Of a stretch of DNA of 50,490 bases, positions 1 to 50,490 are shown in pieces (the stretch's first letter is position 1; every line of letters starts with the position of its first letter). Both the position numbers and the translations under genes were made by a program. Where the stretch lies: the NCBI GenBank assembly GCA_001001485.1, contig LCKO01000007.1, forward strand, positions 1-50,490, given 5' to 3'. Source of the DNA: Candidatus Collierbacteria bacterium GW2011_GWB2_45_17. GTDB lineage: Bacteria > Patescibacteriota > Microgenomatia > UBA1400 > MFAQ01. The notes under the pieces are model-generated. The model saw nothing but the letters and a program-made list of their open reading frames with translations. It made no database searches and had not been told where the DNA came from.

Positions 1-1
1 A

Positions 2-76
2 CTCAAACAAAAAGTCGACGAAATTACTCGCCGACTGTATGATATTCAAAGACACTACGGAACTACTCTTCGGTAA
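2..76 (+). CDS. 3' end of a gene cut by the window edge
   Basis: An open frame enters from the left edge and stops at TAA 74-76, encoding a basic, helical-looking tail that ends IQRHYGTTLR. Only 24 residues are visible, too few to assign a family. The next gene, sodA, starts 66 bp later on the same strand. Confidence 0.4.
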   Translation, partial: LKQKVDEITRRLYDIQRHYGTTLR

Positions 77-142
77 CCTTTTCTAATGAGCTATAGCGAA
101 ATTTGTGATAAATTGATACATATACTAATTAAGTCCAAGTTT

Positions 143-736
143 ATGATAAAAACATTTCCGTTTACATTAGATTCCTTACCTTACGCTTACGACGCTCTCG
201 AGCCGGTGATTGATAAAGAGACGATGGAAATCCATCACGACAAGCATCACCAGGCTTACACCGATAATTTGAATAAGGCAGCGGAGGCAAATGTTGAACT
301 GCAAACGAAAGGATTGGAAGATCTATTGGGTTCGGGCGTGCCGGTGGTGAAAAATAATGCCGGTGGAGTTTGGAATCATGACTTTTTCTGGGAGAGCATG
401 ACTACTCCCGGTGTCAGTCAAATAGAAAACTCTTTGAAGGTGGAAATAGAAAAAGCATTTGCGAGTGTTGAGGAGTTTATGAGTAAGTTTGAGGCGGCGG
501 CCATGGGAAGATTTGGCAGTGGTTGGGCTTGGCTAGTCAAGAATAAGGTCGGTGGGCTTGAAATTATGTCGACTGCCAATCAAGATAATCCTTTAGTTGA
601 CGGTTTGACACCTTTACTGGCGATCGATGTTTGGGAGCATGCTTATTACCTAAAATACAAGAACAAAAGAGTCGATTATGTCAAAGCCTGGTGGCAGGTG
701 GTTAACTGGGATAAGGTGGAGGAGAGGCTTCTTTAG
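143..736 (+). CDS. sodA: Superoxide dismutase, Mn/Fe family (Mn-type signature)
   Basis: This 197-aa protein should convert superoxide to hydrogen peroxide and oxygen in the cytoplasm. The four metal ligands of the family are visible: His31 in the HHDKHHQAY helix, His79 in GGVWNHDFFW, and Asp162 and His166 in DVWEHAYYLKY. The active-site glutamine is Gln147 in STANQDNPL, and the helix-3 position is Gly (NNAGGVWNH). That is the Mn-type arrangement rather than the Fe-type one, although cambialistic enzymes cannot be excluded. I chose ATG 143 because the family begins just before the FTLDSLPYAYDALEP segment; the in-frame ATG at 86 would add 19 non-homologous residues. No Shine-Dalgarno is visible; a TATACT lies at 121-126. 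The stop codon abuts the 3' end of a tRNA-Leu on the opposite strand. Confidence 0.95.
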   Translation: MIKTFPFTLDSLPYAYDALEPVIDKETMEIHHDKHHQAYTDNLNKAAEANVELQTKGLEDLLGSGVPVVKNNAGGVWNHDFFWESMTTPGVSQIENSLKVEIEKAFASVEEFMSKFEAAAMGRFGSGWAWLVKNKVGGLEIMSTANQDNPLVDGLTPLLAIDVWEHAYYLKYKNKRVDYVKAWWQVVNWDKVEERLL

Positions 737-819
737 TGCCGAGAGAGGGGATCGAACCCTCACGGGATTGCTCCCACAGGTTTTTGAGACCTGAGCGTAT
801 ACCATTCCGCCATCTCGGC
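737..819 (-). tRNA. tRNA-Leu (anticodon CAA)
   Basis: On the minus strand GCCGAGA (819-813) pairs with TCTCGGC (744-738), with discriminator A at 737. The anticodon stem CAGGT/ACCTG encloses the loop CTCAAAA, giving anticodon CAA, which reads UUG. A long variable arm (GGGAGCAATCCC) confirms a class II tRNA, and the T loop is TTCGATC. CCA is not encoded, because the next bases belong to the sodA stop codon. Parts of its 5' half recur in the two elements at 864-1183. Confidence 0.95.
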
Positions 820-863
820 AACCACTATTATCTATTTTATCGTTATTCTGGGAGTTTTACACA

Positions 864-1008
864 GGTTTTTGAGCGTCCTCGTCCTGACTCGGACATTTCG
901 CCTGGCTGTAGGCTCAACCTTAGCGTATACCATTAGGCCGCTTCTCAGCAGAGCTAAGTGTCGAAGTTAGTTTTCGTCGGAGACGAAATAACCTTCGACC
1001 ATCTCGGC
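864..1008 (-). repeat. tRNA-Leu-derived structured element, copy 1
   Basis: On the minus strand this 145-bp element starts like the neighbouring tRNA-Leu(CAA) (GCCGAGATGG), keeps its D-arm segment ATGGTATACGC and its anticodon-loop segment CTCAAAAACC, but lacks the variable arm, T arm and 3' acceptor strand. About 60 bp holding two hairpins is inserted after the acceptor/D junction (978-1000 region) and about 45 bp of hairpin sequence at the 5' side of the anticodon loop. It is not a functional tRNA as it stands. It may be a decayed tRNA carrying palindromic insertions, or a structured RNA built from a tRNA. Confidence 0.7.
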
Positions 1009-1038
1009 TAACAATGTAATTTTACCTCAATTTAAATT

Positions 1039-1183
1039 GGTTTTTGAGCGCCCTCGTACTGACTCGGGCATTTCGCCTGACTGTGGGCTCAACCTTAGCG
1101 TATACCATTAGGCCGCTTCTCAGCAGAGCTAAGTGTCGAAGTTAGTTTTCGTCGGAGACGAAATAACCTTCGACCATCTCGGC
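1039..1183 (-). repeat. tRNA-Leu-derived structured element, copy 2
   Basis: This is a second 145-bp copy with the same layout as copy 1, repeated with a 175-bp period. The D-arm-side insert is identical and forms a long hairpin (TTTCGTC tcc GACGAAA with flanking GTTA/TAAC and TCGAA/TTCGA). In the anticodon-side insert the two copies differ at five positions. Two of these, C1051 and G1068, pair with each other and replace the T876-A893 pair of copy 1, so the stem is preserved. Confidence 0.7.
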
Positions 1184-1210
1184 AACAGAGTAATTTTACA
1201 GCATTACTAC

Positions 1211-1253
1211 AGGGCCAGGCCTTAGAGGTCTCCAATCTTCAAGGCCTGGCCCT
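1211..1253. repeat. Palindromic repeat family A, copy 1
   Basis: Inverted arms AGGGCCAGGCCTT and AAGGCCTGGCCCT enclose a loop of about 17 bp. The same arms occur at 2873, 4886 and 5709. This copy lies between the tRNA-derived elements and the terminator of the minus-strand 55-aa gene. There is no poly-T run directly after the arms, so it is not a textbook intrinsic terminator. Confidence 0.9.
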
Positions 1254-1272
1254 GGGGGGACTTTTTCGGCAC

Positions 1273-1300
1273 AAAAAACCCTCGTCGCTTAGTACGAGGG
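1273..1300 (-). terminator. Rho-independent terminator of the 55-aa membrane peptide gene
   Basis: On the minus strand CCCTCGT and ACGAGGG form a 7-bp stem around an 8-nt loop and are followed by TTTTTT. It begins 8 bp after the stop codon of the small gene at 1309-1476, which supports that gene being transcribed alone. Confidence 0.85.
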
Positions 1301-1308
1301 ATGGGGAA

Positions 1309-1476
1309 TTACTTGACCCAGCCGAGCTTGACGAGGATGGGGTAGAAAATGTTACCAAAGAAGAGCCACATAAGGATAATGAAAACAATTACAGCGACGA
1401 TCGTGAGAACAAGAGGGTTGGAGCCAGGCATGGTTAAGAAAGCCAAGGCTAAAGCAATGGTGAGAAAGAGTGGCAT
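1309..1476 (-). CDS. 55-aa membrane peptide
   Basis: This small gene encodes 55 residues starting MPLFLTIALALAFLTM. Two hydrophobic stretches (about residues 2-16 and 22-42) are separated by the turn PGSNP, suggesting a helical hairpin in the membrane, and the tail is short and basic (LVKLGWVK). It is supported as a real gene by a good Shine-Dalgarno (AAGGAGA, 5 nt before ATG 1476) and by a strong terminator just past its stop. I do not recognise a family. It stands alone between the tRNA-derived repeats and a divergent gene at 1538. Confidence 0.75.
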   Translation of the reverse strand: MPLFLTIALALAFLTMPGSNPLVLTIVAVIVFIILMWLFFGNIFYPILVKLGWVK

Positions 1477-1523
1477 AATGTCTCCTTTTAAGGGTGCGAA
1501 TTTGGGTGAATTATATCAGGTAG

Positions 1524-1529
1524 TATAAT
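1524..1529 (+). promoter_or_regulatory. -10 box TATAAT for the TPR-like gene/efp pair
   Basis: A perfect TATAAT ends 8 bp before ATG 1538, with no room for a Shine-Dalgarno. The transcript would therefore start at or within about two bases of the start codon. Confidence 0.65.
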
Positions 1530-1537
1530 TGGCGTAT

Positions 1538-2308
1538 ATGATTAGGAGCGAAAATATAAGTGAAAGCAATTTTGAGGAACTGCTATCGGCGACGGCGGTG
1601 CTGAGAGAAGATGTGGCTAGGCAAGATGAGGCCTTGGCAGATATTGAAGTTTTAAGGGAGTTTGCGATGGAAAAAGGAATGTTTGATGAAGCCGTGCAGT
1701 GTTTCTTGGAAGAGGCCCTGATCTGGCAACATAAATACATGGAGTCCGGCAAAGATGAATTTTTAAAAAAGATGGAGGAGATTGTGGTTAAGGCTAGCGA
1801 GTTCATAAAAGAGAATAGACTTCAGCCGTGGGAGTCCCGGATCGCCAGGTTCTTGGGTAGAGTGGCAGACTATCAAAAAAAGTATTCTGTGGCTGAAAGT
1901 TACTACCAAGAGGCGATAGACAAAGCTCCAAGTGACCCTAAATATGCCAAAAACCAAGCTCTGATCTATGAGTACATAGGTTTTAAGATATTGGATGAAA
2001 TTAGACTAGGAAAAGTTGATGAAGGGATAGATGAAGCGGAGGGCCTTTATGGGGATTATTTGTTTTCTGAAGAGGGTGGGGCGCTTAGACAAAGAGACTA
2101 CTCGACTTGGGCTATCTGGAGATCTGGGCTGTTGATTAACCTTTGCCGAACTCTGATAGATCTAGATTTAACTGAAAAGTACAAGGCTGACATACTTGGC
2201 TGGCTTGAGAAAGCTGAGCAGGATCTAAAAGCTCCGGAAGGGGTAGAAGTTTGGACAGACTTTAGCTTTAGAAAGAATGAAATAAGTGAAGTTAGAGAGA
2301 CGTTATGA
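1538..2308 (+). CDS. TPR-like helical protein of unknown function
   Basis: A 256-aa all-helical, acidic, soluble protein with no signal peptide. Residues around 105-150 (RVADYQKKYSVAESYYQEAI) look like tetratricopeptide repeats, and the N-terminal half has similar alpha-alpha hairpins, so a protein-binding scaffold is likely. I recognise no catalytic motif. ATG 1538 was chosen over the in-frame TTG at 1529 because the latter lies inside the -10 box. Its TGA overlaps the efp start codon (ATGA at 2305-2308), so the two are translationally coupled. Confidence 0.75.
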   Translation: MIRSENISESNFEELLSATAVLREDVARQDEALADIEVLREFAMEKGMFDEAVQCFLEEALIWQHKYMESGKDEFLKKMEEIVVKASEFIKENRLQPWESRIARFLGRVADYQKKYSVAESYYQEAIDKAPSDPKYAKNQALIYEYIGFKILDEIRLGKVDEGIDEAEGLYGDYLFSEEGGALRQRDYSTWAIWRSGLLINLCRTLIDLDLTEKYKADILGWLEKAEQDLKAPEGVEVWTDFSFRKNEISEVRETL

Positions 2309-2865
2309 TCGATGTTAATAAGCTCAAAGTGGGGGTGACTTTTACCGAAGATGGAGTACCTTTCAGGGTAACCAAGTATGATTTTACCAAGATGGGACGA
2401 GGTCATGCCACCATCAAGGTCAAGGCTAGAAACCTAGTTAACGGGGCGATTGAGACTAAGGGCTACATCTCCGGCAACATGGTGGAGGACATACTTCTGG
2501 ACAAAAGACACCTGCAGTACCTATACAAGGATGACGAGAAAGCCTTTTTTATGGACCCGGCCTCTTTTGAGCAAGTAGAGATACCCCTAAAGGTACTCGG
2601 AACCGATGTGATGTACTTGGTAGAAGGGGAAAGAGCTTGGGTGCTGTTTTGGGACGAAAAAATCTTGGGCGTGGAGGTGCCCTCTTCCGTTATTATGAAG
2701 ATTACCGAGAGCGAGCCTGGGGCTAGGGGAAACACGGTGAGTAATGTCTTGAAGCCAGCTAAAACGGCCTCAGGACTGACGGTAATGGTGCCACTGTTTA
2801 TCAACCCTGGAGATTCAATTAAGATCAATACCGAGTCCGGTGAGTATACGGGGAGAGCGAATTGA
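2305..2865 (+). CDS. efp: Translation elongation factor P
   Basis: This 186-aa protein has the three EF-P beta-barrel domains: an N-terminal KOW-like domain, a central OB domain around residues 65-125 (MDPASFEQVEIP), and a C-terminal OB domain ending GDSIKINTESGEYTGRA. EF-P binds between the P and E sites and relieves stalling at polyproline. The tip of domain I reads KMGRGHA, so residue 32 is arginine where E. coli has the beta-lysylated Lys34. Arg at the tip is known from EarP-type EF-P. No modification enzyme gene is visible in the window. The gene overlaps the upstream TPR-like gene by 4 bp and is followed at once by a family A palindrome. Confidence 0.97.
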   Translation: MIDVNKLKVGVTFTEDGVPFRVTKYDFTKMGRGHATIKVKARNLVNGAIETKGYISGNMVEDILLDKRHLQYLYKDDEKAFFMDPASFEQVEIPLKVLGTDVMYLVEGERAWVLFWDEKILGVEVPSSVIMKITESEPGARGNTVSNVLKPAKTASGLTVMVPLFINPGDSIKINTESGEYTGRAN

Positions 2866-2872
2866 CACCTGC

Positions 2873-2916
2873 AGGGCCAGGCCTTGCAGATTGGGGGACC
2901 TCTAAGGCCTGGCCCT
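2873..2916. repeat. Palindromic repeat family A, copy 2
   Basis: It has the arms AGGGCCAGGCCTT/AAGGCCTGGCCCT, 8 bp after the efp stop. The last bases provide part of the stop codon (TAG, 2917-2915) of the convergent minus-strand gene, so the repeat sits exactly between two converging genes. Confidence 0.9.
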
Positions 2917-3364
2917 AAGGGGATAGGAGGAGGATGGTGAGGAGAACCAGGGCTTGGGGGAGGAGACCCCAGAACTTGTTGGGAGTGGATTGATGAGACC
3001 AGGAGTGAAATCTGGCAAACTGCTTTAATAAATAACCTCGCCGGTTAAGAAAAATATAGGGGAACTCGATAAAGTCTGGTAGGAGACCCACAAACCAGCC
3101 TATCCAAGGTCGCCAGTCAAAAGGGCGGCCGACTTGAAAGAAAAGATAAACAAGCAGGACGGAAAGAGGAAAATCAAAAAATAATTCTTGGAAAAAGGCG
3201 GCTCTCTTACTTTTATGGCGACTAGTCAGACCTTGACTGACGTCCCAGTGAGGGATGCGGTCCTCCAGAAAGTGAGAAGCGATGATGAGAGGAAGGCTAA
3301 TAAACGGATTGGGGATTTTGGAAGCGATTAAAGCGCCGGTGGTGCCGTGAACAATCGAAAGCAT
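2915..3364 (-). CDS. Multi-pass membrane protein resembling membrane-bound metal-dependent hydrolases
   Basis: A 149-aa protein with about four hydrophobic segments. His and Asp residues occur in patterns reminiscent of the YdjM-like membrane hydrolases: His6 near the N-terminus, SHFLEDRIPHWD at about 31-42, GLLPDFIEF in the middle, and FARFHSWSHQS at about 117-127. Such motifs could bind a metal at the membrane surface. The substrate is unknown and the family assignment is tentative. It is transcribed divergently from the Lgt-like gene, with only 24 bp between the two start codons. Its stop codon lies inside a family A palindrome. Confidence 0.6.
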   Translation of the reverse strand: MLSIVHGTTGALIASKIPNPFISLPLIIASHFLEDRIPHWDVSQGLTSRHKSKRAAFFQELFFDFPLSVLLVYLFFQVGRPFDWRPWIGWFVGLLPDFIEFPYIFLNRRGYLLKQFARFHSWSHQSTPNKFWGLLPQALVLLTILLLSP

Positions 3365-3374
3365 GTGTTTTTTT

Positions 3375-3382
3375 AGTATACT
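3375..3382. promoter_or_regulatory. Symmetric -10 box shared by two divergent genes
   Basis: The palindrome AGTATACT gives TATACT on both strands. On the plus strand TATACT (3377-3382) ends 6 bp before ATG 3389. On the minus strand TATACT (3380-3375) ends 10 bp before ATG 3364. The whole intergenic space is 24 bp, so the two promoters must overlap. Confidence 0.6.
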
Positions 3383-3388
3383 CTAGTT

Positions 3389-4090
3389 ATGAATGAAGCG
3401 GTACTGAGGGTAAGTAATATTTATATCTACGGTTTTGGTTTGTTGGCAGTGCTGTCTTTTCTCTGGGGGTCATTTGTATTTTATAAAAAAAGCCAGGAGT
3501 CCCACTTTGAAGATTTTCATATTCTAGATAGTGTGGTTATGTCCGCTTTTTGGGCCTTTATAGTGGGGAGATTGGCTTTTGTAGCCTTAAATATGGCCAC
3601 ATTTTGGAATCATTTTCCGAGAATTTTGTTGCTCTCCAACTACCCGGGGATAGACAGATGGGGAGTGATTCTGGGTATCGCTTTGGGAGTTTTTCTTTCC
3701 GTCAGAAAAATTAAAGCCAGATTTTTGGATTGGTTTGATCTTGCCAGCCTGGGAATACTGTCCGGAGGAGCAGTTTTTTTAGCCGGTCTGTTTTTGCTTA
3801 CTCGTGACTTTCGCTACGTGATCCTGTCTCTGTTACACCTCGGTTTGTTTATTTATCTCTGGCAAATGGAAGACAAATATCGAACTTATGAGTGGTACAG
3901 AGGTAAGAGAACTTCGGCTAGGTCTGGCTTTATTACGGGGTTTGTTTTATCTTTTTGGGGATTGGCGTTTCTAATTGAGAGGCTAATTTTTAAAGAAGTG
4001 ATTTTGTGGAGTGTTATCTGGGGTGGAAGTTTGTTGGTGGGGGGCTTGGTTTTAGTGTATATTAGGTCTGGATGGAAGAAAATAAAATAA
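3389..4090 (+). CDS. Divergent Lgt-like (prolipoprotein diacylglyceryl transferase-related) membrane protein
   Basis: A 233-aa protein with about seven membrane segments. Its opening (IYIYGFGLLAVLSFLWGSF), the segment FIVGRLAFVALN and the following GVILGIALGVFLSVRKIKARFLDWFDLASLGI follow the order of the Lgt fold. However, the usual catalytic His-Gly-Gly of Lgt is replaced by PGIDRWGVILG, and the Lgt GRxGNF signature is not seen. It may be a diverged or non-catalytic relative. Its neighbours support a lipoprotein role: dksA/traR-like overlaps its 3' end by 19 bp and lspA follows. A -10 box ends 6 bp before the ATG. Confidence 0.6.
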   Translation: MNEAVLRVSNIYIYGFGLLAVLSFLWGSFVFYKKSQESHFEDFHILDSVVMSAFWAFIVGRLAFVALNMATFWNHFPRILLLSNYPGIDRWGVILGIALGVFLSVRKIKARFLDWFDLASLGILSGGAVFLAGLFLLTRDFRYVILSLLHLGLFIYLWQMEDKYRTYEWYRGKRTSARSGFITGFVLSFWGLAFLIERLIFKEVILWSVIWGGSLLVGGLVLVYIRSGWKKIK

Positions 4091-4452
4091 AATTTCCAAG
4101 ATCGATCTTATTACCTTTAATCAAGTACTTGAAAGGGGAAAAGAAACGGCTTAAGGAAACCAAAGATGAGCTTAAAAAGGAAGATCCGTTTGTGATTGGC
4201 AATCGAGATGATGATAACTCGATTGACTCAGAGGTAGCGGAAACCGTCGAACACGATCGATCTTCGGCGATGAGAAGTCAGGTCACGAGATCCATTATTG
4301 AGATCAGAAAAACACTCACTCGGATAAAGCTGGGGAAGTATGGGATCTGTGCTAGTTGTGGCAAGATGATTGATACCGACAGACTGGCTGTCAATCTGAC
4401 GGCTGAGTTTTGCGTGGCTTGTGAGGCTGCCAAGGAAAAGAAGAGGGGATAG
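4072..4452 (+). CDS. DksA/TraR-type C4 zinc-finger protein
   Basis: A 126-aa protein with a charged helical N-terminal half that includes a likely coiled coil (residues 20-90) and a C-terminal four-cysteine zinc finger, Cys93-Cys96 (CASC) and Cys114-Cys117 (CVAC), typical of the DksA/TraR family. Members bind the secondary channel of RNA polymerase and modulate initiation. The family is clear, but I cannot say whether it acts as DksA or as a short TraR/YteA-like protein. It starts inside the end of the Lgt-like gene. A TATATT at 4058-4063 lies 8 bp before its ATG, so it may also have its own promoter. Confidence 0.85.
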   Translation: MEENKIKFPRSILLPLIKYLKGEKKRLKETKDELKKEDPFVIGNRDDDNSIDSEVAETVEHDRSSAMRSQVTRSIIEIRKTLTRIKLGKYGICASCGKMIDTDRLAVNLTAEFCVACEAAKEKKRG

Positions 4453-4521
4453 TGGAGTGAGATTTACCCGCAGGGGGTATCCAGGAGAGCCACGGTTCGG
4501 AATACCGAAACTCGCAATGAC
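4451..4521 (+). repeat. Mosaic repeat fragment (family B) upstream of lspA
   Basis: The blocks AGTGGAGTGAGAT (4451-4463), CCACGGTTCG (4490-4499) and TCGCAATGAC (4512-4521) occur again, rearranged, at 31928-32000 inside a prepilin gene. The likely start codon of lspA (ATG 4517) lies inside the last block. Confidence 0.65.
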
Positions 4522-4918
4522 ATTAACGTTGGTGATTGATATTTTTTTGCAGACTTATTTTCGAGGGATAGGTTATGGCGTTCTCAACAAGGGAATTTCT
4601 TTTGGTTGGTTTTCGGGATTGGGTACTTATTTCGCAATTGCAATTTACTTGGTCTTCATAAAATTTTCGGGTTTGATGAATCAAACCCCTACGAAGCCGG
4701 CGCGGATAAATTTGGCTATTTGGTTATTGGCTGTGGGGGGAGTGGGGAATCTTGTACCCAGACTTATCTGGAGTGGTGTTTGGGACTACCTGTACTTTCC
4801 GGTCTTGGGTTTTTGGTTTAATTTATCGGATGTGTTGATCTGTGTAGGCGTAATTATTTATTTGTGGAGTGAGATTGCTTCCTGCAGGGCCAGGCCTTGC
4901 AGATCTAAATCCCTATAA
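4517..4918 (+). CDS. lspA: Lipoprotein signal peptidase (signal peptidase II)
   Basis: A 133-aa membrane aspartyl protease that would cleave the signal peptide of lipidated prolipoproteins. The family signatures are present: NKGISFGWF (24-32), GGVGNLVPRL with Asn78 and Arg82, the first catalytic Asp90 (SGVWD), and the second catalytic Asp105 in FNLSDVLI. Four membrane segments fit the family. ATG 4517 was chosen because the conserved TM1 follows it directly; upstream in-frame codons translate repeat DNA. The last residues (RARPCRSKSL, 124-133) are read from a family A palindrome that runs over the gene end, so the original C-terminus has been replaced. Confidence 0.85.
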   Translation: MTLTLVIDIFLQTYFRGIGYGVLNKGISFGWFSGLGTYFAIAIYLVFIKFSGLMNQTPTKPARINLAIWLLAVGGVGNLVPRLIWSGVWDYLYFPVLGFWFNLSDVLICVGVIIYLWSEIASCRARPCRSKSL

Positions 4919-4929
4919 GGCCTGGCCCT
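4886..4929. repeat. Palindromic repeat family A, copy 3
   Basis: It has the arms AGGGCCAGGCCTT/AAGGCCTGGCCCT, extended outward by CCTGC/GTAGG. It overlaps the last ten codons of lspA and ends 15 bp before the -10 box of the next gene. Confidence 0.9.
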
Positions 4930-4944
4930 GTAGGAGAGATCGTA

Positions 4945-4950
4945 TATACT
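4945..4950 (+). promoter_or_regulatory. -10 box TATACT for the pseudouridine synthase gene
   Basis: TATACT ends 7 bp before ATG 4958, giving an essentially leaderless transcript. No Shine-Dalgarno is present. Confidence 0.6.
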
Positions 4951-4957
4951 TGGATTG

Positions 4958-5710
4958 ATGGAAATGGCTGTTTTGTACGAAGACAAAGAGACGCTGGTAA
5001 TAAATAAGCCGGTGGACTTGGTGGTGAATCGGGCCGAATCGATCAGGGGTGAAACGGTGCAGGATTGGGTGGAAGGGCAAGGGTGGTATAAAGGACTCAA
5101 GGACTCAAGAACTCAAGATATTGAGGCTTTGTATTGGGAGAGGAGTGGGGTGTGTCACAGGTTAGATAAAGAGACCAGTGGTTGTTTGATGATAGCTAAG
5201 ACTCCTGAAGCACTGCGATATTATTTAGGATTGTTTAAGAACAGAAAAATTATCAAGACTTACTTGGCTTTGGTTCATGGTAGGGTGGAACCGGAAATAG
5301 GTGAGGTGGTCTTACCCCTAAAACGAAGCTTGAATGATCGAGAAAAATGGCAAGTTCATTACGAAGGGAAAAAAGCGGTCACGGGCTGGAAAGTGGAAAC
5401 ACGTTTTAACTATCCAGGACACGAGCATTGGAAGGATGCCCTGACTTTGGTGCGATTAAACTTGAAAACCGGACGAACGCATCAGATTAGAGTCCACTTG
5501 TCATTTTTGGGATGGCCAGTTTTTTCAGATTATAAATATTTGAATCGAAAGTTCTCCAGAGAAGACAGAAAGTATCTGTCGCATCACTTTTTACACGCCG
5601 AGCAGATTGGCTTTACGACTTATGAGGGTAAAAAAATTCTAGTAGAGGCTCCGTTACCGGAGGACTGCCGGAAATTCCTGAATTCGTTGAGTGAGATTAT
5701 GCAACCGTAG
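4958..5710 (+). CDS. RluA-family RNA pseudouridine synthase
   Basis: A 250-aa enzyme that would isomerise uridine to pseudouridine in rRNA or tRNA. The catalytic motif CHRLDKETSG puts the nucleophilic Asp at residue 70. Conserved downstream blocks include KTYLALVHG and LKTGRTHQIRVHLSFLGWPVFSDYKY. There is no N-terminal S4 domain, as in RluA/RluC-like short forms; the target base cannot be read from the sequence. Residues 46-53 (GLKDSRTQ) are encoded by three tandem 8-bp units (GGACTCAA, GGACTCAA, GAACTCAA), which is unusual in a housekeeping gene. The stop codon lies in a family A palindrome. Confidence 0.9.
   Translation: MEMAVLYEDKETLVINKPVDLVVNRAESIRGETVQDWVEGQGWYKGLKDSRTQDIEALYWERSGVCHRLDKETSGCLMIAKTPEALRYYLGLFKNRKIIKTYLALVHGRVEPEIGEVVLPLKRSLNDREKWQVHYEGKKAVTGWKVETRFNYPGHEHWKDALTLVRLNLKTGRTHQIRVHLSFLGWPVFSDYKYLNRKFSREDRKYLSHHFLHAEQIGFTTYEGKKILVEAPLPEDCRKFLNSLSEIMQP
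5093..5116 (+). repeat. 8-bp tandem repeat inside the pseudouridine synthase gene
   Basis: Three consecutive units GGACTCAA, GGACTCAA and GAACTCAA are followed by GAT. The same unit recurs at 10421-10452 in non-coding DNA. Loss or gain of one unit would shift the reading frame. Confidence 0.75.
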
Positions 5711-5752
5711 GGCCAGGCCTTGAAGATCTGGGATCCTATAAGGCCTGGCCCT
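5709..5752. repeat. Palindromic repeat family A, copy 4
   Basis: It has the arms AGGGCCAGGCCTT/AAGGCCTGGCCCT. The first two bases are part of the TAG stop of the pseudouridine synthase gene. The loop contains AGATCTGGGATCCT. Confidence 0.9.
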
Positions 5753-5766
5753 GCAGGTGAGGAGGG

Positions 5767-5775
5767 TGGTAGAAT
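5767..5775 (+). promoter_or_regulatory. Extended -10 promoter for the Kef-like antiporter
   Basis: TGG-TAGAAT (an extended -10, TGn plus hexamer) ends 5 bp before ATG 5781. There is no Shine-Dalgarno. Confidence 0.5.
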
Positions 5776-5780
5776 GATTT

Positions 5781-7409
5781 ATGGAGAGTTTTTTAGTTGA
5801 TTTGATGGTGGTTTTTGTTTCAGCCGTTTTTTTTGGGATAGGATTTAGATTTTTTAAGCTACCCTCGATTGTGGGTCAGGTTTTGGCCGGTTTTGTGATG
5901 GGGATGTGGGGAGTGCTTGGCTTATCCAGCGTCGAGGCCATGAAATTTCTTTCGACTCTCGGGGTAACCCTGTTGCTGTTTTTAGTTGGTTTGGAAATGA
6001 ACTGGAAAGATATCCGACACTCAGGGAAAACAGTGTTTAAACTGTTTGTAGCCCAAACAATTTTGCTGTCGGGTGTTTTTGTAATTTTTGCAATTTGGGT
6101 TTTGGGTCTTTCATGGTTACCGGCCTTACTACTCTCAATCGCGTTGACCTTTAGCAGTACGATCGTGGTGGTTAAAACTTTGTCCGAGGGAAAAGACATT
6201 AAAGGTTTTGTTGGCAAGTTAAGTTTGGGTATGTTACTGCTCCAGGATCTGCTGGCGATTGTCTTACTGGCCTTAATTCCGGGTTTAAAAGAAGGTTTGA
6301 GCTCTGCCGTTTTGTCGATTTTGTTTCTAAAAATTGCCATTATTTTATTGGTTGTCAATGTCTTCGGACACTATTTAATCTCTTGGATCATGAAGTTTGC
6401 GATCAAGTCTTCCGAGGATTTGATCTTGTTTAGTTTGGTTTGGCTCTTTGGAGTCGTTTATTTTTCGACTAACGTACTTGAATTGACACCGGAAATTGGA
6501 GGGATATTGGCGGGTCTATCCTTGTCTACCAGCTGGGGCCACTACCAAATTGTCAGTAAAATTAAGACCTTACGCGATATTTTTCTAACCATATTTTTTG
6601 TGCTACTGGGGTTTGAGGTTGGCGCTGGCCCAGTGAATTGGTTCTTGGTGACGGAAATAGTTTTGATGGTAGTGGTGGGAAAGTTTTTGGTAACTGAGTT
6701 TACCGGCTGGTGCTGTGGGCTGAAAAGACGAGTTTCTTTTTCCGTCAGCATGAACATGACTCAGATTTCGGAGTTTGGCTTAATCGTGATGACCATTGGT
6801 TTCGGATCTCTTTTATGGGACAGTGAGCTGGTTTCGGCGGTGACGGTAGCCGGCCTTATCTCGATGGTACTGTCAACGATATTAATATCAAGCTCCTCGA
6901 AGATTTATAAATTCCTGTCAAAAGTATGGCCTCGATTATTTAAGTATGATGATCGAACTGGGGAAGCAGTCTCTTTTAAGAATCATGTGGTTCTTTTGGG
7001 TGGAGACAGAACGGGGAGAAGCATACTCTCGTTTCTGAAAAAGAACGGAGAGATAGTCTTGGTGGTAGATTTTAATCCAGAGATTGTGAGTCGATTGAAG
7101 AAGAGAGGGGAGGAGGTAATTTTTGCCGATGTGGCCGATCCTGATGTGGTCGAACTAACAAACATGAGAGAGGCAAAAATGGTGATATCCACCGTAAAAG
7201 ATGTCGACGATTCGTTGGCGCTTCTTACCGAGATGAAAACCAGGAGCTTAAAGGTGCCGATCATCGTGGATGCAGAGTCGGCTCAAGAAGCGGCCGAACT
7301 TTACCAAGCCGGCGCGTCGTATGTCATATTTCCGCATTTTGTCAGTGGTTTACATCTGGGATTGCTCATGAGAAAGTTTGAAAAGGAAATCTATGAAGGA
7401 GAGTTCTAG
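5781..7409 (+). CDS. Kef-type monovalent cation:proton antiporter (CPA2) with TrkA-N domain
   Basis: A 542-aa protein with about twelve membrane segments in the first 380 residues, typical of the Na+/H+ exchanger fold (CPA2), followed by a cytosolic Rossmann domain from about residue 400 (NHVVLLGGDRTGRSILSFL). Conserved CPA2 blocks include GQVLAGFVMGMWG, LLLFLVGLEMNW, FSSTIVVVKTL and LLLQDLLAIVLL. In the nucleotide-binding loop the order is GGDRTG rather than the canonical GxGxxG, so the second glycine is Asp and cofactor binding may be altered. It probably exports K+ or Na+ for protons. The next gene overlaps its 3' end by 17 bp. Confidence 0.9.
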   Translation: MESFLVDLMVVFVSAVFFGIGFRFFKLPSIVGQVLAGFVMGMWGVLGLSSVEAMKFLSTLGVTLLLFLVGLEMNWKDIRHSGKTVFKLFVAQTILLSGVFVIFAIWVLGLSWLPALLLSIALTFSSTIVVVKTLSEGKDIKGFVGKLSLGMLLLQDLLAIVLLALIPGLKEGLSSAVLSILFLKIAIILLVVNVFGHYLISWIMKFAIKSSEDLILFSLVWLFGVVYFSTNVLELTPEIGGILAGLSLSTSWGHYQIVSKIKTLRDIFLTIFFVLLGFEVGAGPVNWFLVTEIVLMVVVGKFLVTEFTGWCCGLKRRVSFSVSMNMTQISEFGLIVMTIGFGSLLWDSELVSAVTVAGLISMVLSTILISSSSKIYKFLSKVWPRLFKYDDRTGEAVSFKNHVVLLGGDRTGRSILSFLKKNGEIVLVVDFNPEIVSRLKKRGEEVIFADVADPDVVELTNMREAKMVISTVKDVDDSLALLTEMKTRSLKVPIIVDAESAQEAAELYQAGASYVIFPHFVSGLHLGLLMRKFEKEIYEGEF

Positions 7410-8277
7410 GACAAGAGTGGCAAAAGTATTGGGGGTGATCTTTTTGTCGTCTTTGGCTGGGTTGTTAGTAATAAAAATATTACAGCAGGGAGTTTATTCT
7501 AGTAAGCTGGGAATGAACATCGTCATTGTTGGGAAAGAAACAATGGCTCTACTGTTACTCAGGCCGGAAGAGGACGTGGTGGGCTGGGTGGATTTTCCTA
7601 GAAATCTAAAAGTGAAAATATATAATTCGGACGCCAAATATCCGGCTAACTCTCTTTGGAGTTATGGAGTGCTGGTGAAAAATCCTTACGAAGTGGTTGA
7701 AAAAACAGTTGGTTTGTCGATGGGAGTGGTGGTGGCTAAGACGGTCAGGATCGAGGCAGAGACTTCGATAGAAGGAGTACTGAAAGATTTATACAAAATA
7801 GGTCTAAAAACAAATCTGAGTCTGAAAGATCGCTTGATGATCAGGAAGTTTTTAGTAGAAACGGTGGCTTCAAAAAAGTTGTTAGAAATGGACATGCCAA
7901 CGAAGATTTTTGAGGTGCAGGTTGAACCAGATGGTAAGGAGTTTGTGAGTTTTAATTCAGTAGCCTCTTTGTGGACAAAAAATAAGTTTGTTTTGGAGTC
8001 CATACTGAGTGAAAATGTGGATTTGGTGGTGAATAATTTAACCGGACAGTCCGGTCTCGGGACTCAGGTGGCTAGACAGCTGGAGTCGACCGGCATGAGG
8101 GTGATTGAGGTCAAGTCTGACCAGGGAAGCGAGGTTACTGCCGGCAATGGTTGTTTCTTTAGTGTTTCAGGCAAATATCCCTTTACCGAGTCGTTGCTGG
8201 TTCAACAAATGAATTGTCTTGAATTTGGAAAAACGGAACAGGAAGGTGAAAAGGGGATTACCGTTTGGTTAAAGTAG
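7393..8277 (+). CDS. Membrane-anchored protein with a LytR_C-like C-terminal domain
   Basis: A 294-aa protein with an N-terminal membrane anchor (about residues 10-30, VLGVIFLSSLAGLLVIKIL) and an extracytoplasmic remainder. The C-terminal part (VDLVVNNLTGQSGLGTQVAR, then LESTGMRVIEVKSDQ) matches the pattern of LytR_C domains. The region after the anchor (MNIVIVGKETMALLLLRP, VDFPRNLKVKI) faintly recalls the start of LytR-CpsA-Psr wall-polymer ligases, but the usual Arg/Asp cluster is not obvious. ATG 7393 was chosen over a TTG at 7378 because AAGG lies 6 bp upstream. A cell-envelope role is inferred. It overlaps the antiporter gene and may be co-transcribed with it. Confidence 0.6.
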   Translation: MKESSRTRVAKVLGVIFLSSLAGLLVIKILQQGVYSSKLGMNIVIVGKETMALLLLRPEEDVVGWVDFPRNLKVKIYNSDAKYPANSLWSYGVLVKNPYEVVEKTVGLSMGVVVAKTVRIEAETSIEGVLKDLYKIGLKTNLSLKDRLMIRKFLVETVASKKLLEMDMPTKIFEVQVEPDGKEFVSFNSVASLWTKNKFVLESILSENVDLVVNNLTGQSGLGTQVARQLESTGMRVIEVKSDQGSEVTAGNGCFFSVSGKYPFTESLLVQQMNCLEFGKTEQEGEKGITVWLK

Positions 8278-8279
8278 AA

Positions 8280-8984
8280 CTAGGCTTCGTCTCCTACCAG
8301 AGGGTCGTAGAGTTCCAGTGGGGGACTCTCGCTGGACTCACCAGCCGACAGAGAGGGAAGGTGCTCTTTTTCATCCAAGGGGAAGGAGGGGATACCGTGA
8401 AGCCTTTTGGAGGTATGAACTTCTTGGACGAAAACCTGAGGATTTTTGGGATTGACCGACTTCATCACAGTTTTGTATTTATAGCCGGAACTGATGAGCT
8501 TTAAAAGGCGATGAGAGATATTGTCCGGTAGGTAGCCGATGAAAACTTTATCTTTGATCACCTTAACTTTGTGTTTTGAGGTGGTGAGCTCGACCGGTTC
8601 CCCTATATTGAGTAGAGAAAATACCTTCGGTTCTCCCTGACTAACTAAAGGGACAACTTTAGATTTACCAGGTTCTTCAATGAAGCTGACTGTTTGGAGG
8701 TAAGGGTTGGCCAATCCCTGTTTTTTATTGGACTTGAGACGAGTTAAATTGTTTTTGGCAATGTGATTGTGAGGATCTATGGTCAGGACTTTTTTGAAGT
8801 TCTCGATAGCCTTTTTATTTTGCTTAGCCATAGTGAGAGCAATGCCGAGCCGGTTGAGAGTGGGGATGTCGTCAGGGAGAAGTTCCAGAATTTCTTGGTT
8901 GAGAGAGATAGCCTCGTGCCAGTTCTTAGCGATGGCAGCTTTAATGGCGTTTTGTTGAAGGTCGTGCGAGTTGTCATTGTTCAT
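8280..8984 (-). CDS. TPR protein with an uncharacterised C-terminal domain
   Basis: A 234-aa soluble protein. Residues 8-85 form two to three tetratricopeptide repeats (AIAKNWHEAISLNQEILELL, then NRLGIALTMAKQNKKAIENF). Residues about 120-195 form a separate beta-rich domain (PVELTTSKHKVKVIKDKVF, IGYLPDNISHRLLKLISSGY) that resembles small nucleic-acid-binding beta barrels such as HIRAN, but the similarity is by eye only. The tail is acidic and proline-rich. Its stop is 2 bp from that of the converging LytR_C-like gene. It has one of the best promoters in the window (8993-9021). Confidence 0.65.
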   Translation of the reverse strand: MNNDNSHDLQQNAIKAAIAKNWHEAISLNQEILELLPDDIPTLNRLGIALTMAKQNKKAIENFKKVLTIDPHNHIAKNNLTRLKSNKKQGLANPYLQTVSFIEEPGKSKVVPLVSQGEPKVFSLLNIGEPVELTTSKHKVKVIKDKVFIGYLPDNISHRLLKLISSGYKYKTVMKSVNPKNPQVFVQEVHTSKRLHGIPSFPLDEKEHLPSLSAGESSESPPLELYDPLVGDEA

Positions 8985-8992
8985 TCTGAGAA

Positions 8993-9021
8993 ATGATAGT
9001 TAAGTTTAGTTCCCGTGTCAA
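8993..9021 (-). promoter_or_regulatory. Full sigma70-type promoter (TTGACA-17-TATCAT) of the TPR gene
   Basis: On the minus strand TTGACA (9021-9016) and TATCAT (8998-8993) are spaced by exactly 17 bp. The -10 ends 8 bp before ATG 8984. This is the clearest two-box promoter seen and again leaves almost no 5' leader. Confidence 0.8.
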
Positions 9022-9043
9022 GTAAAATGAGGGATTGCTACTG

Positions 9044-9052
9044 TGTTAAAAT
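9044..9052 (+). promoter_or_regulatory. Extended -10 promoter of yebC
   Basis: TGT-TAAAAT ends 6 bp before ATG 9059. No -35 consensus and no Shine-Dalgarno are present. It lies back-to-back with the promoter at 8993-9021. Confidence 0.6.
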
Positions 9053-9058
9053 CCAGTT

Positions 9059-9586
9059 ATGTCAGGACATTCTAAATGGTCGACGATTAAGCATCAAAAG
9101 GCGATAGAAGATAACAAAAGGGGTTCTATTTTTACTAAAATAGCCAAAAAGATCCATATAGCCGTTAAAAAAGGTGGTTCTGGAGACACAGACACAAATT
9201 CTTACTTGAGAGCTAGTGTGGAGGAAGCCAGATCGGTTAATATGCCGATGGAAAATATTAAAAGAGCGATTGATAAAGCTTTGGGTGTGGGTGGCGGAGT
9301 AATGGCGGAGGAGGTCGTTTATGAGGCTTATGGACCTTTGGGAGTGGGGATCTTGATTACGGTAGTTACGGATAACCGAAACAGAACCTCGGGTGAGATA
9401 AAGAATGTTTTGGACAAGCACGGAGCGAAGCTCGGTGGCCCTGGCTCGGTATCCTACATGAAGTCTATTTCCCCGATACCAACCGTGACCGTTCTTTCCG
9501 GAGAAGAAAAAACGAAGGTGCTGGAATTGTTGGATTTATTAACGGAATTGGACGATGTCGTCGAGATCTGGTCTAATCTGGCTTAA
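9059..9586 (+). CDS. yebC: YebC/PmpR-family protein, shortened
   Basis: The N-terminal signature MSGHSKWSTIKHQKAIEDNKR is followed by the helical domain I and the start of domain II (YEAYGPLGVGILITVVTDNRNRT, GGPGSVSY), which identify the YebC family. Members act as transcriptional regulators or as ribosome-associated factors easing polyproline stalling. The protein has only 175 residues against about 240 for the family. After GSVSYMKS it jumps to the C-terminal segment ending LLTELDDVVEIWSNLA, so about 60 residues of domains II/III are missing. I see no frameshift, so this looks like a natural short form. The next gene starts 2 bp after the stop. Confidence 0.9.
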   Translation: MSGHSKWSTIKHQKAIEDNKRGSIFTKIAKKIHIAVKKGGSGDTDTNSYLRASVEEARSVNMPMENIKRAIDKALGVGGGVMAEEVVYEAYGPLGVGILITVVTDNRNRTSGEIKNVLDKHGAKLGGPGSVSYMKSISPIPTVTVLSGEEKTKVLELLDLLTELDDVVEIWSNLA

Positions 9587-9588
9587 AG

Positions 9589-10416
9589 ATGTCTAAAAGA
9601 ACCCGCTTTATTTTGGTTGGTGGCCTGTTGGCTGTTTGTCTGTGGCTAACGACGATCGCACCGGTGGATTACCGATTTGGGTTGTATTTGACGGTTTCGG
9701 CTGTAGCATACATCCTCTCAGCGTGGGTGTTGTTTGATGATCTGAAAGGAGTAGAGTGGTTAACTCTAATGGTTTTACCGACCATGTTTACCTTAGGAAG
9801 CGGTCTGTTCTCCAATTTCTTGCCGTCTGCAGTCCCCAGAATGTTTGGTCGAGCCTTCCAATTGGAAAGTTCCATATTGCTGGCTGGAGTGTTTAAAATT
9901 ATGTACTTTGTTCTTTTTGCGGTGGGAATGTATGGCGTCTTACTAATTGAGAATATTTTCTCCGTAGCGTCAATCAGAACAATTCAGCTTTTTCGGGCGG
10001 CTAAATCGGTAAATTTTATACTGACTTTAATATCCTCACTCTTTTTCTACACCGTAGCACTAAGTTTTAAACTACCCTTTTGGTGGGTGATGGCTATGGT
10101 CTTTGTGACATCGTTGATATTGTGCTTTCCCAGCCTGTGGAGTGTGGATCTAAAAGGTGATCTGGTCAAAGATGCGACGCGATATTCCCTGGCAATGAGT
10201 TGGGTGATCGCGATGGCTTCCGTGGCGCTGTCGTTTTGGCCGGTAAAACCATTTATGGGAGGCTTAATGCTAACCTCGCTTCTTTATGGACTGCTGGGAA
10301 TCATGGAACAAAGATTGTCCACGAGAGTTTACGTGGAGAGTCTGTGGGAGTATGGGGTGACGGTAGCCATAATTATTGGGATTGGTTTCCTGACGACATC
10401 GTGGGTGGGAGGGTAA
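9589..10416 (+). CDS. Multi-pass membrane protein of unknown function
   Basis: A 275-aa, strongly hydrophobic protein with about eight predicted membrane segments and short loops. No catalytic motif or known transporter signature is visible, and I do not recognise the family. It starts 2 bp after the yebC stop with no Shine-Dalgarno, so it is probably expressed from the yebC promoter. A stretch of 8-bp tandem repeats begins just after its stop. Confidence 0.65.
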   Translation: MSKRTRFILVGGLLAVCLWLTTIAPVDYRFGLYLTVSAVAYILSAWVLFDDLKGVEWLTLMVLPTMFTLGSGLFSNFLPSAVPRMFGRAFQLESSILLAGVFKIMYFVLFAVGMYGVLLIENIFSVASIRTIQLFRAAKSVNFILTLISSLFFYTVALSFKLPFWWVMAMVFVTSLILCFPSLWSVDLKGDLVKDATRYSLAMSWVIAMASVALSFWPVKPFMGGLMLTSLLYGLLGIMEQRLSTRVYVESLWEYGVTVAIIIGIGFLTTSWVGG

Positions 10417-10420
10417 ACAA

Positions 10421-10452
10421 GAACTCAAGGAATCAAGAACTCTAGAACTCAA
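10421..10452 (+). repeat. 8-bp tandem repeat, intergenic locus
   Basis: Four units GAACTCAA, GGAATCAA, GAACTCTA and GAACTCAA follow in perfect register. This is the same unit as the coding repeat at 5093-5116. Confidence 0.75.
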
Positions 10453-10539
10453 GATGAGGATCGTGAATAATTATTTAGCTTTGATTTATGCGTGAGGAAT
10501 ATTTATTTTTTTAGACCGGAGGTCAAGGGAGGGGAGAGG

Positions 10540-10594
10540 GGCCTATAACAGTTATAGGCCTATAATTATCCTATAATAACTCGTAACCTATAAT
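10540..10594. repeat. Palindrome and CCTATAAT iteron cluster
   Basis: A perfect 21-bp palindrome (10-bp arms GGCCTATAAC/GTTATAGGCC around one A, 10540-10560) is followed by three direct CCTATAAT copies at 10559-10566, 10570-10577 and 10587-10594. Counting both palindrome arms, the CCTATAA core occurs five times in 53 bp. Confidence 0.8.
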
Positions 10595-10637
10595 AGTTTT
10601 CACGAAAGAGGATTCTTTTCACGGTTTTAGCAGGCTT

Positions 10638-10646
10638 TGTGGATAA
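10638..10646 (-). promoter_or_regulatory. DnaA box (perfect match)
   Basis: The plus strand reads TGTGGATAA, the exact complement of the consensus DnaA box TTATCCACA. It lies 44 bp after the iterons. A single 9-mer can occur by chance, so its meaning depends on the surrounding region. Confidence 0.45.
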
Positions 10647-11160
10647 CTGCTAGGGGTGATAGGCTTTGATACAGATATCGGGCATGATAGCAAAGGAGGG
10701 AGGTAGAGAGCGTGAAGGGAGGTTGATTTTTATTGATATTTAATTAATTGATAAAGCTTCATATATTTTAGTTAGTGTTACCTGGAGATAGAAGTAGCAG
10801 TCATTGTTTGATGTTCCCTATTTGTAGTTAGAGAAGAGGATTGAAAGAACGATAGACGATATGTCGCACAATAATACTTTTGCGACGTATCTCAAATACA
10901 CAGGCTGTAGAGAACTTAGTTTTATATTCTGTTGCTTGGTGTAGATAATCCCGAAACTGATCACTCGCCCCCTCTTTGGACTCAGTAGTCGTTCGATTCT
11001 TTTCCTTTTGAGGCCACCGGCCTTAATTTGGGAAATTCTATGTAAAAACCCGAAAATCAAGGCTATTTTTCCATGATCTTGTAACCATCAAAGTGTCCAG
11101 GAGCCGTTTTAGGGGTATTGTAGAGACGCGTTTTTTTAGGCATAGAAGACCGTGATTGTG

Positions 11161-11236
11161 TGTCATTCCCGCGAAGGCGGGAATCCATTAAGTAGGTATC
11201 AATTTATCTAGACCCCGGATCAGGTCCGGGGTGACA
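11161..11236. repeat. Double-hairpin intergenic repeat (BIME/REP-like)
   Basis: TGTCATTCCCGCGAAGGCGG begins a first hairpin (TTCCCGC/GCGGGAA). A second hairpin (GACCCCGGA/TCCGGGGT) ends in TGACA. The whole is bounded by the inverted ends TGTCA and TGACA. Elements of this kind are common, often repeated, intergenic units in many bacteria. Confidence 0.75.
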
Positions 11237-11464
11237 ATAGATATCACCCATTGAAAATATTCTGATAAATTTGAAAAATATTTTTGCTTGAATTAATTAT
11301 AAGTAATTTGGAATTTCACTGACGACAAATAACTATTGAAATTATTCGCAGTTAATTGCCTGTCTGGCCTTTGGACATCAATAGATTATGGGATATATAC
11401 CTATTTGGGCTTTTCCTGGTACCTCTCCCCTGCTCACCCATCCCATACTATTTTTCACGGCGTG

Positions 11465-11486
11465 AAAAACCCGCCTAGTTGGCGGG
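11465..11486 (-). terminator. Intrinsic terminator overlapping a stop codon
   Basis: On the minus strand CCCGCC-AACTA-GGCGGG is followed by TTTTT. The TAG stop of the upstream gene lies in the hairpin, so termination signal and coding end are fused. Confidence 0.85.
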
Positions 11487-11858
11487 TGGTTTTTCCATAA
11501 GACCATTGGCTTCTCCCCACTTGCCCTTGACTCTTTGAATCCAGCAGGCGACGGTTTCTCCTCTAAAGGTAAGTCGTCGCATGAGAGCTAATATTTCCAA
11601 TTGAGCTTCTAGAACGTCATCTTTTTTCTCGTCGTAGTTGTCGGTTATCCAACCGGTGACATAAAAGTCAGGCATGCCTCGGCTTTGATGGAACTCTTGC
11701 ACTTCCCAGACGACATTATTGGTACTGAGTGAGAAAACTTTTTCCGCTTTGGCTTGAATTTGGATCGCCATGCTGATGACGCGATCTCTAAACACTTGGA
11801 TCTCGCGATGATGATTGAGATTTTCAGGCATCTTATATCGAAGCAATAGTTCGTGCAT
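11475..11858 (-). CDS. Small soluble protein of unknown function
   Basis: A 127-aa protein beginning MHELLLRYKMPENLNHHREI, with a predicted mix of helices and strands and no membrane segment. I do not recognise it. A strong Shine-Dalgarno (AAGGAG, 5 bp before ATG 11858) and a terminator at its end support a real gene. It is the second gene of a two-gene operon, 29 bp downstream of the 160-aa gene. Both genes carry Shine-Dalgarno sites and an upstream promoter, unlike many neighbours, which may hint at a different origin. Confidence 0.65.
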   Translation of the reverse strand: MHELLLRYKMPENLNHHREIQVFRDRVISMAIQIQAKAEKVFSLSTNNVVWEVQEFHQSRGMPDFYVTGWITDNYDEKKDDVLEAQLEILALMRRLTFRGETVACWIQRVKGKWGEANGLMEKPPAN

Positions 11859-11887
11859 GGAATCTCCTTCTTGTTCTTGTAGTCAAA

Positions 11888-12370
11888 CTATTTTGACAGG
11901 GAGGTAACATTTAAAATTGTTTGTTTATGGCGTGCGAGTTGGGAACTTTTGATTTCTAGGCGTCGCTTCGCCAAAGCTTCTTTCTTGAGTTTGGCCATGT
12001 TGGCCGCAGTACAAATTGCTTGAACGGCTTTGGCAGAATTAGAAATGGCTATTTTCAGCCATTTTTCGGAGATTTGATCCGGTAAAAACTTGTTTCTTGA
12101 CCGGAGTAGGCCTCCACCACCAATACGGACGTTTTTATTGACGCCGTAGTCGACGTAGCCGTGAACTGTTAATGTTATGAATTTTGGAAAGCGTGGTCCA
12201 TGGCCGGTGTCCATGAGGACTATAACCATGCCATAGCCGACTTCGGTGTCAACCTTTATCTCGATACCTTGATAGTCTTCGGCAAATCCCCAACCCAATC
12301 TGAGCTTTTTAGTGGCCTTCTCGACAGCGTTGGCACACAGCTTTATTCTTCGATCATACTCTAGATTCAT
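11888..12370 (-). CDS. Protein of unknown function, first gene of a two-gene operon
   Basis: A 160-aa protein with a glycine-rich central part (VRIGGGGLLRSRNKFLP) and a basic, helical C-terminus (AKLKKEALAKRRLEIKSS). No known domain is recognised. ATG 12370 was chosen because AAGGAG lies 7 bp upstream and a TGT-TATAAT promoter further upstream; the longer frame to 12469 would run through that promoter. Function unknown; the basic tail would suit nucleic-acid binding, but this is a guess. Confidence 0.65.
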   Translation of the reverse strand: MNLEYDRRIKLCANAVEKATKKLRLGWGFAEDYQGIEIKVDTEVGYGMVIVLMDTGHGPRFPKFITLTVHGYVDYGVNKNVRIGGGGLLRSRNKFLPDQISEKWLKIAISNSAKAVQAICTAANMAKLKKEALAKRRLEIKSSQLARHKQTILNVTSLSK

Positions 12371-12401
12371 ATTCACTCTCCTTATGTAAATGTTCTGGGT
12401 A

Positions 12402-12410
12402 ATTATAACA
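12402..12410 (-). promoter_or_regulatory. Extended -10 promoter of the unknown two-gene operon
   Basis: On the minus strand TGT-TATAAT lies 31 bp before ATG 12370, leaving a true 5' leader that carries the Shine-Dalgarno AAGGAG. Confidence 0.65.
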
Positions 12411-12440
12411 GATGGGGAAAATCTGCGTCGCACAATAATT

Positions 12441-12449
12441 TGGTAAGAT
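12441..12449 (+). promoter_or_regulatory. Extended -10 promoter of the tyrosine recombinase gene
   Basis: TGG-TAAGAT ends 5 bp before the GTG start at 12455. No Shine-Dalgarno is present. Confidence 0.5.
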
Positions 12450-12454
12450 GAAGG

Positions 12455-13402
12455 GTGGCGAAGAAACAAGTAAATGATTTGAGCTTAAGAATACTAATCA
12501 AGAGGTATTTGAGTTTTATTGAGGTGGAAAAAAACTACTCCAAATTTACGATCCGTAACTACTCTCACTACCTCGGGATGTTCAGCAAATGGTTTGAAAA
12601 ATACTACGAACAAGAATATATCCAGAAACTGACAAGTGAGATGGTTCGAAAATATAGACTATATTTAGTCAAATACGAGAACTCAAACGCCCAGCGCCTC
12701 TCCCCTACTACCCAAAGTTACTATGTAATTGCTTTGCGGGCGTTTCTAAAATATTGCAGTAAAAAAGGCATTAAAACGCTTTCGGCAGAAAAGGTGGATC
12801 TGCCTAAACCCAGCGAGCACCAGATTAAGTTTCTTGACCGAGATCAGGTAGAAAGACTCTTGATGGCGCCTGATACATCCAACATAAGTGGCCTACGGGA
12901 TAGAACGATTTTGGAAGTGCTTTTTAGCACTGGACTACGTGTTTCGGAACTGGCTAAGTTAGACATCGATAAAATTGACTTGAAGGAGCGGGAGTTTGGG
13001 ATACTGGGCAAGGGGCGGCGAATGAGGCTGGTATTTCTCTCCGAACGAGCGACGACCTGGTTGGGTAGGTACCTAAATGCCAGAACCGACCCCTTTCGTG
13101 CTCTTTGGGTGCGGATTCCCAAAAGTGGTGACTGGGATCCGACGATGGGAAACGAAAAAGCCAGGCTCTCTATTCGTGGTATCCAGAGGATAGTAGAGAA
13201 GTATCGACGGTCGGCAGGACTACCGATAAAAGTCAGTCCTCACGTGCTCCGACATAGTTTTGCCACGACATTGCTTCAGCAAGGAGCCGATTTGAGGAGT
13301 GTTCAGGAAATGCTGGGACACAAGAATGTAGCCACGACACAGATCTATACCCACGTCACCAATCCCCAACTGAAAAAGATCCACGACCAATTTTTAAAAT
13401 AA
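12455..13402 (+). CDS. Tyrosine recombinase of the XerC/XerD type
   Basis: A 315-aa recombinase with an N-terminal SAM-like core-binding domain (about residues 10-105) and a C-terminal catalytic domain. All active-site residues are visible: Arg162 (TGLRVSEL), Lys186 (GKGRRMR), His263 and Arg266 (HVLRHSFAT), His289 (LGHKN) and the nucleophile Tyr298 (TQIYTHV). The length and the closing SVQEMLGHKNVATTQIYTHV fit chromosome-dimer-resolving Xer enzymes. It could instead belong to an integrative element, since a RAYT follows directly. It starts with GTG, directly behind an extended -10 box. Confidence 0.9.
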   Translation: MAKKQVNDLSLRILIKRYLSFIEVEKNYSKFTIRNYSHYLGMFSKWFEKYYEQEYIQKLTSEMVRKYRLYLVKYENSNAQRLSPTTQSYYVIALRAFLKYCSKKGIKTLSAEKVDLPKPSEHQIKFLDRDQVERLLMAPDTSNISGLRDRTILEVLFSTGLRVSELAKLDIDKIDLKEREFGILGKGRRMRLVFLSERATTWLGRYLNARTDPFRALWVRIPKSGDWDPTMGNEKARLSIRGIQRIVEKYRRSAGLPIKVSPHVLRHSFATTLLQQGADLRSVQEMLGHKNVATTQIYTHVTNPQLKKIHDQFLK

Positions 13403-13406
13403 ATTG

Positions 13407-13429
13407 CCTACGAGGAGAGTCCTTGAAGG
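13407..13429. repeat. REP palindrome (family C), copy 1: left flank of the RAYT gene
   Basis: Arms CCTACGAGGA and TCCTTGAAGG surround a central GAG. It lies 4 bp after the recombinase stop and 15 bp before the RAYT start. It is identical to copy 4 on the other side of the RAYT gene. Confidence 0.9.
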
Positions 13430-13444
13430 TGTATAAATATACTT

Positions 13445-14116
13445 GTGCCAGCAAAAAATGCGATAAAGGAATACGAGGCCGGAGGGTACTATCACATCTA
13501 CAATCGTGGAGTAAATAAACAGACGATATTCGAAGATGAGAAAGATTACAAAACCTTTCTATCATTTTTGGAATTTTACTTAACACCGACTGTTAACCTT
13601 CAAGGAGAGTCCTTGAAGGAAGAAATATCGCCGTCGCGAATATTAAAGAATTACTTTGGTGAAATTACACTTTTGGCATATTGTTTGATGCCCAACCACT
13701 TTCACCTTTTTGTGAGGCAAGAGACTGAGAGAGGCATTGACAACTTTATGAGATCATTAGCTACAAAATACGTACGATATTTCAATACTCGTTATGACCG
13801 TATCGGTCCCCTATTCCAAGGTCCATATAAGGCAGTGAGGGTCGAGAACGAATATCAGTTTATATACTTGTCAAAATATATCCACCGAAATCCGATGGAC
13901 CTGTTCACCTTCAAGGAGAGTCCTCGTAGGTTGTCGGAGTATAAATTTTCTTCCTATGGAAACTATCTTCATCAATTTTCTCAATCATGGGTCAATACTA
14001 GTGAAATCTTAGGTTTATTTTCAGCCACGAATAAAAATTATTCGTATGAGAATTTCGTTGATGGTGGTGAGCCTGATGATATTACAAGAATATCTACATT
14101 AACTATTGATATTTGA
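13445..14116 (+). CDS. REP-associated tyrosine transposase (RAYT, Y1/IS200-like)
   Basis: A 223-aa protein of the HUH Y1 transposase superfamily. Signatures are GGYYHIYNRGVNKQTIF near the N-terminus, the HUH-type motif MPNHFHLFV (His85, His87) and the candidate catalytic tyrosine in ATKYVRYFNTRY (Tyr109 or Tyr112), followed by GPLFQGPYKAV. RAYTs cut single-stranded REP hairpins and are thought to spread them. REP palindromes flank the gene (13407-13429 and 14117-14139) and two more lie inside it, coding for residues 51-58 and 155-162 (TFKESPRR). The start is GTG 13445, close behind TATAAA. The C-terminus overlaps the end of pyrG on the other strand by 18 bp. The gene appears intact. Confidence 0.9.
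   Translation: MPAKNAIKEYEAGGYYHIYNRGVNKQTIFEDEKDYKTFLSFLEFYLTPTVNLQGESLKEEISPSRILKNYFGEITLLAYCLMPNHFHLFVRQETERGIDNFMRSLATKYVRYFNTRYDRIGPLFQGPYKAVRVENEYQFIYLSKYIHRNPMDLFTFKESPRRLSEYKFSSYGNYLHQFSQSWVNTSEILGLFSATNKNYSYENFVDGGEPDDITRISTLTIDI
13597..13619. repeat. REP palindrome (family C), copy 2: inside the RAYT gene
   Basis: Perfect arms CCTTCAAGGA/TCCTTGAAGG around GAG, read as residues 51-58 of the transposase. Confidence 0.9.
13908..13930. repeat. REP palindrome (family C), copy 3: inside the RAYT gene
   Basis: Arms CCTTCAAGGA and TCCTCGTAGG around GAG. The two arm types are exchanged relative to copies 1 and 4, while the GAG centre keeps its orientation. It is read as TFKESPRR in the transposase. 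Confidence 0.9.
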
Positions 14117-15799
14117 CCTACGAGGAGAGTCCTTGAAGGCCGTGGTGGCGGCGAGGAAAGCCATAAAAATGGGGTGTGGGGTGAGTGGCCGGGCGATGTA
14201 CTCGGGGTGGAACTGGGTGCCGACAAAGAAAGGGTGATCGGGAAGCTCGATGGCCTCGACTAGCCGGTCGTCTGGAGAAAGACCACTAATAATTAGGCCG
14301 GCCTTTTCCAGTTGATCTCGGTAATGGTTATTAAACTCGTAGCGATGGCGGTGTCTTTCATAAATAGTGGCTTTTGATTTAAAGTCGTTATTTTTGAGCC
14401 AAGGAGAATCTTTCTGGAGACTATACTTTTCGTAAGCAGTGAAAAGTTTGGTTCTTTTTTTTAAAACGCAGGGCCAAGAGCCAAGACGGATAGTGCCACC
14501 ATATTGTTTTTTGGCCAGATACTCTACTTGTTCCGGCATAATATGAATAACCGGATGGAGTGTTTTTGGATTGGCTTCGGTGGAGTTTGCACCCTTGAGA
14601 TGAGCAATGTTGCGGGCAAATTCGATCACAGCCATCTGCATACCAAAACATAGACCCAGATAAGGAATATTCTTTTCTCTGGCTTGTTTGACAGCTAATA
14701 GTTTGCCTTCAGTTCCCCTACTCCCCCATCCTTGAGGAACAATGATGCCGTCATAAATAGAAAGGTTGATATTCTTTTTTTCCAGGTCTTCACTATCGAT
14801 CCAATCTAGGAGAGGATTAATCCCTTGAGTCCAGGCGGCTTGTTTGAGGGCTTCGATGACGGAAATGTAGGAGTCGGAGAGTTTATAATCGCCGGTTGCA
14901 AAATACTTACCCACCATGGCTATCTTGACTTCCTTTTTGGTTCGATTTCTAAGATGCTCGAATTTTTTCCAGCCTGCTAGGAAGTGCGCTTTTCTTCTGG
15001 CTCTGAGTCGTAGTTTGTGAAGTATTTTTTCACCGAATCGTTGGTCCTCCATATATAGTGGTACTTGATAAATGCTGGGAAGGTCAGGGGAACCGATGAT
15101 GTCTTCATCCTGCAGATTACAAAAAACTGCTAATTTTTCCTTTCTTTTGGTATCAATCTCCTTCTCACTTCTGGCTACTAAAAAATCCGGCTGAATCCCC
15201 ATGGCGTTTAAAATGTGGGTGGATTGTTGGGCTGGCTTACTTTTAAGTTCACCGATATTTTTTAGAAATGGTAAGTAAGTGACGTGGATTTGTATGACGT
15301 CTTTGGGTTGTCTGAGCTTTAAAATACGACTGGCTTCGAAGAAAATACCGTTTTGGTACTCCCCTACCGTGCCGCCAAGTTCGACGATGACGACTTTAGC
15401 GTGGTTTTTTTTACCGGCAAGTTCCAGGCGTCTAATTATCTCATCTGTCACGTGAGGTACCGCTTCCACATCTTCTCCCCCGTAGCCGAAAGCTCTCTCC
15501 CGATCGATGACCGTTTTATAAATCTGTCCGGTAGTAATATAGTTTTCTCGATGAAGGGTTTGGCCGGTAAAGCGTTCATAATTCCCCAGGTCCTGATCTG
15601 TCTCTAGACCATCTTCAGTCACAAAAACCTCTCCGTGTTCCTGAGGGCGGATGGTGCCAGCGTCGACATTAAGGTACATATCGATTTTGACATTGGTGAC
15701 CGCTACCCCCATGTTTTTGAGAATCAAGCCAATACTGGCTGAGGTAATTCCCTTCCCCAAACCACTAACCACACCACCGGAAATAAAAATATATTTCAT
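14099..15799 (-). CDS. pyrG: CTP synthase
   Basis: A 566-aa enzyme that makes CTP from UTP with glutamine and ATP. The N-terminal amidoligase domain begins MKYIFISGGVVSGLGKGITS, and the C-terminal class I glutamine amidotransferase domain carries the nucleophile Cys in PYLGLCFGMQMAVIEF and the His-Glu pair in GTQFHPEY. Length and domain order are normal. The last dozen residues (AFKDSPRRSNINS) are not family-like; FKDSPRR is encoded by the REP palindrome at 14117-14139, so the transposon unit has replaced the natural end of the gene. The stop codon lies in RAYT coding sequence on the other strand. Confidence 0.97.
   Translation of the reverse strand: MKYIFISGGVVSGLGKGITSASIGLILKNMGVAVTNVKIDMYLNVDAGTIRPQEHGEVFVTEDGLETDQDLGNYERFTGQTLHRENYITTGQIYKTVIDRERAFGYGGEDVEAVPHVTDEIIRRLELAGKKNHAKVVIVELGGTVGEYQNGIFFEASRILKLRQPKDVIQIHVTYLPFLKNIGELKSKPAQQSTHILNAMGIQPDFLVARSEKEIDTKRKEKLAVFCNLQDEDIIGSPDLPSIYQVPLYMEDQRFGEKILHKLRLRARRKAHFLAGWKKFEHLRNRTKKEVKIAMVGKYFATGDYKLSDSYISVIEALKQAAWTQGINPLLDWIDSEDLEKKNINLSIYDGIIVPQGWGSRGTEGKLLAVKQAREKNIPYLGLCFGMQMAVIEFARNIAHLKGANSTEANPKTLHPVIHIMPEQVEYLAKKQYGGTIRLGSWPCVLKKRTKLFTAYEKYSLQKDSPWLKNNDFKSKATIYERHRHRYEFNNHYRDQLEKAGLIISGLSPDDRLVEAIELPDHPFFVGTQFHPEYIARPLTPHPIFMAFLAATTAFKDSPRRSNINS
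14117..14139. repeat. REP palindrome (family C), copy 4: right flank of the RAYT gene
   Basis: Identical in sequence and orientation to copy 1 (arms CCTACGAGGA/TCCTTGAAGG, centre GAG). It begins directly after the RAYT stop codon and lies within the 3' end of pyrG. Confidence 0.9.
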
Positions 15800-15890
15800 G
15801 GATTAATAATGGGCCTGCGTGTCAAAAAAAACAAGATCTGTCTTTTCCATCTGCTACAATTTATATTGGTTCTTGCCCCCGGAAAATAAA

Positions 15891-16397
15891 ATGATTGAAA
15901 CTCACCCATTTGGAGACTTTGTCCCGACAAATACACAATACCTCCTATTAGGAAGTTTTACTGGCCAGATAACCGATGTTTCATATGATTGGTTTTATGG
16001 CACAAAAAGAAATTTGTTTTGGCCGATTATCCAAGAGGTTTACGGAGTAAGTTTACAGTCAAAACTGGAAAAACAAGAATTGTTTAGCGAGTTGGGAATA
16101 GCTATAACGGACATTATTTTATCCTGTGAAAGAAAGTCAAAAAGTAACTTGGATATGAATTTGACCAATATAGTTCTTAATGATGAAGTAAGGTCTATTA
16201 TCAAAAATAACCAGATTAGAAAAATATTCTTTTCCAGTAGGTTTGTTGAGAAATTATTTAAAAAATATTTTAGAGAGTTAGTTCTGGAATATCCTCAAAT
16301 CGATCTGGTTACTCTTCCCTCTCCGTCGCCGAGATATGCGGCGATGAAAAAAACAGAAAAAATTGCTCTATATAAAGAAGTATTACCTAAGCTCTAA
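15891..16397 (+). CDS. Uracil-DNA glycosylase superfamily protein (Mug/TDG-like)
   Basis: A 168-aa protein. LLLGSFTG near the N-terminus occupies the place of motif A and TLPSPSPRYAAM near the C-terminus that of the HPSPxS motif of the uracil-DNA glycosylase superfamily; YDWFYGTKRNLFWPIIQEVYG between them is typical of its Mug-like branches. It would excise a damaged or mismatched base from DNA. Motif A lacks the usual activating Asp/Asn, so activity is uncertain. ATG 15891 was preferred to the upstream ATG 15819 because homology-like sequence begins at MIETHPFGDFVP. Its stop abuts that of the converging gyrA. Confidence 0.7.
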   Translation: MIETHPFGDFVPTNTQYLLLGSFTGQITDVSYDWFYGTKRNLFWPIIQEVYGVSLQSKLEKQELFSELGIAITDIILSCERKSKSNLDMNLTNIVLNDEVRSIIKNNQIRKIFFSSRFVEKLFKKYFRELVLEYPQIDLVTLPSPSPRYAAMKKTEKIALYKEVLPKL

Positions 16398-18968
16398 TTA
16401 TTCTTCGTCAGAGTCGGAGATGACGGTGACGGCGGCGACACTATCCCCTTCTTTAGCAAAACGCATGAGAATAACTCCTTGAGTAGCTCGGCCGAGTCTA
16501 GGAATATTTTTGACTGGCAGTTTGATGGCTTGTCCTTGAGAAGTAGTAATGAGGAGCATTTCCGAGGTTTGATCCACCAGTAGAGCGCCGGCTACTTTAC
16601 CTGTTTTGTCGGTAGTTTCGCTGACTTTTAAGCCTTGCCCGGATCGATTCTGAACAGGATATTCTTCTAAAGGAGTACGCTTACCCATGCCGTGTTCGGT
16701 GACAATTAAATAATCACGGAAAAACTTGACTCGTTTGTCTATCGAGACCGGTCCTTCTGGTGGAAAAGATTCCATGGAGATAATGAAGTCTTCGCCTTTG
16801 AGTAAAATTCCTCGGACGCCCATGGTATCACGATCGGTGGGACGAACATCTGCTTCTTTGAATCTGATCGACTTACCATCTCTAGAAACTAGAGAAATGT
16901 GATCGTTACCGGATGTTTTATTGACCCAAACCAAGCTGTCTCCAAAATTAAGTTTGATAGCGATAAGGCCGTTGCTTTTGATATTTTCATACTTCGACAT
17001 GGCTGTGCGTTTCACCACTCCTGTTTTGGTAGTAAAGAAAAGGAATTCACCCTTGGTAACTTGAGCCGACATGGTAAGGAGGGATTGAATGGTTTCGTCG
17101 GTTTCGATGTTGATCAAATTTATAATCGCCTGCCCTTTGCTAGTGCGGCTGCCTTCGGGAAGTTCCCAGACTTTCAGTGAGAAAACTTTTCCCTTGCTGG
17201 TAAAGACCAAGAGACGGTCGTGAGTGTTAGCATTGGTTAAGAGGTGAATTTCGTCGGTTTCTTTGACCGTCATACCAGCCACTCCTTTACCACCCCTCTT
17301 TTGGGAGCGGAAAGTGTCTAAAGGCATGCGCTTGATATAACCGGATTTAGTGAGAGCGACGATAGTTTCCTCAGCCGGAATTAGATCTTCCTCCGAGAAA
17401 GTACCTGGCGCATTTGCGACTATTTTAGTCCTTCTTTTTTCAGGATAGTCGAGTGCCAGCTTGGTGACTTCCTCTTTAATTAATTGAAGAACGGTCTTGG
17501 GATCTTTCAAGACTACAATGAGTCTGTCTATTTGTTTTTTAAGTTCTTGATACTCGGCTTCTATTTTCTGTCTTTCAAGGGCGGCCAGTTTCCTGAGTTG
17601 CATATCCAGAATAGCGATGGATTGAATTTCCGATAAACCGAACTTGGACATAAGGTTGGTCTTGGCTGTTTCACTGTCTGGGCTTTTCTTGATTGTTTCG
17701 ATCACTTCATCGATATTGGAAAGAGCTATGAGGAGCCCCTCAAGAATGTGGGCTCTGTCCTGGGCGGTTTTTAGTTCGAATTGACTTCGTCGAACGACCA
17801 CACCTTGTCTGTGCGCGGTGTACTCCATCAAGATTTGTTTAAGATTAAGAAGATGAGGGGTTCCCTCCGAGGTGAGTGCGACCACATTTGCCGGAAAACT
17901 AGTTTGAAGTTCGGTAAACTTGTAAAGATTGTTTAAAACACTTTTGGGTTTGGCGTCTTTTTTGAGGTCGACGGAAACGGTTAAACCCTTACGGTCGGAC
18001 TCGTCTCTTAGGTCGGCGATGCCTTCGAGTTTTTTCTTTTTGACGAGTTCGGCGATGTTGGTGATAAGCTTGGCTTTGTTGACTTGATACGGAAGCTCGG
18101 TGATGAGAATTTGAAAACGACCACTTTTCTTCTCCACGATTTCGGCGACACCTCTCACAATAATACTGGCCTTCCCGGTGGCGTAAAGTTTTTTTATTTC
18201 AGTGGTGTCATAAATAATACCGGCAGTGGGAAAGTCCGGCCCTTTGATGTGTAGACAAAGCTCTTCGATTTCGATCGAAGAGTCTAGAGTGCCAGTGAGA
18301 TCATGAAAGTTGGCCGAGACCAGCTCTTCATCTTTAAACTGCTTGGTGACTGTAGCGTGACTTTTATCAATTAAAGCCTTGATAGCATTGACCAACTCAA
18401 GTAGATTGTGTGGAGGAATTTTGGTAGCCATGCCGACAGCGATGCCGTCTGAACCCATGAGTAGAAGATTTGGAAGTTTAGCCGGAAGAACAGTAGGTTC
18501 CTGTTGAGAGCCATCAAAGTTGTCAATAAAATCAACGGTTTTTTTATCAATGTCTTCGAGAGCCTCACCGGCGATCTTGCTGAGACGAGCTTCGGTGTAA
18601 CGCATGGCGGCGGCCGAGTCCCCGTCGATCGAACCAAAGTTTCCCTGGCCATCGATAAGTGGATAACGCATAGAAAAAGTTTGAGCCAAACGAACCATGG
18701 TTTGATAGACAGCTTGGTCCCCATGTGGATGATATTTTCCGAGCACCTCACCGACGATACGGGCTGATTTTTTGTAAGCACTTTTGTGAGTTAGACCCAT
18801 CTCCTTCATGGCGAAAAGAATACGGCGATGGACTGGTTTTAGACCATCTCGAACATCAGGCAAGGCACGAGCGACGATGACCGACATGGCGTAGTCCAGA
18901 TAAGAACGCTCCATCTCCTCGACGATGGGAGTGGTTCGAATTAGACCCCATTGAGTTTGCTCGTCCAT
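16398..18968 (-). CDS. gyrA: DNA gyrase subunit A
   Basis: An 856-aa subunit that cuts and rejoins DNA in the gyrase A2B2 complex. The catalytic tyrosine is Tyr124 ([11 protein letters not shown]). A GyrA-box-like QKRGGKG in the C-terminal beta-pinwheel domain argues for gyrase rather than topoisomerase IV. In the quinolone-binding region the sequence is [11 protein letters not shown], so the positions equivalent to E. coli Ser83 and Asp87 are Gln85 and Gln89. The gene starts 3 bp after the hppA stop, so gyrB-hppA-gyrA may form one transcription unit. Confidence 0.97.
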
Positions 18969-18971
18969 TGA

Positions 18972-20996
18972 TTATTTGCCTATTAATGTCATGACCATGG
19001 GAGCGATAAGTAAAGCGACAATTTGGACGATTTTCATCATCGGATTTAAGGCCGGTCCGGCAGTGTCTTTTAGAGGGTCGCCCACCGTGTCGCCAACCAC
19101 AGAGGCTTTGTGGGCATCGGAGCCTTTGCCTCCCATATTGCCGTCTTCGATGTACTTTTTGGCATTGTCCCAGGCTCCACCGGTGTTGCACATAAAGAGA
19201 GCCAACATCAACCCCACTACGACCGTACCAGCGAGGAAACCACCCAAGGCCTCGGCACCTAAAAGAGCGGTAATTATGGGAAGGGAAATGACAATTGCGG
19301 CGGGGATGAGGAGCTCTTTTTGAGAAGCGGCAGTGACTATGGCGATGGCTTTGGAGTAATCAGGCAAGGTCTTTCCTTCCATAATTCCCTTAATCTCTCT
19401 AAACTGACGACGAACTTCTTCGACGACTTCAAAGGCGGCGCGGCCGACAGAGCCGATCAGTCTGGAACTAAAGAGAAAAGGAAGAGCTCCACCAATGAGG
19501 ACACCAATAAATACTTTGGGATTACTGATGTTGATGGCGCTAAGACCGGTGGCTTCGAAATAAGTGGCGAACAAAGAGCTGGCGGCGACCGCGGCAGAGC
19601 CGACGGCAAAGCCCTTAGTCAGTGCTTTGGTAGTGTTGCCAACGGCGTCCAGATTGCCGGTAATTACTTGAGCTTTACCCTTGAGACCGGCCATTTCGAC
19701 CATGCCTTGAGCGTTGTCGGCAATGGGACCAAAAGTGTCCAGAGCCATAATGATGCCAGTGGTAGCCAACATGCCCATGCCGGCCAGAGAGATCCCGTAG
19801 AAACCAAGCAGACTGTAGCCGGCAAAAATAGCACCGGCAACAACCAGAACAGAAACGAAAGTGGACTCCATGCCGTAACTCAAGCCGGCAATTAAATTGG
19901 TTCCAGCTCCGGTTTGTGAAGCTTTGGCAATACCAATAATTGGTTTTTCACCGGGGCCGGTGTAGTACTTGGTGATATAAAGAAGAGCTAGCATAGCGAT
20001 GATACCGACGACTGAAGCATATCCTGCCTTTGGTTCACCCAATAAATAGGTGGATAGACCCATGAAAATAGCTATAGCAGAAACAGCTGAGACCATAAAA
20101 CCTCGGATGAGTGGAGCCAGAGGATCTTCTTGGTCGTTTTTAGCTTTAACAAAAAAAGTACCCAAAATGGAGGTCAGAATAGAACCGGAACGAGCCAACA
20201 GGGGGAAAACCACTCCGGCTAGACCAAACATGGCTCCTCCAAGAATCATGGCGGCGACAATGGTCAGGGCGTAGGATTCAAAGACATCGGCGGCCATTCC
20301 GGCACAGTCTCCAACATTATCTCCGACGTTATCGGCGATAGTAGCCGGATTTCTAGGATCATCTTCCGGTATCCCCTTTTCGACTTTACCAACGAGGTCG
20401 GCACCGACATCAGCGGCTTTGGTAAAAATGCCACCACCAACTCTCATAAATAAAGCGAGAAGAGCGGCTCCAAAGCCATAACCCACTAAAATGTGGGTGG
20501 CGTTCTCTGCAATGGCTTCTGGTCCGACAGAAACGTAAGTAAAGTAAGAGTACATATAGATAAGAGACACACCGAGAAGGCCTAAACCGACGACGAGCAT
20601 GCCATTGACGGTCCCGGCTCGAAAGGAGGTTTGAAGAGCGGCGTTTAGGCTTTTGGTAGCGTTATTGGCGGTTCTAACATTGGCTTCGACAGCGATGAGC
20701 ATGCCAAAATAGCCAATAATGGCACTAAATGAGGCTCCAATGATAAAGGTGACGGCAATGCCAACACCCAAGGTATAAGCAATAAGCGCGGCCAGAATAA
20801 GCATGATGGGGAAAACCAGTTTAAATTGAGTGGCTAAATAAGACATGGCACCGTCTTTGACGGCTTTGGCAATTTGCTGAAGTTTGGCGTTGCCTTTGTC
20901 CTCTTTGAGAATGCTTTTACTTAAAAAATATCCGTAAACGAGAGCGATGATAGAAACGATTGGAGCGGTAAAAAGCGCAATAAGTTGAATGTCCAT
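18972..20996 (-). CDS. hppA: Membrane-bound proton-translocating pyrophosphatase (K+-independent type)
   Basis: A 674-aa protein with about 16 membrane segments. It couples hydrolysis of pyrophosphate to ion pumping across the membrane. The substrate site is visible as DVGADLVGKVEKG (196-208) followed by EDDPRNPATIADNVGDNVGD. The motif GNTTKALTKG (453-462) carries Lys457 and Thr460, the combination known from K+-independent H+-pumping enzymes; K+-dependent ones have Ala and Gly there. Lying between gyrB and gyrA it has no functional link to its neighbours, but it would supply proton-motive force to a cell with limited respiration. Confidence 0.95.
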   Translation of the reverse strand: MDIQLIALFTAPIVSIIALVYGYFLSKSILKEDKGNAKLQQIAKAVKDGAMSYLATQFKLVFPIMLILAALIAYTLGVGIAVTFIIGASFSAIIGYFGMLIAVEANVRTANNATKSLNAALQTSFRAGTVNGMLVVGLGLLGVSLIYMYSYFTYVSVGPEAIAENATHILVGYGFGAALLALFMRVGGGIFTKAADVGADLVGKVEKGIPEDDPRNPATIADNVGDNVGDCAGMAADVFESYALTIVAAMILGGAMFGLAGVVFPLLARSGSILTSILGTFFVKAKNDQEDPLAPLIRGFMVSAVSAIAIFMGLSTYLLGEPKAGYASVVGIIAMLALLYITKYYTGPGEKPIIGIAKASQTGAGTNLIAGLSYGMESTFVSVLVVAGAIFAGYSLLGFYGISLAGMGMLATTGIIMALDTFGPIADNAQGMVEMAGLKGKAQVITGNLDAVGNTTKALTKGFAVGSAAVAASSLFATYFEATGLSAINISNPKVFIGVLIGGALPFLFSSRLIGSVGRAAFEVVEEVRRQFREIKGIMEGKTLPDYSKAIAIVTAASQKELLIPAAIVISLPIITALLGAEALGGFLAGTVVVGLMLALFMCNTGGAWDNAKKYIEDGNMGGKGSDAHKASVVGDTVGDPLKDTAGPALNPMMKIVQIVALLIAPMVMTLIGK

Positions 20997-21032
20997 TTTA
21001 TTTTATTTTTTAATAGTTTTGACTAGGCGTAA

Positions 21033-24352
<3,320 letters not shown>

Positions 24353-24988
24353 ATGTTACCAAAAATAGCTGTGGCTGTCGTTTCGGACAGAACGATGGTG
24401 TTAGAACAATTCGGTCTGACAGAAAATCATATCATAGAATTTGAAGGCTTCGGGGCTAAGGTGACGGAGCTTAGACGGTGGATATGTTCCGGTCTGAATG
24501 TTACTCAATCTAGACCAGAACTTTCTTTGGTGGTATGGGATGCGGATCAACTTAGTCCGGAATGCCAGGCAGTTCTGCTTAAGCCGATGGAAGAACTGGA
24601 GGAGAAGGTACAGCTTATTCTGGTGGTTGAAAACGAAAATCGGCTCTCCCCTACCATTTTGAGTCGAGGGGTAGTGGAAAACTTTTCCTTCAAAAAGGCA
24701 GTGACGGAGTCGAAGTGGTCAGAGGTTAGAAAGTGTTGGAGTAGCGGACCTTCTGCCTGTATTTCGTTTGTAGATCAAATGACAAAGGAGGAGGCTCCGA
24801 TTCTGTTGGAGGAAATTATATTGAAGTTAAAAACCGGTTTGGCAACTGAAGTAAATAAAAAAAGGCTGGCTATACTGGAAATGGCTATGACTGCGCTATC
24901 GGAATTGAAGCAGACAAATATAAACCACAAGTTGTCGCTTGACAATTTTCTGATCAGCTCGTGGAGGATGATTAAGGTGAACGGATAA
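24353..24988 (+). CDS. DNA polymerase III delta-prime-like clamp-loader protein
   Basis: A 211-aa protein. The segment LVVWDADQLSPECQAVLLKPMEELEEKVQLILVVENENRLSPTILSR matches the AAA+ core of DnaX/HolB proteins: an Asp-x-Ala/Asp-like Walker B region, the LLKxxEE block and the SRC/SR arginine-finger region. There is no Walker A P-loop, so it would be a non-ATP-binding clamp-loader subunit like delta-prime, helping load the sliding clamp. It is shorter than HolB (about 330 aa) because the N-terminal P-loop part is reduced. It starts at ATG 24353, directly behind a -10 box, and precedes the pilus cluster. Confidence 0.7.
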   Translation: MLPKIAVAVVSDRTMVLEQFGLTENHIIEFEGFGAKVTELRRWICSGLNVTQSRPELSLVVWDADQLSPECQAVLLKPMEELEEKVQLILVVENENRLSPTILSRGVVENFSFKKAVTESKWSEVRKCWSSGPSACISFVDQMTKEEAPILLEEIILKLKTGLATEVNKKRLAILEMAMTALSELKQTNINHKLSLDNFLISSWRMIKVNG

Positions 24989-24991
24989 ATT

Positions 24992-25000
24992 TGTTATAGT
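24992..25000 (+). promoter_or_regulatory. Extended -10 promoter in front of pilB
   Basis: TGT-TATAGT ends 6 bp before ATG 25007. This probably drives the start of the pilus gene cluster as a leaderless mRNA. Confidence 0.6.
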
Positions 25001-25006
25001 TAAGGT

Positions 25007-26770
25007 ATGGATTATCAGGAGAAGGCGTTGCTGGATTTTTTGCTATCTTCGGGTAGGTTGGACGCCGTTAAAGCGGATGCCATCAAGGTCGAAGCAATGA
25101 CGAGTGGCAAAAGTTTGACCGAGGTGCTTTTGACCAAAAGAATTATCAGCGAACAGGACCTGTCGGAGGCCAGGGCGAAAATTCTGAACATTCCATATTT
25201 TTCCGAAAGTAAGATTACGGTTAGTCCAGATCTGTTGGCGCTAATTTCGGTGGATTTGGCAAAAAATTATCAGGTGGCTCCGTTGGAACTAAATAAAGCC
25301 GAAGGAGAGCTGAGTTTAATCATGGTCAAACCGGAAGATCTGGCCACGGTTGACTTTTTTCAAAAGCGAACCGGTTACAAAATTAAGTCCTATCTGACCT
25401 CAAAGGATAACCTCGAGACTTTGATTGGAAATATTTATAGCCAAAGTTTGTCAGGAGAAATATCCGGCGTGTTGAAGCGTGGTAAGGAAATCGGTGATGA
25501 GACCAGCGGAGTTCGTTTGGTAACAGCGGACACTATTTCGCAGATAATTAAGGAGCCAAAAATTGTCGAGATTGTCAGAAAAGTGCTGGAACATGCGATT
25601 CGACTTAGGGCTTCCGATATTCACATCGAGCCCGAAGAAAACATTACCAGAGTTCGCTATCGTATTGACGGTATCTTGGAAGAAAAGCTGACCTTGGACA
25701 AGGACTACCACGCGGCTTTGGTTTCAAGAATCAAAATCTTGGCGGGAATGAAAATAGACGAGAAACGAATTCCCCAAGACGGTCGTTTTAACTTTAGCTC
25801 CGAGTTTGGTGAAGTTGACCTGCGTATTTCATCTCTCCCGACGGTTAATGGAGAGAAGATCGTGATGCGTCTTCTAAAAAAATCCGGGAGAGTACCCACT
25901 TTAGCCGAACTGGGTTTGCGGGCCAAGGCCCTGGCTTCTTTGGAAGAGGCAATTAGAATTCCTCATGGAATAATTCTTTCTACCGGGCCGACCGGTTCCG
26001 GTAAAACGACAACTCTTTATTCTCTCTTAACGATGATTAATACGCCTAAGGTGAACATCGTCACCTTGGAAGATCCGGTCGAGTATCAGATGGATGGTGT
26101 GAACCAAGTCCAGGTAAATCCGCAAGCAGGACTAACGTTTGCTTCGGGACTCAGATCCTTTCTTCGGCAGGACCCTAATATAATTATGGTGGGAGAAATC
26201 CGTGATGAGGAAACGGCTCAGTTGGCGATTCAGGCTTCACTGACCGGACACTTGGTTTTTTCGACTGTCCATACTAATTCTGCCGCCGGCGCTCTACCCC
26301 GTCTTTTGGATATGGGAGCCGAACCGTTCCTCTTGGCCTCTTCCATGACGGCGCTTATCGGTCAACGGGTTCTGAGAACGATTTGTGAAAATTGTAAACA
26401 ACCATACATTCCGGAACCATCGGTAATTGAAGATATTCAGACCGTTTTGGGTAAATTGTTGGATGGTTGGATAAAGTCGAACGCTCAAAAAACAGAGACA
26501 GCCAAAAAGAACAATGTCCCGTTTATGTTGTACAAAGGAGCCGGTTGTGAAAAATGCGGCAATGTTGGGTATTTTGGAAGAATTGGTATTTTTGAAGTCC
26601 TTAGAGTGACTGAAAAGACAGCGAAGTTCATCATGGAAAGGGCGGACGCGGCGACAATAGAGAGATCTTCAATCGAAGATGGAATGATTATCATGAAACA
26701 AGATGGCTACCTCAAAGTTCTCGATGGCATCTCGACCCTGGAAGAAGTTATTAGAGTGGCTCAAGTCTAA
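25007..26770 (+). CDS. pilB: Type IV pilus assembly ATPase PilB
   Basis: A 587-aa hexameric motor that powers pilus extension from the cytoplasmic face. Residues about 1-150 form the MshEN-type N-terminal domain. The ATPase core carries the Walker A GPTGSGKTTTLYS (about residue 327), an Asp box, a Walker B-like PNIIMVGEIRDEETAQLA and a His box (TGHLVFSTVHTN). A C4 zinc motif (CENCKQPY and CEKCGNVGYFGR) is present, as in PilB and GspE. Its TAA overlaps the ATG of pilT by one base. Confidence 0.95.
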   Translation: MDYQEKALLDFLLSSGRLDAVKADAIKVEAMTSGKSLTEVLLTKRIISEQDLSEARAKILNIPYFSESKITVSPDLLALISVDLAKNYQVAPLELNKAEGELSLIMVKPEDLATVDFFQKRTGYKIKSYLTSKDNLETLIGNIYSQSLSGEISGVLKRGKEIGDETSGVRLVTADTISQIIKEPKIVEIVRKVLEHAIRLRASDIHIEPEENITRVRYRIDGILEEKLTLDKDYHAALVSRIKILAGMKIDEKRIPQDGRFNFSSEFGEVDLRISSLPTVNGEKIVMRLLKKSGRVPTLAELGLRAKALASLEEAIRIPHGIILSTGPTGSGKTTTLYSLLTMINTPKVNIVTLEDPVEYQMDGVNQVQVNPQAGLTFASGLRSFLRQDPNIIMVGEIRDEETAQLAIQASLTGHLVFSTVHTNSAAGALPRLLDMGAEPFLLASSMTALIGQRVLRTICENCKQPYIPEPSVIEDIQTVLGKLLDGWIKSNAQKTETAKKNNVPFMLYKGAGCEKCGNVGYFGRIGIFEVLRVTEKTAKFIMERADAATIERSSIEDGMIIMKQDGYLKVLDGISTLEEVIRVAQV

Positions 26771-27843
26771 TGGATAAGCCGGAAGAATTAATGCACACAC
26801 TCTTAGCGGCGGCGGCCAGCGCAGGGTCTTCGGACGTTCACCTGGTGTCCAATGGCTTTCCCTTATTGAGGACCATGGGAGTGCTGGAAACGTACCGGGA
26901 GGTTGGTGAGACCGATCAGGAGATGGTGATGGCGATGATTGGCAGTTTGATGACGCCGAATCAAAAGGAAATCTTTCTAACTAATTTAGAACATGATTTT
27001 TCGGTGAGTGTTCCCGGGAAGTATCGGTTTCGGGCTAACGCTTATTTTCAAAGAAGAACTCCGGGTCTGTCCCTCAGATTTATTCCTGACAAAGTGCCTT
27101 TGATTGACGAACTGGGTTTGCCGGGAATCTGTCATTCTTTTGCCAAGTTAAAACAGGGCTTTGTCTTGGTTACCGGGCCGACTGGGGTAGGAAAATCAAC
27201 TACCCTGGCGGCGGTGATAGACGAAATCAACTCTACTCGACAGGAACATATTGTGACCATCGAGGATCCGATTGAGTTTATTCACGAGAATAAAAAATCC
27301 TTTGTCAGTCAACGTGAGTTGGGAGGAGACACTAAGAGCTGGAGTAATGCTTTGAAGTCTGTTTTGCGTCAGGATCCCAACGTGGTTTTTATTGGTGAGA
27401 TGCGTGACGCCGAAACAATGCAAGCGGCCATGTCGGTAGCAGAGACGGGACATCTTGTCTTGGCCACTCTTCACACGAACTCAGCTTCTCAAGCGATCGA
27501 AAGAATCGTCGATAGTTTTGCTAAAGATCAACAGTCTCAAATAGTACTACAGTTGTCGATGGTTTTGGAGGCAGTCCTCTCACAGCGTCTAGTGCCGGCT
27601 ATTTCCGGTAAAAGGATAGTGGCCACCGAAATCATGATTGTTACTCCAGCCGTCAGAAATAATATTCGTGAGGGAAAAACTTTTCAGATTGATAATGTGA
27701 TACAGACGAGTGGAAATTTGGGTATGAGATTGATGGAGAATAGTTTGGCTGAGTTAGTCAATAAAAACTTGGTGGAAAGATCGACGGCGATGGAATACGC
27801 CATTAGACCATCACTTTTAGATAAGCTCTTGGGAGGTAGATAA
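26770..27843 (+). CDS. pilT: Type IV pilus retraction ATPase PilT
   Basis: A 357-aa ATPase that should depolymerise pili, driving twitching or DNA uptake. It has the PilT N-terminal PAS-like region (SDVHLVSNGFPLLR), the Walker A GPTGVGKSTTLAA (about residues 138-150), DPNVVFIGEMRDAETM and the His box GHLVLATLHTNSA. It lacks the zinc motif of PilB. The AIRP-like C-terminal end (AIRPSLLDKLLGG) is close to that of PilT. It is coupled to pilB (TAATG) and followed 1 bp later by pilC. Confidence 0.93.
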   Translation: MDKPEELMHTLLAAAASAGSSDVHLVSNGFPLLRTMGVLETYREVGETDQEMVMAMIGSLMTPNQKEIFLTNLEHDFSVSVPGKYRFRANAYFQRRTPGLSLRFIPDKVPLIDELGLPGICHSFAKLKQGFVLVTGPTGVGKSTTLAAVIDEINSTRQEHIVTIEDPIEFIHENKKSFVSQRELGGDTKSWSNALKSVLRQDPNVVFIGEMRDAETMQAAMSVAETGHLVLATLHTNSASQAIERIVDSFAKDQQSQIVLQLSMVLEAVLSQRLVPAISGKRIVATEIMIVTPAVRNNIREGKTFQIDNVIQTSGNLGMRLMENSLAELVNKNLVERSTAMEYAIRPSLLDKLLGGR

Positions 27844-27844
27844 A

Positions 27845-29047
27845 ATGAAAACATTTCAATATAAAGTTCGTGATAGACAAGGAACAGCCTCGAGCGGAGT
27901 GCTGGACGCAGTCGATGACAAGCAGGCGGCTAATGTACTAAGGAGTAAGGGGCTTTTGATTACGGCGCTTTATGAATCTGACCAGCTCAATCTGGAAGCT
28001 TTTATGGGAAGATTTTCAAAACCTAAAGTGGAGGAGATCACCAACTTCACCCGTCAAATGGCCACCATGATTGGATCCGGATTACCTCTAATAGAAGCCT
28101 TAAAAATTCTTAAAAATCAAGCAGGTACAAGTCTGAAACCAGTCATAGACAAGATTTTGACCGAGGTTGAGGGAGGTTCCACCCTTGGAGATGCAGTGGC
28201 CAATTCGGGAGGAGGCTTTTCATCGGTCTATGTGGCGATGATCCGAGCCGGTGAGTCGGCCGGAGTCCTGGATCAAGTAATGGGAAAGCTGGCTGACACT
28301 TTGGATAAGCAGAGAGAGTTTAAAAGTAAAACCAAAGGGGCGATGGTTTACCCGATCATTATTTCGGTGGCCATGGTGGTGATTGCCGGCATTATGATGG
28401 TATTTGTGGTGCCGAAACTGACGGCGATGTATAAAGATTTTGGCGCCGAGCTACCAGGTCCGACCAAAGCATTGATGGCTGTCAGCGACTTTGCCGTCAA
28501 CTATTGGTATGCTGTTCTCTTGGTGGTGGCGGTATGTATGTTTTTTTTCTCAAATTGGTCGAAAACGGAGGTTGGCGGTCTGATTATGGAGCAGTTAACT
28601 TTCAAAATTCCAATCTGGGGAAAGCTAAAAAAAGACGTCATCTTGACCGAGTTTGCCAGAACCATTAGTGTCCTTCTGGCCGCCGGTATCCCGATTTTAG
28701 ATGCTTTAAATATTGTCGCTAATACGCTGGGAAGCAAGGTTTACAGTTCGGGGATAAGACAAGCGGCGGTCTATGTCGAAAAAGGCATTAGCTTGGCCGA
28801 GGCCATTACCAGATTAGAGATGTTTCCGCCAATTTTGTCGCAGATGATATCGGTGGGAGAAGAAACCGGAAAACTGGATTCGGTACTTAGTAAGTTAGCG
28901 GTTTTTTATGAATCTGAGAGTGAGACGAAAATAAAAGCTTTAACGACGGCGATAGAGCCATTGATTATGATTTTGATGGGAATCGGTGTGGGATTCTTGG
29001 TGATCGCGGTAATCATGCCTATTTATAACTTGACAAGTCAATTTTAA
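27845..29047 (+). CDS. pilC: Type IV pilus inner-membrane platform protein PilC
   Basis: A 400-aa protein of the GspF/PilC family. It has two cytoplasmic helical-bundle domains (from FTRQMATMIGSGLPLIEALK and from FARTISVLLAAGIPILDALN) and three membrane segments (about residues 168-190, 215-235 and 370-395). It couples the PilB/PilT motors to the growing pilin fibre. The N-terminal domain starts MKTFQYKVRDRQGTASSGVL, typical of the family. GGAGG lies 8 bp before its ATG, so this gene uses a Shine-Dalgarno, as expected inside an operon. Confidence 0.95.
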   Translation: MKTFQYKVRDRQGTASSGVLDAVDDKQAANVLRSKGLLITALYESDQLNLEAFMGRFSKPKVEEITNFTRQMATMIGSGLPLIEALKILKNQAGTSLKPVIDKILTEVEGGSTLGDAVANSGGGFSSVYVAMIRAGESAGVLDQVMGKLADTLDKQREFKSKTKGAMVYPIIISVAMVVIAGIMMVFVVPKLTAMYKDFGAELPGPTKALMAVSDFAVNYWYAVLLVVAVCMFFFSNWSKTEVGGLIMEQLTFKIPIWGKLKKDVILTEFARTISVLLAAGIPILDALNIVANTLGSKVYSSGIRQAAVYVEKGISLAEAITRLEMFPPILSQMISVGEETGKLDSVLSKLAVFYESESETKIKALTTAIEPLIMILMGIGVGFLVIAVIMPIYNLTSQF

Positions 29048-29088
29048 TCATTCATGATTAATTAATATTGTTTAGCAATAAACGCAAA

Positions 29089-29709
29089 ATGAAAAACAAA
29101 GGTTTTACGCTGATGGAGTTATTAATCGTCATTGGTGTTCTGGGTATCTTGGCCGCCGGTCTCCTGGCCGCCATTGATCCTTTTGAACAGCTGAAGAAAG
29201 CCAGAGACACCAATAATCGCAGTGCGGCGATTGAGTTTTTGGGATCGTCTCAGAGATATTACACCACTCATGGTTACCTGCCTTGGTTTAAACCAGCCAC
29301 AACTGGTACGGGATATGACGTAACTAATTGTCCCGCGGCCGACTGGGATATTATCCGTCCGGCTGTTCCGGTGGTCACTTATCCAAGAAATGCCGTTAAG
29401 GTTGGATTGGGTATTACCGATGCCACCAGTGGAGTTAGCAAGTGTATTTCCAATACCTTACTCGTAGACGGAGAGATAAAATCTACCTTCTTTGCCGGAT
29501 TAAAAACTCCGATTTATATCATGAGTGGTAGCCCGACTAACGTGGGTGTTTGTTTCGCCCCTGAAGGTAAGTCAAATTTGTCTGACACTCAAACAAAGTA
29601 TCTCTTTACGGTAACAGGTACCGGTCCAAATGGTGTCATCAGTCTTCCGGTGGCTGGATGTACGGCTGATGAAAAGAGTGGCGGTTTGTGTCTCCAGTGT
29701 TTTGAATAA
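29089..29709 (+). CDS. Type IV prepilin, probable major pilin
   Basis: A 206-aa prepilin with the short leader MKNK, a cleavage site G|F and the N-terminal helix FTLMELLIVIGVLGILAAGL, including the conserved Glu5. A lysine/arginine-containing amphipathic stretch follows (DPFEQLKKARDTNNRSAA). The globular part has four scattered cysteines and a C-terminal CLQCFE. Among the pilins it is the one directly behind pilC and has its own 41-bp spacer, so I suggest it is the main fibre subunit, but abundance cannot be read from sequence. ATG 29089 was preferred to TTG 29068. Confidence 0.85.
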   Translation: MKNKGFTLMELLIVIGVLGILAAGLLAAIDPFEQLKKARDTNNRSAAIEFLGSSQRYYTTHGYLPWFKPATTGTGYDVTNCPAADWDIIRPAVPVVTYPRNAVKVGLGITDATSGVSKCISNTLLVDGEIKSTFFAGLKTPIYIMSGSPTNVGVCFAPEGKSNLSDTQTKYLFTVTGTGPNGVISLPVAGCTADEKSGGLCLQCFE

Positions 29710-29724
29710 GGTATAAAATAAACC

Positions 29725-30537
29725 ATGCTTTTGGTGATTTTGTTTCTATTCGTCATGGGGCTTGTTTGGGGAAGTTTCTTGAATGTAGTCATTTATAGAA
29801 TGTCTCACGGGAAGTCTATTGCCGACGGTAGATCTGTTTGTCCGAAGTGTAAACACCCTATTCCCTGGAAGTACAACATTCCCCTACTCTCTTTTATGGT
29901 GCTAAAGGGGAAATGTGCCTTTTGTCATAAGAAAATTTCGATACAGTACCCCTTAATAGAGTTTATGACCGGAGTGTTTTTTGTTTGGTGGTTTGTGGTC
30001 GGTTTTAACTTTTTTAAACTGGTTGACAACCCGTGGAACCTTATTCAGCCTGCTTTTTGGCTGGTAGTGGGCATGGTCATGTTCGCCATCTTTATCATAG
30101 ACCTCTTATACATGGTGATACCGTTTGGGTTAAACTTGACTCTTTTTACTTTTGCTCTGGCGTATAGAGTTGGTCTGACCGGTTTTGGTATCATGAACAA
30201 AATTGACTTTGTGAATGCCGTAGCCTCCGGCATGGTCGTTTGTTTGTTACTCATTATTCTTCAAATTCTTACCAAACTAATTAGGAAGGTAGATGGTTTT
30301 GGTTTGGGAGACATTTACCTAGTGCCATCTTTAGGACTGCTTTTGGGATGGCCAAAAATCGTTCCGGGGATGTTCGTAGCGTTCGTCCTTGGTTCGTTGG
30401 TCGGTTTGGTGTTGATTGGTTTGAAGAAAAAGAAACTGAGAGAGTATCTACCTTTTGGCCCCTTTTTAATTTTGGGAACGGTCACCTCCCTACTTTGGGG
30501 AGGGGCTATCTGGAGCTGGTATATAATGAAGTTGTGA
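29725..30537 (+). CDS. pilD: Prepilin peptidase / N-methyltransferase PilD
   Basis: A 270-aa membrane aspartyl protease that cuts prepilin leaders and methylates the new N-terminus. The N-terminal part has the methylation-domain signature GLVWGSFLNVVIYRM, followed by paired cysteines CPKC and CAFC that bind zinc. The two catalytic aspartates are in FIIDLLYMVIP and GLGDIYLVPSLGLLLGW. About seven membrane segments are predicted. TAAAAT ends 5 bp before its ATG. The next prepilin gene starts inside its last codons. Confidence 0.93.
   Translation: MLLVILFLFVMGLVWGSFLNVVIYRMSHGKSIADGRSVCPKCKHPIPWKYNIPLLSFMVLKGKCAFCHKKISIQYPLIEFMTGVFFVWWFVVGFNFFKLVDNPWNLIQPAFWLVVGMVMFAIFIIDLLYMVIPFGLNLTLFTFALAYRVGLTGFGIMNKIDFVNAVASGMVVCLLLIILQILTKLIRKVDGFGLGDIYLVPSLGLLLGWPKIVPGMFVAFVLGSLVGLVLIGLKKKKLREYLPFGPFLILGTVTSLLWGGAIWSWYIMKL
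30522..30527 (+). promoter_or_regulatory. -10 box TATAAT inside the end of pilD
   Basis: TATAAT ends exactly 6 bp before GTG 30534, the predicted start of the next prepilin gene. It suggests an internal promoter for the minor-pilin series. Confidence 0.5.
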
Positions 30538-31058
30538 ACAAAATGTCCGGATTTACGCTGATGGAGATTATGATTGTCATTGGGCTGATTATGATTCTTT
30601 CGACGGTGGGAATAAACTCTTTTATTTTGAGTACAGTCAAGTCCAGGGATAGTCAAAGAAAAAATGACTTGAACCAACTTGGAAAGGCAGTAGAGTCTTT
30701 TTATGTGGATGTTGGTCGTTATCCCCTATCGACGGACGGCGTAGACGTTCCTCTCTGTTATGCTCGGGCCTCAGGGGTGGTGACGAACAGTCTTTGTACC
30801 AGTAATAAGTTAGCAAGCGTGATTGATGGAGTGACGACGATTTATATTACGATTCCAAGTGACCCAGTCGTCTCTTTGAAATATCCTTACGTCAGTGATG
30901 GTTTGGGCTATTCTTTATACACAGCCTTAGAAAATACGTTAGACCGCGATTTGGTAAAAGATGCTCAAGGGGACATGGTTACTTATCCCGATGTCAGCTG
31001 TGGTAGCGGATCATGTAATTATAAGATTATCGAAACCGGATTGGTAAAAGGTTTATGA
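30534..31058 (+). CDS. Type IV prepilin-like protein 2
   Basis: A 174-aa prepilin with the leader MNKMSG and the helix FTLMEIMIVIGLIMILSTVG, followed by SRDSQRKNDLNQLGKAVESF, the alpha-helical spine common to CPR and Gram-positive pseudopilins. The globular domain has six cysteines in CGSGSC-like positions. The GTG start at 30534 overlaps the pilD stop (GTGA) and sits behind a TATAAT box; ATG 30543 is the alternative. The next gene overlaps it by 4 bp. Confidence 0.85.
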   Translation: MNKMSGFTLMEIMIVIGLIMILSTVGINSFILSTVKSRDSQRKNDLNQLGKAVESFYVDVGRYPLSTDGVDVPLCYARASGVVTNSLCTSNKLASVIDGVTTIYITIPSDPVVSLKYPYVSDGLGYSLYTALENTLDRDLVKDAQGDMVTYPDVSCGSGSCNYKIIETGLVKGL

Positions 31059-31492
31059 AAGGGTTTACACTAATAGAACTGTTGGTCGCGATGGGAATTA
31101 TGGCTGTTCTGACCGGAATGGCGCTTTTTAATTTTAATCAGTCTAGAGTTCGGGCGAGAGATGTGCAAAGAAAGAATGATCTCAAACAGCTTCAAACAGC
31201 CCTGGAGGTATATAAAAACGATAACAATTTCTATCCCTCTGATCCGGCAGCTTACCAAACCGACCTAATTACTGGAAGCTATATCAAGAACACTTTCAAT
31301 GATCCAAAGGGAAGTGCCGAATGGGTAGATTATCAGTATCTACCTTCAGTTGATTTAAAGTATTATTATCTGACGTCTTGTCTCGAAAATCTAGCGGATT
31401 CATCAAAGGCCAGTGAGGCTCTTTGTGCGGAGGCGGGAGTGATGTGTGTTTGTGGTGTCAATGGGTCATTATTTATCGTTTCTCAACCATGA
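31055..31492 (+). CDS. Type IV prepilin-like protein 3
   Basis: A 145-aa prepilin with a two-residue leader (MKG|FTLIELLVAMGIMAV), conserved Glu5 and the usual ARDVQRKNDLKQLQTALEVY segment, then DNNFYPSDPAAYQT. This resembles GspG/PilE-like pseudopilins in size. It starts in an ATGA overlap with the preceding gene and ends in another with the next, so it is translated as part of one operon. Confidence 0.85.
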   Translation: MKGFTLIELLVAMGIMAVLTGMALFNFNQSRVRARDVQRKNDLKQLQTALEVYKNDNNFYPSDPAAYQTDLITGSYIKNTFNDPKGSAEWVDYQYLPSVDLKYYYLTSCLENLADSSKASEALCAEAGVMCVCGVNGSLFIVSQP

Positions 31493-31896
31493 AATATAAA
31501 GGATTTACCTTACTGGAGTTGTTGGTGGTGATTGGGATTATTGGTGTTTTGATGGCTTTGGCGACGGTGGCTTACTCTTCGGCCCAAATCAGTGGCAGAA
31601 ATGCCAGGCGAAAACAAGATCTGGTGGCCATCCAAAATGCCTTGGAGCAGTACTACTCCGCTAATGCTTTTAAGTATCCGGCGGGAACTTGTAGTACCGG
31701 AGCAAGCATTTATCTGAAAAGTTCCTGGCCAACGGACCCGAGTACAGGACAGGAGTACGTTGGAACCGATGGCTGTTCGGAAACGACGTACTGTATTTGT
31801 GCTGTGATGGAGAGTGCGGTGACTTCCGGTAATTCGGGGGCAAATTGCGCCTGGAATACCGATAAAACCAATTACTGTGTGGGAAATTTGCAATGA
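31489..31896 (+). CDS. Type IV prepilin-like protein 4
   Basis: A 135-aa prepilin with the leader MKYKG and helix FTLLELLVVIGIIGVLMALA. The spine ARRKQDLVAIQNALEQYY is followed by a cysteine-containing C-terminal domain. ATG 31489 was chosen because it overlaps the previous stop (ATGA); the frame extends upstream only through the previous gene. Confidence 0.85.
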   Translation: MKYKGFTLLELLVVIGIIGVLMALATVAYSSAQISGRNARRKQDLVAIQNALEQYYSANAFKYPAGTCSTGASIYLKSSWPTDPSTGQEYVGTDGCSETTYCICAVMESAVTSGNSGANCAWNTDKTNYCVGNLQ

Positions 31897-32369
31897 AAAA
31901 TTTTTATAAATTGCCGCACCGTGAATCCACGGTTCGCAATGACAGTGGAGTGAGATCCCTGCCTGCCGGCAGGCAGGTCGCCTTCACTCCTCGCAATGAC
32001 GAGTATGGGTTTACATTTGTTGAACTTTTGGTGGTGATTACGATTATCGGGGTCATATTTGCGGCCGGAATTGTTTCATTTTCGACTATTACCAGTAGAT
32101 CGAGAGATGCCAGAAGAAAAGCGGATTTGGAGGCCATTCGTCAATCTTTGGAGATTTGCAGATCCCTGACCGGTTCATATCCGGCTGATATTAGTAGTAA
32201 TGTAACTTGTAGCGCCGGGGTGGTTTTACTGTCTGTGACGCCAACCGATCCAAAACCTTGTGGCACACCGGCGGTGGCATCTTATACTTATTCTCGACCC
32301 ACGACAACGACTTACACCTTGTCGGCACCCTGTATGGAGAATGAAAGTTATCAGGTGACAAACCCGTGA
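31893..32369 (+). CDS. Type IV prepilin-like protein 5 with a repeat-expanded leader
   Basis: A 158-aa prepilin. The helix FTFVELLVVITIIGVIFAAG and the spine SRDARRKADLEAIRQSLEIC are normal. The leader is not: between MKNFYKL and the cleavage site EYG|F lie about 30 extra residues (including RNDSGVRSLPAGRQVAFTPR) encoded by a palindromic repeat. The start at 31893 is fixed by its ATGA overlap with the previous gene. No start codon in the same frame lies just before the helix, so the long leader should be made. Whether PilD processes it normally is unknown. Confidence 0.8.
   Translation: MKNFYKLPHRESTVRNDSGVRSLPAGRQVAFTPRNDEYGFTFVELLVVITIIGVIFAAGIVSFSTITSRSRDARRKADLEAIRQSLEICRSLTGSYPADISSNVTCSAGVVLLSVTPTDPKPCGTPAVASYTYSRPTTTTYTLSAPCMENESYQVTNP
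31919..32000 (+). repeat. Mosaic palindromic repeat (family B) inside a prepilin leader
   Basis: Direct repeats TCGCAATGAC (31934-31943 and 31991-32000) bracket an inverted pair GGAGTGA/TCACTCC. At its heart is the perfect 20-bp palindrome CCTGCCTGCCGGCAGGCAGG (31958-31977). Related blocks occur at 4451-4521. The insert keeps the reading frame open. Confidence 0.8.
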
Positions 32370-32827
32370 AGGCAGGATTCACCTTGATCGAGCTCATGAT
32401 GGTGACGACCATAGTGCTAATTTTATCTGGTGGTTCGATTACGGCTTATTTAAACTTTAACAAGGCCGAGTCGGTCAAGAACGACGCCAGGAATTTGATT
32501 TCTGAAATTTATCGGGTGAGAACTTTGGCCTCAAGTCTGCAGTATCCGACCGGATGTAGCTCCCTTAAGGGTTACAATGTCACGAGTGACGCACTACTTT
32601 CCGGAGTAACTGTGACAGCAGACTGCGATCCGGACGATGTGATATTTCCCGCGATAAAACTATTAACCGGATCGACTTTTACTCAAGCTTTTGATATCAC
32701 TTTTTTACCCGGGTCCGGCTACTTGACCAATGGTGCCGATCAACAAATAGTGATTAAGAACAGTAATGATGCGACGGTGACAAAAACAATTACCGTTGGT
32801 GCTTATGGAAACATAACCAGTAACTAG
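32366..32827 (+). CDS. Type IV prepilin-like protein 6 (GspH/FimT-like)
   Basis: A 153-aa minor pilin-like protein with the leader MKAG, helix FTLIELMMVTTIVLILSGGS and the segment ARNLISEIYRVRTLASSLQY that is typical of GspH/FimT-type minor pilins. The beta-rich remainder ends in TITVGAYGNITSN, like the closing strand of that group. The start is GTG 32366 in a GTGA overlap with the previous gene. Confidence 0.8.
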   Translation: MKAGFTLIELMMVTTIVLILSGGSITAYLNFNKAESVKNDARNLISEIYRVRTLASSLQYPTGCSSLKGYNVTSDALLSGVTVTADCDPDDVIFPAIKLLTGSTFTQAFDITFLPGSGYLTNGADQQIVIKNSNDATVTKTITVGAYGNITSN

Positions 32828-32831
32828 AATT

Positions 32832-33227
32832 ATGATAATGTTTTTACAAAAAAATAAAGGAGTCATGTTAATTGAAATAGTGGTGGCGGTGGGAATAATT
32901 GGCCTGGTCTTGATTGGTGTTTCCGACTTGATGACCCGATCCGTCGGAGTGGTGTCTTTTCAAAAACAGAAGAAAGAAGCCCTGATGATTATTACAAAAA
33001 AACTGAATGATTACAAAACAGAGAGAGATACAAACCCGGATAACTTCTACACCACTGTAGAGAGTTCGACAATTGACCCATGCGTAATTGATAAACCATA
33101 TAAATGTTTAGTGACCGTTGATAAAACAGTCGACGCGGTTAAAATATCCATAACGGCTCAGTGGCAAGACGGAGGGAGACCTTATGAGACCAGTTTATCT
33201 CAATCATTATCTAGAACTGTCAAATGA
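32832..33227 (+). CDS. Type IV prepilin-like protein 7 (PilV/GspI-like)
   Basis: A 131-aa protein with the leader MIMFLQKNKG and helix VMLIEIVVAVGIIGLVLIGV, which retains Glu5 but has V rather than F at +1, as some GspI/PilV proteins do. The rest is short, with two cysteines. It follows the previous stop by 4 bp and overlaps the next gene by 4 bp. A minor-pilin role at the fibre tip is inferred from order (H-I-J-X/K-like). Confidence 0.75.
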   Translation: MIMFLQKNKGVMLIEIVVAVGIIGLVLIGVSDLMTRSVGVVSFQKQKKEALMIITKKLNDYKTERDTNPDNFYTTVESSTIDPCVIDKPYKCLVTVDKTVDAVKISITAQWQDGGRPYETSLSQSLSRTVK

Positions 33228-33754
33228 AAGCTTTTACTTTGATAGAAGTAATCATGGCGGTGACGCTCTTGGCGATTATATTACTAGGTGGCACAGGCCT
33301 CTTTTATCAAAATCTGAAGCTGACCGGACTTTCCGATGTGGATTCGAGTCTGACCAACTCTCTGCAGTCGGTTTTGAGATCTATGGAAAAAGATATTAGG
33401 TTTGGTGAAGTAACCGGAGTTGGTGTTGGAACGCGGTCCGATTGTCTATTGGCTGGTGACGTTGGATATGTGGGGAATAATCTCTACGTGTCTGATCTGG
33501 GGGGGCACGAAACCGTCTATACCGTAATGAACAATAAAATTGCCTCGACCTCTTCGGAAACCAACAGGATTACTTACTTAAATACGGATCAAATCACTAT
33601 CGAGTCGTTGCAGTTCACTTGGTACTGTTTAGCCGGTATCAGTGATAAGATAAAAGTAGCTATTGACGCCAGTAGCAGTGCTTTGGGTACCGGCACAAAG
33701 GTTGAACAAAGTGTTTCATTGGAAATTAATTTATTAAATAGTGGGTTGAATTAA
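33224..33754 (+). CDS. Type IV prepilin-like protein 8 (PilW/GspJ-like)
   Basis: A 176-aa protein with the leader MKA, helix FTLIEVIMAVTLLAIILLGG and downstream SLQSVLRSMEKDIRFGEVTG, the pattern of GspJ/PilW minor pilins. It sits between the GspI-like and the PilX-like genes, the order usual in minor-pilin operons. The next gene starts directly after its stop. Confidence 0.8.
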   Translation: MKAFTLIEVIMAVTLLAIILLGGTGLFYQNLKLTGLSDVDSSLTNSLQSVLRSMEKDIRFGEVTGVGVGTRSDCLLAGDVGYVGNNLYVSDLGGHETVYTVMNNKIASTSSETNRITYLNTDQITIESLQFTWYCLAGISDKIKVAIDASSSALGTGTKVEQSVSLEINLLNSGLN

Positions 33755-34537
33755 ATGAATATTAAATCTATCCATTCGGGACAAGCCCACCACGGCGGGC
33801 AAGTTGCCTTGATAATGGTACTGATTATGACGGTAGTCAGCGCTGTCGCCGTGTCGCTCGCGAGCCGAACGACGGTAGAGACGAGAGTTCAACAGATGAA
33901 TCTGGAGAACACCGAAGCGCTTCTGACCGCTCAGGCTGGACTGGAAGCCTCGATAGCCCAAAATCAGGCCTTAGAGGGGTCTTTGGGTACCGGCAAGGAG
34001 TACAAGGTTACTTTGGGTGAAGCTGGGACAACAGGGGTGGCTTCAGAAAAAATAAATCAAGGAGAAGCGTTTGAGTTGAACTTGGAAGGAGCTTCAGCAG
34101 TTACCGGAATAAAAATATATTGGAAATCGGCTACCATTGGCGGTGTACCAGCAATTTTTGTTTCCGATGTGAGAAGTAGTCAGAGTGTGGATTATGCCTA
34201 TGACTCTACCGGTTCTAACGGCTTTACAAAAGTAGTTTCTGGTGGAGTTTTCGAGGGAGTAAACTATTCTTACGTTACCCCCGTACCGATAAGTATTTCG
34301 ACCACCGAATCAAAAAAAATAAGAATAATGGTTCTGGAGTCATCAGCTTTTATAGGGATTGAGCCGGTGGGAGGACAGCTTGCGGTTCAGTCGACCAACT
34401 TCAGATCCATAGCCGACATTTCTTCTGCGGCTCAGGGGGTGGTGAAGTATGGTATTGAGTACAAAGAGTCTAAAGCCGATCAATTACCATCGGTGTTTGA
34501 TTACGTTCTTTTTTCCGGAGGCTCGATTGTTCAGTAG
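33755..34537 (+). CDS. PilX/GspK-like pilus protein
   Basis: A 260-aa protein. A histidine-rich leader (HSGQAHHGGQ) precedes the helix VALIMVLIMTVVSAVAVSLA and then SRTTVETRVQQMNLENTEAL, similar to the start of PilX-type minor pilins; the usual FTLIE motif is absent and Glu5 is not obvious. The remainder is predicted beta-rich, with repeated SxxS segments. Its DNA near the start contains a small palindrome (GCCCACCACGGCGGGC). It ends the minor-pilin series, 18 bp before pilM. Confidence 0.65.
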   Translation: MNIKSIHSGQAHHGGQVALIMVLIMTVVSAVAVSLASRTTVETRVQQMNLENTEALLTAQAGLEASIAQNQALEGSLGTGKEYKVTLGEAGTTGVASEKINQGEAFELNLEGASAVTGIKIYWKSATIGGVPAIFVSDVRSSQSVDYAYDSTGSNGFTKVVSGGVFEGVNYSYVTPVPISISTTESKKIRIMVLESSAFIGIEPVGGQLAVQSTNFRSIADISSAAQGVVKYGIEYKESKADQLPSVFDYVLFSGGSIVQ

Positions 34538-34540
34538 AAA

Positions 34541-34549
34541 TGGTAATAT
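34541..34549 (+). promoter_or_regulatory. Extended -10 promoter of pilM
   Basis: TGG-TAATAT ends 6 bp before ATG 34556, so pilMNO can be transcribed separately, again without a leader. Confidence 0.6.
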
Positions 34550-34555
34550 GAATGT

Positions 34556-35560
34556 ATGCCTGCTTACTTTGGCTTAGATATTGGATCGACGAGTATCAAA
34601 CTCATTCAGACTGATGGAGATAAGGTGAAGTCTATAGGTATAGAACCCAATCAATTTGGAAAAAATATCTCAGGGATGACGAACTCGGAAAAAATTTCTT
34701 TAACCGACACTTTGAAAAACATGATCAAAGACTCCGGGGTGAGAGAGAGAAAGGTAGTGGCCTCTATCCCAGAGTCGTCGGTATTTTCCAGAGTTCTAAA
34801 GTTTCCGGTTATGTCCAGTCCTGAGCTTGCCACTGCGATTAGATGGGAACTAGATCAAGCAGTCCCCTTTCCTCCAAGCGAAGTAGAGACGTCTTGGTCT
34901 GTTTTAGAGAAACCGGATAAATTTGATGGCAGTGAAAAGATATCTGTCTATGTGGTAGCGGTGCCTTCTAATATTTCAGAAACGTATGTCCAAATATTGG
35001 AGCTCATTGGAGTTGAGCCGGTTAGATTAGAAAACGAGGTGCCATCGTTAAGTAGGGCCTTTGCCGAAAATCTAAATGATACTAGTCCCACAGCAATTAT
35101 CGATTGGGGAGCCAGCGGAACGAACATCGTCGTCGCCGGGAAGACAAAACTTTTTGGTAATTTTTATGTGCCGGTTGGCGGGTCAACGATGACCAAACTT
35201 GTCGCAGATGCTTTTGGGCTACCTCTAGACCAAGCGGAAAATTATAAGAGAACCTATGGTTTCTCCAAAGATCAACTGGATGGAAAGATGATGGTAGTAT
35301 TAAAACCAATTATCGACAATATAATCGGAGAAATAAAAAAATTAATCATTTCGTATAACGATGAACATAGTGGAAACTTGGTAAGTAAATTAATTATCAC
35401 CGGAGGAGGCGCCTACTTACCAGGATTGATTCCGTATTTGTCGGAAGCCGCAGGAATTGAAGTGGTGGTGGGGGATCCTTTTTCTCAGATGAGTTTAGAC
35501 GCGAAATATAAAAACCTGGGTCCCGTTTTTGCTATTGCCAGCGGCTTAGCTATGCAATAA
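34556..35560 (+). CDS. pilM: Type IV pilus assembly protein PilM
   Basis: A 334-aa actin-like ATP-binding protein of the cytoplasm. Signatures are YFGLDIGSTSIKLIQ (phosphate 1), AIIDWGASGTNIVV (phosphate 2) and LIITGGGAYLPGL (adenosine). It should bind the N-terminal peptide of PilN and link the motor to the periplasmic-side PilNO complex. Length and motif order are normal. The pilN gene starts 2 bp after its stop. Confidence 0.93.
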   Translation: MPAYFGLDIGSTSIKLIQTDGDKVKSIGIEPNQFGKNISGMTNSEKISLTDTLKNMIKDSGVRERKVVASIPESSVFSRVLKFPVMSSPELATAIRWELDQAVPFPPSEVETSWSVLEKPDKFDGSEKISVYVVAVPSNISETYVQILELIGVEPVRLENEVPSLSRAFAENLNDTSPTAIIDWGASGTNIVVAGKTKLFGNFYVPVGGSTMTKLVADAFGLPLDQAENYKRTYGFSKDQLDGKMMVVLKPIIDNIIGEIKKLIISYNDEHSGNLVSKLIITGGGAYLPGLIPYLSEAAGIEVVVGDPFSQMSLDAKYKNLGPVFAIASGLAMQ

Positions 35561-35562
35561 AC

Positions 35563-36120
35563 ATGATGCAAATTAACTTAATTGGTAAAAAAAGGCGTGG
35601 ACAAGGAAGCAAAAATTGGTTTTCAATCCTAATGATCGTTGCTTTTGCTGTCTTGGGGTTGTATTTTTTAGTCAATACGGCTTATGTGATGATCAGGCTC
35701 ACTCAAATCAAGAGAGAGTTGCAGAAGGTAGACAGAGAGATTGAGAGCGCTTCGGTGGCTATTTCGGCCAACAAAGAAGCGCTGGCAGAGTATGTTTTAT
35801 CAAAACATATTTTGGATAAAATGAGTACTTTGAAACAGGAAAATTTCAGATACAAAGACTATTTGGATCAGGTTGCTAAACTCATGCCAGCAAATGCGGT
35901 TTTAACCAACATTGATTTTACGATTAAGGGGTGGGTGGCGGCTTCGGTGACACTTCCCAATACCGATTCTTTAAAAGAAATGGAACGTAATTTGTCTGAT
36001 GTAACAAGCTTATCTCCAGGTGAGTTTGCTTCAATTTTTTCCGAGTCAGTGGCTGAGGATGCAAGTGGTCAATATAACGCAAAGTTACATTTTGAAATCA
36101 AAACAAATGACCGAAACTAA
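35563..36120 (+). CDS. pilN: Type IV pilus assembly protein PilN
   Basis: A 185-aa protein with the short cytoplasmic motif MMQINLIGKKRR, which matches the INLLP-like PilM-binding peptide, one membrane helix (about residues 23-45), a coiled coil (about 50-95) and a small ferredoxin-like domain. The start could be ATG 35563 or 35566. The 3' end overlaps pilO by 14 bp. Confidence 0.88.
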   Translation: MMQINLIGKKRRGQGSKNWFSILMIVAFAVLGLYFLVNTAYVMIRLTQIKRELQKVDREIESASVAISANKEALAEYVLSKHILDKMSTLKQENFRYKDYLDQVAKLMPANAVLTNIDFTIKGWVAASVTLPNTDSLKEMERNLSDVTSLSPGEFASIFSESVAEDASGQYNAKLHFEIKTNDRN

Positions 36121-36907
36121 AATAGTTGGTTATAAGAAAATATTCGGCTTGGTTCTTCCGGACTGGGTGAACGAGGAAATTATCCGTAGAGGGGTGGCAG
36201 GATTATTGAGCTCGGTAGTAATGCTGTTGGTCTTGATATTTGTAGTTTGGCCTAACTTCGACACCATAACTTCTAAAAACTCTGAACTTAGTAAGGCTAA
36301 AAAAGACCTGGAGGTACTGCTAGGTTCTAGTCAGGGGTTAGAGCGGATCAAAACCGAGTTGTCTGAGCCAAATCAAAAGAGAATCTTGGTGGCCATGCCA
36401 ACTCAGTACTCACCCGAGACAGCGATCTTTTTACTTAGGAAAATTAGCGCAGATACCGGAGTTTCAATCGTATCTTACTCCCTGCCTGCGGGAGTCTTAC
36501 TCAATTCGGCTCCAACACTGGGCTCTGTCGCAAGTAGCCAGATGGTTGAATTTGTAGCGTATCCAGTAAGGATTACCGTGGCGGCTCCAGTAGAGGCTTT
36601 ATTGGCATTTATCTCGAAAGTTGAGTCTTCATTACCGTTTGGAGTAATCTCCGACTTAAATTTGCAGGAAGTAACCAAACTATCCCGCTCGTCAACAAAC
36701 AAGGCGGTTCAGATGGCAATTGAGATTAGATACTTTCAGTCAATTCTTAAGAGCGTGAATTTAAACAAGATTCAAACATTGACACCCGAAAACCTAAAAT
36801 TGGCTAAGGAGCTGGTCGATTATAACTTGTTGACGGTTCCGGAAGAGTCTGTACCGGAAATGTCGGGACTACCAGCTTCCGGTTCGGGAAGTGTCTTTGG
36901 GTTCTGA
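36107..36907 (+). CDS. pilO: Type IV pilus assembly protein PilO
   Basis: A 266-aa protein with a cytoplasmic N-terminus, one membrane helix (about residues 30-50, GLLSSVVMLLVLIFVVWPNF), a coiled coil and a ferredoxin-like domain; it should pair with PilN. The Gly/Ser/Pro-rich C-terminus (VPEMSGLPASGSGSVFGF) is disordered. The last 88 bp are also the antisense of the khpA 3' end. No pilP or pilQ follows, in line with a cell without an outer membrane. Confidence 0.82.
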   Translation: MTETKIVGYKKIFGLVLPDWVNEEIIRRGVAGLLSSVVMLLVLIFVVWPNFDTITSKNSELSKAKKDLEVLLGSSQGLERIKTELSEPNQKRILVAMPTQYSPETAIFLLRKISADTGVSIVSYSLPAGVLLNSAPTLGSVASSQMVEFVAYPVRITVAAPVEALLAFISKVESSLPFGVISDLNLQEVTKLSRSSTNKAVQMAIEIRYFQSILKSVNLNKIQTLTPENLKLAKELVDYNLLTVPEESVPEMSGLPASGSGSVFGF

Positions 36908-37161
36908 GTCGTTTCACCGGTGGCTGGTTCCAGTAGGTCAACGGTAGCCCTAGTCCCCTTTTGAATAGAAGCAATTCTGACAATTTGCCTGATAGACTTG
37001 ATGACCTTTCCTTGTTTACCGATTACTCGACCGACATCTTCAGGATCAACTTTGATAAGATACTTGGTCAAGTCCTTGTCTTCGGTGGCTTCTTCCGTGA
37101 CGATGACACTTTCGGGGTGGTTAACGATGTTGCTGACGATGTACTCAATGAGTGATTTCAT
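36820..37161 (-). CDS. khpA: KH-domain RNA-binding protein KhpA (YlqC-like)
   Basis: A 113-aa protein. Residues 1-80 form the KhpA-type KH domain, with the GxxG loop in GRVIGKQGKVIKSIR. KhpA binds RNA, often as a complex with KhpB, and affects cell division and elongation genes in Gram-positives. The typical protein is about 75-80 aa. Here a Pro/Thr/Glu-rich tail of roughly 30 residues (PATGETTQNPKTLPEPEAGS) continues across the 3' end of pilO. It follows rpsP by 4 bp, the standard rpsP-khpA order. Confidence 0.88.
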   Translation of the reverse strand: MKSLIEYIVSNIVNHPESVIVTEEATEDKDLTKYLIKVDPEDVGRVIGKQGKVIKSIRQIVRIASIQKGTRATVDLLEPATGETTQNPKTLPEPEAGSPDISGTDSSGTVNKL

Positions 37162-37165
37162 TTGA

Positions 37166-37390
37166 TTATTTAATTAATTTTCTGAGAGTCTCGGTTGGTT
37201 GAGCTCCTTTTTTCTGCCAGTTTTGGTAGCTTTCCTGATTGAGGACGATTTTGTTTTCCGTTTCATGAGGATTGTAAGTACCGATAGAGTCAAGAACTTT
37301 ACCCGAAAGCTTGGACTTGTCCTCGGCGACGACGATACGGTAAGAGCGTTGGTGTTTTTTACCAGTTGGTTGGAGTTTGATTTTCAGCAT
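37166..37390 (-). CDS. rpsP: 30S ribosomal protein S16
   Basis: A 74-aa ribosomal protein beginning MLKIKLQPTGKKHQRSYRIV, with the conserved VLDSIGTYNPHE block. S16 stabilises the 5' domain of 16S rRNA. It lies 11 bp downstream of rnc and 4 bp upstream of khpA. The usual partners rimM and trmD do not follow. Confidence 0.95.
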   Translation of the reverse strand: MLKIKLQPTGKKHQRSYRIVVAEDKSKLSGKVLDSIGTYNPHETENKIVLNQESYQNWQKKGAQPTETLRKLIK

Positions 37391-37401
37391 AGGATATTAT
37401 A

Positions 37402-38097
37402 TCACTTGGGTGACTCTAGTCTATTTAAGGCGGCTGTGGCGGCCTTTTGTTCGGCTTCTTGCTTGTTTTTTCCCCGGCCCACCCCCAGAGATTGACCATT
37501 AACCATGACGGAAACCTCGAAAGTTTTGTTGTGATCTAGACCGGTTTCGTTAATGGTTTGATAGACTGGTGAGAGTAAGCCTTGTGACTGGACTTTTTCT
37601 TGTAACAAGGACTTAGAGTCCTTCAGTTGGTTTAAGGCGATAATATCTTTGGCGTTGGGAAGGATGAATTTTTCAAAAAAGATTTTGGAGGTCTCCAGAC
37701 CACCATCCAGATACAAGGCACCAATAAGGCTTTCGATGACATCTTCGAGGATAGATGAGTTCGTTCTTCCTCCGGTAGCTTCTTCTCCCTTGCTCATCTT
37801 GATGTAATCGTTAAAATGATTTTGCTTACAGACCTGGGAAAGTGACTCGGTTCTAACTATCGCTGATCTGGCGGCGGTCAGATAACCTTCCATTTTGTCA
37901 GGATATTTATCGTAGAGATAGGTGGAAATGAGCATTTCCAAAATGGCGTCGCCCAAGAACTCGAGACGTTCGTAGGTATCTCTGGCACCAGGCTGGTTTA
38001 GGCAAGACCGATGAGTAAGAGCCGTTTCCAGTAGGCTACGATTTTGAAACTGGTAACCTAGTGATTCTTGAAGTAGTTTAAGGTTTTGGAGGTTCAT
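37402..38097 (-). CDS. rnc: Ribonuclease III
   Basis: A 231-aa dsRNA endonuclease for rRNA and mRNA processing. The signature ERLEFLGDAILEMLIS holds the metal-binding Glu and Asp residues, with a second acidic cluster near ILEDVIESLIGALYLDGG. The C-terminal dsRNA-binding domain ends KNKQEAEQKAATAALNRL. ATG 38097 was chosen since the family begins at MNLQNLKLLQESLGYQF; the 28 residues upstream are read from the nusB gene. It overlaps nusB by 20 bp. Confidence 0.95.
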   Translation of the reverse strand: MNLQNLKLLQESLGYQFQNRSLLETALTHRSCLNQPGARDTYERLEFLGDAILEMLISTYLYDKYPDKMEGYLTAARSAIVRTESLSQVCKQNHFNDYIKMSKGEEATGGRTNSSILEDVIESLIGALYLDGGLETSKIFFEKFILPNAKDIIALNQLKDSKSLLQEKVQSQGLLSPVYQTINETGLDHNKTFEVSVMVNGQSLGVGRGKNKQEAEQKAATAALNRLESPK

Positions 38098-38470
38098 TAT
38101 TGGTTTCTTCTTCCCTACCGGAGTAACTAATGGCGGCCGCCAGGGCACCGTTGACAAAACTGGAACTGGTTTTCCCCCCATAGCGTTTGGCTATTTCGAC
38201 GGCTTCGTCGATAATGACTTTGGTGGGGGTTTGGGTTTTGACCAAGAGTTCGTAGACTGCTTGTCTAAGGACGGAGAGATCGACGCGGTTAATTTGGGAG
38301 ATAGGCCATTCGGGGGCACACTTTTGAATTATTTCGTCGATTTCGGTAATTTTGGAGTTAATTTTGTCAACTCGGCTAGGTCGATCCGGCTGATCGGTAA
38401 AACTACCGGCAAAAAGAGACTTGAAGACCAAAATTCGTTTTAGATGTCTCGGGTCTAAGGCTGATTTCAC
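38078..38470 (-). CDS. nusB: Transcription antitermination factor NusB
   Basis: A 130-aa helical protein. It starts with the RHLKRILVFKSLFA segment and ends with IDEAVEIAKRYGGKTSSSFVNGALAA, both diagnostic for NusB. With NusE (S10) it binds boxA of rRNA leaders and promotes antitermination. Its acidic C-terminus (REEETNNEPPKP) overlaps the rnc start region. It is 9 bp downstream of rpmF. Confidence 0.93.
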   Translation of the reverse strand: MKSALDPRHLKRILVFKSLFAGSFTDQPDRPSRVDKINSKITEIDEIIQKCAPEWPISQINRVDLSVLRQAVYELLVKTQTPTKVIIDEAVEIAKRYGGKTSSSFVNGALAAAISYSGREEETNNEPPKP

Positions 38471-38479
38471 GAATTTATG

Positions 38480-38632
38480 TTATTTTGATTGACAGGCCGG
38501 ACAGAGAAAGTGACCCCTTTTTAGATTGCCACATTTTTTACAGGCGATCATTTTAGGCTCAATTAAATGAATTTGAGATCTTCTTTTGCCTTGTCTAGCG
38601 GTTGATATTTTTCTTTTGGGTGTCGCGGCCAT
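38480..38632 (-). CDS. rpmF: 50S ribosomal protein L32
   Basis: A 50-aa protein beginning MAATPKRKISTARQGKRRSQ and containing the zinc-ribbon cysteines Cys31, Cys34, Cys44 and Cys47 (CKKC, CPAC). L32 sits near the peptidyl transferase region on the large subunit. The four-cysteine (zinc-binding) form is seen rather than the cysteine-free paralogue. It lies 8 bp after recG and 9 bp before nusB in one operon. Confidence 0.95.
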   Translation of the reverse strand: MAATPKRKISTARQGKRRSQIHLIEPKMIACKKCGNLKRGHFLCPACQSK

Positions 38633-38640
38633 GAGTTATT

Positions 38641-40620
38641 TTACCAAGTAAGGAGTCCCTTGGCAATCTCCAGGGCTTTTTGCTTGTCTAAACGGACAAT
38701 TTTCAAAGCATCGGACTTAGATAGCTTAAAGAGTTTTTTCGACCAAAAGTATTTTAATCTTGTTTGAAGTGATCCGTGTTGTTTTTCCCCATATATCTCC
38801 CCAGCTCCTCTGAGACGGAGGTCTTTTTGAGCAAGAACCAAGCCGTTGTGAAACTTTTGTAATAGTTGAAGACGTTCCGTTTCGATTTCGTCGTCTGAGG
38901 AAGGAACTAAAAAACAGTAACCCTGTACTTCTCCCCTACCGACCCGACCTCTCAATTGGTGAAGCTGAGCCAGACCAAATCGTTCTGCTGAGTGAATGAT
39001 CATGATGTTGGCTGTAGGAATATCGATACCCACTTCAACCAGCGAAGTGGAGACCAAAATACTTCCTGGGGTGTTTTTAAATTGAGTTAGGATTTTAAGT
39101 TGATCATCTCCGGAAACTCGACCGTGAATCGACCACAAAGGGAATTGATTGGGTAGTAGTTTGCGGTAAACTGTGGCTTGTTTTTCGACCGAAGAAGTGG
39201 CGGCGTTGTGTTCGGATATGTTTGGGCAGATAACAAATATTTGGTTGCCTTTTTCCAACTCCTCGGTTAACCACTTCGGGCTCTTTTTAAATTTGGTTGG
39301 AGAGACAACAAAAGTTTTGACCGGTAATCGGTTAGTGGGTTTGTGGCTAAGGTTACTTATTTCCAGGTCACCGAGTAAACCTAGAGCCACAGTTCGGGGA
39401 ATCGGGGTGGCGGAAAGGTTAAAAAGATGTGGAAGCGGTTTTCTTTTCATAAGAATTTCTCTTTGGGTCACTCCGAATTTGTGTTGTTCGTCAATGGCTA
39501 CAAAAGCTAGAGGCGGGTCTAGATTAGCCGGAAGTTGATTAAGCAAAGCGTGGGTGCCAATAAAAATAGTTGGTTGGTGAGTAATTTTGGCTTTTGAAGA
39601 ACCGGTGACAAGAGAGACGTTTTTTGGAAAAAGAGAGTATTTTTTAAAGGTATTGAAATGTTGATTGGCAAGAATTTCGGTAGGAGCGAGAATGGCACAG
39701 CTAAGTCCAGTAGCAAGGCTTTGATTAGCGGCAAAAAGTAAAGGAGCGGTTTTTCCGGATCCAGTTTCACCTTGAATTAGACGATGAGTAAAAGCTTTCG
39801 TTTTAAGATCTTTTTCTATCTGACGGACGGTCTTTCGCTGGCCGGCGGTAAGAGTAAAAGGTAATATTTTTTCGGTGTAATCTCGGATCTTGGGAAAAAT
39901 CTTTACCAAAACAGAAGATCCCAATTTTTCCCGTTCGAGACAGTTATGGATATTTATTCTGAGGTGTTCATTGTAGGAAAGTCTTTTATCGGCTCGCCAA
40001 CGCTCCTGACTGTCTGACGGAAAGTGAAGCTTGTAAACGGCTTCTGACAGGGGTAGAAGGCCGGCTTCTGCCAGAGAGGCCGCGTCTAAAGGATCACTCA
40101 CCCTGACTTCGTGTAGGAGATCATAAATCTTCTTTCTGAGCCATCTGGAGGTAACTCCTTCAGTCTGAGGGTATACGGGGACCAATCCACGAGTATTAAT
40201 GGTAAAAGAGTCCCCTTCTTCGATGATGGGTGAAATTAAAGTAAGGTCTTTTCCGAAAAATGTTGGTCTTCCGGCGATGCTGTAAAGAGAGCCTTCTTGA
40301 ATTAGTCTTTTGATATAAGGATTATTAAACCAAGTCAGTGTTATTTTTCCTGAAGAGTCATGGGCGGTGGCTTGGGTAATCAGTCTTTTGCTTTTGCTAT
40401 AAAATGTCTTGACGTTATCAATAGTGGCCAGAAAAGAAACAGAGTACTCTTTTTGAATTTCTTTGATGGTTATCTGCTTGGTGAAGTCGAGGTAACGGCT
40501 AGGAAAGTGTTTGAGCAGGTCTCCGACGGTGGATATTCCCAGCCGATCAAGTTTATCTTTGATAACCGTTCCAACTCCCTTGACCAAAGAAATTGAATCT
40601 CCTGAAGAAAGATGGCTCAT
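38641..40620 (-). CDS. recG: ATP-dependent DNA helicase RecG
   Basis: A 659-aa helicase for reversal of stalled replication forks and Holliday junctions. The N-terminal OB/wedge domain (GVGTVIKDKLDRLGISTVGD, then an OB fold to about residue 160) is followed by the helicase core: Walker A GETGSGKTAP, the DEQH box (AIDEQHKFGV), motif III LSATPIPRTVALGLLGD and motif VI QLRGRVGRG. It is slightly shorter than the usual 690 residues. Its start codon overlaps the stop of a 31-aa gene (ATGA). Confidence 0.96.
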   Translation of the reverse strand: MSHLSSGDSISLVKGVGTVIKDKLDRLGISTVGDLLKHFPSRYLDFTKQITIKEIQKEYSVSFLATIDNVKTFYSKSKRLITQATAHDSSGKITLTWFNNPYIKRLIQEGSLYSIAGRPTFFGKDLTLISPIIEEGDSFTINTRGLVPVYPQTEGVTSRWLRKKIYDLLHEVRVSDPLDAASLAEAGLLPLSEAVYKLHFPSDSQERWRADKRLSYNEHLRINIHNCLEREKLGSSVLVKIFPKIRDYTEKILPFTLTAGQRKTVRQIEKDLKTKAFTHRLIQGETGSGKTAPLLFAANQSLATGLSCAILAPTEILANQHFNTFKKYSLFPKNVSLVTGSSKAKITHQPTIFIGTHALLNQLPANLDPPLAFVAIDEQHKFGVTQREILMKRKPLPHLFNLSATPIPRTVALGLLGDLEISNLSHKPTNRLPVKTFVVSPTKFKKSPKWLTEELEKGNQIFVICPNISEHNAATSSVEKQATVYRKLLPNQFPLWSIHGRVSGDDQLKILTQFKNTPGSILVSTSLVEVGIDIPTANIMIIHSAERFGLAQLHQLRGRVGRGEVQGYCFLVPSSDDEIETERLQLLQKFHNGLVLAQKDLRLRGAGEIYGEKQHGSLQTRLKYFWSKKLFKLSKSDALKIVRLDKQKALEIAKGLLTW

Positions 40621-40712
40621 CTGATAAATAGAGAGGCAAAGGTGGTCAAAATTAAAACAAGGGAACCGATGAAGATAATGGCAGAAAAAAGTTTTCTTTT
40701 TCTTTTAGTCAT
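40617..40712 (-). CDS. 31-aa membrane peptide upstream of recG
   Basis: A tiny gene encoding MTKRKRKLF followed by one hydrophobic helix (about residues 9-30) and a final Arg. The basic start and single helix give a clear N-in topology. The TGA overlaps the recG start codon, the same coupling used throughout this genome, so I think it is translated. It is too short for family recognition. It could instead be a leader that sets recG translation. Confidence 0.55.
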   Translation of the reverse strand: MTKRKRKLFSAIIFIGSLVLILTTFASLFIR

Positions 40713-40758
40713 GGTTTGTGAAGTAATTTAAGTTATTATAATATTATCAAGATAATTT

Positions 40759-43293
40759 ATGTATAGAAAGCACAAATTTCGGCTAAGTGGTGTAGCCGTT
40801 AAAAATATCAATTTCGGCAAAATATTGTTTTTTGGATTACTGGGCTTGACGTTCTTGGTGGCGTTAATTTTTGCCTGGTTTTCTCGCGGCTTACCGGATC
40901 CGACAAAAGTTCAACGAAAAACCGGTTTTTCAACCGAAATTCTGGATAGAACCGGAAAAGTGATTCTTTATGATGTTTTTACCGATCAAGATAGAAAATT
41001 TACCCCACTATCTGAAGTTTCAGGATTTTTGAAACAAGCCACCATTGCAATAGAGGATAAAAATTTTTATAATCATCAAGGTTTTGATCCGCTATCCCTT
41101 TTCAGAATTATGAAGAATGTAGTTTTGGAAAGAAGACTCATCGGTGGATCGACTTTAACTCAACAGCTGGTTAAGATGATTCTTTTGACTAACGAGAGAT
41201 CTGTTTCCCGTAAAGTTAGAGAGTTTATGCTGGCTCTTCGTATCGAAAAAACTTTTTCCAAAGATGAGATACTCCAGATGTACCTTAATGAAGCGCCTTA
41301 TGGGGGTACGGCGGTGGGGGTAGCGGCGGCTTCGCAAATTTACTTTGGGAAGGAACCTATGGATCTAAGTTTGTCCGAAAGCGTTTTGCTGGCTGGTTTA
41401 CCCCAGTCCCCTTCCCGCTACTCTCCGTATAATGGATCGAATAACAAAGCGTATTTAGCGAGATCCAAGGAGGTCTCCCGAAGAATGAGAGAAGACGGGG
41501 TAATTACTAAAGAGATGGAAGCTCTGGTCGACAATGAGTTAGAAAAAATTCAGTTTCGAGGAATGGGTAGTAATCGGATAAAAGCACCTCATTTTGTCAT
41601 GTATATTAAACAGTTATTAGAAGAAAAATACGGCTCCAGTATTCTGGAGACGGGTGGACTAAAGGTTACCACTAGTTTAGATTGGGAACTGCAACAGAAA
41701 GCCGAAAAGACGGTTAAAGAAGAGGTGGATAAAGTGACCTCAAGTCTAAATATAAAAAATGGATCTTCGGTGATGCTCAACACCAGTACGGGAGAAATCT
41801 TGACCATGGTAGGTTCGAAAGATTTTTTTGATACCACTATCGACGGAGAAGTAAATGTTTCGATGAGACTCAGGCAACCAGGTTCCTCGATTAAACCCTT
41901 AGTTTATGCGACTGCTTTTAGTAAAAATTTTAATCCGGCCAGTGTTTTGGCCGACGTAGTGACTGAGTTTCCCGGGAAGGATGAGAAAACGCCTTATATT
42001 CCAAAGAATTATGACGGTAAAGAACACGGTCTTTTACACCTTAGGGACGCTCTCGGTAGTTCCATCAATATTCCGGCTGTAAAACTGTTGGCTTTGGTGG
42101 GAGTGGAAAACGTCTTGCGCCAGGGTTATAGAATGGGTCTGACCTCACTTGAGCCGACGGCAGAGACCATGGCCAGAGTCGGTCTCTCGATGGCCCTTGG
42201 AGGAGGCGAAGTAAGACTGTTGGAAATGACAGCGGCTTATAGTGCTTTTGCCAATGGAGGATATAAGGTGGAACCGATAGCTATTTTAAAAATTGAGGAT
42301 AATCAGGATAAAGTAATTTTTGAAAATAAACTGGTAAAACCGGAACGAGTGCTGGATGAAAAGGTAGCCTTTTTGATAAATTCGATTTTGTCCGACAACA
42401 ATTCGAGGCTTCTGACTTTTGGTCCAAATTCTTATTTAAATATGGGAGCGAGAGCAGTAGCGGTGAAAACAGGCACGACCAATGATTTGAGAGATAACTG
42501 GACTATTGGTTGGAGTCGGGACATTATTGTAGGTGTTTGGGTGGGAAATAATAATAATGAGAAAATGAAAAACGTGGCCTCCGGTGTTTCCGGAGCGGCG
42601 CCTATTTGGAAAAGAGAGATGCTTGATGGGTTGACTTTTAAACCGGACACTCCCTTTACAGTGCCCGAGGGTGTTTCTCAGATTGAGGTTGATAAGGTTT
42701 CCGGATATCCGGCCCACGATGGCTTTGGCAGTTATAAAGAGTGGTTTGTTAACGGCTCATTACCTAATGGCCCGGACACGGTTCACACTAAAGTCAAAAT
42801 ATGTAAAAATGACCCCGGAAAGTTAGCCGATAAAGTATCTATATCTCAAGGAAACTACGATGAAAAGGAGTTTATAGTTATGAGAGAAATTGATTTTCTA
42901 ACGAACAAGTCTTTGTGGCAAAAAGGCATCGATGACTGGATATCTAAACAGGAGAATCCAATTTACAAACCTCCAACGGAAGTTTGCGGAGCCAGTGCGA
43001 TCATGGACGTGCAGATTGTGACACCAGAAAACCACTCAAAAGTAGAAGGTGATAAGGTGACTGTTCGTTTCTTGGTAGTTTCTAGTAAACCGATAGTAGA
43101 AGCCAGGATTTATCTTGATGGGAATGAGAAAAAAGTTATTACAAGTGGCGATTATTTGACAACTTTAGAAATTTCATCCGGACAACATAGTTTACGAGTA
43201 ACGGCTAAGAATAACGAGGGTGCCGAAGAATCTAAAACCATCGAGTTCGCGGTCAATACGGACTACATCGCCACCAGTTCCGCCACGATCTAG
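40759..43293 (+). CDS. Class A penicillin-binding protein (PBP1A-like)
   Basis: An 844-aa bifunctional peptidoglycan synthase with a cytoplasmic N-terminus and one membrane helix (about residues 20-44). The GT51 glycosyltransferase domain shows IEDKNFYNHQGFDP and GGSTLTQQLVKMILL. The transpeptidase domain has the SxxK motif in PGSSIKPLVYA, SxN in SSIN and KTGT in VKTGTTND. After it comes an Ig-like C-terminal domain (about residues 755-835, TPENHSKVEGDKVTVRF) that may bind the wall. It confirms a peptidoglycan-containing cell. Transcribed divergently from recG; ends in a 4-bp overlap with converging pheT. Confidence 0.95.
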   Translation: MYRKHKFRLSGVAVKNINFGKILFFGLLGLTFLVALIFAWFSRGLPDPTKVQRKTGFSTEILDRTGKVILYDVFTDQDRKFTPLSEVSGFLKQATIAIEDKNFYNHQGFDPLSLFRIMKNVVLERRLIGGSTLTQQLVKMILLTNERSVSRKVREFMLALRIEKTFSKDEILQMYLNEAPYGGTAVGVAAASQIYFGKEPMDLSLSESVLLAGLPQSPSRYSPYNGSNNKAYLARSKEVSRRMREDGVITKEMEALVDNELEKIQFRGMGSNRIKAPHFVMYIKQLLEEKYGSSILETGGLKVTTSLDWELQQKAEKTVKEEVDKVTSSLNIKNGSSVMLNTSTGEILTMVGSKDFFDTTIDGEVNVSMRLRQPGSSIKPLVYATAFSKNFNPASVLADVVTEFPGKDEKTPYIPKNYDGKEHGLLHLRDALGSSINIPAVKLLALVGVENVLRQGYRMGLTSLEPTAETMARVGLSMALGGGEVRLLEMTAAYSAFANGGYKVEPIAILKIEDNQDKVIFENKLVKPERVLDEKVAFLINSILSDNNSRLLTFGPNSYLNMGARAVAVKTGTTNDLRDNWTIGWSRDIIVGVWVGNNNNEKMKNVASGVSGAAPIWKREMLDGLTFKPDTPFTVPEGVSQIEVDKVSGYPAHDGFGSYKEWFVNGSLPNGPDTVHTKVKICKNDPGKLADKVSISQGNYDEKEFIVMREIDFLTNKSLWQKGIDDWISKQENPIYKPPTEVCGASAIMDVQIVTPENHSKVEGDKVTVRFLVVSSKPIVEARIYLDGNEKKVITSGDYLTTLEISSGQHSLRVTAKNNEGAEESKTIEFAVNTDYIATSSATI

Positions 43294-45275
43294 TTGGAGA
43301 AGTGCTTTTGGATGGTGCCTTTGAGAGAGTTGACTTCTTTTTGATCTAAATTTCGACTTGATGAGCCAAAAAAGAATTTAAAAGTGTGCTTATTTCGGTA
43401 ACTTTCAATGTATGAAACTTCTCGAATGAGTGGATCAAAGCTCTTAAGATCCTGGATTAGTTCACCCAGCGGTTTGTCGGAAGTGATGGTGATGTCTTCA
43501 AGCATATATGGATAGTTGGAGACAAGCTGAATATCAGTCTCCTCATTTATTTTGGAGCATAATTTTTCCAAATTGATTTCTATGGCGATGGGGTTGGATG
43601 GTAAACCAATATTTCTGAGGAGACTCGGTTTTAGTAGCCCTATCTGTCCAAGAAGAATATCTTTCGAATAAATATCGGCGGTGGCCAGCTGACTGAAAAA
43701 TGGTGGAGCGAATTGGGAAGGCCTGAAAGAAATATCGTCAACATTCATGTAGTCCAGTAGGGATTCGATTTTACCTTTTGCCTGTCGATAATTTTCATTC
43801 GATAATATGGCTAAGGTAGATATTTCATGAGGCAGTTCTTTCCCCCTTACCTTTTGATAGCAGTTGGATACTTCGTAGGTTCGGAGCGGTTCGGAAAATT
43901 TTCCTTGATTGCGTTTATGATTTTCCAGGTGAGATGGCAAAAGGCTGTTTCTGAGGAAGGCAAATTCGGATGACAAAGGATTTAGTAGATTTAATAGTTC
44001 GTCTGAGTTTTGGGAGGTTTTTTTGATTAGTTCATGAGAGATTAGGGAACTGTTATAAATTTCAAAAAAACCGATGTTAGATAAATACTTTTTAATTTTG
44101 AGTTCCGCTTCTAACAACAGATTTTTTGGTTCTGATGATAGATTGACGCAAGGGAGGATCGAAGGGAAACGGAAATAACCGTAGATTCGAGCGACCTCTT
44201 CAGCCAAATCTTCTTTAATATTGATGTCGTGATATCTCCAACTGGGAACAGAACAAACGAGACGCTCGTTTTCAAGGGTGACTAAAAAACCAAGACTGGC
44301 CAAGATGGAAATGACGGTTTCTCTCTTTATTTCGATACCGACGAAGGAATTTAACCAATTAAAATCGAGGGTGATGGTTTTGGGTGGACGAATAATGGGA
44401 TAGTAATCATACAGTGATGAAGAAACTTCGGCACCGGTTCTCTCTTTAAACAATTGAATCGCCTTGAAGATTACGGGTAGACACAGCTCCGGATCGGGTT
44501 GCTTTTCGTAAATCTGAGCCGCCAGGGTTCTTTTTTGAAGAGATAAGGAAGTTTTACGAATTCTTTTGGCTGGATAGACCGGAACTATGAGTAAAATGTT
44601 TTTGGTGTGATTGTCTACTTCAGCCAAAGATCCACCCATGACTCCACAGAGATCGACCAGTCTACCAGAGCCGTCTTCGATGACAATGTCACCACCATCT
44701 AACTTGTTTTTTTGGCCGTCTAAAGTAGTTAATTCTTCTCCACGATGACTTTCTCTAAGATGTAAGTTTTGGGATGCCAGTTTATCTAGATCGAAAATGT
44801 GACTGGGCATGCCATAGAGGAGAGTCAGCTCATTGGTGATATCGATGCAGTTATTGAGGGATCGTTGTCCACAATTTTCAAGGAGCCTTTGGGTTTCCCG
44901 GGATGACGGTTTGACCAAGATGTTTTCGAAAGCGATAGCCGTGAATCTGACCACCAAGTCTTTTTCGATATTAAAATGAAATTGTTTAGATAAACCCTCT
45001 TTGAAATGAGGTTTATCCTGATAAGGGTCATTTATTAGTTTTGCCGGTATGCCAAACTGGGCAAGTATGGCCGCCGATTCTCTAGCCACACCTTGGGCAC
45101 CGGCTGTGTCTACTCGGTTGGTGATTATCTCAATATTGTAAATAAAGTCGTCTCCAACTTTCGTAACCTGGTCGAATGTTGGACCGCAAAGACTGAGGTT
45201 CTGACTAAGAGATTCCGCTTTGGCCGGGGTTTCCAAAAACTTTCTTAGTGAAGAGTCGGTAATAATTATGTTCAT
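43290..45275 (-). CDS. pheT: Phenylalanyl-tRNA synthetase beta subunit, short form
   Basis: A 661-aa subunit against about 800 in most bacteria. The B3/B4 editing domain starts almost at once (YNIEIITNRVDTAGAQGVARE), followed by B5 (TITLDFNWLNSFVGIEI), the catalytic-like core and a C-terminal anticodon-binding FDX-ACB domain (EDITITSDKPLGELIQDLKS). The N-terminal OB-fold tRNA-binding (EMAP-like) domain is absent. PheT pairs with PheS as a heterotetramer to charge tRNA-Phe. It starts 1 bp after the pheS stop. Confidence 0.95.
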   Translation of the reverse strand: MNIIITDSSLRKFLETPAKAESLSQNLSLCGPTFDQVTKVGDDFIYNIEIITNRVDTAGAQGVARESAAILAQFGIPAKLINDPYQDKPHFKEGLSKQFHFNIEKDLVVRFTAIAFENILVKPSSRETQRLLENCGQRSLNNCIDITNELTLLYGMPSHIFDLDKLASQNLHLRESHRGEELTTLDGQKNKLDGGDIVIEDGSGRLVDLCGVMGGSLAEVDNHTKNILLIVPVYPAKRIRKTSLSLQKRTLAAQIYEKQPDPELCLPVIFKAIQLFKERTGAEVSSSLYDYYPIIRPPKTITLDFNWLNSFVGIEIKRETVISILASLGFLVTLENERLVCSVPSWRYHDINIKEDLAEEVARIYGYFRFPSILPCVNLSSEPKNLLLEAELKIKKYLSNIGFFEIYNSSLISHELIKKTSQNSDELLNLLNPLSSEFAFLRNSLLPSHLENHKRNQGKFSEPLRTYEVSNCYQKVRGKELPHEISTLAILSNENYRQAKGKIESLLDYMNVDDISFRPSQFAPPFFSQLATADIYSKDILLGQIGLLKPSLLRNIGLPSNPIAIEINLEKLCSKINEETDIQLVSNYPYMLEDITITSDKPLGELIQDLKSFDPLIREVSYIESYRNKHTFKFFFGSSSRNLDQKEVNSLKGTIQKHFSN

Positions 45276-45276
45276 T

Positions 45277-46296
45277 TTAAAATTGATTTAAAAATCTAAT
45301 ATCATCGCTAAAAATCAAACGAAGATCGGGTAAACCGGACTTCATCATCAAGACTCGTTCCACTCCCCAGCCAAAGGCAAAGCCGGAACATTCGTCTGGA
45401 TTAAAACCCCCGTTTCTTAAGACCAGCGGGTGAACCATACCGGCTCCACCAAGCTCCAACCAACCGGATTTACAAATCTTACAAGAAGTTTTTCCGATTA
45501 GACCGGTGCCTTGACAAAGACCACAAGAAATATCAATCTCAAAGCTAGGCTCGGTGAATTGAAAGTGATGAGGACGAAGGCGAGTTCGCCTATCCGGACC
45601 AAAGTATTGTTTGACAAAATAGTCGGTGACCCCTAAAAGGTGTGTAATATTGATGTTTTTGTCAATGACCAGACCTTCAAACTGATGGAACATGGGGGTG
45701 TGAGAGGCGTCGAACTGTCGTCGATAGGTTTTGCCAATGTTAATCATTTTTATGGGAGGGTTTTTTTTGTACTCCATTTCCCTGAGTTGACCATTACTGG
45801 TATGAGCAGTGAGAACAACATTTTCTCCAACATAAAAAGTTTCTTGATCGTCTCTAGCCGGATGATCTTTGGGAATGTTTAAGCCTTCGGCGTAATACCA
45901 ATCGGTTTCGACTTCCGGATAGCGTCTTCTGACAAAGCCCAGTCCTTTGAAAATGGACTCGATTTCTTCGATGGTTTGAGTTAGAGGATGAAGACTGCCT
46001 TTGAGGATAGGAATGCCGGGGACAGTCACATCAATGACCTGATGGCCGGCCACAGACAGAGCGGCTTCAAGCTTTTCCGACAGTTTGGTTTGAATGAATT
46101 TTTTTAGATGATTGATCTGTTGACCAATTTTTGGATCCGATTTTATGGGAAGAGATTTGAACAGAGAGTTAACCTTACCTTGCCGACCAAGATATTTGAG
46201 ATTAAGCGAGTCGATTTCGTCAGAAAGAGAAGAGGTTTTTAAATCCTGGGTAAATTCTTTGGTAATTTCGACTATTTCGTTGAATTTTGTGCCCAT
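45277..46296 (-). CDS. pheS: Phenylalanyl-tRNA synthetase alpha subunit
   Basis: A 339-aa class II synthetase subunit. It has the N-terminal coiled-coil arm (about residues 1-90), motif 2 (IGKTYRRQFDASHTPMFHQFE) and motif 3 (GFAFGWGVERVLMMK). A four-cysteine module (CGLCQGTG then CKICKSGW), which also occurs in other bacterial PheS proteins, precedes the active-site block GGAGMVHPLVL. ATG 46296 was chosen over the TTG at 46299; a TGT-TATGAT box ends 8 bp upstream, so pheST can be transcribed apart from the ribosomal genes. Confidence 0.96.
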   Translation of the reverse strand: MGTKFNEIVEITKEFTQDLKTSSLSDEIDSLNLKYLGRQGKVNSLFKSLPIKSDPKIGQQINHLKKFIQTKLSEKLEAALSVAGHQVIDVTVPGIPILKGSLHPLTQTIEEIESIFKGLGFVRRRYPEVETDWYYAEGLNIPKDHPARDDQETFYVGENVVLTAHTSNGQLREMEYKKNPPIKMINIGKTYRRQFDASHTPMFHQFEGLVIDKNINITHLLGVTDYFVKQYFGPDRRTRLRPHHFQFTEPSFEIDISCGLCQGTGLIGKTSCKICKSGWLELGGAGMVHPLVLRNGGFNPDECSGFAFGWGVERVLMMKSGLPDLRLIFSDDIRFLNQF

Positions 46297-46304
46297 CAAC
46301 TTTA

Positions 46305-46313
46305 ATCATAACA
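46305..46313 (-). promoter_or_regulatory. Extended -10 promoter of pheS
   Basis: On the minus strand TGT-TATGAT lies in the 25-bp gap between rplT and pheS and ends 8 bp before the ATG. Confidence 0.55.
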
Positions 46314-46321
46314 AAAATCCT

Positions 46322-46678
46322 TTATTTTTTGACAGTAAAGGAGACGAGATCTTTGAAGGTTTCGTGCAAGTCAGTAGCTAAGGCAGCCATAATTTTACGA
46401 TTTAAAGTAATCTTTTTGTCGGAAAGTGCTTTGATAAATCTGGAGTACTTGGGAGCTCCTTGAATGGCTGAAAGAGCGGCATTGATTCGACTGATCCAGA
46501 TAACTCTCATTTGTTGCTTTCTCTCCTTGCGACCATTGTAGGCATACTGACCGGCGTGTAAAACAGCTTCAGAGGCAGTCTTAAAAAGACGGTTTCTGGT
46601 CATTCTAAAACCCTTAGCGAGCTTGAAGACTTTTTTGTGTCCCTGACGGCGCACAGTACCGGTTTTTACTCTAGGCAT
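46322..46678 (-). CDS. rplT: 50S ribosomal protein L20
   Basis: A 118-aa protein beginning MPRVKTGTVRRQGHKKVFKL, with the conserved RNRLFKTASEAVLHAGQYAY and RVIWISRINAA blocks. L20 is an early 23S rRNA-binding protein and in other bacteria represses its own operon. ATG 46678 was preferred because the family starts at MPRV. It is 4 bp from rpmI and part of the infC operon. Confidence 0.96.
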   Translation of the reverse strand: MPRVKTGTVRRQGHKKVFKLAKGFRMTRNRLFKTASEAVLHAGQYAYNGRKERKQQMRVIWISRINAALSAIQGAPKYSRFIKALSDKKITLNRKIMAALATDLHETFKDLVSFTVKK

Positions 46679-46682
46679 AGGT

Positions 46683-46883
46683 TTATAGATGGAGCATTTG
46701 TTTAATTTTGGTAGCAATTCTGCCGGTGACCTCTACATAGTGCCGATATCGACGGATAAGCTTTTTGCTTTTTTTGCGACGAAGATGTCGCATGTACGGA
46801 CTACGACGAAGCACTTTACCGGTGCCGGTAATTTTGAACCGCTTCATGACAATTTTTCTAGTCTTTTGTTTGAGTTTGGTCAT
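46683..46883 (-). CDS. rpmI: 50S ribosomal protein L35
   Basis: A 66-aa basic protein: MTKLKQKTRKIVMKRFKITG, then GKVLRRSPYMRHLRRKKSKK. The KRFKITGTGKV core is diagnostic. It starts 1 bp after infC ends. Confidence 0.93.
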   Translation of the reverse strand: MTKLKQKTRKIVMKRFKITGTGKVLRRSPYMRHLRRKKSKKLIRRYRHYVEVTGRIATKIKQMLHL

Positions 46884-46884
46884 T

Positions 46885-47391
46885 TTATTTCTTTGGCTTT
46901 ATCTGGGCAATGAGGAGCTTGCCCAAAAATTTAGGGGCTTCGGCTACAGAAGAAACTTCAGACAGGCTTTCGAGGACCCGGGCCATCAGTTTTTCGCCAA
47001 ACTCTTTTTTAGTGATTTCCCTTCCCTGGAATTTTACCACTAACTTGACTCGGTCGCCACCTTTTAAAAATTTTTCTGCTTGCCTGATTTTGACCATGAT
47101 GTCATTTTCGGCCATAAAAGGCTTAAGTCTGATCTCTTTGGTTTCTTGTCCGCCTTTGGCACTGCCGGAATGATCCTTTTTCTCTTCTTGGTACTTGAAT
47201 TTCTGAAAATCGATGATTTTGACAATAGGAGGTATAGCTTTGGCGGTGATTTCGACCAAGTCTAGACCAAGAGCCATAGCTCTCTCGAGGGCTTCTTTGG
47301 TGGGCATAATACCCAACTGCTTGCTTTCTTCGTCAACGACTCGGACTTCTGGATAGCGGATATTTTGATTGATGCGGTAGTATTTACCCAA
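46885..47391 (-). CDS. infC: Translation initiation factor IF-3 (UUG start)
   Basis: A 168-aa IF-3 with an N-terminal domain (YRINQNIRYPEVRVVDEESK, LGIMPTKEALERA), a linker and a C-terminal domain (KEIRLKPFMAENDIMVKIRQ, FLKGGDRVKLVVKFQGREI). IF-3 prevents premature 50S joining and rejects non-AUG starts. The start codon is TTG at 47391; no ATG or GTG precedes the conserved region in frame. A non-AUG infC start is the known basis of autoregulation in other bacteria. It follows tRNA-Val by 26 bp. Confidence 0.95.
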   Translation of the reverse strand: MGKYYRINQNIRYPEVRVVDEESKQLGIMPTKEALERAMALGLDLVEITAKAIPPIVKIIDFQKFKYQEEKKDHSGSAKGGQETKEIRLKPFMAENDIMVKIRQAEKFLKGGDRVKLVVKFQGREITKKEFGEKLMARVLESLSEVSSVAEAPKFLGKLLIAQIKPKK

Positions 47392-47417
47392 GTTTTTGTT
47401 TATTGATTGTAATTTGG

Positions 47418-47494
47418 TGGTGGGCCCGACTGGACTCGAACCAGTGACCTCTGCAATGTCAATGCAGCGCTCTAGCCAGCTGAGCTACGAGCCC
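47418..47494 (-). tRNA. tRNA-Val (anticodon GAC)
   Basis: On the minus strand the acceptor GGGCTCG pairs with CGGGCCC (one G-T wobble). The anticodon stem CTGCA/TGCAG encloses TTGACAT, giving GAC. The T loop is TTCGAGT. Discriminator A and CCA (47420-47418) are encoded. It lies directly upstream of infC and probably shares its transcript. Confidence 0.96.
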
Positions 47495-47513
47495 AATAGG
47501 GTTTATTTTATCA

Positions 47514-48062
47514 TCAGCCGACGGAGGTAGCTACCGAACGTTCGTTGGCCTGAGTGAAGGAGGTTCCCCCAGTCTTGGCCATGCCGAGATAGAAGCCTTT
47601 TTTGGTTGAGCGGGAGTTGTACATGGCCAACCAACTGTTGGCCTCTTGAACTTGGAGGCTAAAAAGATGAATCATTTTTTTAATATGGGCAAGGAATGAT
47701 TCGTGGTACTCCCCCGCTTCCACGAGGGGTGTTTCTACGGCTTTGAGAAGATTTTTATCAAGATTTTTGACTTGTTTGGCAAGAATTTTTAGATCAGCTC
47801 TGAGCTCCTCAATTCTTTGCTCGGTTTTCTTCTCCTTTGAGGAAAAAACTTGATTCCACTCTTGCTGTCTGGCTTGCAAAAACTGTTCCGACCTTCTCTT
47901 TTCTGCCTCTTTTTTCTCTTTAAATTGAGTAAACGGATTGGATCCAGGTTCTTGATTTCCGCCTTCAAATGAACGTCCTTGAGAGTTTCTCAGAGCCTCC
48001 AAAAAACTTTGGATCTTGCTGTTTCCGGCGCTATTACTATTTTGATTGCCTGGGTTAGTCAT
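47514..48062 (-). CDS. Coiled-coil protein of unknown function
   Basis: A 182-aa protein. Its N-terminal third is low-complexity and rich in Asn, Gly, Ser and Gln; the middle (about residues 45-110) is a charged coiled coil (KEKKEAEKRRSEQFLQARQQ); the C-terminal part reads HIKKMIHLFSLQVQEANSWL then AMYNSRSTKKGFYLG. It resembles small conserved hypothetical proteins of CPR genomes but I cannot name a family with confidence. It lies between trigger factor and tRNA-Val. Confidence 0.6.
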   Translation of the reverse strand: MTNPGNQNSNSAGNSKIQSFLEALRNSQGRSFEGGNQEPGSNPFTQFKEKKEAEKRRSEQFLQARQQEWNQVFSSKEKKTEQRIEELRADLKILAKQVKNLDKNLLKAVETPLVEAGEYHESFLAHIKKMIHLFSLQVQEANSWLAMYNSRSTKKGFYLGMAKTGGTSFTQANERSVATSVG

Positions 48063-48079
48063 TTACTGGCCCTATAATA

Positions 48080-48853
48080 TCAAAGAGTCATTAATAAATC
48101 AAGAGTCTTTCGGCGGTTGACGACCGATCTTAGTTGATCCGGTTGAGTATTGGGTAGGTTACTAACTTTGGCTAATTCTAGCAGTTCGGTGTCCTTAGTA
48201 TCAACCCCTTCTTTTTTGGCGATTTCGAGCAAAATAAGGTCCAACCTGACTGACTTTTCGGCACTTTCGGCGTATTCCTTTTTGACCTGTTCGAGGTTTT
48301 TGTTGAGGGCTTTGAGGTAATCATCAATGGGTAAGTTGAGTGACTTTGCCTGGGCGTTAAGGCGTTCTAGACTGTAGTTTACTTCTTCCTTTATTACCAA
48401 AGGTGAGACAGCAAATCTCTCGTTTTCCAAAAGTTTAGTGTAAACATCTTCGATTTTTTTATCTTTAGTTTTTGATTTTAGATATTTTTGGTAATCCCCG
48501 AGCTTGATCTCCGGATAAAGTGGAAGTTGGAGCTTTACCGACCAACCTCCCTCCTTTTTGGTTTTTATTTCATCGAGAACAGGTCGACCAAGGAGTCGAT
48601 ATTTATTTTCTTTGATAGTCTGTTCCAGGAGACGGCTCATGACATGGTTTAGAATGTGATCGCTGAGCTTGTTGGGGTCCAGTTCTTTTTCGGCGATTGA
48701 CTTTGGAGCTTTGCCGGTGCGAAAACCATTGACCGATACGGACTTAATCATTTCGTCTACCACACGATTTTTTTCCACCTCAATTTCCTCTGGGGTGACG
48801 CTGGCTTCCAAGAAGGCGGTGCCTGTTTCGATTTTAGTCTGTTTGATGGTCAT
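48080..48853 (-). CDS. tig: Trigger factor, short form lacking the PPIase domain
   Basis: A 257-aa protein against about 430 for the full chaperone. The ribosome-binding N-terminal domain is clear, with the signature SVNGFRTGKAPKSIAEKELD (GFRxGKxP loop) that contacts L23 at the tunnel exit, preceded by VTPEEIEVEKNRVVDEMIKS. The sequence then passes straight to the helical C-terminal chaperone domain (PLVIKEEVNYSLERLNAQAK). The FKBP-type prolyl isomerase domain is missing without any sign of a frameshift. Confidence 0.88.
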   Translation of the reverse strand: MTIKQTKIETGTAFLEASVTPEEIEVEKNRVVDEMIKSVSVNGFRTGKAPKSIAEKELDPNKLSDHILNHVMSRLLEQTIKENKYRLLGRPVLDEIKTKKEGGWSVKLQLPLYPEIKLGDYQKYLKSKTKDKKIEDVYTKLLENERFAVSPLVIKEEVNYSLERLNAQAKSLNLPIDDYLKALNKNLEQVKKEYAESAEKSVRLDLILLEIAKKEGVDTKDTELLELAKVSNLPNTQPDQLRSVVNRRKTLDLLMTL

Positions 48854-48877
48854 AGCCTCTTATTTTAACCTATCAAA

Positions 48878-48886
48878 TGGTAAAAT
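48878..48886 (+). promoter_or_regulatory. Extended -10 promoter of tRNA-Leu(UAG)
   Basis: TGG-TAAAAT ends 9 bp before the tRNA 5' end. Because this gene is a tRNA, it is an independent example of the same promoter type seen before protein genes. Confidence 0.6.
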
Positions 48887-48895
48887 TAACACCAT

Positions 48896-48981
48896 GCCGA
48901 GGTGGCGAAATGGTAGACGCACTAGCTTTAGGAGCTAGCGGGAGTAATCCCGTGGAGGTTCAAGTCCTCTCCTCGGCACCA
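48896..48981 (+). tRNA. tRNA-Leu (anticodon UAG)
   Basis: GCCGAGG pairs with CCTCGGC. The anticodon stem CTAGC/GCTAG encloses TTTAGGA, giving TAG (reads CUN). The long variable arm GGGAGTAATCCC and T loop TTCAAGT are present, and CCA is encoded (48979-48981). A RhuM-family gene and a candidate mobile element lie to its right, so it may mark an integration site. Confidence 0.97.
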
Positions 48982-49287
48982 TAGAGAACTTTTTATATAA
49001 CATTTCAAATTAGATCGATCTGACGGGTTTTTTGTAGGTTCAAGCCGTCCATTTTTATCATTGGTCTTTTTAGCACCCTCCTTTAACTTCAAAAAGATAA
49101 ACCTGAGCTGATATTCTAATTATTGATCTGAGCTTTCTAAAGGGTGGGGGCAAATTGCCACCCCCCTTTTGGTGGAAACTACTGGGGGTAAACAAAAGTT
49201 AAATTGTGCCATAATGAAGAATGTTGAGTTGTCTATATTTAGTAGACAGCTGATTAAACACGTCGGATTCGGGGTTATGTTTGCATT
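48982..49287. other. Non-coding spacer after tRNA-Leu
   Basis: No gene is seen. The spacer contains a T-arm-like fragment (AGGTTCAAG, about 49037-49045), a terminator-like hairpin (49142-49170) and a palindrome TGTCTA-TATTTAG-TAGACA (49230-49248) that could be an operator for the RhuM gene. Confidence 0.5.
49142..49170 (+). terminator. Terminator-like GC hairpin with T run
   Basis: A G-rich arm (GGGTGGGGGC) and a C-rich arm (GCCACCCCCC) form a stem with one bulge around AAATT, followed by TTTT. It would stop transcription from tRNA-Leu before the RhuM gene. Confidence 0.55.
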
Positions 49288-50310
49288 ATGAAAAATATAC
49301 CTGATAATCAAAAATCACAAATCATTATTTATCAGACTGAGGACGGAAAAACCCGTGTCGAAGTTCGTTTTGAGCATGAAAATGTCTGGCTTACTCAAAA
49401 GCTTATTGCAGAACTTTTTGATTGTTCTGTTGATAATGTTTCTTTACATCTAAAAAATATTTATCTTGAGCATGAGATTTATGGAGGTTCAACTGTCGAG
49501 GATTTCTCGATAGTTCAAAATGAAGGCAATCGGAAGGTACGAAGAAAAATAAGAATGTATCCATTAGAAGTAATTATTGCTGTAGGGTATCGAGTAAATT
49601 CTATCCGTGGCACACTTTTTCGCCAATGGGCTACAGACCGTCTAAAAGAATATATGATCAAGGGATTTACTATGGACGATGCCCGTCTTAAACAAGGCGG
49701 TTATAAATCACGCTTTTTTGAAGAGCTTTTGGAGCGCATCCGAGATATCCGATCAAGTGAACGAATGTTGTATCAAAAAGTGACAGATATTTATGCGACG
49801 AGCATTGATTATCGTAAAGATGCCAAAGAAACAGATTTGTTTTTTAAGACAGTGCAAAATAAGATGCATTTTGCGGTGAGTGGGAAAACTGCAGCAGAAT
49901 TAATCGCAGAGCGCGCCAATAGTAAAAAACCAATGATGGGGCTTACAAATTTTTCAGGTCTGTATCCTATTCAGCGTGATATTTACATCGCTAAAAATTA
50001 TTTAAACGAAAACGAGCTTGAGATGCTTAATCGTATCGTAGATGCATATTTATCATTTGCCGAGATTCAAGCTAAAAGCGAGCATGCCATGACCATGAAA
50101 GACTGGATTGGTAAACTTAATGAGTATCTGACTCTTTTAGGGAGGGGTATTTTAAAAAATGCTGGTACCGTGAGAGCAGAAGAAGCTGAGGAAAAAGCTG
50201 GTACGGAATATGAGATATATAAAAAGGAACAAGATAAAAACTATATTTCTGATTTTGACCTGCTTGTAAATAAATATCTCAAAGCAGGAAAGAGGGAGAA
50301 AAAAGCATGA
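49288..50310 (+). CDS. RhuM-family protein
   Basis: A 340-aa protein. The N-terminal region is an atypical HTH-like module (ENVWLTQKLIAELFDCSVDN then VSLHLKNIYLE), followed by the diagnostic RhuM segment RKIRMYPLEVIIAVGYRVNS and IRGTLFRQWATDRLKEYMIKG. RhuM proteins occur in pathogenicity and phage-like islands and in defence contexts; the biochemical activity is unclear. Gene density and style differ from the rest of the window, and it sits behind a tRNA gene, so horizontal acquisition is likely. TATGTT ends 6 bp before its ATG. Confidence 0.88.
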   Translation: MKNIPDNQKSQIIIYQTEDGKTRVEVRFEHENVWLTQKLIAELFDCSVDNVSLHLKNIYLEHEIYGGSTVEDFSIVQNEGNRKVRRKIRMYPLEVIIAVGYRVNSIRGTLFRQWATDRLKEYMIKGFTMDDARLKQGGYKSRFFEELLERIRDIRSSERMLYQKVTDIYATSIDYRKDAKETDLFFKTVQNKMHFAVSGKTAAELIAERANSKKPMMGLTNFSGLYPIQRDIYIAKNYLNENELEMLNRIVDAYLSFAEIQAKSEHAMTMKDWIGKLNEYLTLLGRGILKNAGTVRAEEAEEKAGTEYEIYKKEQDKNYISDFDLLVNKYLKAGKREKKA

Positions 50311-50461
50311 TTACCAAACTCAAACACTATTTCTTTGCCCCCCGTTTTCATTTTAGTAATTTAGCACACATTTTTACTTGATTCAAGAGGACGATATAGA
50401 TCACAAATAATGTTACCAAGAAAGGTGTGGATAGATCATAAATAGGTTACCGTAGTCGTCT
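50311..50461. repeat. Spacer with two direct repeats at the right edge
   Basis: ATAGATCACAAATAATGTTACC-like repeats occur at 50396-50417 and, with one deletion and changes, at 50431-50451 (ATAGATCATAAATAGGTTAC then C). They precede the start of a further gene and may be the end of an insertion element or operator sites. Confidence 0.55.
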
Positions 50462-50490
50462 ATGACTATGGCAACCAAAAAAGACATCTT
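50462..50490 (+). CDS. 5' end of a gene cut by the right window edge
   Basis: An open frame begins ATG 50462 and encodes MTMATKKDI before the sequence ends. The direct repeats immediately upstream make a transposase a reasonable guess, but the visible part is too short to judge. Confidence 0.3.

What the first reader, a model, noticed from the sequence alone, without database searches (positions are those of the whole stretch)
864..1183. Two tandem tRNA-Leu-derived elements with hairpin insertions and a compensatory base change
Both 145-bp copies keep the 5' half of the adjacent tRNA-Leu(CAA) (acceptor 5' strand, D arm, anticodon loop) but carry about 60 bp and 45 bp of hairpin-forming inserts and lack the T arm and 3' acceptor strand. 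In the anticodon-side insert, GTCC/GGAC in copy 1 becomes GCCC/GGGC in copy 2: T876-A893 is replaced by C1051-G1068. That preserves pairing and suggests the fold is under selection. The elements could be a new structured RNA, a decoy of tRNA-Leu, or tRNAs colonised by palindromic mobile repeats.
Basis: partly seen in the sequence, partly recalled or inferred. Interest (0 to 1): 0.68.

Follow-up and report, generated by a model that had tools for sequence, protein, structure and literature searches.

The report
Conserved half-tRNA elements beside tRNA-Leu
In a group of tiny-genome bacteria (Candidatus Collierbacteria), a leucine tRNA gene is preceded by partial copies of itself that keep the front end but replace the back with a conserved folded stretch, so these look like preserved RNA elements and not decaying tRNA copies, although what they do is not known.

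Summary
On the minus strand, two 145-nt copies (1039-1183, 864-1008) precede tRNA-Leu(CAA) (736-819). The D-arm insert is a dispersed palindromic repeat; in G008 an unrelated palindrome sits at the same junction. The anticodon-side part is old and conserved. Three same-genus genomes (G003, G006, G008) hold one copy each, always directly upstream of tRNA-Leu(CAA). Together they span the deepest rpoB split of the genus, where rpoB fourfold sites are saturated. The 22-25 nt tRNA part is identical in all. The rest keeps P1 (invariant), GCGAARU and hairpin P2, with compensatory U-A/C-G changes at two pairs. All four loci keep a tRNA-type -10 box nine nt before the outermost copy. No relatives were found outside the genus. 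Decay is therefore unlikely; transcription and function are unproven. Wider pattern: other tRNAs in the order also have upstream 5'-end copies with hairpins, and RtT-like elements lie downstream of many tRNAs and end in a copy of that tRNA's 3' tail. Best reading: a duplicated tRNA 5' half, colonised by palindromes, and at tRNA-Leu(CAA) recruited as a structured leader or decoy RNA.

The parts
1039..1183 (-). element copy 2 (outermost, 145 nt)
864..1008 (-). element copy 1 (145 nt)
736..819 (-). intact tRNA-Leu(CAA)
1174..1183 (-). copy 2: tRNA nt 1-10 (acceptor 5' strand)
1110..1173 (-). copy 2: D-arm insert, palindromic repeat B (TTAGCTCTGCTGAGAAGC family)
1098..1109 (-). copy 2: rest of D arm, AATGGTATACGC
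1087..1091 (-). copy 2: P1 5' strand TGAGC
1050..1069 (-). copy 2: hairpin P2, GCCC(GA)GU..AC(GA)GGGC
1039..1049 (-). copy 2: GCTCAAAAACC, P1 3' strand; tRNA anticodon loop and stem sequence
999..1008 (-). copy 1: tRNA nt 1-10
935..998 (-). copy 1: D-arm insert, palindromic repeat B
923..934 (-). copy 1: rest of D arm, AATGGTATACGC
912..916 (-). copy 1: P1 5' strand TGAGC
875..894 (-). copy 1: hairpin P2, GTCC(GA)GT..AC(GA)GGAC
864..874 (-). copy 1: GCTCAAAAACC
1193..1198 (-). -10 box TAAAAT 9 nt before copy 2
   Evidence: same geometry upstream of the element in G003, G006 and G008
1019..1024 (-). -10 box TAAAAT 10 nt before copy 1
834..839 (-). candidate -10 box TAAAAT before tRNA-Leu(CAA)

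Best explanation
A partial copy of the tRNA-Leu(CAA) gene (promoter plus the first ~25-31 nt and a piece of the anticodon loop) lies directly upstream of the intact gene. In this genus it has been kept by selection as a separate structured element. Shown: homology in four species, identical tRNA part, conserved insert with two compensatory pairs, tRNA-type -10 box at constant distance, no intact tRNA fold. Inferred: it is transcribed from that promoter, alone or as a leader of the pre-tRNA, as an RNA with free acceptor 5' strand, D hairpin and a P1/P2 hairpin. Most likely mechanism, not shown (about 0.25): a leader or decoy that acts on tRNA-Leu supply by presenting the tRNA's own 5' half and anticodon-loop sequence to a tRNA-Leu-handling factor, or by competing for the tRNA's 3' acceptor strand. 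The D-arm palindromes are later insertions, tolerated because they fall in the linker between acceptor strand and D stem.
For: Homologues always directly upstream of tRNA-Leu(CAA) in G003, G006 and G008 (named records). The rpoB tree puts holders on both sides of the deepest split (aa identity 0.88), while rpoB fourfold sites are only 40-50% identical between holders, i.e. saturated. Against that, the tRNA part is 22/22-25/25 identical and copy 1 vs G006 is 58/59 in the rest, although the variable arms of the adjacent real tRNAs differ. Two compensatory pairs; 100% of cells paired against 29-55% when partners are slid. TANAAT nine nt before the outermost copy in all four loci. Two unrelated palindromes inserted at the same linker in G000 and G008.
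Against: Only five sequences from one genus. P1 never varies, so it gives no covariation support. Folding energies are weak. Element lost or absent in G001, G002, G004 and G007, so it is dispensable. No transcript data. Predicted pairing of the copy's 5' strand with the real tRNA's 3' strand (P about 0.98) also appears when the insert is shuffled (40/40), so it is not specific evidence for a competition mechanism. Gene conversion from the neighbouring tRNA could keep the tRNA part identical.
Confidence: 0.6

Rival explanations
1. Non-functional partial tandem duplication of the tRNA gene, decaying and colonised by palindromic repeats.
For: Palindromic repeats do insert in such copies. Other tRNAs have comparable 5' copies with unrelated hairpins: Arg(gcg) in G000 against an empty site in G005, Leu(cag) and Ser(gct) in G002, Pro and Arg in G030. 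Several genus members lack the Leu element.
Against: Conservation at saturated neutral divergence across the genus, with compensatory changes. Copy 1 is 58/59 identical to G006 outside the tRNA part.
Confidence: 0.2
2. A DNA element: recombination or attachment site, or remnant of a small mobile element that used the tRNA 5' part as target. The 25-bp direct repeats would be its ends, and the fold would matter as single-stranded DNA.
For: Direct repeats of the tRNA 5' part flank the extra DNA. Tandem copies in G000. G007 looks like a precise empty site next to G008. Recurrent 5' and 3' end copies at many tRNAs.
Against: No integrase, transposase or cargo between the repeats. The same location is kept over the whole genus. 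Integron attC boxes are not conserved (GTTGAGC in some copies, GCTGAGC in others). A maintained promoter is not explained.
Confidence: 0.17
3. An intron-bearing, split or permuted tRNA-Leu whose parts are joined after transcription.
For: The insert sits at the anticodon loop; the 5' half is complete.
Against: No T arm or 3' acceptor strand in any of the five copies; an intact tRNA-Leu(CAA) always follows; Rfam tRNA model does not match. No permuted 3' half lies directly upstream (sequence).
Confidence: 0.02

Closest known systems
RtT RNA (Rfam RF00391; E. coli tyrT repeats, from memory about 178 bp, carrying the tRNA-Tyr 3' end)
   Same: Structured repeat unit of similar length beside a tRNA gene that embeds a copy of one end of that tRNA; can be tandem.
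   Different: RtT copies the tRNA 3' tail and lies downstream; the window element copies the 5' half, lies upstream and carries its own promoter. No RtT match in the window. The genus's downstream A-type elements are the RtT-like ones (best 24.4 bits, below the gathering score of 45).
tRNA-precursor-derived regulatory RNAs, e.g. the 3' external transcribed spacer of leuZ in E. coli (PMC6191717 names it; its sponge role is from memory)
   Same: A spacer of a tRNA-Leu transcription unit acting as RNA.
   Different: That is a 3' spacer without tRNA mimicry; here a 5' element mimics the tRNA.
REP/MITE-type palindromic repeats
   Same: The D-arm inserts are dispersed palindromes.
   Different: They account only for the D-arm insert, not the conserved anticodon-side part.

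Membership tests
tRNA gene | complete cloverleaf with T arm and closed acceptor stem | tested here: not met
RtT RNA (RF00391) | match to the covariance model, tRNA 3' tail copy, downstream of a tRNA | tested here: not met
   No RF00391 match in the window; the element copies the 5' half and lies upstream
Structured RNA under selection | base pairs preserved by compensatory changes among homologues | tested here: met
   2 of 11 pairs with double changes and 100% of cells paired, but only 5 sequences; 75/500 shuffles reach 2 such pairs and 12/500 reach the covariation score
Structured RNA under selection | transcribed | not testable with these tools
   only promoter-like boxes seen
Dispersed palindromic repeat (D-arm insert only) | same palindrome at unrelated loci | tested here: met
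   5 copies in G005 and 2 in G013; the G008 insert also in G006 and G007
Integron attC site | conserved R boxes GTTRRRY / RYYYAAC | tested here: not met
   GTTGAGC in G000 and G006 but GCTGAGC in G003 and G008; GCTCAAA instead of RYYYAAC

The most novel reading that the evidence does not exclude
In this bacterial order tRNA genes are bracketed by two classes of 'end-copy' elements: upstream ones with promoter and the tRNA's own 5' quarter, and downstream ones with a conserved core plus the tRNA's own 3' tail. They would be a tRNA-specific regulatory or mobile system acting on tRNA maturation. The window element would be the founding conserved member of the 5' class.
Probability: 0.2. Interest if true: 0.78.

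Novelty: new variant of a known kind. Interest (0 to 1): 0.52.

Why it matters
Elements carrying tRNA 3' ends (RtT) have been known in enterobacteria for decades with little understanding. A mirror-image 5' class, with one member conserved across a genus, plus many RtT-like 3' elements in Patescibacteria, gives comparative material to ask whether such end copies regulate tRNA maturation or are footprints of mobile palindromes. It also warns that small genomes keep non-coding tRNA-derived DNA under selection.

Tried and rejected
Leader peptide in the insert: reading frames are not conserved (one-nt length change and amino-acid changes in G008 and G003; sequence). Split or anticodon-intron tRNA: no T arm or 3' strand. 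Integron attC: boxes not conserved. Phage or plasmid origin: no matches. The single viral-contig hit and the non-Collierbacteria genome-contig hits are chance (covariance model about 21 bits at most). Competition for the tRNA 3' strand as evidence: shuffled inserts behave the same. Common family with the downstream A-type elements: model R3 does not match the window element.

Full report
Observation. The window starts a contig (C7) of a 0.89-Mb genome. On the minus strand the order is copy 2 (1183 to 1039), copy 1 (1008 to 864), then tRNA-Leu(CAA) (819 to 736). Each copy is 145 nt. They differ at five positions, all in the anticodon-side part. Standard tools see only the real tRNA. They are the only two copies in the genome.

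Two inserts, two histories. A search of relatives and printing of the hits split the element. In G006 and G003 the element lacks the D-arm insert: GCCGAGATGGCGGAATGGTATACGC followed by the anticodon-side part. The D-arm insert of the window belongs to a dispersed palindrome, with five copies in G005 and two in G013, for example at the 3' end of what reads as a valyl-tRNA synthetase gene. In G008 a different palindrome, also found elsewhere in G006 and G007, sits at the same junction between nt 10 and the D stem. So the linker between acceptor strand and D hairpin accepts palindromes, while the D hairpin itself is retained.

Conservation. Non-holders with a tRNA-Leu(CAA) locus are G001, G002, G004 and G007; G005 (77% complete) gave no tRNA-Leu(CAA). 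On an rpoB tree, midpoint-rooted, holders fall on both sides of the root; one ancestral gain with losses, or transfer, is needed. Fourfold sites of rpoB are 40-50% identical between holders, so neutral sequence would not be alignable. Yet the tRNA part is identical in all, copy 1 and G006 share 58 of 59 other positions, and G008 keeps 38-42 of 59. The real tRNAs next to them differ in the variable arm. This is the main argument for purifying selection.

Structure. Conserved plan: D stem; P1 UGAGC/GCUCA, which pairs new sequence with a copy of the anticodon loop CUCAAAAACC; a GCGAARU linker; P2 GYCC(GA)GU..AC(GA)GGRC. P2 alternates UA/CG at one pair and UA/CG at the inner pair (G008 has GCGAAAGC with a GNRA loop). 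All 55 pair cells are standard, against 29-55% for slid partners. With five sequences the shuffle control is modest (12/500 for the covariation score, 75/500 for the number of double-changed pairs), and P1 never varies. Thermodynamic support is weak.

Expression signals. Upstream of the outermost element in all four loci is TAAAAT or TATAAT exactly nine nt before GCCGAG; the same spacing precedes tRNA-Leu(CAA) in G002, G004 and G007, which lack the element. In G000, G003 and G006 a further TAAAAT precedes the next unit. G008 and G007 share upstream flank: in G007 it leads into the tRNA, in G008 into the element. The element therefore sits where the tRNA's own promoter is. Transcription is inferred, not shown.

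Distribution. Covariance models and patterns found the element nowhere else: 88 genomes of the order, 374 of the class, 380 of the phylum, 84,980-species contigs by pattern, viral contigs, phages and plasmids.

Wider pattern. Following a lead from the flanks, tRNA genes of the order were checked for copies of their own ends. Upstream copies that start at tRNA nt 1 occur at Arg(gcg) in G000 (17 nt plus two hairpins; empty site in G005), Ser(gct) and Leu(cag) in G002, Arg(tct) in G014, and Pro(tgg) in G030 of another family; a copy at Arg(tct) in G030 has hairpins inside its D arm, and a shorter 13-nt copy occurs at Ser(gga) in G014. Where extended, the copies end near the D stem and carry hairpins, but their inserts are mostly unrelated to each other. 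Downstream, a conserved 'A-type' element (12-sequence alignment, five pairs with double changes, 0/500 shuffles reach the covariation score) is found 2-11 times per matching genome in this genus and in one family relative (G014). Of 28 places, 23 lie within 250 nt downstream of a tRNA, mostly 45-61 nt, and 19 carry at least 10 nt of that tRNA's own 3' tail (a few places are listed twice through overlapping loci). In G002, 7 of 45 tRNAs have a 3' copy and 2 a 5' copy, against about 0 for other-tRNA controls. G036 has 3' copies with other cores; G017 has none. The architecture resembles RtT (weak model match). G008 tRNA-Leu(CAA) and G002 tRNA-Leu(cag) are flanked by both types. The A-type and the window element are not one family by model.

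Mechanism. The simplest history is a partial tandem duplication (promoter plus 5' part) that leaves a working tRNA downstream, followed by hairpin gain. Arg(gcg) in G000 looks like a young example. For tRNA-Leu(CAA) the product became conserved. The most likely role is a leader or decoy RNA presenting the tRNA's 5' half. A fold of the joint transcript pairs the copy's 5' strand with the real tRNA's 3' strand, but a shuffle control shows this is generic, so this mechanism stays a guess.

Verdict. Real, conserved, probably an RNA element; a 5' mirror of RtT-like tRNA-end repeats; function open.

Noticed in passing
L084, L086, L089, L094, L105 (1366-1454, minus), L126 (2750-2833), L132-L161: A-type structured elements 45-61 nt downstream of many different tRNAs, each ending in a copy of that tRNA's 3' tail; RtT-like, strong covariation, found only in this genus and one family relative.
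   Followed up: partly
G000:C9:11454-11547 (L126 2612-2706): tRNA-Arg(CCT)-like gene with a 20-bp perfect palindrome CCTGCCTGCCGGCAGGCAGG in the D arm, followed by an A-type element.
   Followed up: partly
L118 1414-1500 (G000:C4, upstream of tRNA-Arg(gcg)): Second 5'-copy element in the same genome: promoter, GAGTCCGTAGCTCAGTT, two hairpins, then the intact tRNA; empty site in G005.
   Followed up: partly
L029 (G030), L151 and L134 (G014), L169 and L199 (G002): Further 5'-end copies of tRNA-Pro, -Arg, -Ser and -Leu(cag) upstream of the intact genes, with hairpins.
   Followed up: partly
L007 1480-1545, L008 1420-1595: Palindrome family B at the 3' end of what reads as a valyl-tRNA synthetase gene, tandem in G005.
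   Followed up: no
window 1210-1254: Perfect 14-bp inverted repeat with a 17-nt loop just upstream of copy 2, between the element and a small ORF.
   Followed up: no
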